This document shows, piece after piece, positions 1 through 64,000 of a DNA stretch of 64,000 nucleotides. Location: assembly GCF_024362485.1 (NCBI RefSeq), contig NZ_CP101456.1:3844001-3908000 (forward strand), written 5' to 3'. Numbering within the stretch: position 1 is the first letter of the stretch; each line of letters opens with the position of its first letter. Below the pieces are notes generated by a model. The model searched no databases and was not told the origin of the DNA. It was given only the letters and a program-made list of their open reading frames with translations. Origin of the DNA: Natronobeatus ordinarius. Its GTDB lineage: Archaea; Halobacteriota; Halobacteria; Halobacteriales; Natrialbaceae. The position numbers and the translations under genes are program-made.

Positions 1-222
1 GAGCGGACTCGCGAGGCGGCCGCCGACCTCGAGTCGCCGGTGATCCTCGCCGGCGGGCTCACGCCGGGGAACGTCGCCGACGCCGTGTGGACGGTCGAGC
101 CGTTCGCCGTCGACGTCGCCAGCGGCGTGGAGGCCCGCGGCGGCGTGAAAGACGCCGGGGCCGTCGAAGCGTTCGTCGACCGGGCGACGACCGCGCGGCG
201 GATCGAGGAGGTGTCGCCGTGA
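1..222 (+). CDS. trpF: Phosphoribosylanthranilate isomerase, C-terminal part (window edge)
   Basis: The window opens inside this gene, and about 73 residues before the stop are visible. They include the (beta/alpha)8-barrel phosphate-binding end typical of Trp[12 protein letters not shown] followed by [14 protein letters not shown]. The enzyme isomerises phosphoribosylanthranilate in tryptophan synthesis. The stop overlaps the GTG start of trpE (GTGA), so the genes are translationally coupled in a trpF-trpE-trpG order. The N-terminus lies outside the window. Confidence 0.9.
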
Positions 223-1895
223 CCGACGCGACGACGGCCCCCGACCTCGACCTCACCCGGGAGGCGTTTCGTGAGTACGCAACCGGCGCGACTGATCGGC
301 CGGTCGTCGTCAGGACGGTCGCCTCCCTCGCAGTCGACACCACGCCGCTGTCGGCGTACGCGGCGCTCACCGGCCGGACGAGCGACCGGGAGCGATCGCC
401 CTACGCCTTCCTGCTCGAGAGCGCGGAGAAGGTCGCCTCGAGCGATCCCGACGGGGCGTTCTCCTCGAACGCCGCGGGGGCCGACCGCCACGCCCGCTTC
501 TCGTTCGTCGGCTACGACCCCGAGGCCGTCGTCACGGTCGGCCCCGACGGGACGACTGTCGAGGCGCTCGCCGACGACGCGCCGCTCGAGGCGATCGAGA
601 CCGACGCCGACGGCGACGTCGTCGACGCCCTGCGTGCGGCGCTACCGGACGTCGACCTGGTAAACGTCCCCGACCGCGACCGCCAGTACCTCGAGGGTGG
701 GCTGGTCGGATTTTTAGCGTACGACGCCGTCTACGACCTCCACCTGGCAGAGGTCGGCCTCGAGCGACCCGACTCGCGGTTCCCGGACGCCGAGTTCGTC
801 CTGACGACGAAGACGCTCGTCTTCGACGACCTCGAGGGGACCGTCTCGCTCGTCTTCACGCCGATCCTCGACGACGGCGCCGACCCGGAGGCCGTCTACG
901 ACGAACTCCGCGAGGAAGCCGCCACGGTCCAACGGACGCTCGCGTCGGCCGACGAACTCGAGACCGGCGGCTTCACTCGCCACGAGGAGACGGCGGGCTC
1001 GAGAGCCGACTACGAGGAGTGCGTCCGGCGGGCGAAAGAACACGTCCTCGACGGCGACATCTACCAGGGCGTCATCTCGCGAACGCGCGAACTCCGCGGC
1101 GAGGTCGACACGCTCGGCTTCTATGAGTCCCTGCGCGAGGTGAACCCCTCGCCGTACATGTACGTCCTCGAGCACGACGAGCTCGCCGTCGTGGGGGCGA
1201 GCCCCGAGACGCTCGTCTCCGTTCGCGGACGCGAGGTGATGTCGAACCCGATCGCGGGCACCTGCGACCGCGGCTCGAGTCCCGTCGAGGATCGCCGGCT
1301 CGCGGGCGAGATGCTCGCCGACGGGAAAGAGCGCGCCGAGCACACGATGCTGGTCGACTTGGCGCGAAATGACGTTCGCCAGGTGTCGGCGCCGGGGACG
1401 GTCCGCGTCGAGGAGTTCATGAACGTCCTCAAGTACAGCCACGTCCAGCACATCGAGTCGACCGTGACGGGGCAACTGGCGGCCGAGGCGGACGTCGCCG
1501 AACCACGTTCGGCTGCCCGGGAGCCGTCGTCTCCCGACGCCTTCGACGCGACGCGGGCGGCCTTCCCCGCCGGGACGCTCTCTGGCGCCCCCAAGGTGCG
1601 TGCGATGGAGATCATCGACGACCTCGAGACCGAGCCTCGAGGCCTGTACGGCGGCGGCGTCGGCTACTACTCCTTCTCGGGCGACGCCGACTTCGCGATC
1701 GTGATCCGGACGGCGACGGTCGAGCAGGACGGTGACGACCAGCGGATCACCGTCCAGGCGGGCGCGGGGCTCGTCGCCGACAGCGACCCCGCAGCCGAGT
1801 ACGAGGAGACCGAGAAGAAGATGAACGGCGTCCTCGCCGCATTAGAGCGGATCGAAGCGCCGACGCTCGAGTCGACGCCGGAGGTGAGTCGATGA
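219..1895 (+). CDS. trpE: Anthranilate synthase component I
   Basis: This 558-residue chorismate-utilising enzyme makes anthranilate from chorismate with ammonia supplied by TrpG. The C-terminal half carries the family core: DIYQGVISR, a PYMYVL segment, [37 protein letters not shown] and [12 protein letters not shown]. An N-terminal FLLES segment matches the LLES region that forms part of the tryptophan feedback site. The GTG start at 219 is chosen because it overlaps the trpF stop; upstream codons in the same frame lie within trpF. The stop overlaps the trpG start (ATGA). Confidence 0.95.
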
Positions 1896-2524
1896 GCACA
1901 GAGCGGCGGTCGACCGCCGACTCGGACGCCTCGACCCCGCCCCGGACGGTGCTGTTTATCGATAACTTCGACTCCTTTACGTACAACGTCGTCGAGTACG
2001 TCAGCCAGCAACCCGGGATCGAAACGGTGGTGCTCCGGAACACGGCCACCCTCGAGGACGTCCGGGCCGTCGAGCCGGACGCTATCGTCATCAGCCCCGG
2101 CCCCGGCCATCCGAAAAACGACCGGGACGTCGGCGTGACGATGGACGTCCTCCACGAGGTGAGCCCCGACGTGCCGACGCTCGGCATCTGTCTCGGTCTC
2201 GAGGCGGCCGTCTACGCCTACGGCGGGCGCGTCGGCCGGGCACCGGAGCCGGTCCACGGCAAGGCCTCGGCCGTCGACCACGACGGCGAGGGCGTCTTCG
2301 ACGGACTCGAACAGGGGTTCCGGGCAGGCCGATACCACTCGCTGGTCGCGACGGCGGTGCCGGACTGTTTCGACGTGACGGCGACGGCCGACCACGATGG
2401 AGAACGCCTCGTGATGGGCGTTCGTCACCGCGAGCACCCGATCGAGGCCGTCCAGTTCCACCCCGAGAGCGTGCTCACGGCCGTCGGCCACGACGTGATC
2501 GAGAACTTCCTCGAGAACGTGTAA
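1892..2524 (+). CDS. trpG: Anthranilate synthase component II (glutamine amidotransferase)
   Basis: A 210-residue class I glutamine amidotransferase that supplies ammonia to TrpE. It shows the oxyanion segment ISPGPGHPKN, the nucleophile motif LGICLGLEA (Cys kept, although the usual GHQ after it is GLE) and the His-Glu pair in VQFHPES. About 20 extra N-terminal residues precede the conserved VLFIDNFDSFTYNVVEYV start. This appears to be the last gene of the trp operon: the next gene is on the opposite strand. Confidence 0.95.
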   Translation: MSTERRSTADSDASTPPRTVLFIDNFDSFTYNVVEYVSQQPGIETVVLRNTATLEDVRAVEPDAIVISPGPGHPKNDRDVGVTMDVLHEVSPDVPTLGICLGLEAAVYAYGGRVGRAPEPVHGKASAVDHDGEGVFDGLEQGFRAGRYHSLVATAVPDCFDVTATADHDGERLVMGVRHREHPIEAVQFHPESVLTAVGHDVIENFLENV

Positions 2525-2594
2525 ACGGCGGTCGACCGGGGTGGGTCGGCCGGTGTCGTTTCCGGTGCTGGTGGTCACGTGCCGATCTCGGCAG

Positions 2595-2747
2595 TCACAT
2601 GATGAAGCCGGTTGCGTAGAGGGCAGCGAGCACGATTGCGGCGACGATAGCGAGTCTGATGGCGAGTTTGACGGCGATCCGAACGGCCGTCACCACGACG
2701 ACGATCGCGGCGATCGCCGCGAGGACGAGCAGGGCTATCTCGAACAT
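2595..2747 (-). CDS. Small 50-aa membrane protein
   Basis: A short protein, almost entirely hydrophobic, starting MFEIALLVLAAIAAIVVVV and ending ATGFIM. Residues 4-22 and about 31-48 can form two membrane helices with positive residues (VRIAVK, R31) at the turn. The ATG at 2747 is preferred over longer in-frame starts, whose translation is Arg/Ser-rich and unlike a haloarchaeal protein. It sits tail to tail with trpG. No function can be assigned. Confidence 0.6.
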   Translation of the reverse strand: MFEIALLVLAAIAAIVVVVTAVRIAVKLAIRLAIVAAIVLAALYATGFIM

Positions 2748-3266
2748 ATCTGATGAGCGTGCACTCCGAGAACGTAATCTTTCCGGGTGTTGTGACAGAG
2801 ATGAACACAGATCGGTCTTTGATCCGATAACGTTCGTCCGGTGACAAACGGTGGGAGGGAGGGCGGCACCGAGTGACCGGCACAACTGCGAACCGGCTGC
2901 GGCCTGCGCTGGAACGGATGTGCAGGAGTACGGCGGCTCGTGAGCCGGTGAACCCCTTGCAGTCTCGGGATTCAGGCGGTCGAGATCACTTTCACCTCCC
3001 TCTGATAATCGTTAAGAGCGTTGCCGTCGTATCTGTGTACAGACGCGGCAGCAGCCTGGTGGCACTGTCAGTGTGGCCGACGCCGAGTTCGCCCAGACCC
3101 ATCTATGAAAATCGGGTTGTACTAGGAACATATGACTTTCAGAAAAACACCACGCTTATTGTGATTGGCTGAATACCGAACCCTCGTCACGAATGATGCG
3201 ACTCACAACCCGGACCCACGACGGAATCGCCGGACGGAGCGCGAACGCCTGGGAGGTGGCCCGCGC
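2748..3266. other. Intergenic region upstream of nrdJ
   Basis: About 520 bp without a convincing gene. The last 60 bp before nrdJ are AT-rich (around 3129-3166, with CTTATT as a possible TATA element). At 3028-3045 there is a near-palindromic CGTATCTGTGTACAGACG, which resembles the island element described at 6431 but lacks the leading ACGG. I saw no strong terminator or RNA gene. Confidence 0.5.
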
Positions 3267-6200
3267 ATGAGCGGCGCTGACCTTTCCGCGGACGAGATCA
3301 CACTCCCGATCAAACGCACCGAGGGCGAGACGCTCGAGGAGCGGATGACGGCGAACGCCTATCACAACATCCTTCCCGCGCGCTACCTGCGCAAGGACGC
3401 CGATGGCAATCTCACGGAGACCCAGGAGGAGCTCTTCGAGCGCATCGGAAAGAATATCGCCCTCGCGGAGGCGGTGTACGAGGCCCAGAAGCGCGACCTC
3501 GAGGTCACCGCCACGCCCGAACAGCTCAAGCCCGGCCACCCGCGTCGGGACGAACTCGCCGCGGAGGTCTTCGGCGCAGGGACGACCGTCGACGACGACG
3601 TCGAGACGACGCTGACGGAGTACAACGTCAACAAGTTCGCCTACGACACGATCGTCCCCGAGCTGCCCGAGGAGGTACGCGAGCACGTCGAGGACGTCGC
3701 GGAGACGTTCATCGAGGGGATGGAGGAGCTCTCCTTTATGCCGAACTCGCCGACCCTGATGAACGCCGGCGACGAACTCCAGCAGCTCTCGGCCTGTTTC
3801 GTCATGAGCCCCGACGACGACCTCTCTGACATCCACGAGACGGCCAAGAAGGCCGCCGAAGTGTTCCAGTCCGGCGGCGGCGTCGGCTACGGCTTCTGGC
3901 AGCTCCGGCCGTTCGGTGATTCGGTCGGCTCTACGGGTGGCATCGCGTCGGGCCCGATCACCTTCATGCGCACCTACGACCAGCTCTGTGAGACGATCGC
4001 CCAGGGCGGGACCCGTCGTGGCGCCCAGATGGGCATCATGCGCGTCTCCCACCCCGACGTCATCGAGTTCATCCACGCCAAGAACAAGGACGTCTCGCTC
4101 GCACACACCCTGCGCCTGAACGACCCCGACGACTACACCTACACGACGTTCGCCGAGGCGCTCGAGGAGGCCCGCGAGCTCATCGACGAGGACGGTCACG
4201 TCCCCAAACACCTGCGCAACGCCGTCGAGGGGCATCTCTCGAACTTCAACATCTCTGTCGGCGTCACCGACGCCTTCATGGAGGCGCTGCAAAACGGCGA
4301 GGAGTACACGTTCACCAACCCGCGGACGGAAGCGCCCCACGTCGCGACCGAGGAGACCAAAGAGATGTACAGTCGGTACGACCTCGGTGAGTACGTCGAG
4401 GTCGGCGAACCGCTGTCGATCCCCGCCGAACTCATCTGGGAGCGCATCGTCGACGGAGCCCACGAGAACGGCGAACCCGGCGTGATCTACTTAGAGCGGG
4501 TGAACAAGGAACACTCCTTCGACGTCGAGAAACACCCCGACCACCGCATCCTCGCGACTAACCCCTGTGGCGAACAGCCCCTCGAGGAGTTCGAGGCCTG
4601 CAACCTCGGTCACATCAACCTCTCGACGCTCGTCGACCTCGAGGCGCCCGACTGGCGCGTCTGGAGCGAGGAGCACGCCGACGAGTACGACACGCAAGAG
4701 GAGGCAATGGCGGCGTTCCTCGAGGAGGCGATCGACTGGGAGGAGTTCGACGAGCGCATCCAGTACGGGACGCGCTTCCTCGAGAACGTCGTCACGATGT
4801 CTGATTTCCCGGTCGAGGAGATCGAGGAGACGGTCCGGAACATGCGAAAGATCGGGCTCGGGATCATGGGCCTGGCCCAGCTGTACATCCAGCTCGGCAT
4901 CAGGTACGGCAGTGAGGAGGGCAACGAGGTCGCCCGCCAGCTGATGACCCACATCAACCACGAGGCGAAGTGGACGAGCCACGAGCTCGCCGAGGAACGC
5001 GGTGTCTTCAACGACTGGGACGACTCGAAGTACGCCGACCCCGTCGAGTACCGTGACTGGTTCGAACACCAGACCGGTCTCGACGCCGACGAGTGGGCCG
5101 ACGGCTTCTCTATCCGCAACCACAACGTGACGACTATCGCCCCGACAGGCACGACGTCGATGGTGGGCAACACCACGGGTGGCTGTGAGCCCATCTACAA
5201 CGTCGCCTACTACAAGAACGTCACCGACGACGTCCAGGGCGACGAGATGCTCGTCGAGTTCGACGACTACTTCCTGCGGACGCTCGAGGCCAACGGCATC
5301 GACGTCGAAGCCGCCAAACGTGAGGCCCAGGAGCAGATGGCGAACAACGAGTTCGACGGCGTCGAGGGCCTCGAGACGGTGCCCGACGCTATCGGCGAGC
5401 TGTTCGTCATCACCGCCGACCTCTCGGCGAAAGACCACGCCGCGGTGCAGTGTGCCTGCCAGGAAGGCGTCGACTCGGCGATCTCGAAGACGGTCAACGC
5501 GCCCAACGACTCCACGCTCGAGGACGCCAAGGAGGTCTTCGAGTGGGTGTACGAACACGGCGGCAAGGGCGTCACCTACTATCGGGACGGCACCCGAAGC
5601 AAGCAGGTGCTGACGACGCGTGCGGACAACGCCGAGTTCGCCGACGAGACCGAGGCCGCAGAGGCGATCGTCGAGCAGATCCGGGAGGTCTTCGGTGGCC
5701 TCGAGCAGTTCTTCGAGAGCGAGGACGTCCAGGCCGTCGCCCAGGAGGAACTCGACGGCCTCCTCGGCGGGATCGAGGTGAACCACGAGTACGCCGAGAA
5801 GCGCTCCCGGCCGGATGCCCTGCAAGGCGTCAGCCAGCGTGTCGACACCGGCTACGGGAAGATCTACGTGACGATCAACGAGGATCCCGAGACGGGCCAG
5901 CCGTTCGAACTGTTCGCGAACATCGGCCACTCCGGTGGCTTCACCAACTCCTTCACGGAGGCGCTCGCGAAGGTCATCTCGACGGCGCTGCGTTCGGGCG
6001 TCGACCCCGAGGAGATCGTCGACGAACTCTGTGGCACCCGCAGCCCGAAGGTCGCCTGGGACAAAGGCGAGCAGATCCAGTCGATCCCGGACGCCATCGG
6101 GACGGCGATGCGCCGCTATCTCGAGGACGAGATCGACAAGCCCTACCCCAAACAGCAGACGCTCGAGGAATCCGCCGACGCTGACGCCGAGGGGATCGAA

Positions 6201-6371
6201 TACGACGGCCCAGAGACTGACGGCGGGGCGGCCGGTGCAGAAAGCGACGACGTGACCCAGGACCTCATCGACGCCGGCGAGTCGCCGGAGTGTCCCTCCT
6301 GTGGATCGCTCTCGCTGTACTACTCGGAGGGCTGTAAGACCTGTGAGTCCTGTGGCTGGAGTGAGTGCTGA
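3267..6371 (+). CDS. nrdJ: Adenosylcobalamin-dependent (class II) ribonucleotide reductase
   Basis: A 1034-residue enzyme that reduces ribonucleotides to deoxyribonucleotides using AdoCbl to create the thiyl radical. Visible family elements are the N-terminal active Cys region LSACFVMSPDDD, GGGVGYGFWQLRP, the active-site loop NPCGEQPLEEFEACNLGHINLS and PTGTTSMVGNTTGGCEP. The C-terminus holds a zinc ribbon, CPSCGSLSLYYSEGCKTCESCGWSEC, as in NrdJ/TIGR02504-type reductases. ATG 3267 is chosen because GGGAGGTGG lies about 9 nt upstream and the preceding in-frame stretch is not conserved-looking. No intein is present. It appears to be monocistronic. Confidence 0.93.
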   Translation: MSGADLSADEITLPIKRTEGETLEERMTANAYHNILPARYLRKDADGNLTETQEELFERIGKNIALAEAVYEAQKRDLEVTATPEQLKPGHPRRDELAAEVFGAGTTVDDDVETTLTEYNVNKFAYDTIVPELPEEVREHVEDVAETFIEGMEELSFMPNSPTLMNAGDELQQLSACFVMSPDDDLSDIHETAKKAAEVFQSGGGVGYGFWQLRPFGDSVGSTGGIASGPITFMRTYDQLCETIAQGGTRRGAQMGIMRVSHPDVIEFIHAKNKDVSLAHTLRLNDPDDYTYTTFAEALEEARELIDEDGHVPKHLRNAVEGHLSNFNISVGVTDAFMEALQNGEEYTFTNPRTEAPHVATEETKEMYSRYDLGEYVEVGEPLSIPAELIWERIVDGAHENGEPGVIYLERVNKEHSFDVEKHPDHRILATNPCGEQPLEEFEACNLGHINLSTLVDLEAPDWRVWSEEHADEYDTQEEAMAAFLEEAIDWEEFDERIQYGTRFLENVVTMSDFPVEEIEETVRNMRKIGLGIMGLAQLYIQLGIRYGSEEGNEVARQLMTHINHEAKWTSHELAEERGVFNDWDDSKYADPVEYRDWFEHQTGLDADEWADGFSIRNHNVTTIAPTGTTSMVGNTTGGCEPIYNVAYYKNVTDDVQGDEMLVEFDDYFLRTLEANGIDVEAAKREAQEQMANNEFDGVEGLETVPDAIGELFVITADLSAKDHAAVQCACQEGVDSAISKTVNAPNDSTLEDAKEVFEWVYEHGGKGVTYYRDGTRSKQVLTTRADNAEFADETEAAEAIVEQIREVFGGLEQFFESEDVQAVAQEELDGLLGGIEVNHEYAEKRSRPDALQGVSQRVDTGYGKIYVTINEDPETGQPFELFANIGHSGGFTNSFTEALAKVISTALRSGVDPEEIVDELCGTRSPKVAWDKGEQIQSIPDAIGTAMRRYLEDEIDKPYPKQQTLEESADADAEGIEYDGPETDGGAAGAESDDVTQDLIDAGESPECPSCGSLSLYYSEGCKTCESCGWSEC

Positions 6372-6414
6372 ACGGTCGCTGAGCCCGTAGCCTCTGTCCG
6401 ATCGAATACCAACG

Positions 6415-6447
6415 TTTAATAACGCCATATACGATTTCTGTATATGG
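6415..6447 (+). promoter_or_regulatory. TATA-like box and island element at the aminotransferase start
   Basis: TTTAATAA at 6415-6422 lies about 25 nt before ATG 6444, which fits a leaderless transcript. The island element ACGATTTCTGTATATGG covers 6431-6447, so it spans the expected transcription start and the start codon. A protein bound here would be placed to block initiation. This is the first of seven matching elements. Confidence 0.6.
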
Positions 6448-7787
6448 ATCGCGATACTGCGGAGCCGTCGGTTCGCGGGCTGCCCGGGGATGCCGCGGAG
6501 GCGTGGATCGAGTATCACCACGAGTACGCCGCCCCGAGTGAGTACTCCCACGAGTTCGTCTGGGACGTGACGGCCGACGCTGAAGGACCGTTCTGTACCG
6601 ACGTCGATGGGAACGTGTTGCTCGATTTCACCTGTCACATCGGTGCAGCCCCGCTGGGCTACAACAACCCGAAGATTCTCGACCGGATGGAGGAGTTCGA
6701 CCTCGTCGACCCGATGAAGATCGCTGGCCAGGACTTCTACGCCGGGGCGGGTTCGTCACCGACGGAGCCGACCCACTCGATGGCGAGCCAGCTCATGGAG
6801 CGGCTGATCGACGTCACCGACCACTACGGGATGGACACGGTGTTTCTCTGTAACAGCGGCGCGGAGGCGATCGAGAACGCGATGAAGATCACCTACGCCC
6901 AGGCTGGGACGCCGAAGTACGGCGTGACGTTCGTCGGTGGCTTCCACGGCCGGACGCTGGGAACGCTCTCGATGACCCGAACCAAGTCCGTCTACACCCG
7001 CTCGTACCCCGAGGTTGCGGGCACGCGCACCGTCCCCTTCTGTGAGGATCGGAGCTGTGACGCCGAGAGCTGCTCCTGTGGCTTTTTCGCCGGCGAGCGC
7101 TCACAGCTCGAGCGGTTGCTCGAGCCCGAGGGCGGCTACGTCGACCCCGACGAGGTCTCGTTCATGGTGCTCGAGCCGGTGCAGGGGGTCGGCGGCTACA
7201 ACTTCCCGAGCGAGTCGTTCATGACGGAGGTAGCCCGGATCAACGAGGAGTACGACATCCCGCTGATCGTCGACGAGATCCAGTCGGGCGTCGGCCGGAC
7301 GGGGAAGATGTGGGCCTCCGATCACTACCCGATCGAACCGGACGTGATCGCGAGCGCCAAGGCGCTTCGCTCGGCGGCGACGATCTCCCGCTCGGACGTC
7401 TTCCCACAGGAGAAAAATCGGATCGGCTCGACCTGGGGCGGCGGCGACATCTTAGCGGCGATGCAGGGCGTGCTCACGCTCGACGCGATCGAGGAGTACG
7501 ACCTGCTCGAGAACGCCGTGGAACGGGGCGAACACATGAAAGAGCGCCTGCGCGACGCCGAACCCGAAGGCGTCGTCGACGTGCGCGGACTGGGGCTCAT
7601 GCTCGCCGTCGAGTTCGACACGGCCGACCGCCGGAACGCGGTCGTCGAGAACGCCATCGAGCGGGGAATGCTCACCCTCGGCTGCGGGAAGAAGGCGATC
7701 CGTTTGCTCCCCCCGCTCGACGTCACCGCACGCGAGATCGACCTCGGCGCCGACCTGCTCCTCGAGTCGATCGACGCCGCGGCCTGA
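6444..7787 (+). CDS. Class III PLP aminotransferase (paralogue of 20647..21999)
   Basis: A 447-residue fold type I omega-aminotransferase-like protein. It has DVDGNVLLDFTCHIGAAPLGYNNP near residue 55, SGAEAIENAMKI, GGFHGRTLGTLSMT, EPVQGVGGYNFP, the PLP aspartate in IVDEIQSGVGRTG and the catalytic Lys306 in ASAKALRSA. A Cys-rich insert, CEDRSCDAESCSCGFF, lies near residues 198-213. Substrate cannot be read from sequence; 4-aminobutyrate, diaminobutyrate or another omega-amine are possible. It is the first gene of the 6.4-18.5 kb island and lies directly before the ectoine-hydrolase-like gene. It is clearly homologous over its full length to the gene at 20647..21999, and both begin MDRDT. Confidence 0.85.
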   Translation: MDRDTAEPSVRGLPGDAAEAWIEYHHEYAAPSEYSHEFVWDVTADAEGPFCTDVDGNVLLDFTCHIGAAPLGYNNPKILDRMEEFDLVDPMKIAGQDFYAGAGSSPTEPTHSMASQLMERLIDVTDHYGMDTVFLCNSGAEAIENAMKITYAQAGTPKYGVTFVGGFHGRTLGTLSMTRTKSVYTRSYPEVAGTRTVPFCEDRSCDAESCSCGFFAGERSQLERLLEPEGGYVDPDEVSFMVLEPVQGVGGYNFPSESFMTEVARINEEYDIPLIVDEIQSGVGRTGKMWASDHYPIEPDVIASAKALRSAATISRSDVFPQEKNRIGSTWGGGDILAAMQGVLTLDAIEEYDLLENAVERGEHMKERLRDAEPEGVVDVRGLGLMLAVEFDTADRRNAVVENAIERGMLTLGCGKKAIRLLPPLDVTAREIDLGADLLLESIDAAA

Positions 7788-7804
7788 CCGCCCTCGAACA
7801 GTAA

Positions 7805-7840
7805 ACGATTGCTGTATACGGCGGGTACAAAAAAAGTTAA
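7805..7840 (+). promoter_or_regulatory. Island element and promoter of the ectoine-hydrolase-like gene
   Basis: ACGATTGCTGTATACGG at 7805-7821 is followed by an A-rich AAAAAAAGTTAAG stretch (7828-7840) that can serve as BRE/TATA. The expected transcription start would then be near 7862-7874. Here the element lies upstream of the TATA box rather than across the start codon, a position more usual for an activator. Confidence 0.55.
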
Positions 7841-7873
7841 GCGACGTCCCCGCGATGTAGCGTGTGGCAGACA

Positions 7874-9058
7874 ATGACGGCCACTCCATTCGACCGACGC
7901 GAGTACGAGGATCGGATCGACCGGACGAAAACACGGATGCGCGAGGCGGGACTCGATGCACTGTTCGTCACCGACCCCGCGAACATGAACTACCTGACGG
8001 GGTACGATGGCTGGTCCTTTTACGTCCATCAGGGCGTGATCGTCTCGCTCGAGCACGACCAGCCGGTCTGGGTCGGCCGGGAGATGGACGCCAACGGGGC
8101 GAAAGCGACCGTCTGGATCGACCACGAGCACATCCGTTCGTACAGCGACGACCACGTCCACTCACCGGTCGGCAAGCATCCGATGGATTACGTCGCGACC
8201 GTGCTCGAGGAGCTGGGCCTCGAGAACGCGGCTCTCGGCGTCGAGATGGACGCCGCCTACTACACGGCTCGAACCCACGAACGGCTCCAGCGTGAGCTCC
8301 CGGAGGCGACGCTCGTCGACGCCGACCTGTTGGTGAACGAGGTTCGCATCGTGAAGTCCGATCGCGAGATCGAGTACATCGAGGAGGCCGTCAGGCTCTC
8401 GGAGGCGGCGATGGAGGCGGGGATCGACGCCATCGGCGACGGCGTCCCCGAATCCGAGGTCGCCGCCGAGATCTACCAGACGCTCGTCGGCGGCACCGAC
8501 GAGCTCCCGTTCGGCGGTGACTACCCCGCGATCGTCCCGTTGATGCCGTCGGGCGAGCACACCGGGACGCCACACCTGACGTGGACCGACGAGCCGTTCT
8601 CGGCGGGCGATCCCGTCATCATCGAACTCTCGGGCTGTCGCCACCGCTATCACTCCCCACTGGCGCGAACAGCCGTCGTCGGCGAGATCCCAGACGAGAT
8701 GGCTCACGTCGCGGACGTCGTCGTCGAGGGACTGAACGCCGCACTCGAGACCGCCGAGCCGGGCGTCACCTGCGAGGCGGTCGAGCTGGCCTGGCGGGAG
8801 ACGATCGCCGAACACGGCATCGAGAAGGAATCGCGCATCGGCTACTCGATGGGCTGTGGCTACCCGCCGGACTGGGGCGAGCACACGGCGAGCCTGCGCC
8901 CGGGCGACGAGACGGTGCTCGAGGAGAACATGACGTTTCACCTGATCCCCGGTATCTGGCTCGACGAGTTCGGCGTCGAGATCAGCGAGTCGTTCCGCGT
9001 CACGAGCACGGGGGCAGAGCGCTTCTCCTCGTTCCCGCAGAAACTGTTCTCGGTCTAA
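7874..9058 (+). CDS. doeA: Ectoine hydrolase-like protein (M24 fold, DoeA/EutD type)
   Basis: A 394-residue creatinase/M24-fold protein. Its landmarks agree with bacterial ectoine hydrolase: TDPANMNYLTGYDGWSFYVHQ, DANGAKATVW, GVEMDAAYY, GGDYPAIVPLMPSGEHTGTPHLTW, GCRHRYHSPLART, GYPPDWGEHTASLRPGDETVLE and a closing FPQKLFSV. Canonical M24 metal ligands are replaced: the usual Asp is Glu251 in VIIELSGC, and the second Asp position is His/Ser in YHSPLART. The same changes occur in EutD, where a covalent Glu intermediate has been described, as I recall. The predicted reaction is ectoine ring opening to N-acetyl-diaminobutyrate. ATG 7874 matches the length of DoeA (about 399 aa); a GTG four codons upstream is possible. 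Confidence 0.8.
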   Translation: MTATPFDRREYEDRIDRTKTRMREAGLDALFVTDPANMNYLTGYDGWSFYVHQGVIVSLEHDQPVWVGREMDANGAKATVWIDHEHIRSYSDDHVHSPVGKHPMDYVATVLEELGLENAALGVEMDAAYYTARTHERLQRELPEATLVDADLLVNEVRIVKSDREIEYIEEAVRLSEAAMEAGIDAIGDGVPESEVAAEIYQTLVGGTDELPFGGDYPAIVPLMPSGEHTGTPHLTWTDEPFSAGDPVIIELSGCRHRYHSPLARTAVVGEIPDEMAHVADVVVEGLNAALETAEPGVTCEAVELAWRETIAEHGIEKESRIGYSMGCGYPPDWGEHTASLRPGDETVLEENMTFHLIPGIWLDEFGVEISESFRVTSTGAERFSSFPQKLFSV

Positions 9059-9094
9059 GCTTCGTTCCCGCAGAAACTGTTCTCCGTCTAGCCA
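9029..9094 (+). repeat. 33-bp tandem duplication of the gene end
   Basis: The segment 9029-9061 is repeated at 9062-9094 with only a few differences. Both copies can be read as SFPQKLFSV followed by a stop codon (TAA in the first, TAG in the second). The second copy is therefore an untranslated echo of the C-terminus of the ectoine-hydrolase-like gene. Confidence 0.85.
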
Positions 9095-9114
9095 CGTTCC
9101 TGTCCCGGCTACCC

Positions 9115-9540
9115 TCAGTAGACGGGGACGATCGGGAATTCGCTCTCCTCGAGCGCTTTCATCGTGTTCTGGAACGGGCTGAAGGTGTCGGTCCGTACTC
9201 CCGGTCGACCGTCGACGACGATACAGTCGGCCTCAACCGCCTCGGCGTACTCGAGGAGTTCGTCCGCCTCGACGCCGACGAGGCCGACCGCCTCGTAGGC
9301 CTCCTCTTCGAGGACCGTTCCCGCGACCTCGTCGGCGATCCTGGTGCACTGGTCTTCGATGACGTCCGTGCCGGTCGGGATCCCCAGCCGTTCGGAAAAG
9401 CCGAGCTCCATGTTCGCGAGTTTGCCGAGCCCGAGCACGAAGACGACGTGGAGCTCCGTCTCGAGCTCCTCGGCCTGACGGGCAGCCTCGAGGACGACCT
9501 CCTCGCCCCTGGATCGGTCGACGAGGGCCACGACGGTCAT
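9115..9540 (-). CDS. Universal stress protein (UspA) family
   Basis: A 141-residue UspA-fold protein starting MTVVALVDRSRGEEVV. It has the expected beta1 strand, a long first helix (VLEAARQAEELETELHVVFVL), a GLVGVEADELLEYAEAVEADCIVVDG segment and the final PIVPVY strand. The usual ATP-binding G-x2-G-x9-G-S/T motif is not clear near the C-terminus (GRPGVRTDTFSPFQNTMKALEES), so nucleotide binding is uncertain. It lies 49 bp downstream of the hydroxyacid dehydrogenase on the same strand and is probably cotranscribed. The start at 9540 avoids a Pro/Arg-rich extension. Confidence 0.8.
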   Translation of the reverse strand: MTVVALVDRSRGEEVVLEAARQAEELETELHVVFVLGLGKLANMELGFSERLGIPTGTDVIEDQCTRIADEVAGTVLEEEAYEAVGLVGVEADELLEYAEAVEADCIVVDGRPGVRTDTFSPFQNTMKALEESEFPIVPVY

Positions 9541-9589
9541 GGTGGGACGGACGGGCTCTGGCCTCATCAACGGCCCGCCGGCGAGCCGG

Positions 9590-10564
9590 TCAGTTCGGCG
9601 CGAAGACGACGTTCTCGAGGTCGTCGGTGGAGCCCGTCTCCTCGAGGCGGTGGACGTTGGCCGCGACGATGTCGGCGAGCCGGTCCCAGTGTTTCGGGGT
9701 GTGGCCGCCGGTGTGGGGCGTGATGAGGACGTTCTCGAAGTCCCACAGCGGGTGGTCGTGTGGCAGCGGCTCGGGGTCGGTGACGTCGAGGGCGGCGCCG
9801 CGAATGCTGTTGGTCTGGATCGCCGAGACGAGCGCGTCGGTGTCGACGATCGGACCGCGAGCGGTGTTGACCACGACGGCGTGCGGCGGGAGGGTGGCGA
9901 ACGCCGCCTCGTCGATCAGTCCGCGGGTCGTCTCCGTCAGCGGGCAGGCGATCGCGAGGTAGTCGGTCCGAGCGAGGGCGTCGTGGAGGTCGTCCTCGTC
10001 GAAGCCGATCACCTCGTCGGTCGGGCCGCCCTTCTCGGGCGTGTAGCGGACGCCGATCGTCTCGACGTCGAAGCCCTCGAGTCGTTTCACGAGTTCCTGG
10101 CCGATCGAGCCGAGGCCGACGACCGTCACCGTCGAGCCCGTGAGTTCGTACGACTGGAAGTGGCGCCACTCCGGCGTCTGCTTCCGACGCCACCCCTCGT
10201 GGAGCCGCCGGGCGAAGACGAGCATGTTGCCGAGCACTCCTTCGGCGAGTCCCGGCGCGTGGATGCCGCCGGCGTTCGTGACGACTACCTCGCGGTCGGC
10301 CAGCTCGTCCATCGGGAGGTGACCCGTCCCCGAGAACGCGCAGGCGAACAGCTCGAGGTTCTCGGCGCGCGCGAGCAGCTCCTCGTCGATGCGGACCCCG
10401 GTGACGATCGGCGCCTCGGCGACGAGTTCGCGCTCGGCCCGCGGCGTCGGGGCGTGGACGACCTCGTGGTCGGGAAGGCGCTCGCGCAGTGCCTCGGCGT
10501 ACGGTTCGGTCGGCAGTCCTTCGGTTCCTTCACGGAGGACGACGATATCTGGTGTCTCGCTCAT
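9590..10564 (-). CDS. D-isomer-specific 2-hydroxyacid dehydrogenase
   Basis: A 324-residue NAD(P)-dependent dehydrogenase of the 2-hydroxyacid/phosphoglycerate family. It shows the Rossmann motif VVGLGSIGQELVKRL around residue 145, the catalytic Arg segment VVVNTARGPIVDTDAL, an Asp/Glu relay in the DVTDPEPLPHDHPLW block and the His in NVLITPHTGGHTP. The substrate is unknown; glyoxylate, hydroxypyruvate or a keto acid from amino acid breakdown are candidates. It is divergent from the M20 gene across 98 bp containing an island element, and a CTTTATT box lies about 25 nt upstream of its ATG on the minus strand. Confidence 0.85.
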   Translation of the reverse strand: MSETPDIVVLREGTEGLPTEPYAEALRERLPDHEVVHAPTPRAERELVAEAPIVTGVRIDEELLARAENLELFACAFSGTGHLPMDELADREVVVTNAGGIHAPGLAEGVLGNMLVFARRLHEGWRRKQTPEWRHFQSYELTGSTVTVVGLGSIGQELVKRLEGFDVETIGVRYTPEKGGPTDEVIGFDEDDLHDALARTDYLAIACPLTETTRGLIDEAAFATLPPHAVVVNTARGPIVDTDALVSAIQTNSIRGAALDVTDPEPLPHDHPLWDFENVLITPHTGGHTPKHWDRLADIVAANVHRLEETGSTDDLENVVFAPN

Positions 10565-10612
10565 GGGTACCGCCAGCGCCTCCGACGAATAAAGCGTTTG
10601 TATTCGCCTTCA

Positions 10613-10634
10613 ACGGAATCTGTGTACACTTAAG
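10613..10634 (+). promoter_or_regulatory. Island element fused to the promoter of the M20 gene
   Basis: ACGGAATCTGTGTACAC (10613-10629) runs straight into a CTTAAG box at 10629-10634. ATG 10663 would then be leaderless. The same arrangement (element abutting a TTAAG box) recurs at 17224-17245. A weaker partial match, TTTGTATTCG near 10597, lies toward the divergent dehydrogenase gene. Confidence 0.55.
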
Positions 10635-10662
10635 TCGATTCGAGGGCTAGCCCCGTGCAGTC

Positions 10663-11958
10663 ATGTCACGTGCGAGCCGCGATCGGCTGGTCGAGCGCAG
10701 ACGAACGTTCCACCGCTACCCGGAACCGGGCTGGCGGGAGTTCTACACGACCAGCCTGCTCGTCGACGAACTCGAACGGATCGCCGACGCGACGGACGTC
10801 GACCTCGAGCTCGCCGTCGGTCGCGAGGCGATGGATCCGGAAGAACGGATGGCCGTGCCCGACGCGGCCGACCTCGAGCCGTGGTTCGAGCGAGCGCGCG
10901 AGCGCGGCGCGCGACCGGACGTCCTCGAGGCCACCGAGGGCGGTTACACGGGCGCGGTCGCTCGGTTTTCGCGGGGCGACGGGCCGTCGATTGGCCTCCG
11001 GGTGGACGTCGACGCGCTGTTCATCGAGGAGCCTGACGACGAGGATCACCGGCCGGCCGCCGAGGGCTTTCGCTCCGAACACGAGGGACTGATGCACGCC
11101 TGCGGCCACGACGCCCACGTGACTATCGGGCTCGGGACGCTCGAGGCGGTGCTCGAGGGCGAGTTCGAAGGGACGTTCACGGTCTTCTTCCAGCCCGCCG
11201 AGGAACTGGGCGGCGGCGGCAAGCCGATGGCCGAGGGCCCCTACGCCGAGGGACTCGAGTACCTCCTCGCGGTCCACGTCGGGCTCGACCACCCGACGGG
11301 CGAGGTCGTCGCCGGCATCGTCGAGCCGCTGGCGATGTGCCACGTCGACGCGACTTTCGTGGGACAGTCGGCCCACGCGGGCAAGGCCCCGAACGAGGGC
11401 GACAACGCGATCCAGGCGGTCGCCACGGCGGTCCAGAACGCCTACGGGATCCCACGCCACTCGGCTGGAATGACCCGCGTCAACGTCGGCCGGATCGACG
11501 CGGGTACCTCGAGCAACGTGATCGCCGAGCGGGCGCGGGTGGCCGCCGAGGCTCGCGGCGAGACGACCGAACTCATGGCGTACGTGAAAGGTGAGCTCCG
11601 ACGGACGTTCGAGGCGGCAGCCGCCATGCACGGCTGTGAGCTCGAGTTCGAGATCGAGAGCGAGTCACCGCGTGCGGACAGCGACGGAGAACTGGTCGAC
11701 GTGATCGCCGACGTCGCCGCCGACGTCGACGGCGTCGAACGGGTCGTTCCGACGGCGTCGTTCGGCGCGAGCGAGGACGCGACGTTCCTCATGCAGCGCG
11801 TCCAGGACGAGGGTGGCCTCGCTTCGTACCTGATCGTCGGCACCGACCACCCAGACAGCCACCACACGCCGGGGTTCGACGTCGACGAGCGCAGCCTCGA
11901 GCTCGCCGTCGAGACGCTCGCCGACTCGATCGAGCGGATCGCAGCGACGCGGCCGTGA
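10663..11958 (+). CDS. M20 family amidohydrolase, AbgA-like; candidate deacetylase of the island
   Basis: A 431-residue M20D peptidase/aminoacylase. The metal-site motif is MHACGHDAH (Cys147, His149), with the catalytic pair in FFQPAEE (Glu180/181), a dimerisation lid beginning DATFVGQSAHAGKAP, a TRVNVGRIDAGTSSNVI segment and the C-terminal GTDHPDSHHTPGFD. The N-terminal insert with FHRYPEPGWREFYT and a RMAVPD segment resembles E. coli p-aminobenzoyl-glutamate hydrolase subunit A. The family removes acyl or aminoacyl groups from amino acids. Next to a DoeA-like gene it could remove acetate from N-acetyl-diaminobutyrate, a step carried out in bacteria by an unrelated AstE/AspA-fold enzyme (DoeB/EutE). 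That role is inference. Confidence 0.85.
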   Translation: MSRASRDRLVERRRTFHRYPEPGWREFYTTSLLVDELERIADATDVDLELAVGREAMDPEERMAVPDAADLEPWFERARERGARPDVLEATEGGYTGAVARFSRGDGPSIGLRVDVDALFIEEPDDEDHRPAAEGFRSEHEGLMHACGHDAHVTIGLGTLEAVLEGEFEGTFTVFFQPAEELGGGGKPMAEGPYAEGLEYLLAVHVGLDHPTGEVVAGIVEPLAMCHVDATFVGQSAHAGKAPNEGDNAIQAVATAVQNAYGIPRHSAGMTRVNVGRIDAGTSSNVIAERARVAAEARGETTELMAYVKGELRRTFEAAAAMHGCELEFEIESESPRADSDGELVDVIADVAADVDGVERVVPTASFGASEDATFLMQRVQDEGGLASYLIVGTDHPDSHHTPGFDVDERSLELAVETLADSIERIAATRP

Positions 11959-12038
11959 CTGCCCGCTCTCGCGTCATCGTCTGACGCGATCAGGTGGTAT
12001 CCCAAGATATTTGTCACGACGGTCACAACTGGACGACC

Positions 12039-12254
12039 ATGCCCTCCACCATCGTCTTGCAATCCGGCTCCGGCGGTGCTGCGCTGTTCGCCCTGTTCTT
12101 CCTGATCGTCTACCTCGTCCTGGTCGTGTGGACGTACGGGGACGCCGAGAAAAACAGCAGCCATCCGTCGTTCCTCTGGGCGCTCGTCGTCTTCCTCGCC
12201 CCGTTGCTCGGGCTCGTGCTGTACTTCCTGCTCGGCCGAGACCGCGTCGTGTAG
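12039..12254 (+). CDS. Small two-helix membrane protein, PLDc_N type
   Basis: A 71-residue protein with two predicted membrane helices (about 13-31 and 44-62) joined by a WTYGDAEKNSSHPSF loop and ending in LLGRDRVV. This is the layout of the phospholipase D N-terminal (PLDc_N) membrane module, which often occurs alone. ATG 12039 is preferred over an upstream start that would add a polar stretch. Function unknown. Confidence 0.7.
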   Translation: MPSTIVLQSGSGGAALFALFFLIVYLVLVVWTYGDAEKNSSHPSFLWALVVFLAPLLGLVLYFLLGRDRVV

Positions 12255-12333
12255 GCGCCGACTCGAGCGGACCGTGGGCTCCTACCGAGCAGCGATCGAG
12301 CGCGTCCGGTCGGCGTCTCGACCGGTGAACCCC

Positions 12334-12981
12334 CTAGTCCGTGAGTTCCTCGAGTCGCTGCTCGCGCTCGAGGGCGGCCTGGGTGGCCTTCTCGGCGAAC
12401 TCGGCCATCTGCCCTTTGATGTCCTCGCGCATCGGGCCGGCGGAGAACTCGTCTGACTCGGCGAGCAGGCGGACGAACGCCCGCAGTTCCTCGTCGGTGA
12501 CCTCCTCGAACTGGCCGCGCTCGAGTTTGTCGATGACGTCGTCGACGTCGATCTGGCCGACGGGATCGACGTTGAAGTAGACGTTCACCATCCGGTAGTC
12601 CGAACCGGCGAGTTCCTGTTCGGCCTTGTAGACGCCGCGGGCGAGCATGTCCTTGAACGGGGTGGAGTAGCCCATCGTCCCGAGGTGGAGCAGCGCGAGC
12701 ATGTCGGTGATCCCTCGGGTGTAGGCTTCTCGCTCTGCGTCTTCGGGGTCGAACACCGTCTCGCGGTCGCGGTCGTCTAAGTGTTCGAAGATGATGGTGA
12801 AATCGAGAATCGCGTTCCGGATGCGCCGGCGGATCCGGTTTCGTTTCTGTTTCTTCGAGTGCTCCGTGTAGTCGGTCTTCCGGCCGAGCAGGAACTCCCG
12901 GTCGCTCGGGGTGAGGATCCCACGTTCGCGGTCGGGATCGTACGCGAGCAGGTCCTCGGTCTCGTCGTCGTCCATAGTCAT
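12334..12981 (-). CDS. Uncharacterised haloarchaeal protein with an island element at its start
   Basis: A 215-residue soluble acidic protein that I do not recognise by family. Residues 20-55 (GILTPSDREFLLG, then the basic KKQKRNRIRRRIRNAILDF) look like a short helical segment with a positive patch that could contact nucleic acid. The middle (YTRGITDMLALLHLGTMGYSTPFKDMLARGVY) is amphipathic, and the C-terminus is a long charged helix. An island element overlaps its start codon, as at 6444, so it probably belongs to the same regulon and may be the regulator itself. No enzyme motif is visible. Confidence 0.7.
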   Translation of the reverse strand: MTMDDDETEDLLAYDPDRERGILTPSDREFLLGRKTDYTEHSKKQKRNRIRRRIRNAILDFTIIFEHLDDRDRETVFDPEDAEREAYTRGITDMLALLHLGTMGYSTPFKDMLARGVYKAEQELAGSDYRMVNVYFNVDPVGQIDVDDVIDKLERGQFEEVTDEELRAFVRLLAESDEFSAGPMREDIKGQMAEFAEKATQAALEREQRLEELTD

Positions 12982-13000
12982 ACACAGAAACTGTATACGA
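12978..13000 (-). promoter_or_regulatory. Island element, inverted-repeat version, over a start codon
   Basis: On the minus strand ACAGTTTCTGTGTATGA covers 12994-12978 and includes the ATG at 12981. Extended outward the site is an imperfect palindrome with arms CATACACAG and CTGTATACG separated by AAA. An ATTATT box lies about 25-30 nt upstream on the minus strand, which fits a leaderless start. Confidence 0.55.
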
Positions 13001-13059
13001 TACCGAATAATAGTTCCGGATACGGCCGATTCTGTCGGCCGGGCTGAACGTCGAGGCGG

Positions 13060-14703
13060 TCAGTCGTCGTCGCCGGGGACGACGTCACGCTGTGGCGTGT
13101 CCTCGGTCTGACTGCCGATGATCCGTGTCTCGTCCTGAAGCAACACGCGGCCGTGACTCGAGCTGAACTCCTTGACGAGGCCGATCAGGGCGATCAGACA
13201 GACGAAGGCGAACGGCCCGCCGGTGATGACCGCGGCGGACTGGAGCGCCTCGACACCCTCGACGCTGAGGACCATGAGGATCCCGGCGGTCGCGCCGAGC
13301 ATCACGCCCCAGAAGATACGGTTGATGTTCGACGGTTTCGCCTTCCCGCCCGTTGTCATCATCGAGACGGCGAGCGTCGAGGAGTCGGCCGACGTGACGA
13401 AAAAGGAGGTCACGAGGATCATGAACGCGAGCATAAAGACGGTTCCGAACGGGAACGTCTCGAAGAGGATGAAGCCCGCGACGTCGGCGCTGAACTCGGG
13501 GTCACCGAGGAACGTTGCGACGCCGTTGTGCTCGGCCCAGACGGCCGTGCCGCCGACGAAGGTGAACCACGGGATCGTCGCGGCAGAGGTGGCGGCGATG
13601 CCGGTGAACGCGACCTCGCGGACGGACCGACCGCGCGAGATGCGCGCGATGAACAGGCCAGCGAACGGGGCCCACGAGAGCGCCCATGCCCAGTAGAACA
13701 CCGTCCAGGTGTTGGACCACTCCGTGCCGCCCTCGACGCCCGAGCCGGTGAACAGGCTCATCGAGACGAAGTCGGTGAGCATCCCGCCGAACGCCTGCGT
13801 GCCGAGCAACACCAGGAACATCGTCGGCCCGACGATGAACGTTGCCAGCATGAGTGCGACGAACAGGATCATGTTGAAGTTCGAGAGTCGACGGATGCCG
13901 CGATTTACCCCGAGTACCATCGAGAGGGTAAACAGCAGCGTCATTCCGATGACCACGAGGATGATCCCGGTGTCACCGAGATTGATGCCCCACTGATAGT
14001 CGAGCCCCGTGACAAACTGGCTGCCGATGAAGCCGAGCGAGGTGGCGACGCCGCCGATGGTCGCGAAGACGGCGAAGATGTCGACGACCTTCGCGAGCGG
14101 CCCGTCGAGCCGGTCGGCACCGATGAAGGGCGTGAGGATCGAGGAGACGCGCAGCGGCACGTTCTCGTAGTTGTACGCGAAGTAGCCGATCGCGATCCCC
14201 ATGATCGTGAAGACGGCCAGCTGCGGGAGCGCCCAGTGGAAAATCGTCTGCTGGACGGCGAGGGTCATCGCCTCGCTGGTACCGCCCTCGGCCCCGAACA
14301 GCGGCGAGGGGCTATCGTAGTAGAACAACGCCTCGGTAGGTCCCCAGAAGACGACCCCAGCGGCGAACCCTGCCGAGTACAGCATCGCGAAAAACGAGAG
14401 GAAGCTGAACTCCGGCGGATCGTCGCCGAACCTGATGCTTCCCCAGGGCCCGACGATCAGGAAGAGCAAGAAGAGGACGATCAGGAAGACGATCAACAGG
14501 ATCGCCCAGTTGATGTACTCCAGAAACAGCGTGTTTGCGAAGCCGATGGCTCCCCCTTCTCCGTCTTCTCCGACGACCATTTCGGGAGCGAGCAGGTAGG
14601 CTGCGATGAAGGTGAGCGTCAGCCCCGCACCGACGAGGAAGACCACCCAGTCGATCTCCTCGGTGAACCGTCCGACCGCCCCGAGATCGTCCGACTCAGC
14701 CAT
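13060..14703 (-). CDS. BCCT family transporter (betaine/choline/carnitine/ectoine type)
   Basis: A 547-residue secondary transporter with 12 predicted membrane helices. The family signature in TM8 and the following loop is clear: WTVFYWAWALSWAPFAGLFIARISRGRSVREV. TM11 has VTSFFVTSADSSTLAVSMM. The N-terminus is short and the C-terminal tail is acidic (QRDVVPGDDD). BCCT carriers import quaternary amines and related solutes, ectoine included, with Na+ or H+. The substrate here is inferred from the neighbouring ectoine-hydrolase-like gene; betaine or choline remain possible. ATG 14703 is supported by GGAGGTGA about 6 nt upstream. Confidence 0.9.
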   Translation of the reverse strand: MAESDDLGAVGRFTEEIDWVVFLVGAGLTLTFIAAYLLAPEMVVGEDGEGGAIGFANTLFLEYINWAILLIVFLIVLFLLFLIVGPWGSIRFGDDPPEFSFLSFFAMLYSAGFAAGVVFWGPTEALFYYDSPSPLFGAEGGTSEAMTLAVQQTIFHWALPQLAVFTIMGIAIGYFAYNYENVPLRVSSILTPFIGADRLDGPLAKVVDIFAVFATIGGVATSLGFIGSQFVTGLDYQWGINLGDTGIILVVIGMTLLFTLSMVLGVNRGIRRLSNFNMILFVALMLATFIVGPTMFLVLLGTQAFGGMLTDFVSMSLFTGSGVEGGTEWSNTWTVFYWAWALSWAPFAGLFIARISRGRSVREVAFTGIAATSAATIPWFTFVGGTAVWAEHNGVATFLGDPEFSADVAGFILFETFPFGTVFMLAFMILVTSFFVTSADSSTLAVSMMTTGGKAKPSNINRIFWGVMLGATAGILMVLSVEGVEALQSAAVITGGPFAFVCLIALIGLVKEFSSSHGRVLLQDETRIIGSQTEDTPQRDVVPGDDD

Positions 14704-14911
14704 CGATCTCACCTCCTACGTGTCGGTTCCGGCGACGGTTACAGATAACTGTCTCGTACGTGCCCGTGTTCGAACCCGTACCACGACCACCCGATCGATT
14801 CGCCCGGTCTATCCCGAGTTGCCAGCTATTGTTCCCCATGTTGGGAGTCACCACACGGCAGGACCACGCTCAGGAGTATATTAAGAGTTGCTATAACTGT
14901 AGTCGTCGAAA

Positions 14912-14935
14912 ACGGATTCTGTATACAGAAACTGG
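14912..14935 (+). promoter_or_regulatory. Best-conserved island element (perfect palindrome)
   Basis: ACGGATTCTGTATACAG begins at 14912, and its core TTCTGTATACAGAA (14917-14930) is a perfect 14-nt palindrome. This suggests a dimeric binding protein. On the minus strand it lies about 30 nt upstream of the TATA-like box (14884-14877) that could drive the BCCT gene with a leader of about 150 nt. Confidence 0.6.
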
Positions 14936-15126
14936 ATGCCGACGTTCGTTCTTCGTCACCACCAGTAAATCGCCAGACGGCGACGACGCCACGCCCAGTA
15001 GAACCATCCATCGACCGAACGGACTGGTACAATCTCCTCGGTGACGTCGAGTAAGCACCACGCAGTCTTGCGGTTTTGGAACTTCCTGTCGGTCAGTGAT
15101 ACGAGGGGCCACTGACAGGATGGTAC

Positions 15127-15143
15127 ACGGATTCTGTGTATGT
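15127..15143 (+). promoter_or_regulatory. Island element upstream of ridA
   Basis: ACGGATTCTGTGTATGT is identical to the 14912 site over its first 11 bases. It lies about 87 nt upstream of the ridA ATG. The inverted repeat around 15090-15120 lies just before it. Confidence 0.55.
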
Positions 15144-15229
15144 GAAATACGGAAACGCTAACTGTCGGTTCCTCGATGTCGTGCTCGAGCCGAGTCGTCG
15201 AGCACTCGACCCACTCGGCCGTGATCGAC

Positions 15230-15616
15230 ATGAGCGAGCGAACGGAGATTTCGACGAGCGATGCACCGCAAAACGACAACCCGTACTCCCAGGGACGCCG
15301 CGTCGGGGACCACCTCTACGTCTCCGGTTTCGGACCCGTCGACCCCGAGAGCGGCGAGGAACTCGAGGGCGACATCGAGGCACAGACGACGCGCGTTCTC
15401 GAGAACGTCCGCGGCGTCGTCGAGGAAGCCGGCGGCTCGATGGACGACGTCGTGAAGGTGACCGTCTACCTGACCGATCTCGAAGCGTACGATCGGATGA
15501 ACGAGGCGTACGCCGCCGCTTTTTCGGAGCCGTTGCCGACGCGAGTCTGCGTGGAAGTCTCGCGACTTCCCGGCGATGTGGTCGTCGAGATGGACGCGAT
15601 CGCGTACCTGGGCTGA
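15230..15616 (+). CDS. ridA: RidA family enamine/imine deaminase
   Basis: A 128-residue YjgF/RidA protein with the hallmarks NPYSQGRRVGDHLYVSGFGPVDP, a DIEAQTTRVLENV segment, DDVVKVTVYLTDLEAYDRMNEAY, the catalytic Arg in LPTRVCVEVSRLPGD and VEMDAIAYLG. RidA hydrolyses reactive 2-aminoacrylate and 2-iminobutanoate released by PLP-dependent dehydratases. A threonine dehydratase-like gene lies 1.7 kb away in the same island, which makes it a likely partner. ATG 15230 begins the acidic MSERTEISTSDAPQ leader. Confidence 0.9.
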   Translation: MSERTEISTSDAPQNDNPYSQGRRVGDHLYVSGFGPVDPESGEELEGDIEAQTTRVLENVRGVVEEAGGSMDDVVKVTVYLTDLEAYDRMNEAYAAAFSEPLPTRVCVEVSRLPGDVVVEMDAIAYLG

Positions 15617-15653
15617 TCGGCGGCTCGTCGGCGTCCGCGGTCGAACCGGGAGA

Positions 15654-17063
15654 TCAGTTCGTGGCGTGCTCGATCGCGTCGACGAGCACGTCGAGAGCGA
15701 TGTCGGCTAGCTCCCGGGTGAGGACGAGCGGCGGGATGAGCCGCAGGACGTTACTGTGGCGGCCGGCCGTCCAGACGAGGACGCCGTGTTCGAAACAGTA
15801 CTGCTGGATGTCGTCGACGGCGTCGCCGTCGGGTTGGCCGTCTTCGTCGACGAACTCGACGCCGATGAACAGCCCCTTGCCGCGGACGTCGAGGACGCGC
15901 TCGGAGTCCTCACCGGCCTCGCGGAGCCGCCCGCGGATGTGCTCGCCCAGCTCCCGGGCGTGGGCCAGCAGATCGTGTTCCTGGATGTACTCGATGGCTC
16001 GGGTGCCCGCGCGCATCCCGACGACGTGGCCGCGGTAGGTGCCGGCGTGGTCGCCCGGTCCCCAGGTGTCGAGCTCCTCGTGGTACATCGTCGCCGAGAG
16101 CGGAAAGCCGACGCCCCCGAGCGCCTTCGCCGAGGTCATGATGTCCGGGCTGACGCCGTGCCAGTCGCTGGCCCACCACTGGCCGGTCCGGCCGAGCCCG
16201 CTCTGGATCTCGTCGAACATCAGCGGGACGTCGTTGTCGTCGGCGAGATCGCGCAGCCCCTGAAGGAACCCCTCCGGCGGAACGATGATGCCACCTTCGC
16301 CCTGGATCGGTTCGACGAAGATGCCGGCGGGGTTCGCGAGGCCGCCGTAGGGATCCTCGAGAACCGCCTGGACCTCCTCTAAGGCGCGCGCACAGGAGAA
16401 CGAGCCACAGCACTCCGCGGCGGGCCGAGAACAGATCGCTTCCGCGTCGCCCGTCCCCGCGTCGGCAGTCGGCGTCGGATACCGGACGTGGGTCACCTCC
16501 GGAACCAGCGGCGTGTAGTGACCCTTGAACTTCTTGTTCGAGGTGAGCGTCATCGCCCCCGGCGTTGCACCGTGATAGGAGCCCCGGAACGCGATGAGCC
16601 CGTCGCCGCCGGTGTTGTACTTCGCCAGTTTGATCGACGCTTCGACGGCGTCGCTGCCGGTCGGCCCGCCGAAGACGACCCGGTTCTGTCCACGGAGGCC
16701 GCTCGGGGCGATCTCGTCGAGCTTCTCGATTAACTCGAGGCGGGCCTCCGTCGGGAAGTCCACCGTGTGGACGAGTTTCTTCGACTGTTCTTCGACGGCC
16801 TCGAGCACGTACGGGTTGGCGTGGCCGACGTTGAGGACGCCGATGCCGGCGAACATGTCGATGTACGTGTTACCGTCGACGTCCCGGACCGTCGCCCCCT
16901 TTCCCTCCTCGAAGGCGATCGGGATGTCGTTCGGGTACGCGACCGCACTGCTGTCGATCTCGCGTTGTTTCTCGAGTAACCGGCGCGTTTTCGGTCCGGG
17001 TACCGTTTCGACGTCGGGTGCGATCTCGTAGTGGAGTTCCGTAATCGGTGGTCCAGCAACCAT
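15654..17063 (-). CDS. Class III aminotransferase, 2,4-diaminobutyrate type
   Basis: A 469-residue fold type I aminotransferase. The stretch [24 protein letters not shown] is characteristic of the 2,4-diaminobutyrate 4-transaminase/EctB/DoeD group, which carries PTG(S/T)(D/N)AVEAA. Other elements are [43 protein letters not shown] and the PLP Lys313 in TSAKALGG. A Cys cluster, [14 protein letters not shown], lies near residue 210. The predicted reaction is diaminobutyrate plus 2-oxoglutarate to aspartate semialdehyde, the step after deacetylation in ectoine breakdown. 4-Aminobutyrate transaminase is an alternative. ATG 17063 is preferred; a GTG lies three codons upstream. Confidence 0.82.
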
Positions 17064-17223
17064 GACGGGCACAAGGGGGACCGTTCACAAATAGCTTGTT
17101 AACAGTTCCTGACTTGTATCTATCAGTAATCGTTTACGAACCGGAACAAACGGCGACGCTCCGAGTCGGCATCGTCGACAGCTGATCGACGAACGGAAGC
17201 ATCTCGATCAGTATTCGATCTCG

Positions 17224-17245
17224 ACGAATACACAATCCGTTTAAG
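17224..17245 (+). promoter_or_regulatory. Island element (inverted) abutting the promoter of the PLP lyase
   Basis: Read on the minus strand, ACGGATTGTGTATTCGT covers 17240-17224. On the plus strand it runs directly into TTTAAG (17240-17245), placed about 25 nt before the leaderless ATG at 17270. The site also lies in the divergent region upstream of the diaminobutyrate-type aminotransferase, so it may serve both genes. Confidence 0.55.
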
Positions 17246-17269
17246 CTATCGTCTCACACTAGCTCGAGT

Positions 17270-18514
17270 ATGTCACTCGTTACCGTCGCCGACGTCGAGG
17301 CAGCCCGCGAGCGAATCGATCCCGTCGTCCATCGGACGCCGCTCGATCGATCGACGACGCTCACAGCGCGGTGTGGGGCGGCCTCGGTCGGACTCAAACT
17401 CGAGAACACCCAGCGAACGGGTTCGTTCAAGATTCGCGGCGCGTACAACCACATAAGCCAGCTTCCCGCGGACGGTCGCGACCGCGGCGTGATCGCTGCC
17501 AGTGCGGGAAACCACGCCCAGGGGGTCGCCCTCGCGGGCCAGTTGCTCGGGATCCAGACCACGATCGTCGTCCCCGAGATCACGCCGGCGGCGAAGATCG
17601 CGGCCACCCGCGGCTACGGCGCCGAGGTACTCGTCGAGGGGGAGATCTACGAGGACGCCTACGCACGTGCGCTCGAGCTCGCCGACGAGGAAGGTCTCGC
17701 GTTCGTCCATCCCTTCAACGACGAGCGGATCGTCGCCGGCCAGGGAACCGTCGGCCTCGAGCTCGCCGAGGAGTGCCCCGAGATCGAGACGGTCCTCGTC
17801 GCCATCGGCGGCGGCGGGCTGATCGGCGGCGTCGCCACCGGCCTCGACTCACTCGAGCACGACGTCCGCGTGATCGGCGTCCAGCCGACCGGAGCCGCCC
17901 ACGCCGGGCCGTCGCTCGAGCGCGGCGAGATCCACGAACTCGAGACGGTCGACACCGTCGCCGACGGCATCGCCGACACCCGGCTGCTCGAGAAGACGTT
18001 CGCCCTCGCGCGCGAACGCGTCGACGACGTCGTGACGGTCACCGACCGGGAAATCGCCGCGGCCGTCGCGTTCCTGGCTGAGCGCGCGAAGACGGTCGCC
18101 GAACCTGCGGGTGCTACACCCGTCGCCGCCCTCCTGAGCGGCGCCGTCGACGTCACCGACGAGCACGTCGTCGCGGTCGTCTCCGGCGGAAACGTCGATA
18201 TGAGCGATCACGTCGACCTCGTCGAAACGGGGCTAGCCGAACTCGGCCGACGGGCAACGGTCCGACTCGCCGTCGCCGGCTGGCCCGCGGCGTTGACCGC
18301 GATCGTCGACGTCCTGACCGACCACGGTGCCGGTCTGGAGGCCGTTCACGCGCCGCGTCGGGCCGACGGCGACGACCCCAACCGAACGCCGGTCGAACTC
18401 ACGGTGTCGGGGAGCAGCCCCGACCACCTCGAGGCGACCCTCGCGGCCGTCGGGGGGCTCGAGGGTGTGGCCCTGGTCGACGGCGCCGTCCGGGAAGCCG
18501 GGTCGTCACGTTGA
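17270..18514 (+). CDS. Threonine dehydratase-like PLP lyase with C-terminal ACT-like domain
   Basis: A 414-residue fold type II PLP enzyme. Residues 1-320 form the catalytic domain, with the PLP lysine in QRTGSFKIRGAYNH, SAGNHAQGVALAG, IGGGGLIGGVATGL for phosphate binding, and VVSGGNVDM. Residues about 325-410 (RRATVRLAVAGWPAALTAIVDVL...) form an ACT-like domain, as in catabolic IlvA/TdcB enzymes of archaea. The reaction is probably dehydration/deamination of threonine, serine or a 3-hydroxy amino acid. EutB of bacterial hydroxyectoine gene clusters belongs to the same superfamily, so a role with hydroxylated intermediates is possible. RidA nearby would clear its imine product. Confidence 0.85.
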   Translation: MSLVTVADVEAARERIDPVVHRTPLDRSTTLTARCGAASVGLKLENTQRTGSFKIRGAYNHISQLPADGRDRGVIAASAGNHAQGVALAGQLLGIQTTIVVPEITPAAKIAATRGYGAEVLVEGEIYEDAYARALELADEEGLAFVHPFNDERIVAGQGTVGLELAEECPEIETVLVAIGGGGLIGGVATGLDSLEHDVRVIGVQPTGAAHAGPSLERGEIHELETVDTVADGIADTRLLEKTFALARERVDDVVTVTDREIAAAVAFLAERAKTVAEPAGATPVAALLSGAVDVTDEHVVAVVSGGNVDMSDHVDLVETGLAELGRRATVRLAVAGWPAALTAIVDVLTDHGAGLEAVHAPRRADGDDPNRTPVELTVSGSSPDHLEATLAAVGGLEGVALVDGAVREAGSSR

Positions 18515-18584
18515 TAGGGTCACGGGGTCGTTCTCGAAACAGCTCTCGACCCGGTTCGGGAGACGAACGGGTGAGCGGACACTG

Positions 18585-18728
18585 ATGACGACCCACACCG
18601 ACGACGAACGAGGACGGACGGCGGGACCTCCCTGCCCCCTCTGTGAGTCATCCCTGTACAAGCGCCACTGTAAGTACGTCTGTCCGCAACACGGCGTCGT
18701 CTACGACTGCTCGGATCCGTTTCGGTGA
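18585..18728 (+). CDS. Small zinc-ribbon protein (47 aa)
   Basis: A 47-residue protein whose second half holds CPLC (Cys17, Cys20), CKYVCPQHG (Cys29, Cys33, His36) and a final YDCSDPF (Cys42). This is enough to bind one zinc or a paired site. The pattern belongs to a family of tiny conserved haloarchaeal zinc-finger proteins whose roles are mostly unknown. It lies downstream of the PLP lyase on the same strand, 70 bp after its stop. ATG 18585 is the only start giving a haloarchaeal-like N-terminus (MTTHTDDERGR). Confidence 0.7.
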   Translation: MTTHTDDERGRTAGPPCPLCESSLYKRHCKYVCPQHGVVYDCSDPFR

Positions 18729-18839
18729 CCGGTCGATTTTCCGTGTTCACAGTCACCACCGTCTTTCCCTCGGGACTCACAGTCACCTCGAGCGGAACGA
18801 CGGGGCATTGTTATGCTACACCATGGCATGGACTAACAT

Positions 18840-19001
18840 ATGGTCACCAGATGTACGCTGTGCCGACGACCGATCCACGACGAATCGCTCCAGCGCTGGT
18901 GCCGGTGTGGGTGGTGTATGGATCCGAACTGCGAGCGGAATCACGCCCCGTTCTGCCAGGTGAACGGAAGCGAGCGGTGGATCGGCGCGCTCGAGTACTG
19001 A
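18840..19001 (+). CDS. Small Cys-rich protein (53 aa)
   Basis: A 53-residue reading frame starting MVTRCTLCRRPIHDESL. Cysteines lie at positions 5, 8, 21, 23, 26, 31 and 39, with His13 and His35 nearby, a density typical of a zinc-binding mini-protein. The stretch WCRCGWCMDPNC is unusual. An AT-rich TTATGCTACA box lies about 25-30 nt upstream of the ATG. I do not recognise the family. It and the zinc-ribbon gene at 18585 form a tandem pair of unrelated small metal-binding proteins. Confidence 0.6.
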   Translation: MVTRCTLCRRPIHDESLQRWCRCGWCMDPNCERNHAPFCQVNGSERWIGALEY

Positions 19002-19047
19002 TTTCGCCTTTCACTCGACTCGAGACGCCCCGATTTCTCCGCGCGCA

Positions 19048-19845
19048 CTACCGCGAGAACAGGGTTCGAAGCCGACCGAACAGTCCGCCGTCGGCACCGT
19101 CGTCGTCGCGGGAGCCGTCACCGTCGTCCGTGGTCCCCTCGTCGCGCTCGAGCGAACCGGCGAGCGGACCGTCGGCCGATCCACCGGTCCCCGACGGAGT
19201 GCTCGCGCTCGTCGGCGACTCCTCGAGGTCGTCCAGTGAGAGGTCGATCTCGTCGATGTCGGGCGTCGCTTCGCGGCCTTCGCCGGCCTCGGCCGCGCGG
19301 ACGTCCGCGCCAGTCACGGCACCGGTTTCGATGCGGGCGGCGAGAGCCGCGTCTGACTGTGACGCGTCGTCCTCCGACTCCTGCGCCTCACCGTCGACCT
19401 TCTCGACCACCGACGAGTCGCCGCCTTCCTCGACCACTGTCGAGTCGCCGTCGTCGCCTTCCTCGAGCACAGACGAGTCGCCGTCGTCGTCGACCGCCGG
19501 AGCATCGAGATCAGTTGCCTGGAGGACCTCGTCGTCGCTCGAGTCCGCTCCGGATTCTTCGCTGGTGTCATCGGTGTCATCACTGTCGGCACCGTCGGCG
19601 TCACGCTCGTCGACTCGAGCGTCGTCCCGTGTCGACTGGGGCTCGTCGTATTCCAGGCGAACCGATGCGCCGGTCGCCGGTTCGCATTCGTCTTCGTCCG
19701 CTTTCTCCTCGCTCGCGTCGTTCAGCGACTCGAGGATGTCGTCGACGCTCCTCTCGGAGACGACGCGACGCGGGCCGCCGCCGGGGGTGTCGATGCCGCC
19801 GCTGTCCCGTCCACCGTCGGATCCGTCTCCTGATTCGTCGCTCAT
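19048..19845 (-). CDS. Acidic low-complexity protein with a C-terminal amphipathic helix
   Basis: A 265-residue protein rich in Asp, Glu, Ser and Gly, largely disordered in appearance. Two ordered-looking islands stand out: VVSERSVDDILESLND near residue 30 and ATPDIDEIDLSLDDLEESP near 200. The C-terminus switches to a basic-hydrophobic helix, GGLFGRLRTLFSR, that could dock to a membrane or partner. Internal near-repeats (DGDSSVLEEGDDGDSTVVEEG) occur in the middle. The same plan is seen in the gene at 22555. Function unknown. Confidence 0.7.
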   Translation of the reverse strand: MSDESGDGSDGGRDSGGIDTPGGGPRRVVSERSVDDILESLNDASEEKADEDECEPATGASVRLEYDEPQSTRDDARVDERDADGADSDDTDDTSEESGADSSDDEVLQATDLDAPAVDDDGDSSVLEEGDDGDSTVVEEGGDSSVVEKVDGEAQESEDDASQSDAALAARIETGAVTGADVRAAEAGEGREATPDIDEIDLSLDDLEESPTSASTPSGTGGSADGPLAGSLERDEGTTDDGDGSRDDDGADGGLFGRLRTLFSR

Positions 19846-19949
19846 TGGGTACGGGTGTCTCTCCCGCAGTATTATGCTTTGCCCGTCGACCCGACGGATT
19901 CCCGGGCCGGCACGAAAGGGCTAAGCGGCGGGCCCCGTTTCTCCCGGGC

Positions 19950-20273
19950 ATGAGCCTCGACGACCTGAACGAGGAGCTGCACTCGACCTACTCCGCTCTC
20001 GGGGAGGAACTCACCGTCTCGCTCGACCGGGAGACTCGCAACGAACTCGCACTGCTCGAGACCGTCCTCGAGCCCGAGGAGACGGACGAACTCGTCCGCC
20101 GGGCGATCCACATGCTCTTTCAGACGACGGTCGACACCGGCAGCCTCGACTTCCACCTGCGCTCGGGGTACGACGTCACCTACGACGAGTACCTCACGGG
20201 GATGACCTACGCGGAGATGACCGGCGAGAACCGATATCCGAAACTCGACGACGAGCGACGTTACCAGTTCTGA
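19950..20273 (+). CDS. Conserved haloarchaeal-type protein of unknown function (107 aa)
   Basis: A 107-residue acidic, mainly helical protein starting MSLDDLNEELHSTYSALGEEL and ending YPKLDDERRYQF. The centre (ETDELVRRAIHMLFQTTVDTGSLDFHLRSGYDVTYDEYLTGMTY) looks globular. No catalytic motif or membrane segment is visible. A start upstream of ATG 19950 would read through Arg/Ser-rich antisense sequence of the neighbouring gene and is rejected. Confidence 0.65.
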   Translation: MSLDDLNEELHSTYSALGEELTVSLDRETRNELALLETVLEPEETDELVRRAIHMLFQTTVDTGSLDFHLRSGYDVTYDEYLTGMTYAEMTGENRYPKLDDERRYQF

Positions 20274-20365
20274 GGCGACGGCAGACGGCATCGACGCCTC
20301 GTCGCGAGGTGAACCGAGACCGAACTTTTTATTCGACCAGCCCGAACCGGTCGGACGACTTCACG

Positions 20366-20638
20366 ATGTCCGACCGGACGTACACGAGACGAACGATTAT
20401 CGCCAGCCTCTTCGGCGCCGGTGGGCTGGCGGTGACGATCGGCGCGGGCCGCGCTCCAGATTCGAACGCAGCCGGACGTGAGAAGCGAGCAGAGTCCGAG
20501 CCGTCGAGCGAGTCCGAGCGGTCCGACGGACCAGTCGAGGAACGCGAGCCGGACGAGTCCGTGGTCGTCCACGAGCTACTCTGCACCTGTCCGGTGTGTA
20601 TGGGTGGGCCTGGTCGCGGTGGCCCCGGCGGGTTCTGA
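20366..20638 (+). CDS. Small exported protein with a CxCPxC glycine-rich tail
   Basis: A 90-residue protein. The N-terminus (SDRTYTRRTIIASLFGAGGLAVTIGAG) has a twin-arginine pair and a hydrophobic core, like a TAT signal. The middle is a disordered Glu/Ser linker. The last 22 residues are HELLCTCPVCMGGPGRGGPGGF split by a CxCPxC motif, which suggests metal binding or a processed tail. It is convergent with the aminotransferase at 20647, leaving only 8 bp between stops. ATG 20366 is preferred over an upstream GTG. I know no named family for it. Confidence 0.6.
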   Translation: MSDRTYTRRTIIASLFGAGGLAVTIGAGRAPDSNAAGREKRAESEPSSESERSDGPVEEREPDESVVVHELLCTCPVCMGGPGRGGPGGF

Positions 20639-20646
20639 GTCGGTTC

Positions 20647-21999
20647 TCAGGCCGTCGGCGTCAGCTCCGTGGCGACCTCGTCGACCGATTCGAGGAAGAG
20701 CTCCGCAGCGAGGTCGATCTCGCGTGCGGTGACGTCGAGCGGCGGGAGGAATCGGAGCGACTTGTAGCCACAGCCGAGGACGAGCAAGCCGCGGCGGAAC
20801 GCGGCCTCGACGACCGCTTCCCGGCGTTCTTTCGTGTCGAACTCGACGGCGAGCATGAGGCCACGGCCGCGGACGTCGATCAGCCCGTCGGCGTCGGCCT
20901 CCTCGAGGCGATCACGGAGCTGCTGGCCGCGGTCGCGAACGTTCACGAGCAGGTTCTCCTCGCGGATCGCGTCGATGGTGAGCACGCCCTGCAGGGAGGC
21001 GAGGAGGTCGCCGGCTCCCCAGGTCGAGGAGATCCGACCCTCCTCCTCGGGGAAGACGTCCGAGCGAGAGATCGTCGCGCCGACGCGCAGCCCCTTCGCG
21101 CTCGTGATCACGTCCGGGGTGAGCTCGAGGTGGTCGACGCCCCACAGCTCTCCCGTGCGGCCGAGACCGGTCTGGATCTCGTCGACGATCACGTTCAGGT
21201 CGAAGCGCTCGCGCAGGTCCTCGACGTCGCGGGCGAACTCGGGGTGGGCGGGGCGGTAGCCGCCCTCGCCCTGGATGGGCTCGAGGATCAGGTACGCGAC
21301 CTCCGCGGGGTCGATGACGCCCTGATTGGGGTCCAGCTTGTCGGCGATCACGTTGCCGCCGGGGCCGTCGGTGCACCAGCTGCCCTCGTACTCCTCGTCG
21401 GTCGACGGGTAGGGTACGCTCACGATCCCCGGAACTTCGGGGTAGCCTTTCCGGTGGACCATCTTCGATCGGTTGAGCGAGAGTGCGCCCAGGGTCCGGC
21501 CGTGGAACGCGCCGTCGGTCGTAAATCCACGGTGGCCGCCGCTGGTGTAACAGATCTTGATGGCGTTCTCGACGGCCTCTGCGCCGGAGTTCGAGAGGAA
21601 GACGCGGTCCATGTCGTAGTGGCTCGTGAGATCCACCAGTCGCTCCATGAGCTCCGTCGGCCCCGGGAACTCGCTATCCTCGGGCGGGAAGCCGCCGCTG
21701 ACGTAGAAGTCCTGGCCGGCGATCTTCGTCGGGTCGACGAGGTCGAACTCGCGAAGCCGGTCGCGAATCAACGGATTGTTGTAGCCGAGCGGGGCAGCGG
21801 CGACGTGGCTCGTGAAATCGAGGAGGACGTTGCCGTCGACGTCGGTGCAGAAGGGCCCTTCGGCGGGCGCCTGCGTGTCCCAGACGAACTCGTAAACGTA
21901 GGTACTGGGAGCGGCGAACTCGTGGTGGTAAGACGCCCACTGCTCGGCTCGCGCTCCGGGAATGTTCGATACCTGTGGTTCGACCGTGTCTCGGTCCAT
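20647..21999 (-). CDS. Class III PLP aminotransferase (paralogue of 6444..7787)
   Basis: A 450-residue omega-aminotransferase-like protein sharing long blocks with the 6444 gene: MDRDT start, EGPFCTDVDGNVLLDFTSH, APLGYNNP, KIAGQDFYV, SNSGAEAVENAIKI, DEIQTGLGRTG, the catalytic Lys302 in TSAKGLRVGATISRSDVFP and LDVTAREIDLAAEL. It lacks the Cys cluster of its paralogue. Substrate unknown. The minus-strand promoter has an ATTTTAACC box about 25 nt before ATG 21999, but I found no island element there, so the two paralogues appear to be regulated differently. Confidence 0.85.
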   Translation of the reverse strand: MDRDTVEPQVSNIPGARAEQWASYHHEFAAPSTYVYEFVWDTQAPAEGPFCTDVDGNVLLDFTSHVAAAPLGYNNPLIRDRLREFDLVDPTKIAGQDFYVSGGFPPEDSEFPGPTELMERLVDLTSHYDMDRVFLSNSGAEAVENAIKICYTSGGHRGFTTDGAFHGRTLGALSLNRSKMVHRKGYPEVPGIVSVPYPSTDEEYEGSWCTDGPGGNVIADKLDPNQGVIDPAEVAYLILEPIQGEGGYRPAHPEFARDVEDLRERFDLNVIVDEIQTGLGRTGELWGVDHLELTPDVITSAKGLRVGATISRSDVFPEEEGRISSTWGAGDLLASLQGVLTIDAIREENLLVNVRDRGQQLRDRLEEADADGLIDVRGRGLMLAVEFDTKERREAVVEAAFRRGLLVLGCGYKSLRFLPPLDVTAREIDLAAELFLESVDEVATELTPTA

Positions 22000-22093
22000 G
22001 TGGCCAGTTAGCGACCCGTCGGTTAAAATATTCGTTTCGGTCGTGGCAATTTCTAGTAACTCGCCGGGCGAGCCCTGTTGCCGACACCAGCGC

Positions 22094-22507
22094 CTAGTCG
22101 GTGTGCGTATCGAGCACCTGCCTGAGTCGCGCCTCGTCTTGCATCCCGACGAGTCGCTCGGCCGGCTCGCCGTCGACGAACAGCACGAGCGTCGGCAGCC
22201 CCCGGACGCCGTGTTGCTGGGCGAGGAGCTGGTGGGCGTCGGTGTCGACTTTCGCGACCGCCGCTGCCGTGTCCGCGGCGAGCCGATCGAGGATCGGTGC
22301 GAGCATCTGACAGGGGCCACACCAGTCGGCGTAGAAGTCGACGAGGACGGTCGGGTACTCCTCGAGGACTTCCTCGAAGTGCGCCGGTCCCTGGACGGGG
22401 ATCGGAGCGTCGGGCGTGGCCGACAGCTGCTGTTCCCGTTCGGCACGCTCGCGGAGCTGTTCGCGCTTTTTCTCGCGAATTCGCTCGAGTTCGTCCGGTT
22501 CGTCCAT
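22094..22507 (-). CDS. Thioredoxin
   Basis: A 137-residue thioredoxin with the classic VLVDFYADWCGPCQMLAPIL block (Cys63 and Cys66), KVDTDAHQLLAQQHGVRGLPTLVLF with the cis-proline and a final DARLRQVLDTH helix. About 35 charged residues (LERIREKKREQLRERAEREQQ) precede the fold and are likely a helical extension. It reduces protein disulfides in the cytoplasm. It is followed on the same strand by no obvious operon partner. Confidence 0.92.
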   Translation of the reverse strand: MDEPDELERIREKKREQLRERAEREQQLSATPDAPIPVQGPAHFEEVLEEYPTVLVDFYADWCGPCQMLAPILDRLAADTAAAVAKVDTDAHQLLAQQHGVRGLPTLVLFVDGEPAERLVGMQDEARLRQVLDTHTD

Positions 22508-22554
22508 ACTCGTCGTAGTCCGGGCGCAGAAAAAACGGTTGCGACGTGGACCGA

Positions 22555-23217
22555 TCAGAGACCGAGTGAGGAACGGACCCGACCGACCAGGCTGCTCGAG
22601 CCGTCCTCGGGTTCGTCTTCGTCCTCGTTGGAGGCGGAGTCGGCTGTGCCGGCCGGGTCGTCGGCGTCGCTGGCGCTCGCCTCGGCAGCGTCGGCTTCGT
22701 CGCCAGTTGTGTCCTCACTCTCGAGGTCGCGCTCGTCGGAACCGGGCTCGCCGCGGTCTACCGGGTCGTCTCCTGTGGAGTCGGCCTCCGGGGCGTCCGC
22801 CGGTGCCGGCTCGTCGGCGGTCGGCTCGGGCTCGTCCGCGTCCGTGCCGCTGCCGGTGTCGACCCAGAGGAACTCGTCTGCTTTTCGTCGGCCGGTGAGC
22901 AGCAGGTCCTCGAGTGCGTCCTCGTCGAGGAGCTCGTCTGCTGTCGACGTCGGCTCCTCGTCGGCCACACCGGTGATGATGTCGTCGGGGCTCTCCTCGC
23001 CCAGGACGTCGTCGACGGCTGACTGGCCGTCTGCCTCGCGTCGGAACTGCTCGAACACGTCGCTCGCCGTCTGGTCTTCGATCCCCTCGTGCTCGTCCAC
23101 GCTCCGGTCGACCGATTCCCGTTCCAGCGGCTCCTCCTCGACGGCCCCGAAGAGCTCGTCCATGCTGGGTCCGACGTCGACCCCGGTCGTCTCGCCGTCG
23201 GTCGTGCTGTCGGTCAT
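22555..23217 (-). CDS. Acidic low-complexity protein, second copy of the architecture
   Basis: A 220-residue highly acidic protein. The N-terminal half contains short ordered segments (PSMDELFGAVEEE, SDVFEQFRREADG, VDDVLGEESPDDIITGV, ADELLDEDALEDLLLTGRRKADEFLWVDTG), and the rest is Asp/Glu/Ala/Ser-rich. It ends in SSLVGRVRSSLGL, an amphipathic basic tail like that of the 19048 gene. ATG 23217 is chosen since the nine codons before it read MADKGKREN within the promoter region. Function unknown. Confidence 0.7.
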   Translation of the reverse strand: MTDSTTDGETTGVDVGPSMDELFGAVEEEPLERESVDRSVDEHEGIEDQTASDVFEQFRREADGQSAVDDVLGEESPDDIITGVADEEPTSTADELLDEDALEDLLLTGRRKADEFLWVDTGSGTDADEPEPTADEPAPADAPEADSTGDDPVDRGEPGSDERDLESEDTTGDEADAAEASASDADDPAGTADSASNEDEDEPEDGSSSLVGRVRSSLGL

Positions 23218-23265
23218 GTTCTCTCTCTTTCCTTTATCGGCCAAAACCTTTAAATTTCGGGAAAG

Positions 23266-23670
23266 TCACTCCGCGCTATCAGTACCCTTTCGGGCCGAGA
23301 CGGGCCTCGAGCTGGAACGCTCCTCACACCTGGCGTGAGAGTCGCCCTCGAGCTGGCTGCCACAGCTGTGACACGGCTCTCCCGCTACGATCGGCTCCGT
23401 ACAGGCCGGGCAGGAGACGAGCGTCGACGTGGCCGACGATGACCGGCGAGACGGGACGAACGCAGCCAGGCCGACGCCGGTCGACAGGTCGAACCCGTGG
23501 ACCGTCTGGAGCTCCGTGACGAGCGCATCGTCCCGGAGATACTCGAGGCACTTCCAGAGCCCGAGGAACGCGAGCGCGGGAGCGAGCGAGAACGCGAGGA
23601 TCAACACGAATGCGGTGAGCGAGTGCACGGTGACGACGACCTCGATCGAGGGTGACGACTCCGACTGCAT
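23266..23670 (-). CDS. Membrane-anchored zinc-ribbon protein
   Basis: A 134-residue protein with a membrane helix near residues 14-40 (VHSLTAFVLILAFSLAPALAFLGLWKCLEYL) and a cytoplasmic-type zinc ribbon near 85-105 (CPACTEPIVAGEPCHSCGSQ; Cys-x2-Cys...Cys-x2-Cys). The C-terminal 30 residues are polar and Ser/Arg-rich. The function is unknown; membrane-tethered zinc ribbons often serve as adaptors. It is divergent from the RuBisCO gene. Confidence 0.65.
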   Translation of the reverse strand: MQSESSPSIEVVVTVHSLTAFVLILAFSLAPALAFLGLWKCLEYLRDDALVTELQTVHGFDLSTGVGLAAFVPSRRSSSATSTLVSCPACTEPIVAGEPCHSCGSQLEGDSHARCEERSSSRPVSARKGTDSAE

Positions 23671-23710
23671 CAGTGAGTCCCTGCACTGGTGTAGAACTCA
23701 CTTGCCGACG

Positions 23711-23764
23711 TCGATTCTCGTCGCTCGAGGTCCACCTTCTGCGGTCGATTCTCGTCGCTCGAGG
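23711..23764 (+). repeat. Direct repeat between the zinc-ribbon and RuBisCO genes
   Basis: The 20-nt sequence TCGATTCTCGTCGCTCGAGG occurs at 23711-23730 and again at 23745-23764, a spacing of 34 bp. Both copies lie in the 142-bp divergent promoter region, upstream of the CCTATTACG box near 23777 that may drive the RuBisCO gene. Confidence 0.6.
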
Positions 23765-23812
23765 ACCCTGCACAACTCCTATTACGTCGGCGGGTGAATC
23801 GGCGACGTTACG

Positions 23813-25063
23813 ATGACTGGAATCGAATACGACGACTTCCTCGACCTCGAGTACGAACCGTCAGAGACCGACCTCGTCTGTGCGTTCACGATCGACCCCG
23901 CCGACGGGATGTCGATGGAGGCGGCCGCGAGTCGCGTCGCCTCCGAATCGTCGAACGGCACGTGGGCGGCCCTCCACGTCGACGAGGACGAACTCACCCA
24001 CCTCGGTGCCGTCGCCTGCGAGATCGACGGGGGCGAGGTCACCGTGGCCTACCCCGCCGACCTGTTCGAGGCCGGGAGCATGGCCCAGATCCTCTCGTGT
24101 ATCGCGGGGAATATTTTGGGGATGAAGGCCGTGGACACGATCCGACTCGAGGACTGTCACTGGCCCGAGTCGATCGTCGAGGGCTTCCCGGGGCCGCGTT
24201 TCGGGACGAGCGTCGCGACCGAGAAACTCGACGCCGGGGATCGACCCGTGCTGGCGACCGTGCCGAAACCCAAAGTCGGTCTCTCGACGGCCGCTCACGC
24301 CCGCGTCGGCGAGGAGGCCTGGCTCGGCGGCGTCGACCTCCTCAAGGACGACGAGAACCTCACCGACCAGGGGTTCAACCCGTTCGAAGCGCGCCTGACC
24401 GAGAGCTTAGCCGCCCGCGACCGCGCTCAGGAGGAGACGGGCGAACGCAAGGACTACCTCGTCAACGTCACCGCCGAGACGAACGTGATGCTCGAGCGCG
24501 TCGACCTCGTGGCCGAGCACGGCGGCGGCTTCGTCATGGTCGACGTCGTCACGTGTGGCTGGTCGGCCGTCCAGTCGGTGCGCGAACGGGCGGAGAAACA
24601 CGACCTGGCGATTCACGCCCACCGCGCGATGCACGCCGCCTTCGACCGTTTGCCCCACCACGGCGTCTCGATGCGCGTGCTCGCCCAGATCTCGCGGCTC
24701 TGCGGCGTCGATCACATCCACACCGGCACCGCGGGCCTGGGCAAACTCGAGAACGAGGACACCCCGGGGATCAACGAGTGGCTCACCTCGGACCTCTACG
24801 GGGTGAAGCCGGTCCTCCCCGTCGCCTCCGGCGGCCTCCACCCCGGCGTCGTCGACCAGCTGCTCGAGACGCTCGGGACGACCCTCATCGTCCAGGCCGG
24901 CGGCGGCATCCACGGCCATCCCGACGGCACCCACGCGGGCGCAAAGGCGCTCCGCCAGGCCGTCGACGCCTCGGTCGCAGGGACGAGCCTCGAGGCGTAC
25001 GCCGACGATCACGCGGAACTGGCGACGGCGCTCGAGAAGTGGGGCGCCGAGACGCCGCGGTAG
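23813..25063 (+). CDS. rbcL: Form III ribulose-bisphosphate carboxylase large subunit
   Basis: A 416-residue archaeal RuBisCO. The active-site residues are all present: Lys152/Lys154 in TVPKPKVGLS, the carbamylated Lys178 with Asp180 and Glu181 in GGVDLLKDDENL, HAHRAMH (His268/270), HTGTAGLGKLE with loop-6 Lys311, ASGGLHPG and QAGGGIHGHPDG. It is shorter than form I, as expected for form III. In archaea this enzyme fixes CO2 onto ribulose bisphosphate made from nucleotides through AMP phosphorylase and ribose-1,5-bisphosphate isomerase; neither partner gene is in this window. The leaderless ATG at 23813 lies about 30 nt after a TATA-like box. Confidence 0.95.
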   Translation: MTGIEYDDFLDLEYEPSETDLVCAFTIDPADGMSMEAAASRVASESSNGTWAALHVDEDELTHLGAVACEIDGGEVTVAYPADLFEAGSMAQILSCIAGNILGMKAVDTIRLEDCHWPESIVEGFPGPRFGTSVATEKLDAGDRPVLATVPKPKVGLSTAAHARVGEEAWLGGVDLLKDDENLTDQGFNPFEARLTESLAARDRAQEETGERKDYLVNVTAETNVMLERVDLVAEHGGGFVMVDVVTCGWSAVQSVRERAEKHDLAIHAHRAMHAAFDRLPHHGVSMRVLAQISRLCGVDHIHTGTAGLGKLENEDTPGINEWLTSDLYGVKPVLPVASGGLHPGVVDQLLETLGTTLIVQAGGGIHGHPDGTHAGAKALRQAVDASVAGTSLEAYADDHAELATALEKWGAETPR

Positions 25064-25308
25064 CGGTGCCCACCGTCGGGGCCGGAACGTGAGCGCCGCC
25101 CTCGAGCGGGCGTTCACCAGCGAGGCGCCCGAGCGACGACGAACGACGGCGTCGCACCAGCCCCGCGCAGTCGGCGGCCGACTCACCCTGCGGGGGTGCG
25201 TCCGACGGCAGCGAGCCCGTCGGATCGCTGCCAGGTTGTGACCGGTCACCACCCGTGACCGAATCGAACCGTGAGAGTGAAACCGTGGGCCTGTCTCCGT
25301 GAAATCGG

Positions 25309-26514
25309 ATGGAAGACCGTGGGTTCGACCTCGACGAGCGCGTCGCCACACTCGAGGACGCGGAAACGAGGCGGACGCTTTCGCCCGTCGATCGCGTCGC
25401 CGAGCGGAGCTACTTCGCCGCACCCGCCAGCGGCGACCTTCCGGTTCTCGGAAGCGAGGAGGAACTCGTCTTCGCCTCGAGCAACTACCTCGGGCTGACG
25501 GCGGACCAGCGGGTACAGAACGCCGCCCGGCGGGCGACGGCCGTCGTCGGCACCGGTGCCGGTTCGAGTCGACTCGTCACCGGCGACACGCTCGTCCACC
25601 ACGACCTGGAGCGACTGCTCGCCGAGACGCTGGGGACCGACCGGGCGCTCGCCTTCGCCTCGGGGTACGCGGCGGCCGTCGGGACGATCACCGCCCTCGA
25701 GCCGGACGTGATCTTCGTAGACGAGTCGACTCGTTCGAGCATCACCGACGGGTGCCGGTTTTCCAGCGCGGAGGTGGTACGCTACGATCACTGTGACGCG
25801 GCCGACCTGCACGCGTCGATGGCGGAGCGAGCCGAACGAATTTCGGATGGAGAGTCGTGGCTGGTCGGTACCGACTCCGTGTTCGACGTGGACGGTACCG
25901 TCGCGCCGCTCTCGGCGATCTGTGACGTCGCCGACGAGTTCGGCGCGTGGGTGCTGGTCAACGAGACCCACGCCACCGGCCTCTACGTCGACGGCGGCGG
26001 GGTCGTCCAGGCCGAAGGACTCGAGGATCGGATCCACGTCCAGCTGGGGTCGCTCTCGACGGCGCTCGCGAGCCAGGGCGGCTACGTCGCGGGGGATGAC
26101 GCCCTCATCGAGACGCTGGTCACCGACGCCCGGTCGTTCGCCTGCTCGGCGGGTCTCGCCCCCGCTGCGGCTGCGACGGCGAGCGAGGCGCTCCACGTCG
26201 CCCGCCACAGCGACGTTCGCGAACGCCTCTGGGACAACGTCGCCCACCTCCGCGACGGCCTCGAGGCGATGGGGTATCCGGTCCTCGGCGACTCACAGCT
26301 CCTGGCAGTGTGCGTCTGTGACCGTCGCGACGCACTCGCGCTCGTCGACGGCGTCCGGGAACGGGGCGTCGTCGTCCACCCGCTTTGCCCGCCAACGGCT
26401 CCGGCGGGCGCGGGCCGGGTCCGGGTCGCCCCGATGGCGAGCCACGATCGGGACGACGTCGTCGCCTGCCTCGAGGCGTTCCAGACCGCTGGCGAAGAAC
26501 TCGGGTTGCTGTAA
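25309..26514 (+). CDS. AONS/KBL-fold protein lacking the PLP-binding residues
   Basis: A 401-residue protein that aligns with 8-amino-7-oxononanoate synthase (BioF) along its length: FASSNYLGLTAD, GTGAGSSRLVTGD, ALAFASGYAAAVG, FDVDGTVAPL and ASQGGYVAGDD. The cofactor residues are changed. The Schiff-base lysine of the T(L/F)SKA motif is Thr251 (GSLSTALASQGG), the pyridine-binding Asp of DEAH is Asn218 (VLVNETHATG), and the His that stacks on PLP (xHAS) is Arg142 (DESTRSSITDG). Catalysis by the usual mechanism is therefore unlikely. It may be a pseudoenzyme with a structural or regulatory role. No bioD, bioB or other biotin gene is adjacent. Confidence 0.75.
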   Translation: MEDRGFDLDERVATLEDAETRRTLSPVDRVAERSYFAAPASGDLPVLGSEEELVFASSNYLGLTADQRVQNAARRATAVVGTGAGSSRLVTGDTLVHHDLERLLAETLGTDRALAFASGYAAAVGTITALEPDVIFVDESTRSSITDGCRFSSAEVVRYDHCDAADLHASMAERAERISDGESWLVGTDSVFDVDGTVAPLSAICDVADEFGAWVLVNETHATGLYVDGGGVVQAEGLEDRIHVQLGSLSTALASQGGYVAGDDALIETLVTDARSFACSAGLAPAAAATASEALHVARHSDVRERLWDNVAHLRDGLEAMGYPVLGDSQLLAVCVCDRRDALALVDGVRERGVVVHPLCPPTAPAGAGRVRVAPMASHDRDDVVACLEAFQTAGEELGLL

Positions 26515-26548
26515 CGGGCCCGCTCGAGCGTCGTGGCTGACTCACGGG

Positions 26549-26710
26549 CTACGACGGCAGACTGGCCGGTGGCGTCGCCCGCTGGTCGTGGTGGGCGACG
26601 ACGAACGTCGCGAGCTCTGATTTCCGATGGTTCACTTCGAGGTGGACCTGCAGGGTTCGTTCGTCGGCGTACACGTGTTCACAGAGGGGACAGTTGTTAC
26701 TCGATGCCAC
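26549..26710 (-). CDS. Mini C2H2 zinc-finger protein (53 aa)
   Basis: A 53-residue protein starting at a GTG: ASSNNCPLCEHVYADERTL then QVHLEVNHRKSEL. The spacing Cys-x2-Cys-x12-His-x4-His is the classical C2H2 finger. The remainder is a short polar tail. It is clearly related to the gene at 26834, sharing CPLC, VHLEV and HRKSEL. Such single-finger proteins are common in haloarchaea and are presumed to bind nucleic acid or protein; the target here is unknown. GTG is the only start between the in-frame TGA and the finger. Confidence 0.6.
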   Translation of the reverse strand: MASSNNCPLCEHVYADERTLQVHLEVNHRKSELATFVVAHHDQRATPPASLPS

Positions 26711-26833
26711 GGTTGATCATCGTGTGTACAGTCATCACGTACCTACCTAAACCCATCTGTGAGCTATCGTTCGAACAGGACGTTCGGCGCGCTCTCCGCT
26801 CGCCTATCTAACCGCCGCTTCGAAGTCGACCGT

Positions 26834-27010
26834 TCACACTGTCGACGGGGGCTCGTGTCGTTCGACCGTCGGATCCGTTCTGGCGTCGAGCCCCTCGAGG
26901 ATGTATCGCGTGAGTTCGGACTTTCGGTGCTCGACCTCGAGGTGCACGCGCAGATCGCCCATCTCCTCGTACGTGTCGGTGCAGAGCGGACAGCTGTGAG
27001 AGCCAGTCAT
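26834..27010 (-). CDS. Mini C2H2 zinc-finger protein (58 aa)
   Basis: A 58-residue protein, ATG start at 27010. The finger is SCPLCTDTYEEMGDLRVHLE followed by VEHRKSELTRYILEGLDA, with Cys-x2-Cys-x12-His-x4-His spacing. It is the upstream partner of a tandem pair with the 26549 gene, 123 bp apart on the same strand, which points to a local duplication. The C-terminus is a short charged tail. No function is assigned. Confidence 0.65.
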   Translation of the reverse strand: MTGSHSCPLCTDTYEEMGDLRVHLEVEHRKSELTRYILEGLDARTDPTVERHEPPSTV

Positions 27011-27097
27011 CGGCGACCACCACGAGTAGTGTCACCACGCATCGACCTAACGGTGTCGATCAATCGAATAGTTGACGTGAAACGTCGTTCGTCGAAC

Positions 27098-28612
27098 TCA
27101 GAAGAAGTCGGACAGCCCTGCCTGTCCGTCCTCGGAGTCGTCGCCCCCGTCGTCGGAGTGTTCTTCGCCCTCGCCGTCGCCCCGTCCACCGGTTTCGGCG
27201 CTTGCATCAGTTTCTGCGTCGCTCGAGGACGCGAGCGTCACCTGACCGTCCGCCGCATCGCCGACGTCACCGTCGTCCGCGTCGTCCGCCCTCGAGCTCG
27301 AACCCTCGAGGAAGGCGTCTCCGGCGTGCTCGACGACCTGTTCGGCCGTCCGTTCTTCGGCGTCCTCGACGATCGACTGGACCTTCTTCGTGTCCGCGCC
27401 GCTGCCAGTGACGAACGAGACCTCCTTCGCGTCGAGGTCGTAGGCGGCGGCCATCCGAACCGTGAGGTCGCGGTTCCGGCAGTGGTGGCTCATCTCCGCG
27501 AGAAACGGCATGAGTTCCTGCCGGGCGGTCGCGACGCTCGTCCCTTCGCGTTCGGCGATCCGTTCGGCGATCGAGTCGCGGGTGTCGCGGGTCCCTCGCG
27601 TACGACCGAGCTTCGACCAGTAACTCGGCGGGCCGTAGCGCGTCCAGCCGCCTTTCGGCTCGCGGCGAGAGGCGGCGACGCCGGCGGTCATGTTGTCGGA
27701 GGCGTAGCGCCAGTAGGAGTAGTTTTGCGTGGCGCGAACGCGGCCGAGCCAGCGGTCGGCGTTCGCGAGGAACTCGTAGGCGTCGGCCAGTTCGCCGCCC
27801 TCGTAATCTTTGGGGACGTTGTCCTCGATCCAGTTGAGCAACTCGTCGGGCGTCTCGTCGACGTCGTAGGAGGCTCGCAGCGCCCCTTCGGCGTCCTCTT
27901 CCTTGATCAGCGCGTCGAGGAAGTCGAAGATCCCCGCCGTCCGGTCGCGCTCGCCCGTGACGACGTCTTCGACGGTCAGTTTCTCCGCCTGCTCGGCGAT
28001 CGCCTGCAGGTCGTTGACGGCCGATCGGAGGTCGCCCGAGGTCGACTCGGCGATCTTCCGTAAGGCCTCCTCGTCGAACTCGATTCCCTCGCGTCGGCAG
28101 ATGTCCCGCAGGACGGGGACGATCGAACGCGCGGAGACGTCGCGGAACTCGATCGTCTCACACGCCTTCCGGAGCGACTGGCTCATGTCGTAGAACTCGT
28201 TAGCGACGAGCACCATCGGCTGGCTCGCGCTCTTGACGAGCGTCGTGACCTCCCTCGAGCCGCCGTAGTCCGCCGAGCCGTGGAAGTTGTCCGCCTCGTC
28301 CAGAACGACGAGCCGCCGCCCCGCCTCGCCGCCGGTCAGCGTGCCGCTCTTTGCGGCCTCGCCTGCGACGCGCTTGATGACGTCGGCCTGGCGGTCGTCG
28401 CTCGCGTTGAGCTCCATCACGGGCCAGCCCAGGTCGTTCGCGAGCGCGTGGGCGGCCGAGGTCTTGCCGACGCCGGGGCTGCCGTGGACGATCGCCGCCT
28501 TCCGGTGGTCGTCCCAGCTCTCGGCCCACGCTTTCAGCTGATCGCGGGCCTTGTTGTTCCCCCGGACCTCCGACAGCGTCGACGGCCGGTACTTCTCGGT
28601 CCAGTCACTCAT
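27098..28612 (-). CDS. rfcL: Replication factor C large subunit
   Basis: A 504-residue AAA+ clamp-loader subunit that loads PCNA at primer-template junctions. Walker A is HGSPGVGKTSAAHAL and Walker B is VVLDEADN, with a sensor-like MVLVANEFYD segment and lid and collar helices after about residue 230. The C-terminal 100 residues are acidic and disordered and end in the PCNA-interacting box QAGLSDFF. No intein is present. The small subunit genes are not in this window. The start MSDWTEKYRP is the standard RfcL N-terminus. Confidence 0.95.
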   Translation of the reverse strand: MSDWTEKYRPSTLSEVRGNNKARDQLKAWAESWDDHRKAAIVHGSPGVGKTSAAHALANDLGWPVMELNASDDRQADVIKRVAGEAAKSGTLTGGEAGRRLVVLDEADNFHGSADYGGSREVTTLVKSASQPMVLVANEFYDMSQSLRKACETIEFRDVSARSIVPVLRDICRREGIEFDEEALRKIAESTSGDLRSAVNDLQAIAEQAEKLTVEDVVTGERDRTAGIFDFLDALIKEEDAEGALRASYDVDETPDELLNWIEDNVPKDYEGGELADAYEFLANADRWLGRVRATQNYSYWRYASDNMTAGVAASRREPKGGWTRYGPPSYWSKLGRTRGTRDTRDSIAERIAEREGTSVATARQELMPFLAEMSHHCRNRDLTVRMAAAYDLDAKEVSFVTGSGADTKKVQSIVEDAEERTAEQVVEHAGDAFLEGSSSRADDADDGDVGDAADGQVTLASSSDAETDASAETGGRGDGEGEEHSDDGGDDSEDGQAGLSDFF

Positions 28613-28637
28613 TGTCGGTGGTAGGTGAAAGGCGCGT

Positions 28638-29027
28638 TTAGTGGTTGCGGAGTCCCTCGTCGTCGATTCCCTTCAGGTCCAGACGGGACGTGACGTCCGC
28701 ATACGTCTCGTCGCTCGAGACGATGGTATCGCCGTTCGATTCGACGAGGTGAAGCGCATCGAACGGTGTGAACCCGTGGTCTTCAACGTACGTCGCCGCC
28801 GTCACGACCGTCTCCACGTCACCGCGTACCTCGACGAGGTTGGCGGCGTTCGAAACGACACGTTCGGTATCACGTTCTTCCCGGTAGGCGACCATCAGGA
28901 GTTCGATGAGGGTGAACTGTGACGTCCACAACTCGTCACGGTGTTCCCGGTACACAAACTCGGCGGCCTCGCCGAGCCAGTCATCGTCCTTAATTAGTGC
29001 GAGGAGAAAATCGGTTTCTGCATACAT
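28638..29027 (-). CDS. PIN-domain toxin (VapC family)
   Basis: A 129-residue PIN nuclease-fold protein. The acidic catalytic set is visible: Asp6 in MYAETDFLLALIK, a Glu in SQFTLIELL, Asp94 in FTPFDALHLVES and a later Asp in VSSDETY. VapC toxins cleave RNA and are neutralised by a cognate DNA-binding antitoxin. The start codon directly follows the stop of the AbrB-type antitoxin gene at 29028, so the two form a standard antitoxin-toxin operon. Confidence 0.88.
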   Translation of the reverse strand: MYAETDFLLALIKDDDWLGEAAEFVYREHRDELWTSQFTLIELLMVAYREERDTERVVSNAANLVEVRGDVETVVTAATYVEDHGFTPFDALHLVESNGDTIVSSDETYADVTSRLDLKGIDDEGLRNH

Positions 29028-29258
29028 CTATCGTCCGGCCTCGTCGAGCGCTGCGTTACGTGCTTCGTCACGAAGTACGTCAGCCGACTTCTCGACATCC
29101 GCGAACTCGTCCCTGAGTGCCTCGAGCGGGTCGTCGGCGACCGGAACCAGTTTGACCCCGTCGGGAAGCTGAACGACGTGATATCGGTCCCCGTATCGCT
29201 CTCGGACCTCCTTCGGGAGCGTGAGGCGACCGCGGTCGTCAAGCGCCACGTCTGACAT
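29028..29258 (-). CDS. AbrB/SpoVT-type antitoxin (VapB)
   Basis: A 76-residue protein starting MSDVALDDRGRLTLPKEVRERYGDRYHVVQL, the swapped-hairpin AbrB DNA-binding fold, followed by a C-terminal toxin-binding helix. It would neutralise the adjacent PIN toxin and repress the shared promoter. ATG 29258 is preferred; an in-frame start seven codons upstream (MPTIHRG) is less likely. Confidence 0.85.
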   Translation of the reverse strand: MSDVALDDRGRLTLPKEVRERYGDRYHVVQLPDGVKLVPVADDPLEALRDEFADVEKSADVLRDEARNAALDEAGR

Positions 29259-29446
29259 ACCTCGGTGTATGGTGGGCAAGAGTAAAAACGTTCCCCGATA
29301 TATGGAAGATACCCATTCTGTGTTCGCTTGTCGGAGTTTGTCTCTGCATTCACGAACGGCCGATGGCTCGAGGACGCAGACCCTCGCCGGTCAGTATGAG
29401 CCGTCGAGCCAGAACGGCTTATCCGCCCGGCGCCCCTCTACAGGCT

Positions 29447-30019
29447 ATGACCGAGCCCGATCGGTTCCGGATCCCCGTCACCGCCGGCGCACTCGCCGGC
29501 GCCCTCGCGTGGGTCGTCGGCTACCTCGTCACTTACGTCCTCTCGCTCGAGGAACTCGAGGCGAGCTTCGCCGCCCAGGGACTCCAGTTACTCACCGACG
29601 ACGCCGCCGAGTGGCGACTGGTTGGGTGGCTGTTCTACAACGCCCACGGGGTCGCCGTCCGGATTCCGCGCGGTCCGTTCACTCCCTTCAGCGTGAACGT
29701 CGTCGACGCCAACGACGGCCACCTCTCGGTCCTCTTCGCCGTGCCGCCCCTGCTGTTGCTCGCCGCCGGCGCGCTCGTCACCTGGCAGCGGCGCACCGAG
29801 CTCCGGAGCGGCGCCGACGCGCTCGTGAGCGGCGCAACGGTCCTCGTCGGCTACCTCCCGCTCGCGATCGCCGGGGTCGCCGCGGTCACCGTCACCGTCG
29901 GCGGCGAGCAGCTCCGCCCGGATCCCGTCACCGCCGTCTTCCTCGCGGGGATCTTCTATCCAGCGCTGTTCGGCGCGCTCGGCGGCCTCCTCGTCCGGCT
30001 GGCCGCCGGCCGCCGGTGA
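29447..30019 (+). CDS. Multi-pass membrane protein of unknown function
   Basis: A 190-residue protein with about five hydrophobic segments: VTAGALAGALAWVVGYLVTYVL at residues 10-31, LSVLFAVPPLLLLAAGALVTW near 90-110, and three more up to ALFGALGGLLVRLAAG near 185. It has a short acidic loop after the first helix. No transport or enzyme motif is seen. ATG 29447 gives the sequence MTEPDRFRIP directly before the first helix. It is convergent with the acetyltransferase gene. Confidence 0.7.
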   Translation: MTEPDRFRIPVTAGALAGALAWVVGYLVTYVLSLEELEASFAAQGLQLLTDDAAEWRLVGWLFYNAHGVAVRIPRGPFTPFSVNVVDANDGHLSVLFAVPPLLLLAAGALVTWQRRTELRSGADALVSGATVLVGYLPLAIAGVAAVTVTVGGEQLRPDPVTAVFLAGIFYPALFGALGGLLVRLAAGRR

Positions 30020-30029
30020 TCGAGTTCGA

Positions 30030-30560
30030 TCAGTCCTCGTCTTCGACCTCGGTCCCGCCCTCGACCGGCCGGGCCACCAGCTCGCCCCAGTGTTCGTAGC
30101 CGTGGCGGGCGTAGAACGCCCGCGCCCGCTCGTTGTCCCGGTCGACGTCGAGGACGATCCGCTCGAGCGGGAGGTCCTGGTCGTCGGCGAAGGCGAGCGC
30201 GGCGGCCATCAGCTCGTCGGCGATCCCGGTCCCGCGGTAGCCCTCGTCGAGAAACAGTTCGTTGAGGACGGCGGCGTCCCAGATCATCGACAGCGACTCG
30301 GGGAGCACGAAGACGTAGCCGACGAGCTCGCCGTCGACGGCGGCGACCGTCACCGATCGGGGCTGCTCGTCGACACAGCGGTCGACCCACTCGAGGTAGC
30401 GCTCGCGGTAGGCGTCGGTGAGTTTTTCCTCGTAGGTTCGTTCTTTCTCCTCGCCGCCGGTGCCGCTCGCGAGGGTGAGCTCGAACGAGCGCTTGAGTTC
30501 CCACATCGCCTCACGGTCTGCGTCCGGATCGTACGGTCGAACGTCGGCGTTCGCGTCCAT
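30030..30560 (-). CDS. GNAT family N-acetyltransferase
   Basis: A 176-residue acetyl-CoA-dependent acetyltransferase. The fold is seen from the N-terminal VRPYDPDADREAMWELK, the beta4 strand VAAVDGELVGYVFVLPE, the acetyl-CoA pyrophosphate motif DEGYRGTGIADELM (Q/R-x2-G-x-G/A type) and ERIVLDVDRDNERARAFYARHGY near the end. The acceptor substrate cannot be predicted. It is divergent from the HTH regulator at 30669. Confidence 0.85.
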   Translation of the reverse strand: MDANADVRPYDPDADREAMWELKRSFELTLASGTGGEEKERTYEEKLTDAYRERYLEWVDRCVDEQPRSVTVAAVDGELVGYVFVLPESLSMIWDAAVLNELFLDEGYRGTGIADELMAAALAFADDQDLPLERIVLDVDRDNERARAFYARHGYEHWGELVARPVEGGTEVEDED

Positions 30561-30668
30561 GTCGCTCGATTCGCTCGAGCGGGCCTGTGTGTGTCGGTTC
30601 GCAGCCGTCGCCAGTCGGCAGGCGTCCGCTCCGGTAGCTACTTGTCCCGACCGTTCGAGCCAACGTGC

Positions 30669-31379
30669 ATGGGCGGACGTGGGCCGAAACGCGAACTCGC
30701 AGAGAAAATCGCCGGGGAGATTACGCTGAGCGACGATCCGGGGGCGACGTTACGCAAGTGGCGGACCGACTTCGACGTCTCCCAGACCGACCTGGCGGCC
30801 GAGCTCGAGGTCTCCTCGTCGGTGATCTCGGACTACGAGAGCGGCCGCCGGCAGAGCCCCGGCATCGGCGTCGTCAAGCGGCTCGTCGACGGTCTGCTCG
30901 CGATCGACGAACGCCGGGGTGGCGGCCGTATCCGCCAGTACGGCCGCGTCCTCTCGGCGGGTTTCGAGAGCGACGTCGTCTACGACCTGCGCGAGTACGC
31001 CACGACGATGCCCCTCGTTCGCTTTTACGACACCATCGACGCCACAGAGGTCGCACCGGGCGGAACCGATCGGATCAGCGGTCACACCGTCATCGACAGC
31101 ATTCAGGCGATCACGCGCCTCTCGAGCGAGGAGTTCTTCCGCCTCTACGGCCAGAGCACGAACCGCGCGCTGGTGTTCACCGGCGTCACCCGCGGTGAGT
31201 CACCGCTGGTGGCCCTTCGGGTCGTCAACCCCACGCCCAACGCCGTCGTCCTCCACGGCATCGACGAAGACGCCCTCTGGGACCACGCGGCCGACCTCGC
31301 CCGGATCGACGGCTACTCGCTGGCCGTCACGACGATGGCGCTCGAGGAGATGCTCGAGGAGCTCGTCGAACTCGAGTGA
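30669..31379 (+). CDS. Cro/CI-type HTH transcriptional regulator with archaeal C-terminal domain
   Basis: A 236-residue DNA-binding protein. Residues about 27-75 form an HTH_3 domain (LRKWRTDFDVSQTDLAAELEVSSSVISDYESGRR). The remaining 160 residues form a conserved archaeal domain with PLVRFYDTID, GHTVIDSIQAITRL and ALVFTGVTRGESPLVALRVVNP, possibly a ligand-sensing part. This is a long-known archaeal regulator family, but the effector is not known to me. It is probably monocistronic and leaderless or nearly so, with ATG 30669. Confidence 0.85.
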   Translation: MGGRGPKRELAEKIAGEITLSDDPGATLRKWRTDFDVSQTDLAAELEVSSSVISDYESGRRQSPGIGVVKRLVDGLLAIDERRGGGRIRQYGRVLSAGFESDVVYDLREYATTMPLVRFYDTIDATEVAPGGTDRISGHTVIDSIQAITRLSSEEFFRLYGQSTNRALVFTGVTRGESPLVALRVVNPTPNAVVLHGIDEDALWDHAADLARIDGYSLAVTTMALEEMLEELVELE

Positions 31380-31400
31380 GGGCGTCCCGGGCGACCGTTC

Positions 31401-32072
31401 TCACCAGAGCTGGCCCCGGAGCTCGTGGAGTGACTCGAGGACGTACTCCGGCCGGGGGTCGGGACGGCGATCTGCGTCGGCCAGCCACGCGGCCCGGAGC
31501 CCCGCCGCCTGTGCCCCGGCGACGTCGACTGCGGGGACGTTCCCGACGTACACCGCTTCCTCGGGAGCCGCGTCGACGGCCGACAGCGCCCGACGAAACG
31601 GTTCGGGATCGGGCTTCGCCGGGGTCTCGTAGCCGGCGAACACCATCGTCTCGAAGACGTCGGGGAGGTCGATCGCGCGGAGCTTTCGGCGCTGTAACTC
31701 GGGGTGGCCGTTCGTGATCAGCCCGAGGCGATACTCCTCCTCGAGCGTGATCACGACCTCGCGTGCACCCTCGAGCGCCACCAGGTCGTCCGGATCGCGT
31801 TCGTCGTGGAACGCCCGGTTGAGGCGTTCGCCCAGCGACGGATCGTCGACGTGTTCTGCACAGAGGGCGGTGAACGTCCGCTCGTAAAGCTCGTATCCGT
31901 CCGCGCTCTCGGGGAGGAACTCGAGGTATCGACCGTGGAAGTCCGCCATCTCGAAACGGGGCTCGAGGCCGAGGCGGTCGAACGCCGCCTCGAGGATCAC
32001 CGACCCCGGCCGCTCGTAGGTACAGAGCGTCCCGTCGAGGTCGAAGAGGATGGTCGACGGCGTGGCGTGCAT
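31401..32072 (-). CDS. HAD superfamily hydrolase
   Basis: A 223-residue phosphatase-like protein of HAD subfamily IA. Motif I is ILFDLDGTLC (nucleophile Asp), motif II is GLITNGHPE, motif III Lys is in AGYETPAKPDPEPF, and motif IV is EAVYVGNVPAVDVAGAQAAG. In motif IV the usual GDx4D is GNx4D. A cap of helices sits between motif I and II. Substrates of this group range from phosphoglycolate to haloacids. ATG 32072 places motif I ten residues from the start, as is usual. Confidence 0.85.
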   Translation of the reverse strand: MHATPSTILFDLDGTLCTYERPGSVILEAAFDRLGLEPRFEMADFHGRYLEFLPESADGYELYERTFTALCAEHVDDPSLGERLNRAFHDERDPDDLVALEGAREVVITLEEEYRLGLITNGHPELQRRKLRAIDLPDVFETMVFAGYETPAKPDPEPFRRALSAVDAAPEEAVYVGNVPAVDVAGAQAAGLRAAWLADADRRPDPRPEYVLESLHELRGQLW

Positions 32073-32408
32073 GCGGGGAGCTAGGGGCGGGGGTTCGATA
32101 ACGTGTTCGCCCGAAGCTTCGAGCCGGCAGTATCCGAAGACCGGCTCTTGCAACCGATCCAGTTACGCCCAGGTAACGTACACGGTTACGGTAAACTCAC
32201 TCAAACGTTAAGTGTCGAAATCCCCGACAGTGGACAGAGGTCGTGGACGAACGGACCTGCCACTCCCTCCATCCCGGATGCGGCGCGAGTCGCGAACGCC
32301 ACTCGCAAGAGGACATCAATGGAATCCCAGAGACATACCCGTCGTTGCGGAACTGATGACAGAACGAAGCGACCGAAGTTGGGCGGACGGCCGACCACGA
32401 CTCGCCGG
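32073..32408. other. Region between the HAD and lipoprotein genes
   Basis: About 336 bp without a confident gene. The stretch near 32190-32215 (GGTAAACTCACTCAAACGTTAAG) could hold a TATA-like element. An in-frame ATG at 32319 could extend the downstream lipoprotein by 30 residues, but the added sequence is Arg/Thr-rich and does not look like a signal peptide. Confidence 0.4.
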
Positions 32409-32993
32409 ATGGGAGGCGCCGTGCCCCAGCGTCACCGGGTCAGACGGCGGCAGGCCCTTCGAGCACTGGGCGTCGCGGGGTTCGTCGGCGTCGCCGGCTG
32501 TCTCGGCGGTGACGACGGCACCGGCACCGATGGTGCCGACGACGATGACGACGCCAGTGGCGAAAGCGGCGGCGAACGTCTAGGAACCGCCGAGATCAGC
32601 TTTCTGGGCGAGACTTACACCTTCGACGATGCGTCGTGTGAGGGATCTCGGACGTTTCCACCGGAGAACGAAATGATCCACTACCGAGACTACGGTTCGG
32701 AGTTCGAGTTCTGGGTCGAACGGTACGACCCCGACGAGTCGGACGTCGTCAAGGTCCACCTCGGCTTTCCGAGCGAGAGCTCACAGCAGATCGGCGAGAT
32801 CGAGGCCTACACGGGTCAGACGACGATCGATGAGATCGAGGCCTACACGGGTCAGACGACGATCGATGAGATCGAGTTCGAACTCGACAGCCGGACGTCG
32901 GGCAGCCTCGAACTCGAGCCGTCGAGCCACATGAACGACGACGTCGAGCACGAACCCGAGGGCGGCACGGTGGAGTGGAAGTTCTCGTGTTGA
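32409..32993 (+). CDS. TAT-exported lipoprotein with an internal 12-residue repeat
   Basis: A 194-residue protein with a twin-arginine lipoprotein signal: RRRQALRALGVAGFVGVAGCLGG, in which the Cys of the lipobox follows AG. An acidic linker rich in Gly, Asp and Ser comes next, then a beta-rich domain of about 130 residues (AEISFLGETYTFDDASCEGSRTF...) ending in EWKFSC. The two copies of EIEAYTGQTTID near residues 130-153 come from an exact tandem duplication in DNA. It would be anchored on the outer face of the membrane. Function unknown. Confidence 0.7.
   Translation: MGGAVPQRHRVRRRQALRALGVAGFVGVAGCLGGDDGTGTDGADDDDDASGESGGERLGTAEISFLGETYTFDDASCEGSRTFPPENEMIHYRDYGSEFEFWVERYDPDESDVVKVHLGFPSESSQQIGEIEAYTGQTTIDEIEAYTGQTTIDEIEFELDSRTSGSLELEPSSHMNDDVEHEPEGGTVEWKFSC
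32796..32867 (+). repeat. Perfect in-frame 36-bp tandem duplication
   Basis: The 36-nt unit at 32796-32831 recurs without a mismatch at 32832-32867, followed by the first nine bases of a third copy. Each unit encodes EIEAYTGQTTID. Absence of any synonymous change suggests a very recent duplication or an unstable tract. Confidence 0.95.
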
Positions 32994-33060
32994 GCCGTGC
33001 TAACTCATCTCGTTCACATCGGCTCCGGCCGGTTCGCGTCGAGAAGGAGTCAGCGCCGCA

Positions 33061-33444
33061 CTAGGCGATCTGGTCTTCGTACTCCTCGGCGGTGAGTAGT
33101 TCGTCGAGTTCGTCCGTATCGCTCGCCTCGATCTCGAGCATCCAGCCGTCGCCGTAGGGGTCGTCGTTGACGAGTTCCGGGGCGTCGAACAGGTCTTCGT
33201 TGATGGCCGTGACTTCGCCACTGACGGGCGCGTAAAGGTCAGAGACCGCTTTGATCGACTCGACGACGCCGAAGGCGTCTTCCTGGGTGAGGTCGTCGCC
33301 CTCGTCGGGTAGTTCGACGAAGACGACGTCTCCCAGTTCGTCCTGTGCGAAGTCGGTGATGCCGACGCGAACCGTGCCGTCCGTCTCGAGTGCCCACTCG
33401 TGCGATTCTAAGTACCGTCGTTCCTCGGGAGTTTCGAAGCTCAT
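33061..33444 (-). CDS. gcvH: Glycine cleavage system H protein
   Basis: A 127-residue lipoyl carrier. The lipoylated residue is Lys65 in [20 protein letters not shown], and the surrounding beta-barrel strands ([23 protein letters not shown]) match the family. H protein shuttles the methylamine group between the P, T and L proteins. The start overlaps the stop of gcvT by one base, so the two are coupled. The P-protein genes are not next to them. Confidence 0.96.
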
Positions 33445-34541
33445 TATTTCGTGTCGATGAAGGGGGTGGTTTCAACTCTTGCCTTTTTGGATCGGCCGCG
33501 GACGACGACCCGGAACGTCGTGCCGGGTTCGGCGTACTCGACGGGGACGTACCCCAGGCCGATCGGTGCCTCGAGGGTCGGGCTCATCGTGCCGCTCGTG
33601 ACGGTGCCGATGACCCGGCTCTCGGTGTTCGTGATGTCGTAGCCGTGACGGGGGATGCCGCGGTCGATCAGTCGGAAGCCGACGAGTTTCTCCTCGACGC
33701 CTTCCGCCTCGACGCGTTCGAGGGCGTCGCGACCGACGAACTCGGTGTCGAGTTTGACCGTGAAGCCGATGCCGGCCTCGTAGGGCGTCCGCGGATCGGA
33801 CTCGTAGTCGAAGTCCTGCCCGGCCAGCACGAAGCCGGCCTCGAGCCGGAGCGTGTCCCGGGCGCCGAGGCCGCAGGGCTGGCAGTCGAACGCCGACCAG
33901 ACGGTCTCGGCCTCGCTCCACGGGAGGACGAACTCGTAGCCGTCCTCGCCGGTGTAGCCGGTCCGACCCATCCAGCACTCGACGCCCTCGACGGTGACGT
34001 CCGTCGCCTCGAACCGGCCGACGTCGGCGATCGACTCCTCAACGGCCTCGGTGACCAGGTTCCCGGAATCGGGACCCTGCACCGCGAACATCGCGTACTC
34101 GTCGGTCCGGTTGTCGACGGTGGCCTCGAGGCCCCACTCGTTGCGGTGCTCGACCCAGCGTTCGTGCGTCGCCTCGTCGGTGCCCGCGTTCGGCACGAAC
34201 AGGTACGTGGCCTCGCCGTCTTCGTCCGGCAGGCGGTAGATCACGGTGTCGTCGATGATCACGCCCTCCTCGTCGGTGATCGCGGCGTACTGGGAGTCGC
34301 CGACCTCGAGCGCGCTCACGTCGTTCGTCGTGAGCCGGTTCATCAGCGTCGTCGCGTCCGGCCCCGTGACGTGGATCTCGCCCATGTGCGAGACGTCGAA
34401 GATGCCGGCGTCCTCGCGGACGGCCGCGTGCTCCTCCCGGATCGAGTCGAACTCGACGGGCATGTCCCAGCCGCCAAACTCCGTGAACTTCGCACCACGC
34501 TCGTCGTGTATCCCGCGCAACGGCGGCGTCTGAAGCGGCAT
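33444..34541 (-). CDS. gcvT: Aminomethyltransferase (glycine cleavage T protein)
   Basis: A 365-residue folate-dependent enzyme that releases ammonia and makes methylene-tetrahydrofolate from the H-protein-bound intermediate. It shows the N-terminal [39 protein letters not shown], the folate-site Asp/Asn region, [14 protein letters not shown], and the C-terminal barrel ending TTPFIDTK. It lies first in the two-gene gcvT-gcvH operon on the minus strand. Length and motifs are complete. Confidence 0.95.
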
Positions 34542-34657
34542 ACTCGGACCGACAGCCTCGGAGTAGTAATGTCTTTTCGTCGGTTCGGGGCACGTCGCGG
34601 CGAATCCGGGCTGTCCCCGGCGCGTCGCTTATATACTCGAGCGAAATACCGTCGGAG

Positions 34658-35953
34658 GTGAACGAGCTCGTCCTGCAGCTCGCGGACGCCCCGCTCGACC
34701 AGACGGTCGTCCGAATCGCGCTGGCCGGCGCGCTGGGAATGTTCCTCGGCTTAGAGCGCGAGTGGTCACAGAAGTCCGCCGGCATCCGGACGTTCTCGCT
34801 GATCAGCCTCATCGGCGCGGTCTTTACGATTATGGCGCTCGAGACAGCGCTGGGCGAGGCGCTGCTCGTTCTCGGTGGCCTGCTCGTCATCGTCCAGGGC
34901 GTCCTGCTCGCCGTCCAGGGGCTGACCGACGAGGACGAGGACGCCGGCCTCTCGCTGACGACGTCGGTTTCGATGCTCGTCGCCTACGGCGTCGGCGCGC
35001 TGGTCGCCGCTGGCTTCATCCTCGAGGGCGTCACCGTCGCCGTGCTCTCGTCGCTGTTGCTCGTCCTCAAGCGGGAACTGCACGCGTTCGCGTGGGGGCT
35101 CTCCCGCGAGGAGATGCGCGCGAGCACGGAGTTTGCCATCCTCGCGTTCGTCATCTATCCGCTGCTGCCGGCGGAATGGACGCTCGAGGTCGGCGAGCTG
35201 TCGATTCCGATCGAGCCCCAGATCATCTGGCTGATGGTCGTCGCCGTCGCGGGTATCGGCATCGTCAACTACGCGATCGTCTCGAGCTACGGCGGCCGGG
35301 GCATCGCCATCACGGGCTTTTTCGGTGGGCTCGCTTCCTCGACGGCCGTCGTCGGGACGATGCTCGATCACGTCCGCCAGCGGCCCGAAGCCGCCTCCTA
35401 CGCCGTCGCCGCGATCCTGCTCGCCGACGCGGCGATGGCCACGCGCAACCTCGCCATCGCCGTCGCGTTCACCGTCGGCACCGGCGTCCCGACGCTGCTC
35501 GAGGCGATCGTCCCCCTCGGCGCAGTGATCGTCCTCGCGTTCGTCATCGCCGGGCTCACCGCCGAGTGGGGCGAATCGATGCCGATGGATCTCGAGAGCC
35601 CGTTCTCGATGAAAAACGCCTTGGGCTTCGGCGCGATCTTTCTCGTCGTCCTCGTCTTCGGCTCGCTCGCCGAGACCTGGTTCGGCACCCTCGGCTTCTA
35701 CGCGACCGCCGCCGCCAGCGGCCTGGTCTCGAGCGCCGGCGCGACCACTTCGGCCGTCGTCCTCTACCGTGGGGGCCAGCTCGACGGCCCCGAGGCGACG
35801 ATCGCCATCCTGCTGGCGACGGTCTCGAGCATCGTCGTCAAGGCGCTGTTGGCCTCGACGTCGACGAACGCCCAATTCCGTCGCCGCGTGGCCGTCTCGA
35901 GTGGGCTCTTGCTCGTCGGTGGGGCGATCGCCTCGATCGTCGTGATCCTCTAG
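34658..35953 (+). CDS. MgtC/SapB-DUF4010 family membrane protein
   Basis: A 431-residue membrane protein with about 12 hydrophobic segments. The N-terminal part has the MgtC signature (RIALAGALGMFLGLEREWSQKSAGIRTFSLISLIGAV), and the rest matches the longer DUF4010 type. MgtC proteins are linked to magnesium and membrane-potential stress, but the biochemical role of this archaeal group is uncertain. A CTTATATAC box at 34629-34636 lies about 25 nt before the GTG start at 34658, which supports a leaderless start there. Confidence 0.85.
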   Translation: MNELVLQLADAPLDQTVVRIALAGALGMFLGLEREWSQKSAGIRTFSLISLIGAVFTIMALETALGEALLVLGGLLVIVQGVLLAVQGLTDEDEDAGLSLTTSVSMLVAYGVGALVAAGFILEGVTVAVLSSLLLVLKRELHAFAWGLSREEMRASTEFAILAFVIYPLLPAEWTLEVGELSIPIEPQIIWLMVVAVAGIGIVNYAIVSSYGGRGIAITGFFGGLASSTAVVGTMLDHVRQRPEAASYAVAAILLADAAMATRNLAIAVAFTVGTGVPTLLEAIVPLGAVIVLAFVIAGLTAEWGESMPMDLESPFSMKNALGFGAIFLVVLVFGSLAETWFGTLGFYATAAASGLVSSAGATTSAVVLYRGGQLDGPEATIAILLATVSSIVVKALLASTSTNAQFRRRVAVSSGLLLVGGAIASIVVIL

Positions 35954-36128
35954 CGGCGCTTTTGGCCTCGAGGCGGTCGCCGAACCGACCGTGGATCCGG
36001 CTCGACCGCTCTGTCGACACCCACTCGGCGTACTGCTGCGGTTGGTGATCGTGGTGCGGTTGGTGGATCCTGGACTCAGTGTGCGTTCTGCACTCCCTGA
36101 ACGAAAGAAATGAGACTACTGGCTCCCG

Positions 36129-36998
36129 CTAGAGGAAGCTCTCGATGTGGTCGGCGACTTCCTCGGGGGTGTCACCGACGGGGACGCCCGCGTCGTTCAG
36201 CGCGTTGATCTTGCTCTCTGCCGTCCCCGTACCGGAGCCGGAGACGATCGCACCGGCGTGGCCCATGCGTTTGCCCGGCGGCGCGGTGCGGCCGGCGATG
36301 AAGCCGGCGACGGGTGTGTCGACGTGCTCGTCGATGTACGCTGCGGCCTCCTCTTCGTCCTCGCCACCGATCTCACCGCACATGGCGATGGCCTTCGTGT
36401 CGGGGTCGTTCTCGAACAGCTCTAAGGCGTCGATGAAGCTCGTGCCGATGATCGGGTCGCCGCCGATACCGATGGCGGTGGTCTGACCGATGCCGCGGTT
36501 GGTGAGGTTGTCGACGACCTGGTAGGTCAGGGTGCCAGAACGGGAGACGAGACCGACGTCACCCTCGGAGAAGATGTTTCCGGGGAGGATGCCGAGTTTG
36601 GCCTCGCCGGGGGTGATCAGGCCGGGACAGTTCGGGCCGATGAGACGGGTGTCCGTCTCCGAAAGGCGCTTTTTCACGCGGGACATGTCCTGGGTCGGGA
36701 CGCCTTCGGTGATGGCGACGGCGAGATCGAGGTCGGTGTCGAGCGCCTCGAAGATCGCGTCACCGGCGAAGGCGGGCGGAACGAAGATCACGGAGGTGTC
36801 GGCGTTTTCCTCCTCGACGGCCTGGGCAACGGTGTCGTAGACGGGGATGCCGTCGACGTCCTGGCCGCCCTTGCCTGGCACCGCGCCAGCGACCACGTTG
36901 GTGCCGTACTTCATCATCTGTCGGGCGTGGAACTTCCCCTCGCCACCGGTGATGCCCTGTACCACGACGCGGGTGTCCTCGTCGACGAGTACGCTCAT
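36129..36998 (-). CDS. sucD: Succinyl-CoA synthetase alpha subunit
   Basis: A 289-residue CoA-binding and phosphohistidine subunit. Visible elements are [37 protein letters not shown], the CoA-site [37 protein letters not shown], and the phospho-His in [19 protein letters not shown]. It converts succinyl-CoA to succinate with nucleotide triphosphate formation in the TCA cycle. Its start overlaps the sucC stop by four bases (ATGA). Confidence 0.96.
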
Positions 36999-38143
36999 TG
37001 GTTCACCTCCTCAGCGTAGGCAACGGCACGCTGAACCGCCTCTTCGAGGGTTTCTTCGACCGTCACGAGCTCCTCGTTGAGAATTTCCATGCCTTCCTCC
37101 CAGTTCGTTCCTGCCAGGCGGACGACGACCGGCTTCGGGATCTCGTCGAACTGCTCGAGCGCCTCGTTGATCCCTTTCGCCACTTCGTCGCCGCGGGTGA
37201 TGCCGCCGAAGATGTTGAACACGACGCTGTCGACGTTGTCGTCGGAGAACACCATGTCCAGGGCGTTGGCGATGCGCGAGGCCTTCGCGCCACCGCCGAC
37301 GTCGAGGAAGTTCGCTGGCTCGCCGCCGTAGTAGTCGACGAGGTCGAGCGTCGTCATCACGAGGCCGGCACCGTTGCCGATGATCCCCGTGTTACCCTCG
37401 AGGCGGACGTAGTCGAAGTCGTACTCGTCAGCTTTGCGCTCGAGTTCGTCGCCGCTTGCGGCCTCCGCTTCCATTTCCGCTAGCTCGGGCTGGCGGAAGA
37501 GGGCGTCTTCGTCGACGTTCATCACGGCGTCCGCGGCGATGATCTCGTCGTCTGCGGTGACCATCAGCGGGTTGATCTCGGCGTCGGCGCCGTCTTTGTC
37601 GTCCCAGAGCTGGTAGAGCGTCGTCAGGACGGAAGCGACGTCGCGAGCGAGTTCGGGGTCGACGCCCGCGTCGTAGACGGCCTTGCGCGCCTGGTAGGGG
37701 TGCATGCCGAAGGCAGGGTCGACGTGCTCGGAGGCGATCGCCTCGGGCGTCTCCTCGGCGACGGCCTCGATGTCGACGCCACCTTTGGTCGAGACCATCG
37801 CAACGGGCTTGCCCTCGCCACGGTCCATCGTGACCCCGACGTAGAGTTCGTCGGTGAAGTCGACAGCCTGCTCGACTAGCACCTGTTCGACGTGGTAGCC
37901 CTTGAGGTCCATCCCGAGGATGGCGTCGGCCGCCTCGCGGGCCTCTTCCTCGTCGTCGGCGAGTTTGATCCCGCCGGCCTTGCCACGGCCGCCGACCTGT
38001 ACCTGCGCTTTGATCGCGACCGGGTAGCCGATCTCCTCGGCCGCCTCCAGGACGCCGTCGACGTCGGAGGCGAGTGTCGACTCCGGCGTCGGAATCCCGG
38101 CGTCGGCGAAGACTCCCTTCGCCTGATACTCGTGTAGCTTCAT
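36995..38143 (-). CDS. sucC: Succinyl-CoA synthetase beta subunit
   Basis: A 382-residue ATP-grasp subunit starting [22 protein letters not shown]. It contains [21 protein letters not shown] for nucleotide binding, [23 protein letters not shown] and [29 protein letters not shown] and [14 protein letters not shown] in the ligase domain. It forms the heterotetramer with SucD and is the first gene of the sucC-sucD operon on the minus strand. Confidence 0.96.
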
Positions 38144-38310
38144 CGTAGACTCGGGCTGATATTTGGCGAAGGCCGAGTTAGTACTGTCGAAACGCGGCGA
38201 GCGACATCACGTCACACCCCCAGCCGAATCGCCCTCTCGCGGCTGAAATCGATACTTTCCGGCGAAAGAATTGACACCACCGAAACGGCTATTTTGCCCT
38301 CGAGTCCGTC

Positions 38311-39432
38311 CTACTGGACCGCCCGCGTCGCGTCGTGGATGATCTCGAGCGCCTCCTTCAACTCCTCGGTCCCGGTCGCATACGAGAGGCGGGCGTAGCC
38401 CGCACCGTGTTCCCCGAACGCCTCGCCGGGGACGACGACGACGTCCCGGGAGAGGACCTCCTCACACCAGCCCTCGGGCACCTTCGGCATCACGTAGAAC
38501 GCCCCCTGTGGGGTCGGCACCTCGAGGCCGGCGTCCTCGAGGCCGTCGAGGACGACGTCCCGGCGGTGCTCGAACGCCTCGACCATCTCCTCGACGCAGT
38601 CCTGTGGGCCAGAGAGAGCCGCCTCGGCAGCGTACTGTGCGGGCGCGGACGCACAGGCCTGGGCGTACTGGTGCACCCGCAGCATCCGTTCGATCCGGCG
38701 GTTCGAGCCGGTGACCCAGCCCAGCCGCCAGCCGGTCATCGAGTACGTCTTCGAACAGGCGCTAACGACGACGACGTTGTCCGTCTCGGCGAACGCCATC
38801 GGCGAGCGGTGGGTGCCCTCGAAGACGATCCGTTCGTACACCTCGTCGGAGAGACAGAGCACGTCGTGCTCGTCGGCGATGCGGGCGAACTCGCGCATGT
38901 CGGCTTCGTCCTGGACGGCGCCGGTCGGGTTCCCCGGGCTGTTGACCACGAAGACGGCCGTCTCGTCGGTGATCGCCTCCTCCACGGTCGCCGGATCGAG
39001 GGTGAGGTCTTCGCGCAGCGGGACGGGTCTGGGCGTCCCCCCGGCGATGCGCGTCAGGGCGTCGTAGGCGACGAAGCCTGGATCCGGGAAGATCACCTCT
39101 TCGCCCGGATCGACGTGCGCCTCGAGGACGAGGTGCAGCGCCTCGCTCCCGCCCGCGGTGGCGATGACGTCTGCCGGGTCGATCGCGAGCCCGTAGTCGC
39201 GGTCGTACCGCGTCGAGATCGCCTCGCGAAGTTCGAGGATCCCCTTGTTCGAGGTGTAGGCGTCGGTCTTCTCCGCCTCGATTGCCTCGATCGCCGCTCG
39301 TCGGGCGTGCTCGGGCGTCGGGAAGTCGGGCTGGCCGATCCCGAGGTTGATCGCGTCCTCGCCTGCGGCCTCGAACACTTCACGAATGCCGCTGATCGAC
39401 ACCTGCTCGATTCGGTCGGAGAACTCCGTCAT
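38311..39432 (-). CDS. Class I/II aminotransferase, aspartate/aromatic type
   Basis: A 373-residue fold type I aminotransferase. The motifs are INLGIGQPDFPTPEHARRAAIEA, YTSNKGILELREAI, NSPGNPTGAVQDEADM, LSDEVYERIVFEG, the PLP lysine in VVSACSKTYSMTGWRLGWV, and the substrate Arg in GYARLSYATG. It probably transfers the amino group of aspartate or an aromatic amino acid to 2-oxoglutarate. ATG 39432 is chosen since the frame upstream lies in the promoter between two divergent genes. Confidence 0.88.
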   Translation of the reverse strand: MTEFSDRIEQVSISGIREVFEAAGEDAINLGIGQPDFPTPEHARRAAIEAIEAEKTDAYTSNKGILELREAISTRYDRDYGLAIDPADVIATAGGSEALHLVLEAHVDPGEEVIFPDPGFVAYDALTRIAGGTPRPVPLREDLTLDPATVEEAITDETAVFVVNSPGNPTGAVQDEADMREFARIADEHDVLCLSDEVYERIVFEGTHRSPMAFAETDNVVVVSACSKTYSMTGWRLGWVTGSNRRIERMLRVHQYAQACASAPAQYAAEAALSGPQDCVEEMVEAFEHRRDVVLDGLEDAGLEVPTPQGAFYVMPKVPEGWCEEVLSRDVVVVPGEAFGEHGAGYARLSYATGTEELKEALEIIHDATRAVQ

Positions 39433-39582
39433 GTCTGACTCGGGGAGGGCAACCCGGATAACTCTTGATGTCTCTCGCCACCGGACACCGACTGCGGCCG
39501 TACTGTCTGCCAAAGTGACAGTATTCTGCTCACGATTGTTCGACCGGAACGAATTTATCGACTCCCGCGCTTTGAGGTCCGT

Positions 39583-40392
39583 ATGCAATCACGGCGATCG
39601 TTTCTCGCAGCCGGCGCAACCGGCACGCTCGCACTCTCGGCGGGCTGTCTCGGGGTCGTCCTCGGAACTGAGCCGATCGAGTTCACCGCGAGCCGGGCCG
39701 CACCGTCGACCGCCTCCCTCGAGTCGACTGGCTACACCGAAACGCAGTCGAACGAGGAACTCCTCGAGGAGACGGTCGACGTCGGCGTCAGCCGGGAAAT
39801 CCGCGCGTCGTACTGGCTCGTCACGCACTCGAAGGAGGTCGATCTCCAGGACGCGGTCGAAGAGCGCCTCGACGAAGCAGAACTCGACGAGACGGGACTC
39901 GAGGAAGCCGACGACGTCGACCTCGAGGAAACTGACGACGTCGATCTCGAGGAAGCTGACGATGTCGACCTCGGCGAAGCGGAACTCGACGACGTCGACC
40001 TCGAGGCGTTCGAGTCACAGGAGGCGGCGTTCTTCGTGGCGGTCTCGATGCCAGGAATCGAGGTTCTGGGACGGTCGTTCAATCCACTCGAGGAGCTGGG
40101 CAGCGAGGAACTCATCGATGAACTCCTCTCTCAGTCTGGGGACGAAGATGACGTAGGGCAGGTCGAGCCTGCCGGGAGTATCTCGCTACCGATCCTGGGT
40201 GCGGACCGGGACGTCGACCGCTTCGAGGCGACCACTGAGGTCGAGGGCGAAGCCGTCGAGCTCGACCTGTCGATCACCTCGTTCACGCACGAGGACGATC
40301 TCCTCGTCCTCCTCGGTGGCCATCCCGCCGTGCTCGAGGACGAGGCCGACGACCTTGCGACGCTCTTCGAGTCGGTCGAACATCCTCTCTAA
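39583..40392 (+). CDS. TAT lipoprotein, DUF6517-like, with acidic repeats
   Basis: A 269-residue protein with a clear TAT lipoprotein signal, MQSRRSFLAAGATGTLALSAGCLG. The first mature segment (PIEFTASRAAPSTASLESTGYTET) resembles haloarchaeal DUF6517 lipoproteins. A run of DVDLEE/TDDVDLEE/ADDVDLG repeats lies near residues 110-145. The C-terminal half is a beta-rich domain. It is predicted to sit on the outer membrane face. The TTTATC box near 39554 lies about 27 nt before ATG 39583. Confidence 0.7.
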   Translation: MQSRRSFLAAGATGTLALSAGCLGVVLGTEPIEFTASRAAPSTASLESTGYTETQSNEELLEETVDVGVSREIRASYWLVTHSKEVDLQDAVEERLDEAELDETGLEEADDVDLEETDDVDLEEADDVDLGEAELDDVDLEAFESQEAAFFVAVSMPGIEVLGRSFNPLEELGSEELIDELLSQSGDEDDVGQVEPAGSISLPILGADRDVDRFEATTEVEGEAVELDLSITSFTHEDDLLVLLGGHPAVLEDEADDLATLFESVEHPL

Positions 40393-40505
40393 TCGGAGGA
40401 CATCGTCGACTCGAGGCCGACTTCGTCTCTCGTTTCGAGCACCTCGGTTTCTCGTTTCGAGCGTCTCGGCAGTCACCTGTGCCGATCCGACGTGACTCCC
40501 GATCG

Positions 40506-41483
40506 TTAAGCGAGGGCGCCTTCTTCGGCCTCGAGTAACTCGTGGTACCGGTTGCGGATCGTCACTTCGGAGATGTTGGCGACCTCGCTGACCTCGTTCT
40601 GGGTGACCTTCTCGTTGGTGAGCAAGGCGGCGGCGTACACCGCGGCGGCGGCGAGACCGACTGGCGACTTGCCCGAGTGGATGCCCGCTTCCTTCGCCGT
40701 GTTGAGCAAGGAACGGGCGCGGCGTTCGGTCTCGTCGGAGAGTTCGAGTTCGCTCGCGAAGCGTGGGACGTAGCTCGTGGGGTCGGCGGGCTTGATCTCG
40801 AGGCCGAGTTCGCGGGCCACGTAGCGGTAGGTGCGGGCGATCTCGTCTTTTCCGACACGGCTCACGGCGGCGATCTCATCGAGGCTGCGGGGGGTGCCGG
40901 CCTGGCGAGCGGCGGCGTACAACGACGCCGTGGCGACGCCCTCGATCGAGCGACCGGGAAGCAGCTTCTCGTCGAGTGCACGGCGGTAGATCACGCTCGC
41001 GGTCTCGCGGACGTTCTCGGGGAGGCCGAGTGCGGAGGCCATCCGATCGATCTCGCCGAGGGCCTGTTTGAGGTTGCGCTCTTTGCTGTCACGGGTGCGA
41101 AAGCGCTCGTTCCAGGTGCGCAGCCGCTGCATCTTCTGGCGCTGCCTCGAGGATAACGCCCGTCCGTAGGCGTCTTTGTCCTGCCAGCCGATGTTCGTCG
41201 AGAGCCCCTGGTCGTGCATCATCTTCGTCGTCGGCGCGCCGACGCGGCTCTTCTGGTCTTTCTCGGCCGAATCGAACGCCCGCCACTCGGGCCCGCGATC
41301 GATCTCGCCTTCGTCGACGACCAGCCCACACTCCGAGCAGACCGTCTCACCGTGTTCGCTGTCCGAAACGAGTCGACCGCCACACTCCGGACAGTTCGTG
41401 CGCTCGTCGGACACACTCGTCGATTCGTCAACTTCTGTCGCTTCTCGCTCACCGGTTCGAGTCCGTATGGGGGATTCTGTCAT
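40506..41483 (-). CDS. tfb: Transcription initiation factor TFB
   Basis: A 325-residue TFIIB homologue. The N-terminal zinc ribbon is CPECGGRLVSDSEHGETVCSEC, followed by the B-finger region around GPEWRAFDSAEKDQKSRVGAP. Two cyclin-like repeats occupy about residues 125-320. An HTH near the C-terminus (VTQNEVSEVANISEVTIRNRYHEL) contacts the BRE. It recruits RNA polymerase to TBP-bound promoters. Haloarchaea usually have several TFBs, and which one this is cannot be told here. A TATTTAAG box on the minus strand near 41570 gives a leader of about 60 nt. Confidence 0.96.
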   Translation of the reverse strand: MTESPIRTRTGEREATEVDESTSVSDERTNCPECGGRLVSDSEHGETVCSECGLVVDEGEIDRGPEWRAFDSAEKDQKSRVGAPTTKMMHDQGLSTNIGWQDKDAYGRALSSRQRQKMQRLRTWNERFRTRDSKERNLKQALGEIDRMASALGLPENVRETASVIYRRALDEKLLPGRSIEGVATASLYAAARQAGTPRSLDEIAAVSRVGKDEIARTYRYVARELGLEIKPADPTSYVPRFASELELSDETERRARSLLNTAKEAGIHSGKSPVGLAAAAVYAAALLTNEKVTQNEVSEVANISEVTIRNRYHELLEAEEGALA

Positions 41484-41699
41484 TGTGTCGTATATTGTAC
41501 CTGTCGTGGCGGGTATCGACCGAAAACGCTCGGGGGTCAGTGAAGTAGACCTAGTTACGGACGAACGTTACTTAAATACTTTGGTTGAATTGCTAACTCA
41601 GATTCCGAACGGGGAAACAAGAGTTTCTCCCGGCGGGAACGATCGTCGTCGGCCACCGGTATCGAAACCCTTACTCCCCCCAGACCGGTGGTCGAACGT

Positions 41700-41978
41700 A
41701 TGAGCGACGACGCCGTCAGTCCCGAGGACGTCCGCCACGTGGCGGCGCTGGCACGGGTCGACCTCGAGGAAGAGGAGGTCGACCGCTTCGCCGACCAGTT
41801 CGCGGACATCCTCGCGTACTTCGAGACGCTCGATCAGGTGCCCGAGGTCGACCACGACGCCGACCTGACGAACGTGATGCGCCCCGACGAGGAACGCGAA
41901 CCGCTCGACAGCGAGCGCGCGCTTCGAAACGCCCCCGAGTCCGAGGACTGCTACTTCAAAGGACCCAACGTCTCCTGA
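41700..41978 (+). CDS. gatC: Glutamyl-tRNA(Gln) amidotransferase subunit C
   Basis: A 92-residue helical protein that clamps GatA and GatB together. It contains VSPEDVRHVAALARVDLEEEEVDRFADQFADILAYFETLDQV and the extended segment TNVMRPDEEREPLDSE, both typical of GatC. It is followed after 2 bp by gatA. ATG 41700 is preferred over a GTG four codons upstream. Confidence 0.93.
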   Translation: MSDDAVSPEDVRHVAALARVDLEEEEVDRFADQFADILAYFETLDQVPEVDHDADLTNVMRPDEEREPLDSERALRNAPESEDCYFKGPNVS

Positions 41979-41980
41979 TC

Positions 41981-43249
41981 ATGTCCACGAACGCATTCAT
42001 CACGGACGCCGAGATCGAGGGCGCCGACGAGGGACCGCTCGCCGGCCGAACCGTCGCCGTCAAGGACAACATCTCGACGAAAGACGTCCGGACCACCTGC
42101 GGATCGCGGATGCTCGAGGAGTACGTCCCGCCGTACGACGCCACCGTCATCGAGCGCCTGAAGGAAGCGGGGGCGACGATCGTCGGCAAGGCCAACATGG
42201 ACGAGTTCGGGATGGGGTCGACCACCGAAACCTCCTACTTCGGTCCGACGGACAACCCTGCTGCCCCGGGCCACGTCCCCGGCGGCTCCTCCGGCGGCTC
42301 CGCCGCGGCCGTCGCCGCCGGCGAGGCCGACCTCGCACTCGGCACCGACACCGGCGGCTCGATCCGCTGTCCGGCCGCCTTCTGTGGCGTCGTCGGCATC
42401 AAACCCACCTACGGGCTCGTCTCCCGCTACGGACTGGTCGCCTACGGGAACAGTTTAGAGCAGATCGGCCCGTTCGCCCCGACCGTCGCCGAGGCCGCCG
42501 AGTTGCTCGAGGTGATCGCCGGACCGGACGAGCGCGACGCGACCACCAGAGACGAAGGCGCCGACGCGAGTTACGCCGACGCGGCCGACGGCGACGTCGA
42601 CGGGCTGCAAATCGGCGTTCCCACCGAGTTGCTCGAGGGCGCCGACGAGGGCGTCCTCGAGACGTTCTGGGACGCCATCGCGACGCTCGAAGACCAGGGA
42701 GCCGAGTACCACGAGGTCAGTCTCCCGTCGGTCGAACACGCCGTCGAGGCCTACTACGTGATCGCGATGTCGGAAGCCTCCTCGAACCTCGCCCGGTTCG
42801 ACGGCGTCCGCTACGGCCATTCGGGGGGGTACGACGGCAACTGGAACGAGGCCTTCTCGAAAGCGCGCAAGGAAGGATTCGGCGACGAGGTCAAACGCCG
42901 CATCTTGCTCGGCACCTATGCCCTCTCGGCGGGCTACCACGACAAGTACTACAAGAAGGCTCAGGACGCCCGGGCGTGGGTGAAACAGGACTTCGATTCC
43001 GCACTCGAGGACGCCGACGTCCTCGCCTCGCCGACGATGCCCGTCCCGCCGTTCGAGCTCGGCGAGAGCCTCGACGACCCCCTGCAGCTGTACCTCGCCG
43101 ACGCCAACACCGTCCCCGTCAACCTCGCGAACCTGCCGGCGATCTCCGTGCCCGCGGGCGAGACCGACGGCCTCCCCGTTGGCTGCCAGTTCGTCGGGCC
43201 GGCTTTTGGCGAGCGGGCGATCGTTCGCGCGGCGAGCGCGCTCGAGTAA
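41981..43249 (+). CDS. gatA: Glutamyl-tRNA(Gln) amidotransferase subunit A
   Basis: A 422-residue amidase-signature enzyme. The Ser-cisSer-Lys triad is visible as Lys28 in VAVKDNIS, Ser103 in PGGSSGGSAAA and Ser127 in GTDTGGSIRCP. It hydrolyses glutamine to supply ammonia for conversion of Glu-tRNA(Gln) to Gln-tRNA(Gln), with GatB and GatC. It is cotranscribed with gatC; gatB is elsewhere. It is distinct from the amidase at 61033, which is longer at the N-terminus and not linked to gatC. Confidence 0.95.
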   Translation: MSTNAFITDAEIEGADEGPLAGRTVAVKDNISTKDVRTTCGSRMLEEYVPPYDATVIERLKEAGATIVGKANMDEFGMGSTTETSYFGPTDNPAAPGHVPGGSSGGSAAAVAAGEADLALGTDTGGSIRCPAAFCGVVGIKPTYGLVSRYGLVAYGNSLEQIGPFAPTVAEAAELLEVIAGPDERDATTRDEGADASYADAADGDVDGLQIGVPTELLEGADEGVLETFWDAIATLEDQGAEYHEVSLPSVEHAVEAYYVIAMSEASSNLARFDGVRYGHSGGYDGNWNEAFSKARKEGFGDEVKRRILLGTYALSAGYHDKYYKKAQDARAWVKQDFDSALEDADVLASPTMPVPPFELGESLDDPLQLYLADANTVPVNLANLPAISVPAGETDGLPVGCQFVGPAFGERAIVRAASALE

Positions 43250-43254
43250 ACCGT

Positions 43255-43689
43255 TCACTCGAACGGATCGTCGGCCGTCGTGAGCCGGGTGATCCCATCG
43301 ACGGCGTCGAATCCGTCGTCGAACGAGTAGAGGTATTTGACGTTCTGTCGCTGCATCGAGGCGACGATGATCGCGTCCGTCAGCGAGAGGCGTTCGTACG
43401 TTCTGAACACCGATCGGCCGGCGTCGAAGTCGCTTTTTGGCGTGTGAACGGTCTCGAAGCCGCTACTCTCGACGAGTGCGTCGAGCGTCTCCACGGCGAC
43501 GTTGTGGGACGCTCTCGCCGTGAGATAATTCAGGACTTCGCCGAGAACGTCGTCGATCACGAGGGCGGGCGGGAGATCTCCCTGGTCGAACGCTCGTGAA
43601 ATGGAGACTCCACGGTCGTGGTTCTGATCTCGTTTCAGTCGAGCCGCGATGAGTACGTTCGAATCGACGAGAACCCGGGCGGTAGCCAT
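43255..43689 (-). CDS. PIN-domain toxin (VapC family)
   Basis: A 144-residue PIN-fold nuclease: VLVDSNVLIAARLKRD holds the first Asp, VIDDVLGEVLNYLTA the Glu, LSLTDAIIVASMQRQ the next Asp and YLYSFDDGFDAVDG the last. It probably cleaves RNA and is held in check by the AbrB-like protein encoded just upstream. The ATG at 43689 overlaps the antitoxin stop by one base; a GTG one codon upstream would overlap by four. Confidence 0.88.
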   Translation of the reverse strand: MATARVLVDSNVLIAARLKRDQNHDRGVSISRAFDQGDLPPALVIDDVLGEVLNYLTARASHNVAVETLDALVESSGFETVHTPKSDFDAGRSVFRTYERLSLTDAIIVASMQRQNVKYLYSFDDGFDAVDGITRLTTADDPFE

Positions 43690-43934
43690 CACTGCTCACC
43701 GGTGACGAGATCGTGATCGTCGGCGGCGTTCGTCTCCTCGCCGATGTCGACCGGTTCGAGTTCGGAGAACGCACCGTGTCGTTGTTTGACGAGTTCGACC
43801 GCCAGCGTTCCATCGTCCTCTACGCGCCAGCGAACCTTGTCTCCAGCCTCGATGCCGGCCTCGCGCCGAACGGCTGCCGGCACCGTCACCGAATGGCTCT
43901 CGTTGATCGTCGTTTCGTCTTCGACTCGCGACAT
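43689..43934 (-). CDS. AbrB-type antitoxin (VapB)
   Basis: An 81-residue protein with the AbrB/MazE-like fold: DETTINESHSVTVPAAVRREAGIEAGDKVRWRVEDDGTLAVELV, then an acidic linker for toxin binding. It is coupled to the PIN toxin gene downstream. It differs considerably from the antitoxin at 29028, so the two modules should be independent. Confidence 0.85.
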   Translation of the reverse strand: MSRVEDETTINESHSVTVPAAVRREAGIEAGDKVRWRVEDDGTLAVELVKQRHGAFSELEPVDIGEETNAADDHDLVTGEQ

Positions 43935-44071
43935 ACCCCCCCTACGACCGTCACACGAAAATAATTTGCCCCCTAATTCATCCAGGTGGCCACCCTCGTT
44001 CCGTCAGACGACAGGTACTCGCCGCTACAGAGTCAACTCGCGAAAGTCCGTAGAAATCGGATTTCCGACCG

Positions 44072-44419
44072 CTACTGGTAGGCGAGGTTCATGATCCACT
44101 GCGAGAAGGCGTCGCTGTTGGGATCGACCTCCTCCTCACCGATAAACGGCGAGAGCATGTCCCCCGCCATCAGCAGCGTGAAATCGAGGTCCCGCGCGGT
44201 GGGCGTGATGAAGTAGGTGTTGTGGCCCTTGTAGACCGTCTCCTCGCGGTCGACGAGCTCCTGTTCGACGAGCGACTCGACGATCCGGCTCCCCTTGCGT
44301 GAGGAGACGTCGAGCTCTTTCCAGAAGTCGCTCTGGTGGATCCCGCCGGTCTCACGAACCAGCTCGAGCCCGGCGCGTTCGTCCTCCGAGAGTGCTTCTT
44401 CGGCTGCGGTGACGCTCAC
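44072..44419 (-). CDS. Winged-helix transcriptional regulator
   Basis: A 115-residue wHTH protein. The DNA-binding part runs from AGLELVRETGGIHQSDFWKELDVSSRKGSRIVESLVEQELVDREE to the wing (TVYKGHNTYFITPT). The C-terminal 35 residues (LLMAGDMLSPFIGEEEVDPNSDAFSQWIMNLAYQ) are acidic and possibly a dimer tail. The GTG start at 44419 overlaps the stop of a 17-codon upstream frame (GTGA), which supports translational coupling. A GTG three codons upstream of 44419 is also possible. Target unknown. Confidence 0.8.
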   Translation of the reverse strand: MSVTAAEEALSEDERAGLELVRETGGIHQSDFWKELDVSSRKGSRIVESLVEQELVDREETVYKGHNTYFITPTARDLDFTLLMAGDMLSPFIGEEEVDPNSDAFSQWIMNLAYQ

Positions 44420-44469
44420 GCCGACCACCTCTCGTCGGTGCGCGTCGCTACCTGAAGGAGTGCGTCCAT
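44416..44469 (-). other. Short upstream reading frame overlapping the regulator start
   Basis: A 17-codon frame (MDALLQVATRTDERWSA) begins at ATG 44469, about 26 nt after a TTTTAA box (44500-44495). That fits the spacing for a leaderless transcript. Its TGA overlaps the GTG of the winged-helix gene. It could be a leader peptide that feeds ribosomes to the regulator gene. The TATA box overlaps the stop codon of the preceding NRDE gene. Confidence 0.4.
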
Positions 44470-44494
44470 GTCCCCCAGAATGGGGGCGAGGCGC

Positions 44495-45262
44495 TTAAAA
44501 CTGCCTTTCGACGTCGATTTCGTCCACCTGCTCGAGGGCGATCGGTTCGTAGCTCGTCCGACACGGCGGGCCGGCAGCGAACTCATACATCGAGTCGTTC
44601 CCGAGGGCGATCAGCGACGAGGAGCGCGTGCCGAAGCCGTCGCCATGGATGCAGACGCCGTACTCGTGGTCGCCGAGCACCGAGCCCGCCCGGTCGAGCC
44701 ACTCCCGGGTCCCCTCGCCGGGTTCGACCTCGAGTTCGCGGCGCACCGCCTGGGCGTTCTCCGCCTGTCGTTCGCCGGCCTCCTGCCGGCCCTCGGGGAT
44801 CGTGAACCGGCCGTCGAGCCCGACGTTGACCGCGACGTGGACGCCCGGCTCGAGGGCGACGCGCTCGAGTGTGCCGTCCCACTCGAGCCAGACGGCGTCG
44901 TCGGCGTCGGCGACCGCGAGGTTGAAACCGGCGTACTCGTACTCGCTCGTCGTCCGTTCGATCAGATCGACGGCCTCCCGCGCCGTCTCGCAGGCGAGGA
45001 CGTCGGCGACGAGCAGCCCGCGGGAGCGTTCCCCCGCCAGGTCCGCGTCGTTCCAGCGGTTCGTGATCCCGGCGAAGACGCCGTGCTCGTTGGTGCCGAT
45101 CCACGTCCCGCCGGCCTCGGCGTCCCGTGGTGCGATCACCAGCGGCTCGTCGCGGTAGACGCCCGGCGGCTCGGACGAACGCTCGAGCGCTTCGTCACGG
45201 TTGGCGGCGACGACGACCGGATACTCGTCGAACATCCGCCACGCGAGGGTGAGCGTGCACAC
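44495..45262 (-). CDS. NRDE (TANGO2-like) family protein
   Basis: A 255-residue protein of the NRDE family. The N-terminus reads V/M-CTLTLAWRMFDEYPVVVAANRDEALER, with the name-giving NRDE and a Cys at position 2 that resembles an Ntn-hydrolase nucleophile. It continues with GGTWIGTNEHGVFAGITNRWND and ends in a beta-rich domain (GFGTRSSSLIALG). Members are linked to heme or lipid handling in eukaryotes; the archaeal role is unknown. The GTG start at 45262 is chosen because it places Cys at position 2 as in the family. Confidence 0.8.
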   Translation of the reverse strand: MCTLTLAWRMFDEYPVVVAANRDEALERSSEPPGVYRDEPLVIAPRDAEAGGTWIGTNEHGVFAGITNRWNDADLAGERSRGLLVADVLACETAREAVDLIERTTSEYEYAGFNLAVADADDAVWLEWDGTLERVALEPGVHVAVNVGLDGRFTIPEGRQEAGERQAENAQAVRRELEVEPGEGTREWLDRAGSVLGDHEYGVCIHGDGFGTRSSSLIALGNDSMYEFAAGPPCRTSYEPIALEQVDEIDVERQF

Positions 45263-45439
45263 GACTCGAGAGAGGGACGCCGGTCGCTTAAGTCCGTCTT
45301 TCGATCGCAGCGCGTGGCCGCTCGAGGTGCGACGACCGCAGCCGATAGCGTTATTGGATCCGACGCTGAACACCGGATGTCCTTCTGTGGCCGGAGCGGC
45401 TGTGCCGGCCGGCCACCCCCCGTCAGCGGGCGACTACCC

Positions 45440-46362
45440 ATGAGAGACGAGATCGAACGGAGACTCGCGCGAGACGCCGATTCGTCCGCGACCTCCACGA
45501 CGTCCCACCGTATCGCGTTTACGAGGTTCGGCTCGACGGTCGTCGAGCCGTGCTGAAAGTCGACGACCACCCACGAGGACACGCCGCCGACGAGGGGCGC
45601 GTCCACGAGTACGTTGCGACCCACACGTCGGCGCCTGTCCCGGACGTGCTCGCCGTCGGCGCCGACCACTACCTGACGGCGTGGGACGACGCCCTCGCGA
45701 CGACGCCGGCGACGACCGACTCGAGGTGGGCGCGAGTCGCGGGTGACTGGCTCGCCACGCTCCACGCCGACACGGCCGGCGAGTTCGGGGGATTCGGCCG
45801 GCCCCGAGACGATGGCGACGCCCTCGCAGTCGACGCCCACGACGAGTGGATCGACGCGGCCCGAGAGCGCATTGCATCCCATCGCGAGTTCCTCGAGCGG
45901 GTCGGGCACGCCGACGTCGCCGACGCCGTCGATCGCTTCCTCGAGTGCCACCCGGGTGTCCTCGACGGGGCCGGCGAGCCCGTCCTCTGTCACGGGGACG
46001 TCCACCCCGAACACCTCGCCGGGTCCGACGGCGGGCGCGCGTCGGCGATCGACTTCGAACACGCCCTCGTCGCGCCGGCCGAGTACGACTACTGGCGGAC
46101 GGCGATGCCGTACCTCGAGGCGCCCGACGACGTCGACGACACCGTTTCACGGGCGTTCCGCGACGGATACGAAGCCGTCCGTCCGCTTCCCGACGGCCTC
46201 GGGCGCCGGAAGCCGATCTATCGCGTCGTGAACCTGGTCGCCTTCCTCGAGTCGCTGTACCTCCAGCGGCCAGTCGGCCCGGCGGAGCGGGAGCGACGCG
46301 GGGCGGTCATGCGGAAACTCGTGCTCGAGACGCTCGAGGAGCTCCGGGCGGCTGTCGGCTGA
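45440..46362 (+). pseudogene. Aminoglycoside phosphotransferase (APH)-family kinase, frameshifted
   Basis: The C-terminal part, about 270 residues, has APH features: AVLKVDDHPRGH (ATP lysine), VLCHGDVHPEHLAG (catalytic loop) and SAIDFEHALVAPAEYD (metal-binding DFE). The kinase sequence continues upstream of any start codon in this frame (VRDLHDVPPYRVYEVRLDGRR). A plausible N-terminus, MRDEIERRLARDAD from ATG 45440, lies in a different frame. One missing base near 45480 (GCC GA-TTC) would join them. Either the gene is inactivated or the base is a sequence error. If intact, it would be a small-molecule kinase of about 307 residues. Confidence 0.7.
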
Positions 46363-46408
46363 TCGTCGCGCGTCGCTCACGACGCCCCGTCGAGCCCCCG
46401 TCGTCGGG

Positions 46409-47206
46409 TCACTCGCCGACGAACTCTGGTTTCTCACCCGTGAAGAACGCCTCGTACCCTCGCCGGTAGTCCTCGCCGTGGGTCGCGGTCGCGATGGCGT
46501 CGGTCTCGGCGGCCAGCTGGTCGGCGAGCCCGCGCTCGAGGCTCCGGTTGATGAGGCGCTTCGTCGCTCCGTAGGCCCGGGTCGGCCCGCTCGCGAGCTG
46601 GCTCGAGACTGCCTCGAGCCGATCCTCAAACGAGTCGTCGGGGACGACCTCCGTCGCCAGTCCGAGTTCCACCGCGCGTTCGGGCGCAATCGGCTCGTCG
46701 AGCAGGGCGATCTCTCTGGCCCGGCGGACGCCGACGATCCGGGGGAGGTAGAAGGTCGAGCCGCCGTCGCCGGTGAGCCCGAGCCGGGAGTAGGCGTACT
46801 CGAGGCGGGCGTCCTCGTGACAGCACACCACGTCGCCGGAGAGGGTGAGGCTGAAGCCCGCGCCGGCGGCCACGCCGTTGACCCCGACGACGAGCGGCGC
46901 GTCCATCGTGTGGAACTCGAGGATGGCGTCGTGCAGCGTCGTCGCGAGCCGTCGGACGGTGGCGCCGTCGCGTTCGTCGCCCGCCCACGGGGCGATGTCG
47001 GCCCCGGCGCAGAACGCCCCACCTGAGCCGACGAGGGTGACACATCGAAGCGTCTCGTCCTCGGTGCAGGCGATGGCGAAGGCGTGTAGCTCGTCAGCGA
47101 GCCCCTGATTCAGTGCGTTGAGCTTGCTCTCGCTTTCGATCGTCGCGCGAACGACGTCGCCGTCGCGTTCGCACTCGAGCTGGTCGAATCGATCGTCGTC
47201 GATCAT
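46409..47206 (-). CDS. Enoyl-CoA hydratase/isomerase family protein
   Basis: A 265-residue crotonase-fold protein. It has the CoA oxyanion segment GSGGAFCAGADIAPW, GVNGVAAGAGFSLTLSGDVVC (second oxyanion) and ARLEYAYSRLGLTGDGGSTFYLPRIVG, with a C-terminal helix FFTGEKPEF. The Gly-Asp pair at the active site (LTGDGGS) fits an isomerase or a hydratase with a single acid. It is probably part of fatty-acid or aromatic acid breakdown, and is divergent from the acyl-CoA ligase gene. ATG 47206 is preferred to GTG 47212. Confidence 0.85.
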   Translation of the reverse strand: MIDDDRFDQLECERDGDVVRATIESESKLNALNQGLADELHAFAIACTEDETLRCVTLVGSGGAFCAGADIAPWAGDERDGATVRRLATTLHDAILEFHTMDAPLVVGVNGVAAGAGFSLTLSGDVVCCHEDARLEYAYSRLGLTGDGGSTFYLPRIVGVRRAREIALLDEPIAPERAVELGLATEVVPDDSFEDRLEAVSSQLASGPTRAYGATKRLINRSLERGLADQLAAETDAIATATHGEDYRRGYEAFFTGEKPEFVGE

Positions 47207-47262
47207 GCCCACTGGTTCCGGGGCCCGTACGATTATACTTGATTATCGACATTGATTCGAGT

Positions 47263-48804
47263 ATGCATCCCACGATCGGGGACACGCTCGAGTTGACCGC
47301 CAAGACGTATCCGGACCGAGAGGCGATCGTCTACCCGCGACGCGACCAGCACTGGACGTACGCCGAGTTCGACGAGAAGGTCAATCGGCTGGCGAACGCC
47401 CTCAGCGAGGCCGGAATCGAGAAGGGCGATCGCGTGGCGACGGTGCTCTACAACGGCTCGGAGATGGCGCTGACCGTCTACGCCTGCGCCAAACTCGGCG
47501 CCGTCTTCACGCCGCTGAACTTTCGGCTGCCCGCCGGCGAGATCGAGTACATCGTCAACGACGCCGGGGCGTCCGCGCTCGTCTTCGAGGCCGACACCCG
47601 CGAGGCTGTCGAGGGGGCCCGCCCCGAGCTGTCGACGGTCGAGACCTACCTCTACGTCGACGACGACGTGCCCGAGTACGCGGTGGACTTCTACGACGCC
47701 CTCGAGTCGGCCGATCCCTCTCGGCCCAACGTGGACGTACGCGAGGGCGACGCCTACGCGTTCATCTACACCTCCGGCACGACGGGCCGACCGAAGGGCG
47801 TCGTCCACGAGCACCGGAACATGATCGAGCACAGCCTGCTCTGCATCGCCGAGATGGACATCACCCGCCACGACGTCGGGCTCTCGATCCTCCCGCTGTA
47901 CCACTGCGCCGAACTCCACGCCATGCTGTTCACCCGCGTCCACCGCGGAGCGACGACCGTGATCCAGCACGAGTTCGACCCGGCCGCCGCCCTCGAGGTG
48001 ATCGAGGCCTACGGCGTGACGATCCTCTTCGCCGCCCCGACGGCCTGGAACGCCCTCGCGAAGACCGCCGCCGAACTGGACGTCGACACCGCTTCGCTGC
48101 GCATCGGCCTCTACGGCGCCGCGCCGATGCCCGAGCGAGTGCTCGAGGAGTGCATGGACCACCTCTGTGAGGAGTACGTCCAGGCCTACGGCATGACCGA
48201 GATCGGTCCCTGTGGGGTGTTCCAGCCGCCCGAAGATCAGCTCCCGAAGCTCGGCTGTGCGGGCCTGCCGGCGCTCAACCACGACCTGCGGATCGTCGAG
48301 CCCGACGCCGATCCCGACGAGACGCTCGAGCAGGGAGAAGTTGGCGAGATCCTCATCGCCGGCCCGTGTACGATGCGCGAGTACTGGAACCGGCCGGAGG
48401 CGACCGCTCGATCGCTGCGCGAGGCCGACGGGGCGGAGTGGTACTACACCGGCGACCTGGGCTACCTGGACGAGGACGGCTACCTCTACGTCGTCGACCG
48501 GAAAGACGACATGATCGTCTCCGGCGGGGAGAACGTCTACCCGGCGGAGGTCGAGGACGCGCTGTTCTCTCACCCGGACGTGGTCGAGGCGGCGGTCGTC
48601 GGCGAGCCGGACGAGGAGTGGGGCGAGCGCGTGGTCGCCTACGTCGTCGGCGACGCCACCGACGAGGAACTCGATTCGTTCCTCCGCGAGAGCGACCAGC
48701 TCGCGGACTTCAAGCGCCCCCGGGCGTACTCCTTCGTCGACGAGCTGCCGAAGAACCCCAGCGGGAAGGTCCAGAAGTTCAAGCTCCGCGAGGGGGCGGA
48801 GTGA
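47263..48804 (+). CDS. Acyl-CoA synthetase (AMP-forming), 4-coumarate/fatty-acid ligase type
   Basis: A 513-residue adenylating enzyme. The P-loop is FIYTSGTTGRPKGVVHEHRN, followed by QAYGMTEIGP, the ATP-site Asp in WYYTGDLGYLDEDGYLYVVDRKDDMIVSGGENV and the C-terminal adenylation lysine in PKNPSGKVQKFKLRE. It activates a carboxylic acid to its CoA thioester. Substrate unknown. Its neighbour on the opposite strand is a crotonase-family gene, so both may serve acyl-CoA oxidation. A GATTATACTT box upstream fits the start at 47263. Confidence 0.9.
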   Translation: MHPTIGDTLELTAKTYPDREAIVYPRRDQHWTYAEFDEKVNRLANALSEAGIEKGDRVATVLYNGSEMALTVYACAKLGAVFTPLNFRLPAGEIEYIVNDAGASALVFEADTREAVEGARPELSTVETYLYVDDDVPEYAVDFYDALESADPSRPNVDVREGDAYAFIYTSGTTGRPKGVVHEHRNMIEHSLLCIAEMDITRHDVGLSILPLYHCAELHAMLFTRVHRGATTVIQHEFDPAAALEVIEAYGVTILFAAPTAWNALAKTAAELDVDTASLRIGLYGAAPMPERVLEECMDHLCEEYVQAYGMTEIGPCGVFQPPEDQLPKLGCAGLPALNHDLRIVEPDADPDETLEQGEVGEILIAGPCTMREYWNRPEATARSLREADGAEWYYTGDLGYLDEDGYLYVVDRKDDMIVSGGENVYPAEVEDALFSHPDVVEAAVVGEPDEEWGERVVAYVVGDATDEELDSFLRESDQLADFKRPRAYSFVDELPKNPSGKVQKFKLREGAE

Positions 48805-48877
48805 CCGGCCGCCCGTCGGGCCGCCGTACGTTCAGTTTCACCGATACGTTCTTTTGTCACGCCCGCCAGCTACGACC

Positions 48878-49426
48878 GTGCAACTCGCAATCGTTTCCGA
48901 CACCCACGTCCCGGAGCGCGAGGAGGCGATCCCCGACTCGTTTCGGGAGCGAATCGCGGCCGCCGACCACACGATCCACGCCGGCGACTTCGAGACCCCG
49001 GACGTGCTCGCCGAGCTTCGAGAGCTGTCGTCGGAGCTGACCGCCGTCCACGGCAACGCCGACCCCGCCCGCATCGGGCTTCCCGCCGTCGCGGACGTCG
49101 CCCTCGAGGGCGTCACCTTCGTCGTCACCCACGGGACGATCAACCTGGTGGACGCGGCCGTCTACGGTCACGACGGGATGGTCATGCGCCGCGAGGACTG
49201 GCTGAACGCGATCGCCGACGTCGCCCGCGCACGCACTCGAGCGTGGGACGGCGAGGGGATCATCGGGATCGGCGGTCACACCCACCGGGTCGAGGACGCG
49301 ACTCACGAGGGCGTCCGCGTGCTCAACCCCGGCTCCGCGACGGGAGCGGACCCGGTCGACGTCGCGACCATGATGACCGTCGACGTAGACGACGGGGCGA
49401 TCGACGTGACCGTTCACGAGGCGTAG
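48878..49426 (+). CDS. YfcE/MJ0936-type metallophosphoesterase
   Basis: A 182-residue phosphodiesterase of the calcineurin fold. The metal-site motifs are IVSDTHVPE, HAGDFETPD, VHGNADP, VTHG and GGHTHR (H-x-H near residue 140). The GTG start at 48878 places SDTH at residue 6 (MQLAIVSDTH), as is usual. Enzymes of this group hydrolyse phosphodiesters, possibly 2',3'-cyclic nucleotides. It follows the acyl-CoA ligase on the same strand but is probably separate. Confidence 0.88.
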   Translation: MQLAIVSDTHVPEREEAIPDSFRERIAAADHTIHAGDFETPDVLAELRELSSELTAVHGNADPARIGLPAVADVALEGVTFVVTHGTINLVDAAVYGHDGMVMRREDWLNAIADVARARTRAWDGEGIIGIGGHTHRVEDATHEGVRVLNPGSATGADPVDVATMMTVDVDDGAIDVTVHEA

Positions 49427-49463
49427 CCCGCCTTCGATCCGCGATCACGCCCGCGACCGCCAA

Positions 49464-50993
49464 TCACGCCCGATTCGTCGCGTCGATCCCGTCGGCCTCG
49501 AGTCGCGCTTTCACCGCCTCGCGATCGACCGTTCCCGAGGGCGTCCGGGGAAGCTCGTCGGCGAACCCGACCGTCTTCGGCCGTTTGAACCCCGCGAGCC
49601 GGTCGTCACAGTGGGCGAGCAGGACCTCGAGCGACGGCACCCTGTCAGTGGGAACGACGAGCGCCGACACGCGTTCGCCCCACTCCGGGTCGGGGAGACC
49701 GACGACGGCCGCCGTCTCGATCCCGGGATGGGCGCACAGCGCCTCGACGACCTCGTCGGGGTCGACGTTCTCCCCGCCGGTGACGATCCGGTCGCTCAGC
49801 CGACTTCCCACCCACAGCCGGCCCGCCTCGTCGCGGTAGCCCGCGTCGCCCGTGTGGAGGCCGTGCTCACCGAAGGCGGCCGTAGTGTGCTCGTCGTCGA
49901 GGTAGCCCGGGGTCACCGTCGGCCCCGAGACGACGAGTTCGCCCGTCTCGCCGGGACCGACCGGCTCACCCGTCTCGTCGACGATCGTGACGTCAGTGAA
50001 CGCGAGCGGCCGGCCCACGGTCCCCGGATGGTCGGCCGCCTCCCCGGGCGTCGCCGTGGCGATCTGGGAGGCCGCCTCGGTCATCCCGTAGGTCGGACAG
50101 ACCGGGACGCCGCGCTCGCGGGCGCGCTCGAGTAACGCCTCGGTGGCCGGCGCCCCGCCGAGCAGGACGAATCGAAGCGTGTCGGGTGGGCTCCAGCCCG
50201 CCTCGAGCAGCCGCTCGAGGGTCGTCGGGACGAGCGAGACGCCCGTGATCGCGTGCTCGTCCATCGCGCGAGCCGTCTCCTCGGGGTCGAACGCCCGCTG
50301 GACGACGACGGCCGTGCCGTACAGCGCCGAGCGGACGACGGGGGCCAGCCCGCCCATGTGGTACATCGGGAGACAGCACAGCCACCGATCGTCGGGGGAG
50401 ACGCCGAGGCGGAACGCCGAGGCGGTCGCGCTCGAGACGAGGTTCCCGACCGAAAGCCGGACGATCTTCGGCGTCCCCGAGGTGCCGGAGGTGAACATGA
50501 GCAGTTGCGTTCGGGTTCGCTCGAGCAGCGCCGGCTCGACGGTTGTGGTCGACGACGATCGGTAGAGCGCGCGCACGCCGTCGCACTCGGGCTCGTCGAC
50601 CGAGTACACCGGTCGATCGGTGAGCTCGAGCGCCGCTCGTTCGGTGCTCGACTCGCAGACCACCGCCTCGAGGGCCGTTCGGTCGACCTTCGCGGCGAGT
50701 TCTGACGGCGTCTCGCGGAGATTCAGGGGGACGAGCGTCGATCCGGTTCGCATCGCGGCGAAAAAGAGACTCGCGAAGGCGGGCCGGGTGTCGATCAGGA
50801 CGCCGATTCGCCCGCCGTGGTGGTCGGCGAGCCCGGCTGCGGTGTGATCGACGTGGCGGCTGTACTCCCGGAAGCTCCAGCGATCGTCCGCGTCCGTCGC
50901 CGCGTCGGCGTCGATCAGCGCCACGTCGCCGGGCGTCGTTTTCGCCCGGTGAGTCACTAGGTCTCTCGTCGGCCAGTCGACTGGCGCCGACAT
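49464..50993 (-). CDS. menE: O-succinylbenzoate-CoA ligase
   Basis: A 509-residue AMP-forming ligase with FTSGTSGTPKIVRLS, CPTYGMTEAASQI, GLHTGDAGYRDEAGRLWVGSRLSDRIVTGGENV and LPRTPSGTVDRE. It makes O-succinylbenzoyl-CoA in menaquinone synthesis. The substrate assignment rests on its position: the start codon overlaps the menC stop (TAATG) and it is the last gene of the menA-menC-menE operon. Confidence 0.9.
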   Translation of the reverse strand: MSAPVDWPTRDLVTHRAKTTPGDVALIDADAATDADDRWSFREYSRHVDHTAAGLADHHGGRIGVLIDTRPAFASLFFAAMRTGSTLVPLNLRETPSELAAKVDRTALEAVVCESSTERAALELTDRPVYSVDEPECDGVRALYRSSSTTTVEPALLERTRTQLLMFTSGTSGTPKIVRLSVGNLVSSATASAFRLGVSPDDRWLCCLPMYHMGGLAPVVRSALYGTAVVVQRAFDPEETARAMDEHAITGVSLVPTTLERLLEAGWSPPDTLRFVLLGGAPATEALLERARERGVPVCPTYGMTEAASQIATATPGEAADHPGTVGRPLAFTDVTIVDETGEPVGPGETGELVVSGPTVTPGYLDDEHTTAAFGEHGLHTGDAGYRDEAGRLWVGSRLSDRIVTGGENVDPDEVVEALCAHPGIETAAVVGLPDPEWGERVSALVVPTDRVPSLEVLLAHCDDRLAGFKRPKTVGFADELPRTPSGTVDREAVKARLEADGIDATNRA

Positions 50994-52030
50994 TACTCGT
51001 CCCACACCCCCGAGACGCCGAGTCCCTTCGCCTGCGGGACGACGGCGGCTCCATCGGCGATGAGAACCGGGTCGGGCCCGAGGTCTTCTGCGAGCAGTTC
51101 GCCCGTCGCCAGCCCGCAGGCCGGGACGTCGGGGATCGACGCCGCGAGGTGGACCGCCGCCGTCCGGGCCACGACGCCGTCGACCGTCGTCGTCACGTAG
51201 GCCCCGATCCCGAGCTCCGATGCCCACGCCGCGAGTTCGCGGGCGACGCCGACGCCCCCGAGCGCCATCGGCTTCAGGACGATGGCGTCGGCCGCCTTCG
51301 CCTCGCTCACGGCGTCGATTCCGTGCTCGAGCACCCCCTCGTCGAGCGCGATGGCGACACCCCGGCCGCGCAGCTCCGCGTGGCCCTCGAGCGCGCCCGC
51401 CGGGAGCGGTTGCTCGACGATGGAGACGTCGAGGTCGTCGAACGCCTCGATCGCCTCCCGGGCCTCCTCGAAGGTCCACCCCCCGTTGGCGTCCGCGCGG
51501 AGTTCGACGTCGGGGCCGACCGCCTCGCGAACTCGACGCAGCCGTTCGACGTCCTCGGCGACGCTCCGGAGGCCAACTTTCAGCTTACAGCACGAAAAGC
51601 CCCGGTCGACGGCCTCACTCGCCGCCTCGGCGGACGCCTCCGGAGCGCCGTCGCCGATCGTCGCGTTCACGGGCACGCGGGCGACCCGCGACTCTGCACA
51701 CAGAAACTGGTAGAGCGGCATAGCCATCTCCTCTCCCTGGGCGTCCGCGAGCGCGAGCGTGACGCCGTGTCGGGCCGCCGACGTCTCGTCGAGCGCGCGT
51801 ACCGCATCCCCGACGTTTCCTACCTCGACGGCCTCGGCCGCCCGCCCGAGCGCCCGTTCGCACTCCTCGAGCGATTCGGTCCACCCCGGAAGCGGCGTCG
51901 CCTCGCCCAGCCCGACCACGCCATCCTCGGTCGCCCGGACGAGAAAGCCTTTGCGAGACTCGATCGTTCCCCCAGCGGTCTCGAGGGGGCGGGAAAGCGG
52001 GAGCGAGAACCGTCTGTACTCGAGTTTCAT
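50993..52030 (-). CDS. menC: O-succinylbenzoate synthase
   Basis: A 345-residue enolase-superfamily enzyme that dehydrates SHCHC to O-succinylbenzoate. The catalytic set is CCKLKVG (KxK), ELRADANGGW, VSIVEQPLP, ALDEGV and AIVLKPMALGG. The N-terminal capping domain begins [21 protein letters not shown]. It overlaps menA by four bases at its start and menE by one base at its end, so the three genes are coupled. Confidence 0.93.
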   Translation of the reverse strand: MKLEYRRFSLPLSRPLETAGGTIESRKGFLVRATEDGVVGLGEATPLPGWTESLEECERALGRAAEAVEVGNVGDAVRALDETSAARHGVTLALADAQGEEMAMPLYQFLCAESRVARVPVNATIGDGAPEASAEAASEAVDRGFSCCKLKVGLRSVAEDVERLRRVREAVGPDVELRADANGGWTFEEAREAIEAFDDLDVSIVEQPLPAGALEGHAELRGRGVAIALDEGVLEHGIDAVSEAKAADAIVLKPMALGGVGVARELAAWASELGIGAYVTTTVDGVVARTAAVHLAASIPDVPACGLATGELLAEDLGPDPVLIADGAAVVPQAKGLGVSGVWDE

Positions 52031-52971
52031 AGCACGAACCCCGCCGCGAACAGGACGGCGTACAGCGCGAGCAGTTTGCCGGTCTGCTCTAGGGCCGGGT
52101 TGAGCGCCTCGCCGTCGGTCCGGGTGCAGACCGTCCGGGCGACGAGAACGGCGTACGGCAGCGAGAGCAGGGGCGCGAGGACTGCCGGTGAGTAGCCCCA
52201 GACGAGGACGAACCACGGGGGAACGACGTAGGCGAGCCCGAGGAGCGAGACGTACTCGAGGCGGCTGACCCGGTAACCGAACCGAACGGCCAGCGTGTTC
52301 TTCCCGGCCTCGGCGTCGGTTTCCGTATCGCGGACGTTGTTGACGACGAGGATGGCCGTCGAGATTCCCGCGATGGGGAGGCTCGCGGCGAGGGCCTCCC
52401 AGGTTACGCTCCCCGGCGGGATCGACGTCGGGAACGGGCCTACGGGGGCAACGGCCGCGGCCTGGACGTAGAAGGTACCCATCACGGCGACCACCCCGAA
52501 GAAGACGAAGACGAACAGGTCGCCGAGGCCGTGGTAGCCGAGCGGATAGGGGCCGCCGGTGTAGGCCCACCCACAGAGGACGCTCACGAGGCCGATCACG
52601 AGGATCGGGAGGCCGCCGACGTAGACGAGGTAGGTGCCAGAGAGGATGGCGAGCCCGAAGGTGACGATCGTCGCGAGTTTCACCTGTTCGGGAGCGATCA
52701 GCCCCGACTGCGTGACGCGGGTGAACCCTTCCCTGTCGTCCGTGTCGGCGCCTTTCACCGCGTCGTAGTAGTCGTTCGCGAAGTTCGTCCCGATCTGGAT
52801 CAGCGCCGCTCCGACGAACGCGAACAGGGCCGCAAGCGGTGCGAACACGCCCTCGTGGACGGCGAGTCCCGTCCCCACGATCACGGGCGCGGCCGCCGCC
52901 GGCAGCGTCTGGGGCCGGGCGGCCATCAGCCACGCCTTCGTCCGTGAAACCTCGACCTCGACAGCCGTCAT
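52027..52971 (-). CDS. menA: 1,4-dihydroxy-2-naphthoate polyprenyltransferase
   Basis: A 314-residue UbiA-family membrane enzyme that adds the prenyl chain to dihydroxynaphthoate. The first Asp-rich motif is [20 protein letters not shown] and the second is [22 protein letters not shown]. About eight or nine membrane helices are visible, and the N-terminus [23 protein letters not shown] is typical of MenA. It is the first gene of the men operon on the minus strand. Confidence 0.95.
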
Positions 52972-53166
52972 TACTCGAGTATCCCACTCGAGGGAGTGTC
53001 AACGTTGGCATTGCGGCCGAGCGGTTCGTCGCTCAGACGGGCCGGCGGTCGGACGACTCGCCGACACGGACGTCGAATCGTTCCCGGAGTCGTCTGTTCG
53101 GTGACGTGATCGATTCCTAACTCATATGTGCGTCTCGGAGAAAGGGCCACCACTCTCTCGTTCAGT

Positions 53167-54462
53167 ATGACAGCGACGGACTCTGCCCCAACCGACGGGG
53201 CCGCGACGGCGACGACCGACGAGCGCTCGGATAGCGACCCCGGTCCGACCGATCCCGGCGACCGGATTCTGAGCCTCGACGTCCTCAGGGGATTCGCCTT
53301 GCTCGGCATCCTCGTGATCAACATCTGGCTGTTCGCCCTGCCGACGGCCGGGTGGCTCGATCCGACGCGCTACGGCGGGTTCTCGGGGATTGACTACGCG
53401 GCCTGGTTCGTCAGTCACGTCTTCTTCGAGCAGAAGTTCGTCACGCTGTTTACGTTCCTCTTCGGGGCCGGAATCGTCCTGTTCGTGGAGTCGAAAGAAC
53501 GAAAGAACCAGCCCGCACGTCGGCTGCACTTTCGGCGCGGGTTCTGGCTGCTCGTGATCGGACTCGGTCACGCCTACCTGCTGTGGTACGGCGACATCCT
53601 CGTCGCGTACGCGCTCTGTGGGTTCGTCGTCGTCTTCGTCCGCAACTGGCGACCGAGCCGACTGCTCGTCCTTGGCCTCCTCCTGTTCTCGCTTCCGTCG
53701 CTGCTCTACCTGCTGGGAGGTGTCGGATACGCGATGGCGGAGCCGGGCGTGCAAGCCGACATCGAGGCGGACATCCTCGCCGGCTTCGGTGCGGAGCAGG
53801 GGGCGATCGACGAGGAGATCGCGGCCTACCAGGGAAGCTGGGCCGACCAGCTGGAGTATCGGGTCGCCGCCGTCTTCATGATCCAGACGGTCGGCTTCGT
53901 CTTCGAATCGTTCTGGATGCTCGGCGGGCTGATGATCGTCGGCATGGCGCTCTACAAGTGGGGGGTCCTCTCCAACGAGCGAAGTACGCGATGGTACCGA
54001 CGGGCGTTCCTCGGCGCCGGGACCGCAGGCCTCGCGCTGATCCTCGCCGGCGTCTGGTACCGCGAACTGGTCGACTGGCAGACCGGCCACGTGCTCTTGC
54101 TGGCCAGCCAGTTCAACTACTGGGGGTCGCTGTTGCTGGCGCTGGCGTACGTCTCGGGGATTATGCTCCTCTGTCGGGCCGCGGCTGGCGGACGGGTGAC
54201 CACCGCACTCTCGGCCGTCGGCCGAACCGCCTTCTCGAACTACCTGCTCCAGACGGTGCTCGCCACGACGATCTTCTACGGCCACGGCCTCGGCCTGTTC
54301 GGACAGTTGAGCAGGGCCGAACTCCTCGGCGTCGTCGTCCTGATCTGGGCGATCCAGATCCCGCTATCGGTCGCCTGGCTCGAGCGATACCGCTTTGGCC
54401 CCGTCGAGTGGCTCTGGCGGACGCTCACCTACGGCGAGCGACAGCCGATGCGCCTCGAGTGA
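53167..54462 (+). CDS. DUF418/YeiB-like multi-pass membrane protein
   Basis: A 431-residue membrane protein with about ten hydrophobic helices. It starts with a 35-residue acidic leader and then RILSLDVLRGFALLGILVINI, the typical opening of the DUF418/heparan N-acetyltransferase-related family. Other conserved parts are FFEQKFVTLFTFLFGAGIVLF, GHAYLLWYGDILVAYALCGF, AVGRTAFSNYLLQTVLATTIFYG and RYRFGPVEWLWRTLTYG. Substrate transport or acyl transfer has been proposed for the family; the function is unproven. Confidence 0.88.
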   Translation: MTATDSAPTDGAATATTDERSDSDPGPTDPGDRILSLDVLRGFALLGILVINIWLFALPTAGWLDPTRYGGFSGIDYAAWFVSHVFFEQKFVTLFTFLFGAGIVLFVESKERKNQPARRLHFRRGFWLLVIGLGHAYLLWYGDILVAYALCGFVVVFVRNWRPSRLLVLGLLLFSLPSLLYLLGGVGYAMAEPGVQADIEADILAGFGAEQGAIDEEIAAYQGSWADQLEYRVAAVFMIQTVGFVFESFWMLGGLMIVGMALYKWGVLSNERSTRWYRRAFLGAGTAGLALILAGVWYRELVDWQTGHVLLLASQFNYWGSLLLALAYVSGIMLLCRAAAGGRVTTALSAVGRTAFSNYLLQTVLATTIFYGHGLGLFGQLSRAELLGVVVLIWAIQIPLSVAWLERYRFGPVEWLWRTLTYGERQPMRLE

Positions 54463-54531
54463 GATCGTCCACTTGAGCAGTCCGAGGTCGAGCGCCGACA
54501 CCGCTTTCAGGGCTCATCGAGTACGGATCGC

Positions 54532-54882
54532 ATGGACGACGCAACGAAACCGGTCCGGCTCGCAGACGGCGACGACCTCGACGCCTTCGTCGCCGACGAA
54601 GACGTGGCACTCGTCGAATTCTACACCAAAGGCTGTGCGAAGTGTCAGGCCATGGAGCCGGTGCTCGGCAACGTCGCCCGCGCGACTGCCGTCTCGATCG
54701 GAATGGTCAACCCCGGCGACGATCTCGCGCTCGCCGACCGCTTCGCCATCCAGTCGGTCCCCACGCTCGTGCTCTTCGTCGACGGCGAGGAAGTCGCCCG
54801 CCTCGCCGAGGGCTTCCAGGGCGGGGACGACGTGGTGACGTTCCTCGAAGAGCACGTCCCTGAGGCCGTGGACGCGGCATGA
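54532..54882 (+). CDS. Thioredoxin-fold protein with a CAKC active site
   Basis: A 116-residue thioredoxin-like protein. The motif is EFYTKGCAKCQAMEPVLGNVAR, so the two Cys (35 and 38) are separated by Ala-Lys instead of Gly-Pro. It then has GMVNPGDDLALADRFAIQSVPTLVLFVDGEEVARL with the cis-proline. The changed CxxC would shift its redox potential relative to standard thioredoxins, and it may serve a special substrate. It is downstream of the DUF418 gene with 69 bp between. Confidence 0.88.
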   Translation: MDDATKPVRLADGDDLDAFVADEDVALVEFYTKGCAKCQAMEPVLGNVARATAVSIGMVNPGDDLALADRFAIQSVPTLVLFVDGEEVARLAEGFQGGDDVVTFLEEHVPEAVDAA

Positions 54883-55002
54883 AGCTGCCCTCTGAATCCT
54901 GCTGGCGGACGACGACGGGTACCGCTGTCGTTTCACGGGTCGCGACGGCCGAGCCACGATTGCATCCCCTCGGCGATCGGCGAACTGTGCCCATCGACCG
55001 GC

Positions 55003-55356
55003 TCAGACGAGGTCGTCGACGCAGTCGGGAACGTACGGGCTGTCGACGCTGACGTCCATCCCGTCGCGGCGAGCGAGCACCACCAGCGTTAGGACTGGCA
55101 GACAGACGAGATCGTCCGCACTGGTTTTGTTCTCGAAGTCGACGTTGTCGTCGTGCCACTCGAGGAACTGCGCGATTCCGTCCTCGAACGCCTGTTCGTC
55201 GCGGTCGACGATCCCGGTCAGGGCATGCCACAGTGCGCCGAAATACTCGGGATGATCGTCGGGGAGCTCGTCGAGGTATTCGACCTCGAGGCCGCGATCC
55301 TCGAGGAACTGTGGTCCTGCTTCTTCTTCGAGGGTGTCATACAATTCATCTCATGG
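55003..55356 (-). pseudogene. Truncated Imm49-like protein, N-terminus lost to an insertion
   Basis: The readable part (about 118 residues: DELYDTLEEEAGPQFLEDRG... to DSPYVPDCVDDLV) has no ATG; the first usable start in the frame is a TTG. The frame runs without a break from the transposase remnant upstream, separated only by its TGA stop (KLAP-stop-DELYDTLEEE). This shows the 5' part was replaced by IS sequence. The ALWHALTGIVDRDEQAFEDGI and LPVLTLVVLARRDGMDVSVDSPYVP blocks resemble the C-terminal half of Imm49-type immunity proteins. The family assignment is tentative. Confidence 0.5.
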
Positions 55357-55730
55357 CGCGAGCTTGGTTCGGCCCGGATTTTTACCCTGTTCGTAGTTCG
55401 TGATGGCGACGATGACTCGAAGACACAGTCCAAGATACGCTTGTACCCGCGCATGGACGCGGCCTCGGGCGCGAAGCGTCCCGAGGCCGCAGTCTGAACA
55501 CGCTCCAAACGTTCGCTCAACTTGCGTTCGACGCTTGTAGGTCTCAGCGAGGATCGAACGCTTGAGCGTCACATCCTCGGTAAATTCGCTGATTCGATCT
55601 TCGATTCGGTAGTCGATATCGAGCGGATCAGTGGTGTTTCGTGGATTGTACGGGGCGATCGGCACGGTTTCTGCTTGAAGCAGGAAGTCGTGCCAGTCAA
55701 GGATGTCGTAGGCACCATTGGTCTTTAGTT
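55351..55730 (-). pseudogene. C-terminal remnant of a DDE transposase
   Basis: About 125 residues are left: TNGAYDILDWHDFLLQAETV..., then EDRISEFTEDVTLKRSILAE and YKRRTQVERTFGACSDCGLG, ending GKNPGRTKLAP. The Y-x2-R-x3-E pattern (YKRRTQVE) is the C-terminal signature of IS5/IS4-like DDE transposases. Its 5' side is cut exactly at the inverted repeat of the IS at 55722, so that element jumped into or next to it. It belongs to a different transposase from the one in the 1.4 kb element. Confidence 0.75.
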
Positions 55731-55785
55731 AGGCCTCAGCAGTCGGTTTGATGGCGGTAGCGAGCTGTTCCTGGAGAACTGGCCG

Positions 55786-57046
55786 TTATTTGTGGATTTT
55801 CTGTGCATCGGCGATCAGCCGATCGAGCAGTGGCGGTGGAGAATACCCAAGATAACCACTCAACCTGTAGAGAATGAGCTGGGCGTGCGACCGGAAGGTC
55901 GCCGCCCAGCGTTCCGGCGGAAACACGAGGTCATCATCTGCGTGTTCGATGACCAGACTGAGCAACTCACGGCTCACGACCAAGGACAACAGCGCCGCGT
56001 ACAGCAGAATCTCTACGACGTGCTTCTTCGTCGTATCGAACTCATCCAGTCTGTACTGCGTCTTCAGCTCCCGAAACAGCAGTTCTACTTCCCACCGGCA
56101 TCGGTAGATCGTCGCTAGATCCTCCGGCAGGAACTCTTCGCGCGAGAGGTTCGTGATGTACAAGTGGTAGTCGTCGGCGTCCTCGTTGCGGACGCCGACG
56201 ACGCGGAACCGTTTCGTATCACGTGACTGCGTGCCCGCGTACTCTCTCTCTCCGGTCAAACTCGATCTCAACTTCGACATCGATGTACTTGCGACAGAGA
56301 TCGTCCACGACGTCGAAGATTTTCTTCCCTACCAAGGGAATGGCGCGGCCGCGCCATTCCCGAAATTCGTCGGTTACAACCGGGTTAGAGCTGCGTTTCA
56401 GCCGACTCACGAAGTAGCCGTCGTTCTCGTCGATCAACGCGAACCGCCGGTACTTGAAATAGGCCAGATCAAGGATCGCTAGCCGACCTTCGAGCCACGA
56501 TCCTGTCTCGAACTGCGTACTGTCGTGTCGTTTCTCGTCTGTGACGCTGAACCGGTCGATCGTCTGCTCAGTGACGTTGTGGAGCAGGTGGAGCCGTGCT
56601 CCAGCCTGCTCCTCGCGGCGACCTTCGTACTCCTCAGAAAGCAACTCGTGGAGCCGGAGAACCGTTCCATCTGCGATCATCACGTCTCTGAATCGGTTGA
56701 ACTCTTCTGAGACGGTGTGGGGGACAGCGACCTCGTCGAGCCCGTACTCGACGAGGTCGCGGAGGTACTCTGCGAGAGTCGGCGTCAACCGCTGATAGAA
56801 GCCTCCTGCGGACAATGTCCTGTCTGCAGTCGAGTTGTAGCTCCGTCTGAAGCTGGCGAGCGTTCGGCTTGCGCCGCCGGCGAAGCCGAACGCAAATGAC
56901 CAGACGAGCGGTGGAATCTGCAGCTTCCGGTCGCGCTCGACCACGCCGACGGCATCGGCGTGGTCTTCGAGCGCTTCAGATGGAAGGAAGTTAGTGAGAC
57001 GACGTTCAATATCGTGTGAGGAGGGTTTGGTGTGCACAGCTAACAC
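55786..57046 (-). pseudogene. IS4-type transposase split by a frameshift
   Basis: The N-terminal part (57046-56219, GTG start, 275 residues) and C-terminal part (56280-55786) are in different frames. The first has catalytic Asp in DVMIADGTVLRLH and ILDLAYFKYRRFALID. The second has TNLSREEFLPEDLATIYRCRWEVELLFRELK, the Y-x2-R-x3-E-x6-K signature with the catalytic Glu. The frames meet at a (CT)5 run, and two more bases there would give a continuous protein. The element is therefore probably immobile unless the shift is bypassed. Confidence 0.8.
56242..56251 (+). repeat. (CT)5 microsatellite at the transposase frameshift
   Basis: CTCTCTCTCT at 56242-56251 (GA repeat on the coding strand) lies exactly where the two transposase frames cross. 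A change of one repeat unit (2 bp) would restore the reading frame. Replication slippage can therefore explain the break. Confidence 0.75.
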
Positions 57047-57123
57047 CTCCTCATTCCTTCCGAAAAGTAACTCCGATAAGCCGCCGCTATCGTGCGGTTT
57101 TGCGCCTAACTAAAGACGGATGG

Positions 57124-57366
57124 ATGTTTTTGACAGCCCTCTTCGCTGGCGATGAGATCACGGTGAACGAGGAACCAATTGACCCGTTATCAGTTCCCTC
57201 ATCGCTCGAGACAGTGTTTACGTTCATTGCGATCATCCTTGCGCTCACAATGGCGATTACGGTGCTCGCCACGTTCGTGTACGCTGTCGTTGGTACGCTA
57301 AAGGCAGTGTTTGGATCTGTCTGGTCGTACCCCGGTGCGGTTGATATTGTCGGCCGACTCCGGTAG
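57124..57366 (+). CDS. Small membrane protein beside the IS, possibly truncated
   Basis: An 80-residue frame (MFLTALFAGDEITVNEEPID...) with one long hydrophobic stretch, TVFTFIAIILALTMAITVLATFVYAVV, and a short tail GAVDIVGRLR. The ATG lies 8 bp from the inverted repeat of the IS, and the frame continues into IS sequence. The original 5' end has probably been lost. AT content is higher than in the neighbours, as is usual for acquired DNA. No function is assigned. Confidence 0.45.
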   Translation: MFLTALFAGDEITVNEEPIDPLSVPSSLETVFTFIAIILALTMAITVLATFVYAVVGTLKAVFGSVWSYPGAVDIVGRLR

Positions 57367-57396
57367 CAACCGTTGAAACGAGTACTATAGCTACTG

Positions 57397-58338
57397 CTAC
57401 GCGAAGTCGTCCTCGAGCGGGAACGTCGCCAGCTGGGCCGCCGAGAGCAACACCCGATCTTTCTCGTAGCCGTGGGCGATCGACTCGACCATGCCGTCGG
57501 CGTCGGCGAGCGGGAGAAAGCGAACGATCGTCCCCTGGTCGTCGACCTCGAGCAAGAGTAACGCGTGGGGGAACGACGAGACGGCGGGGACGGTGAGTTC
57601 CCGAACGCCGCCAGAGCGTTCGATCGCGGGGAAGTGGAGGTGGCCGGTGACGACCAGCGGCACGTCGTGGCGGGCGAGCAGGGAGACCAGCGGCTCGGGG
57701 TTCGAGAACCCCGGCACCTCGCCTTCCATCGGGAGCTCGCCGCTCCAGCGCTCGTAGAGCGCCCCCGTCGCCGGGAGGTTGTGGTGGACGACCACGATCG
57801 TCGCGTCGACGGCCGCCGCAGAGAGCGTCTCGTCGAGCCACATCAGCGTCTCGGCGTCGACCCGGCCGTCCCACGTCTCGGCGGGCGAACCGGGGGTCGC
57901 CTCGTGGCTGTCGAGGCCGATCACCTCGAGTCCGCCGACGCGGACGCGAAACGGCAGTCCCGCCCCGTCGGGCGTGTACCGCGCCTCGAACTCGGGGATC
58001 GGGAGCGACTCGAGCTCGTCGAACGTCGTCGGGAAGTCGTGGTTGCCAGGCACCGCGACCATCGGTGGGTCGAACGCGGCCAGTTCGTCGAACAGGTCGA
58101 ACTCCGCGGGGTTGCCGTTTCTCGTCAGGTCGCCCGCGACGACCACGCCGTCGACGTTGCGTTCGTTGACGGCGTCGACGGCACCCCTGAGGTGTCGCTC
58201 CGTCCGGTGGAATACCTTCCACGTCCCCGTCGCGTCCGTCGCCAGGTGAACGTCGGAGAAGACGGCCAGCCGCGTCGGCTCCGCGGCGATCGGTCGCTCG
58301 AGGCGCGCGAGGACTTGCCCAGCGTGTCGATTTTTCAC
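57397..58338 (-). CDS. Calcineurin-type metallophosphoesterase
   Basis: A 313-residue phosphoesterase. The metal-site motifs are VFSDVHLATD, VVAGDLTRNGNPAEF, AVPGNHDFP, VVVHHNLPA and VTGHLHFPAIER. It resembles the Icc/CpdA-like group that hydrolyses cyclic nucleotides or phosphodiesters, but the substrate is not known. The GTG start at 58338 is chosen because upstream in-frame codons overlap the divergent exported-protein gene. Confidence 0.85.
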   Translation of the reverse strand: MKNRHAGQVLARLERPIAAEPTRLAVFSDVHLATDATGTWKVFHRTERHLRGAVDAVNERNVDGVVVAGDLTRNGNPAEFDLFDELAAFDPPMVAVPGNHDFPTTFDELESLPIPEFEARYTPDGAGLPFRVRVGGLEVIGLDSHEATPGSPAETWDGRVDAETLMWLDETLSAAAVDATIVVVHHNLPATGALYERWSGELPMEGEVPGFSNPEPLVSLLARHDVPLVVTGHLHFPAIERSGGVRELTVPAVSSFPHALLLLEVDDQGTIVRFLPLADADGMVESIAHGYEKDRVLLSAAQLATFPLEDDFA

Positions 58339-58459
58339 AGAGCGGCTGTCGGTCACAGGAATACCGACGGTAACGGACCGGTTAACTGTCTCCCCGTCGA
58401 GTCGAAACCGTGTCACGAAACCGACAGCCCTTTGTGTCAGATCACGCGTTGTTGCAGTA

Positions 58460-59935
58460 ATGTCCGAATCGGTCCCCAGACGGACGGTCCTCCGAACGGT
58501 CGGGGCGGCGACGGCGGCGACGCTCGCCGGGACGAGCACCGCGAGCGCCGACACCGACGTCCTCACCGAGAAGCCGCCGGTAACGTGGTCACGAACGTAC
58601 GATCCCGGTGACCTGATCGCCTCGACCGCCGCTCCCCACCACGGAAGGGCCACCGTGTACGACGTTTACCCGACCGACGACGGGGCCCTGCTGGTCGGTC
58701 AGGTCATAACGCGGGACGCGTCCCACGGCTGGCTCACCGCCGTCGACGATGCGGGTCGACACCAGTGGGAACGCGTCTTCGACGACGGTGCTGGGTTTCG
58801 CGCCGTCGAACCCGCGACGGCCGACCGTGGCGGCGAACCCGGGTTCGAGGCGTCCGGCGCGCTCGTCTGCGGGTCGACGAACTTCGTGATGGAGGCTCCC
58901 GAAGCCGGCGCCAGGAACGGCGATCCGTACTGTGTCCGCGTCGACGGCGAGGGGACCGCCGAGTGGCGACTCACGTACCAGACGGACCGTTCGTTCGGCG
59001 GGACGTACGGCGGTTCCGACGACAGCGGCGAGATCGGCGGGAGCGGTCGGCTGCTGGACGTAGCCAGCGTCGAAGACGGGTACGTGGTTGGGGGGCACGT
59101 GAGCGAAGGCCGCCACGTTCGGAGCACACCGATCGCGATGGGACTCGATGCCCACGGCGACGTCGAGTGGCGGTGGCGCCACCCCAACGAGGAACGCGGA
59201 ACCGTCCGATCGGTCACGTCCATTGCGGACGACGTGCTCGTCGTCGGCTCACCCAGGGGAAGCGCCGGGGAAACGTCCTGGGTGGCCAGGCTCGGCGGTG
59301 ACGGCGAAACGGTCTGGTACGAGTCGATCTGGAACGACGAAACCGATGGCGACGGTCTCACCGGAATCGGCGCCGGCGACGGAACCGCTCTCGTCGCCGG
59401 TCTGCGGGAACGCGGTGACGTGGGCTTCGTCGCCGTCGACGGTGCTGACGGCGACGTCCGGTGGCGTGGTTCCGTCGCCGTCGACGGCGCGAGCGAACTC
59501 GAGGACGTCCTGGCGGTCGGCGACGGCTACGTCCTCCTCGGCGCTCGAGGGACCGAGGACGGACGGGAGGCGTGGCTGCACTCGATCGGAGCCGATGGCG
59601 ACTCCCGCTGGAGCGAGGAGGTCGGCGAGGGACGACGGACCCGTGGCCACGTCCTCACCGTCGCCGACGACGGGGGGCTCCTCGTCGGTGGGGAGACGAC
59701 CGACGACAGCACGCTCGCCTGGCTCGCCAAGCTCGGCGGAGACGAGCCGGAAGACGGATCCGGGTGGGGGCTCGAGACGCCGTCGCTCCCCGGGTGGGCA
59801 ACGACGTTCGCCGTCGGCGTCGGCGTCGGCGCGGGGCTCGTCGGCGCGGCGTCGCGGCTTCGGCGTGGCAGACCGACGTCGACCGACGCAGCGGCTCGCT
59901 CGAGCGAACCGTCGGCGAGCCGAGCCGACGAGTGA
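58460..59935 (+). CDS. TAT-exported beta-propeller protein with a C-terminal membrane anchor
   Basis: A 491-residue protein. The N-terminal signal is PRRTVLRTVGAATAATLAGTSTASA (twin arginine). The mature part has repeated blades (DGYVVGGHV, DDVLVVGSPRG, GDGTALVAGLRERGDVGFVAVDGADGDVRWRG, GDGYVLLGARG, DGGLLVGGETTDDSTLAWLAKLG), with Gly/Trp spacing like PQQ-type or WD40-like propellers. A C-terminal helix, GWATTFAVGVGVGAGLVGAASRLRRGR, would anchor it. No enzyme activity can be read. It is divergent from the phosphoesterase. Confidence 0.8.
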   Translation: MSESVPRRTVLRTVGAATAATLAGTSTASADTDVLTEKPPVTWSRTYDPGDLIASTAAPHHGRATVYDVYPTDDGALLVGQVITRDASHGWLTAVDDAGRHQWERVFDDGAGFRAVEPATADRGGEPGFEASGALVCGSTNFVMEAPEAGARNGDPYCVRVDGEGTAEWRLTYQTDRSFGGTYGGSDDSGEIGGSGRLLDVASVEDGYVVGGHVSEGRHVRSTPIAMGLDAHGDVEWRWRHPNEERGTVRSVTSIADDVLVVGSPRGSAGETSWVARLGGDGETVWYESIWNDETDGDGLTGIGAGDGTALVAGLRERGDVGFVAVDGADGDVRWRGSVAVDGASELEDVLAVGDGYVLLGARGTEDGREAWLHSIGADGDSRWSEEVGEGRRTRGHVLTVADDGGLLVGGETTDDSTLAWLAKLGGDEPEDGSGWGLETPSLPGWATTFAVGVGVGAGLVGAASRLRRGRPTSTDAAARSSEPSASRADE

Positions 59936-60012
59936 CGAACTCAGGCGCGCTCGCGACGACGCTTGCGTGTTCAGTGGCCGGAGGCAGGGCCCCTGCGTCC
60001 GTACCGGAGCCT

Positions 60013-61011
60013 ATGAGCGAACAGTCGTTCGAGCGACGACACGCCGCGTTCCGGTGGGCGGTGATCGAAGGGAACCGGCTGGTCGTCGCGGGGGCGTTCC
60101 TCGGCGCGATCGCGCTGGTGCTGGTCGGGTTGCTCGCGGTGAACCTGTTTCCGCGGGCGCCCGGCGAGCCGCTGTACCTCCTGTTCAGCGCCTTCCTCGG
60201 CGGGAACCTCACGCTGATCTCGGTCGTCATCGCGATCAACCAGGTCGTCTTCTCACGGGAGCTCGGCTCGCCGGGGGACTTAGCCCAGCGAACGCGAAAC
60301 GCCGTCGAGTACCGTGACCAGGTCCAGGACGCGATCGATCGGGCGGTGAGCCCCGTACTGCCGGGATCGTTCCTGCTGGTGCTCCACGAGAACCTCGGCG
60401 CACGGGCACAGGCGTTGCGCGAGACGGTCACGAACCCCGGCGAAGACGACCTCTCCGCGGAACTCGACGAACTCGTGGGCGCGCTCAGGGGCGACGTCCG
60501 CACCGTCACGCGGGCGCTCGACACCCCCGCGGCGGACGAGCAGATCTTCGGCGCGATCGCGGCGACGCTCGGGACGACCCAGGCCGAACAGCTACACGAC
60601 CTCGCCCGGCTCGAGACGAGCTACGACGATCGGCTGTCCGACGAACAGCGCGAACTGTTCGCGTCGATTCGCGAACTCCTCTTACACATCGACGTCGCCC
60701 GGAAGTACTTCCGGACGGTCTACATCACCAAGGAGCTCTCGTTCCTCTCGAGGATGCTCTTGGTCGTCGGCCTCCCGGCACAGCTGTTCACGGGGGCGAC
60801 GCTCGCGGTGTACGATCTCGCGGCGATCGAGGAACTCCCGGTGGCCGCGATCGTCGCCGCGACGGTGATCGCCATGATCGCCTCGTTCGCGCCGCTCGCG
60901 ATCCTGGCGTCGTTCGTCCTCCGGCTGTCGTGGGTGGCCCAGCGAAACGCGACCGTCATGCCCTTCGCAGCCTCCGAGAAGGATTACACACTGTTCTCGA
61001 GCGGGGACTGA
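60013..61011 (+). CDS. Haloarchaeal membrane protein of unknown function
   Basis: A 332-residue protein with two membrane helices near residues 25-48 and 52-80 (including LLFSAFLGGNLTLISVVIAINQVVFSREL), a soluble helical middle (EYRDQVQDAIDRAVSP to RELLLHIDVARKYFRTVYITKELSFLSR), and two further helices near 255-310. The pattern of two plus two helices with a large cytoplasmic domain recalls bestrophin-like channels only loosely. Family not recognised. ATG 60013 starts MSEQSFERRHAAFRWAVIEG. Confidence 0.75.
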   Translation: MSEQSFERRHAAFRWAVIEGNRLVVAGAFLGAIALVLVGLLAVNLFPRAPGEPLYLLFSAFLGGNLTLISVVIAINQVVFSRELGSPGDLAQRTRNAVEYRDQVQDAIDRAVSPVLPGSFLLVLHENLGARAQALRETVTNPGEDDLSAELDELVGALRGDVRTVTRALDTPAADEQIFGAIAATLGTTQAEQLHDLARLETSYDDRLSDEQRELFASIRELLLHIDVARKYFRTVYITKELSFLSRMLLVVGLPAQLFTGATLAVYDLAAIEELPVAAIVAATVIAMIASFAPLAILASFVLRLSWVAQRNATVMPFAASEKDYTLFSSGD

Positions 61012-61032
61012 CCCGCTCGCCGTTTGTAAACC

Positions 61033-62544
61033 TCACGCTCGAGCGCGCTCGAGCGCGTCCGCCGCGTTCAGGACGGTCGCGTCCTCGAAGCGCCTCCCGA
61101 CGAGCTGGAGGCCGACGGGGAGGCCGTCGACCGCGCCGGCGGGGGTGCTGATCGCGGGGTGGCCGGTCCGGTTGAACGGGGTCGTGTTGGCGACGATGCC
61201 CGTCTCCCGGAGTCGGTCGAACTCGTCCTGGTCGGGCTCGAGCTTCGGCGCGGTCACGACGGTCGTCGGCATCGCGAGCAGGTCACAGCGCTCGAGGGCC
61301 TCGTCGTAGCGCTCGGTCAGCTCGACGACGAGGTTCATCCCGTCGGCGTAGTACCGCGAGTGGTACTCGTTGTTGGCGTAGCTTCCCATCAGCAGCGACA
61401 GCTTGAGCCGCGCCGGGAAGTCGTCGGCCTGCGCTCGTCGAAACTTCCCGAAGGTGTCGACCCAGGAGGTGTTGTACCACGCCTTCCAGCCGTGGCCGAG
61501 CCCCTCACCGATCATCGCGTCGAGCAGCCCCTCGGCCGAACACACCGTGTGGATCGCGTCGGCGTCTTCGTGCATCGGCACCGACACCTCCTCGATCGAC
61601 GCGCCACGTTCTGCGAGCGCGTCGATCGAGTTCCGAACCGCCTCGAGCACACCCTCGTCGGCTTCGGGTTTCTCGAAGCCTTCCGTCAGCATACCGATCG
61701 TCAGTTCGGAGACGTCGCCGTCGAGACACTCCTCGTAGCGCTCGACGGGCACCGGCGCGTGACTCCGGAGGTCGCGTTCGTTGCTGCCCGCGATGGTCGA
61801 GAGGACGCGGGCGACGGTCTCGACGTCCGGCCCCATCGGCCCCGGATGGTCGACGGCGTGCTCTAAGCCGACACAACCCGTGTACGGGACGAGTTCGTAG
61901 GTCGGCTTGTGGCCGACGACGCCACAGAGCGCGGCAGGGATGCGGACGCTGCCGCCCTGGTCAGAGCCGATCGCGGCGTCGACCTCCCCGGTGGCGACGA
62001 CGACCGCACTGCCGCCGCTCGAGCCGCCGGCCGTGTGCTCGGGGTCGTGGGGGTTCCTGATCGGCCCGAACGTGCTGTACCCCGAGGTGGTTATCGCCAT
62101 GTCGTCCATGTTCGTCTTGCCGACGACGTCCGCACCGGCGGCGAGCAGGCGCGTGACGACCGTCGCGTCGACGGTCGGGACGTAGCCCTCGACGACCTGC
62201 GAGCCACAGGTCATCTCCACGCCGGCGACGCAGACGTTGTCCTTCACCGCGACCTCCCAGCCCTCGAGGTCGCCGTCCCCGTCGTCGTCACCCGCGACGC
62301 GACACTTCGTCACCCACGCGTTGTGGGGATCCTCGTCGTCCCGTGGCCGTCGCCCCCCGGTTCGTTCGCGGGGCTCGCGACCCCCGAGCCTGGGCTCGAG
62401 GTCGTACGAACGGACCGTCTCGTAGGCCTCGACGCGTTCGCGGGCCAGCTCGCTGAAGACAGCAGCCTCCTCGTCGGTGAGCTCGAGGTACAGCGAGTCG
62501 GCCAGTGCTCGCAGATCGTCCGCCGTCGGCGGTCGAATCGGCAT
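61033..62544 (-). CDS. Amidase (amidase-signature family)
   Basis: A 503-residue amidase related to GatA. The triad appears as Lys in VAVKDNVCVAG, Ser in AGGSSGGSAVVVATG and Ser in GSDQGGSVRIPAALCG. The N-terminal 90 residues (LYLELTDEEAAVFSELARERVEAYETV) are like those of stand-alone amidases. The middle differs from GatA and the gene has no gatC next to it, so it is probably a separate amide hydrolase rather than a tRNA amidotransferase. Substrate unknown. Confidence 0.88.
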   Translation of the reverse strand: MPIRPPTADDLRALADSLYLELTDEEAAVFSELARERVEAYETVRSYDLEPRLGGREPRERTGGRRPRDDEDPHNAWVTKCRVAGDDDGDGDLEGWEVAVKDNVCVAGVEMTCGSQVVEGYVPTVDATVVTRLLAAGADVVGKTNMDDMAITTSGYSTFGPIRNPHDPEHTAGGSSGGSAVVVATGEVDAAIGSDQGGSVRIPAALCGVVGHKPTYELVPYTGCVGLEHAVDHPGPMGPDVETVARVLSTIAGSNERDLRSHAPVPVERYEECLDGDVSELTIGMLTEGFEKPEADEGVLEAVRNSIDALAERGASIEEVSVPMHEDADAIHTVCSAEGLLDAMIGEGLGHGWKAWYNTSWVDTFGKFRRAQADDFPARLKLSLLMGSYANNEYHSRYYADGMNLVVELTERYDEALERCDLLAMPTTVVTAPKLEPDQDEFDRLRETGIVANTTPFNRTGHPAISTPAGAVDGLPVGLQLVGRRFEDATVLNAADALERARA

Positions 62545-62796
62545 ACTCGATAGTCGTGACGGCGGTTGAAACGACTGTTTCCGGCCGAACCTGACCGTCA
62601 CGACCGCGTACACGTTGGCGTCGGCCGACGGCGAAGTACGGCCGGCGCACGCAAGCGCGGTGGCTACCGGGAGACCGTCCGTACGAGGCGATGTCCCGAT
62701 CCCGGCTTCGTCTCCCGATTGACGCCTCCACAGCAGCGCTCGAGGCTTCGTCAGCGACGGACAGCGTACCGAACCCGGGCGGGCCAGCACTATCCC

Positions 62797-63879
62797 ATGC
62801 AAACCAGCATCGAAGTAGAGTACTGGGTCGTCGACGAGGCAGGGAGGCTCACCGAACCGGGGGCGCTCCTCGACGTCTCCGAGCACGTCGAACCGGAGTT
62901 CGTCGACCCGCTACTCGAGTTGAAGACACCGCCCTGCGAGACGATCGAGGAACTCGGTCGAACGTTCGTCGGCGAACTCGCCGACGTGCTGGCTGTGGCC
63001 GAGCGATCCGGGAAGGGGCTCGTTCCGTTCGGCACGCCGATCAACGGCGGCTCGATCGACCAGCACGCCGGGAAACGAAGCGACATTCAAGAGCGCGTCC
63101 TCGGGGAGAACTTCGGCTACGCCAAGTACTGCGCCGGCACGCACGTCCACGTCGAGAAACGAAACGTGGTCGATCAGCTGAACACGCTCATCGCACTCGA
63201 CCCGGCGCTGGCGTGCTGTAACTCCTCGCCGTACTTCCAGGGACAGCCGATCGCCAGCAGCGCCCGGTCGTACATCTACCGGCGGAAGTGCTACGAGCAC
63301 TTCCCCAAACACGGCCAGCTCTGGGAGTACGCCGAGAACGTCGGCCAGTGGCGTCGCCGCCTCGAGCGCCGCTTCGAGGAGTTCAAAGCGGCGGCGGTGG
63401 CCGAGGGGATCGACCCCGAAGTCGTCGAGGAAGAGTTCACCCCCGACGACGTCGTCTGGACGCCGATCAGGCTCCGCCAGGAGTTCCCGACCGTCGAGTG
63501 GCGCTCGCCCGACGCCACCCTCCCGAGCGAGATCCTCCGGCTCGTCGACGACCTCGGAACCGTGATGGAGACGCTCCACCACACCAACGTGGACGTCGGC
63601 GGCGAGCGGGGATCGGTGACCGAGGACGGAATCACCCTCCCCGAGTTCGACGTCGTCTGCGACCTGGCCGAAGAGGCGATGGTCGACGGGCTCACCTCAC
63701 AGAACGTGCGGGACTACCTCGATCGAATGGGCTTTTCGGTGGCCGACTACGACCCGATCTCGGCGCGAATCGGCGGCCGCGAGCGCGTCGGGCCGGCCGA
63801 CGCCTGCGAACTGCGCCGGGAGTACGCAGACCACCTCGTCCGGGACGTCGACTCCCTGCTCCGGACGGTAGAAGCGTAA
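62797..63879 (+). CDS. gshA: Glutamate-cysteine ligase-like protein (GCS2 family)
   Basis: A 360-residue carboxylate-amine ligase of the GCS2 type. Features include an opening like that of the family (SIEVEYWVVDEAGRL), LLELKTPPCETIEELG, CAGTHVHVEKRNVVDQLNTLIALDPALACCNSSPY, and VEWRSPDATLPSEILRLVDDLGTV. In haloarchaea this group makes gamma-glutamylcysteine, the main low-molecular thiol. The substrate Cys is inferred from that knowledge. ATG 62797 precedes QTSIEVEYW directly, with poorly coding sequence upstream. Confidence 0.8.
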   Translation: MQTSIEVEYWVVDEAGRLTEPGALLDVSEHVEPEFVDPLLELKTPPCETIEELGRTFVGELADVLAVAERSGKGLVPFGTPINGGSIDQHAGKRSDIQERVLGENFGYAKYCAGTHVHVEKRNVVDQLNTLIALDPALACCNSSPYFQGQPIASSARSYIYRRKCYEHFPKHGQLWEYAENVGQWRRRLERRFEEFKAAAVAEGIDPEVVEEEFTPDDVVWTPIRLRQEFPTVEWRSPDATLPSEILRLVDDLGTVMETLHHTNVDVGGERGSVTEDGITLPEFDVVCDLAEEAMVDGLTSQNVRDYLDRMGFSVADYDPISARIGGRERVGPADACELRREYADHLVRDVDSLLRTVEA

Positions 63880-63909
63880 CGCTCGGAACCGTGGGGCCGA
63901 GCGGTCGAA

Positions 63910-64000
63910 TCAGGCGGTCTCGGCGTCGACGGCGTCACGCTGGACGCTCAGTACCTCCTCGTCGTCTACGTCCTGTCCGTTCCCCGTCTCCTCTTCGGCT
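63910..64000 (-). CDS. C-terminal end of an acidic protein (window edge)
   Basis: A minus-strand frame enters at the window edge and stops at 63910. It reads AEEETGNGQDVDDEEVLS then VQRDAVDAETA, which is highly acidic, as expected for haloarchaeal coding sequence. No family can be assigned from about 29 residues. The start is outside the window. Confidence 0.5.
   Translation of the reverse strand, partial: AEEETGNGQDVDDEEVLSVQRDAVDAETA

Follow-up and report, generated by a model that had tools for sequence, protein, structure and literature searches.

A gene at 25309..26514 on the forward strand of the DNA analyzed here (the window, a 64,000-nucleotide stretch) raises the question of why a protein of an enzyme family should stay whole when the residues that serve its cofactor have been replaced. 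Opening with the ATG at 25309, the frame is uninterrupted as far as its stop at 26514 (401 codons, 401 aa). The product matched the bioF profile TIGR00858 (3.6e-88); its score of 295.8 bits is under the curated BioF cut-off of 426.45, as is the 403.8 bits of a Lys-bearing orthologue from Natribaculum (L166). Pfam aminotransferase I/II was matched as well. The AlphaFold model had a mean pLDDT of 87 and a pTM of 0.85, only residues 24-48 being poorly predicted, and the best Foldseek matches of the model were all alpha-oxoamine synthases (AOS), with a TM of about 0.83. The nearest relatives are 72-75% identical to the protein, which is the single homologue in the window genome (G000); no second AOS-family protein was found there. 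That is, the protein has the sequence and fold of the AOS family, and the complete fold and intact frame claimed in the original prediction were borne out. The gene is a former bioF, encoding 8-amino-7-oxononanoate synthase (AONS).

In alignments to KBL and SPT (serine palmitoyltransferase) structures, R142, N218 and T251 of the protein align with the stacking His, the pyridine Asp and the Schiff-base Lys of the PLP site, which confirmed the three replacements that had been predicted. His is present at codon 142 (25732..25734, now Arg) in 111/111 Lys-bearing homologues; Asn in place of the Asp at the pyridine nitrogen (codon 218, 25960..25962) was found in this genome only; and codon 251 (26059..26061), AAG or AAA in relatives, is ACG for Thr. 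Five further positions beyond the original prediction are altered, all on the same strand. N58S (25480..25482) replaces the active-site Asn of the NNYLG motif, which is N in 111/111 Lys-bearing homologues, and S193D (25885..25887) the Ser of FSMDG, which is S in 109/111, the exceptions being pathway-broken genomes. A220T (25966..25968) affects the Ala under the pyridine ring (A in 110/111 Lys-bearing homologues, S or T in 16/20 Lys-less ones), T248S (26050..26052) the phosphate-contact Thr (T in 110/111; S, A or V in 17/20), and R360C (26386..26388) the substrate-carboxylate Arg (R in 110/111; lost in 16/20).

When the changes were counted against the 111 Lys-bearing homologues, the window protein differed at 8 of 13 active-site positions and at 14 of 120 other near-invariant positions (Fisher test, p=1.2e-4; with K251 left out, 4.6e-4). 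The 13 positions were drawn from known AONS/SPT chemistry, and their test repeats one on a list of 20 cofactor and substrate positions that was partly selected after seeing the data. For 12 of the 13, all but R360, we take the equivalence from AONS structures as we know them and from the alignments. R360 was matched by motif to R378 of SPT, which binds the substrate carboxylate (PMC3794620). Such a distribution bears on the explanation that the gene is a relic in late decay, in which bioF became useless after loss of its pathway and has lost its active site first, with the frame unbroken so far; drift would not focus the changes on the active site. An error of assembly or sequencing specific to this strain is implausible, given several separate in-frame substitutions and their recurrence in other genomes, and the completeness of the assembly (99%, in two contigs) also counts against it.

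The same residues bear on another explanation, namely that the protein is a working enzyme of altered chemistry, which would carry out a new reaction with another cofactor or with PLP held otherwise than by a Schiff base. The window protein retains H221 and R372, the changes of A220 to S/T and of T248 to S/A recur across lineages, and the crystal of K265A SPT (4bmk) still holds a PLP-myriocin aldimine, meaning that Lys loss alone does not abolish PLP binding. However, the carboxylate-binding Arg360, Asn58 and Asn123 are also lost, and the residue standing at 251 instead of Lys (T, M, N, A, Q or S) varies by lineage, with no common new catalytic set visible. We regard an altered chemistry as improbable.

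The surroundings of the gene indicate what happened to its pathway. In relatives, the ancestral order is bioB-bioU-bioF-bioD, placed between a type III RuBisCO or a dehalogenase gene and the convergent rfcL. The gene between bioB and bioF matched Slr0355, which we take to be the BioU enzyme. At the window locus, bioF is the sole operon gene remaining, a setting that the original prediction had overlooked. It lies between the large chain of type III RuBisCO (23813..25063, forward strand; TIGR03326, 4.3e-189) and the large subunit of replication factor C, RfcL (27098..28612, reverse strand; NF003228, 1.6e-263), which served as the species marker. By synteny, two separate deletions flank the intact gene. 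About 200 bp at 25062..25264 replace bioB-bioU, which take up 2.36 kb in Natribaculum L166, and about 300 bp at 26535..26833 replace bioD; tblastn at the locus found no remnant of bioB, bioU or bioD adjoining the gene. Between the window gene and rfcL there are two similar small zinc-finger-like ORFs in tandem (CPLC...H...H; 26549-26710 and 26834-27010, both on the reverse strand), the first inside the stretch that replaces bioD.

The companion biotin-synthesis genes are missing from the whole genome: bioB, bioU and bioD are absent, and no bioA was found above the cut-off. The genome carries a BioY importer, BirA and three biotin-carboxylase proteins, a gene content suggesting that the organism takes up and uses biotin without making it. 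The order of events can be read from the sister of the window genome on the RfcL tree, the Tc-Br11 MAG (G039, locus L141; support 97/97). L141 has the bioD deletion in common with the window, including the stretch with the first small ORF, and it keeps bioB, a 34-aa remnant of bioU, and the Lys of BioF. The pathway therefore broke before the Lys loss of the window gene. In relatives, bioB and bioU leave broken remnants, and the Lys-less bioF genes are unbroken. Repeated deletion of bioB, bioU and bioD on both sides of a bioF left intact argues against late decay. We also observed a recurrent intermediate in which bioB and bioF are kept and bioU and bioD are lost or remain as remnants (G023, G028, G026, G095, G041, G097, G082 and G039); bioB in these genomes may serve desthiobiotin salvage. 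Biotin auxotrophs that retain bioB alone are known to salvage desthiobiotin (PMC9561691), and they are like the window genome in retaining a single gene from a biotin pathway otherwise lost. The difference is that the chemistry of BioB is kept in them, whereas that of the window BioF, to judge from its residues, appears to be lost. Such salvage cannot explain the window BioF, since the PLP lysine is gone.

The loss is not confined to this genome. The 140 homologous loci that we compared come for the most part from 125 genomes of Natrialbaceae, the family of the window genome. Position 251 is Lys at 119 loci and T, M, N, A, Q or S at 20, the remaining locus being a fragment. On the RfcL tree, the genomes without the Lys are scattered and require at least 8 changes of Lys state; bootstrapping gave 8-9 changes, of which five are required by the strongly supported branches alone. 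The original prediction had held that canonical residues in close relatives would mean a recent loss or a sequence error in this strain only. The closest relatives of the window gene do have canonical residues throughout, so that the Lys was lost within the lineage of the window; this is nevertheless no accident of one strain, because the loss recurs independently elsewhere. Orthologues with the same three changes, for which the original prediction had proposed to look, were not found among the homologues: D218N was seen in no other homologue, and what recurs is the loss of Lys (20/140) and of His142. In the tree of the protein itself, many Lys-less rows cluster together. We read this as probable long-branch attraction, since RfcL, synteny and the shared bioD deletion place the window next to relatives that have the Lys. 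One ancient clade without the Lys was judged unlikely on these grounds, namely the scatter on the RfcL tree, the synteny of the window with Natribaculum, and a bioD deletion shared with a Lys-bearing sister.

Lys-less proteins also take other forms in the family. Those of genus g6 (L137, L138, L139, L052 and L131) are lengthened by insertions of some 40 residues or more, near residue 180 in L137-139. A highly divergent Lys-less paralogue is present in genus g12 away from rfcL (L133, 4998-6203; L136, 5001-6209), with 17/20 catalytic positions changed and an intact frame; its neighbors are a Dps-like gene and another gene that we labelled AspA/desuccinylase by eye. Five genomes carry both a Lys-less and a canonical copy (G013, G133, G134, G029 and G093). 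This coexistence would suit the explanation that the Lys-less protein is a regulatory subunit paired with a Lys-bearing paralogue, like LCB1 with LCB2, and LCB1 indeed is without the PLP lysine (PMC3794620). Against it, the window genome and most other Lys-less genomes have no second AOS-family protein. A heterodimer of Lys-less and Lys-bearing proteins was rejected for the window organism, where there is no partner gene, and we consider a paired subunit very improbable as an explanation.

Erosion of BioF tracks pathway loss. No change at any of the 20 cofactor and substrate positions was seen in 93 BioFs from complete-pathway genomes, a result partly built in, because near-invariance in Lys-bearing proteins was a criterion for the positions, some of which were picked with the data in view. 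The contrast within pathway-broken genomes and the a-priori test of 13 positions are not affected by that choice. In genomes without bioU, 19/23 BioFs are eroded, 15 of them without Lys; of the BioFs that are additional to a complete set elsewhere in the genome, 5/11 are eroded. Every Lys-bearing BioF of the family with such a change comes from a broken-pathway genome (G039, G041, G028 and G006). It was clear that the same series of events, pathway loss and then erosion, arose independently in several lineages of Natrialbaceae. Intermediates are graded, from 2/20 eroded sites in L016 and L074 up to 17/20 in L133/L136, as would also be expected of late decay. Solitude does not always bring erosion, since the solitary BioFs of genus g26 retain all residues. 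Furthermore, a solitary canonical bioF lies beside rfcL in G047, G100, G101, G102, G103, G104 and G025 (loci L024, L078, L073, L134, L096, L095 and L020); the biotin operon is elsewhere in six of these genomes and absent in G025. These solitary canonical BioFs suggest a catalytic role apart from biotin.

Whether the eroded proteins are under selection was analyzed with codon models (GY with F3X4, in our own code) on pairs that share a Lys loss older than their split. The dN/dS values after the loss were 0.082 for L032/L115, 0.103 for L034/L086, 0.087-0.111 for L137-139 and 0.166 for L052/L131; L133/L136 was saturated and left out. As controls, pairs of active BioFs gave 0.02-0.10, and RfcL of the same genome pairs gave 0.012-0.018. 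Neutrality was rejected in all four post-loss clades (2dlnL against 1 of 72-189), which span 0.6-3 neutral substitutions per codon. Sites that are invariant in active BioF rose from about 0.001-0.006 to 0.02-0.08 after the loss. At sites variable in active BioF, the post-loss values were 0.076-0.142, compared with 0.064-0.080 in active BioF. This near-active dN/dS at the remaining sites indicates that the cofactor site was released and that constraint persists elsewhere in the protein. An overlapping antisense gene was rejected as the source of the constraint, as none of the antisense frames stays open through the Lys-less genes. Purifying selection in these four clades over such divergence argues against late decay.

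For the window gene itself, the sole member of its genus in the set, dN/dS was 0.165 against a background of 0.064 on a branch that mixes time before and after the Lys loss; the branch is relaxed (LRT 12.8) and not neutral (LRT 27.3), with a similar outcome on another topology. The relaxation, and values of 0.19-0.24 at otherwise variable sites too, favor late decay, as does the small weight of an unbroken frame. No stop or frameshift was found in 20/20 Lys-less genes. The original prediction had reasoned from the lack of stops to selection, and this argument proved weak in a GC-rich gene, where stops arise slowly: with the whole window branch neutral, 2.4 stops are expected and P(none) is about 0.09, and with half of it neutral, 1.4 are expected and P(none) is about 0.24. 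The dN/dS measurement that it had proposed rejected neutrality in the post-loss clades and on the window branch. Retention of a pseudoenzyme by selection was supported for the group, the window branch being non-neutral; selection after the loss, observed in four other Lys-less clades, probably extends to the window gene, and a new role is plausible. Taken comprehensively, we regard late decay as a real possibility, though an unlikely one.

We therefore think it probable that the window gene is a pseudoenzyme derived from bioF and retained for a non-catalytic role, as recurs in Natrialbaceae. The protein is an enzyme homologue whose catalytic residues are missing, as a pseudoenzyme would be. 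The bioB-bioU-bioF-bioD operon beside rfcL lost bioD first and then bioU and bioB, with a biotin importer left and bioF alone staying; the cofactor and substrate site then eroded, under continued constraint on the remaining protein in the replicate lineages and probably here. The eroded BioF presumably forms no PLP internal aldimine and has no synthase activity, and is expected to fold as the usual AOS dimer and to serve in binding, as a scaffold or in regulation, which may already have been a side job of the parent enzyme. The erosion includes the acyl- and carboxylate-binding arginines and spares the core and the glycine-rich motifs (e.g. ALASQGG), so a protein-protein or structural role is likelier than binding of the old substrate. 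Against this explanation, G010, a 99%-complete relative, has neither gene nor pathway, meaning that the gene is dispensable. More tentatively, BioF of Natrialbaceae may have, or may readily gain, a second function that needs the folded dimer alone and that keeps the PLP-less protein after each loss of the biotin pathway.

Compared with known systems, the window protein is like haloarchaeal BioF (TIGR00858) in orthologous sequence, full length, place beside rfcL and predicted fold, and unlike it in that the Lys, stacking His, pyridine Asp, phosphate Thr and carboxylate Arg are replaced and the operon partners are gone. It resembles LCB1/SPTLC1 of eukaryotic serine palmitoyltransferase in having an alpha-oxoamine synthase fold but no PLP lysine, and probably also in being kept by selection. 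However, LCB1 forms a heterodimer with a catalytic paralogue that has no counterpart in the window genome, and it arose once by duplication, whereas in haloarchaea loss of the pathway was repeatedly followed by such a change in BioF itself. Pseudoenzymes of this fold are already known, and the replicated conversion of BioF in Natrialbaceae would be a variant of them; we found no paper on BioF pseudoenzymes in the open-access set searched.

The usual view of a pseudoenzyme is of something that arose once, long ago. In this archaeal family, the cofactor site of a single enzyme has apparently disappeared on at least eight occasions, in parallel with pathway loss. Since several stages survive and active relatives can serve as controls, the family offers a replicated natural experiment in the passage from enzyme to non-enzyme. 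For the biology of Natrialbaceae, this means that the annotation 'bioF' in a haloarchaeal genome is no proof of biotin synthesis, and it implies that BioF may have a moonlighting role.
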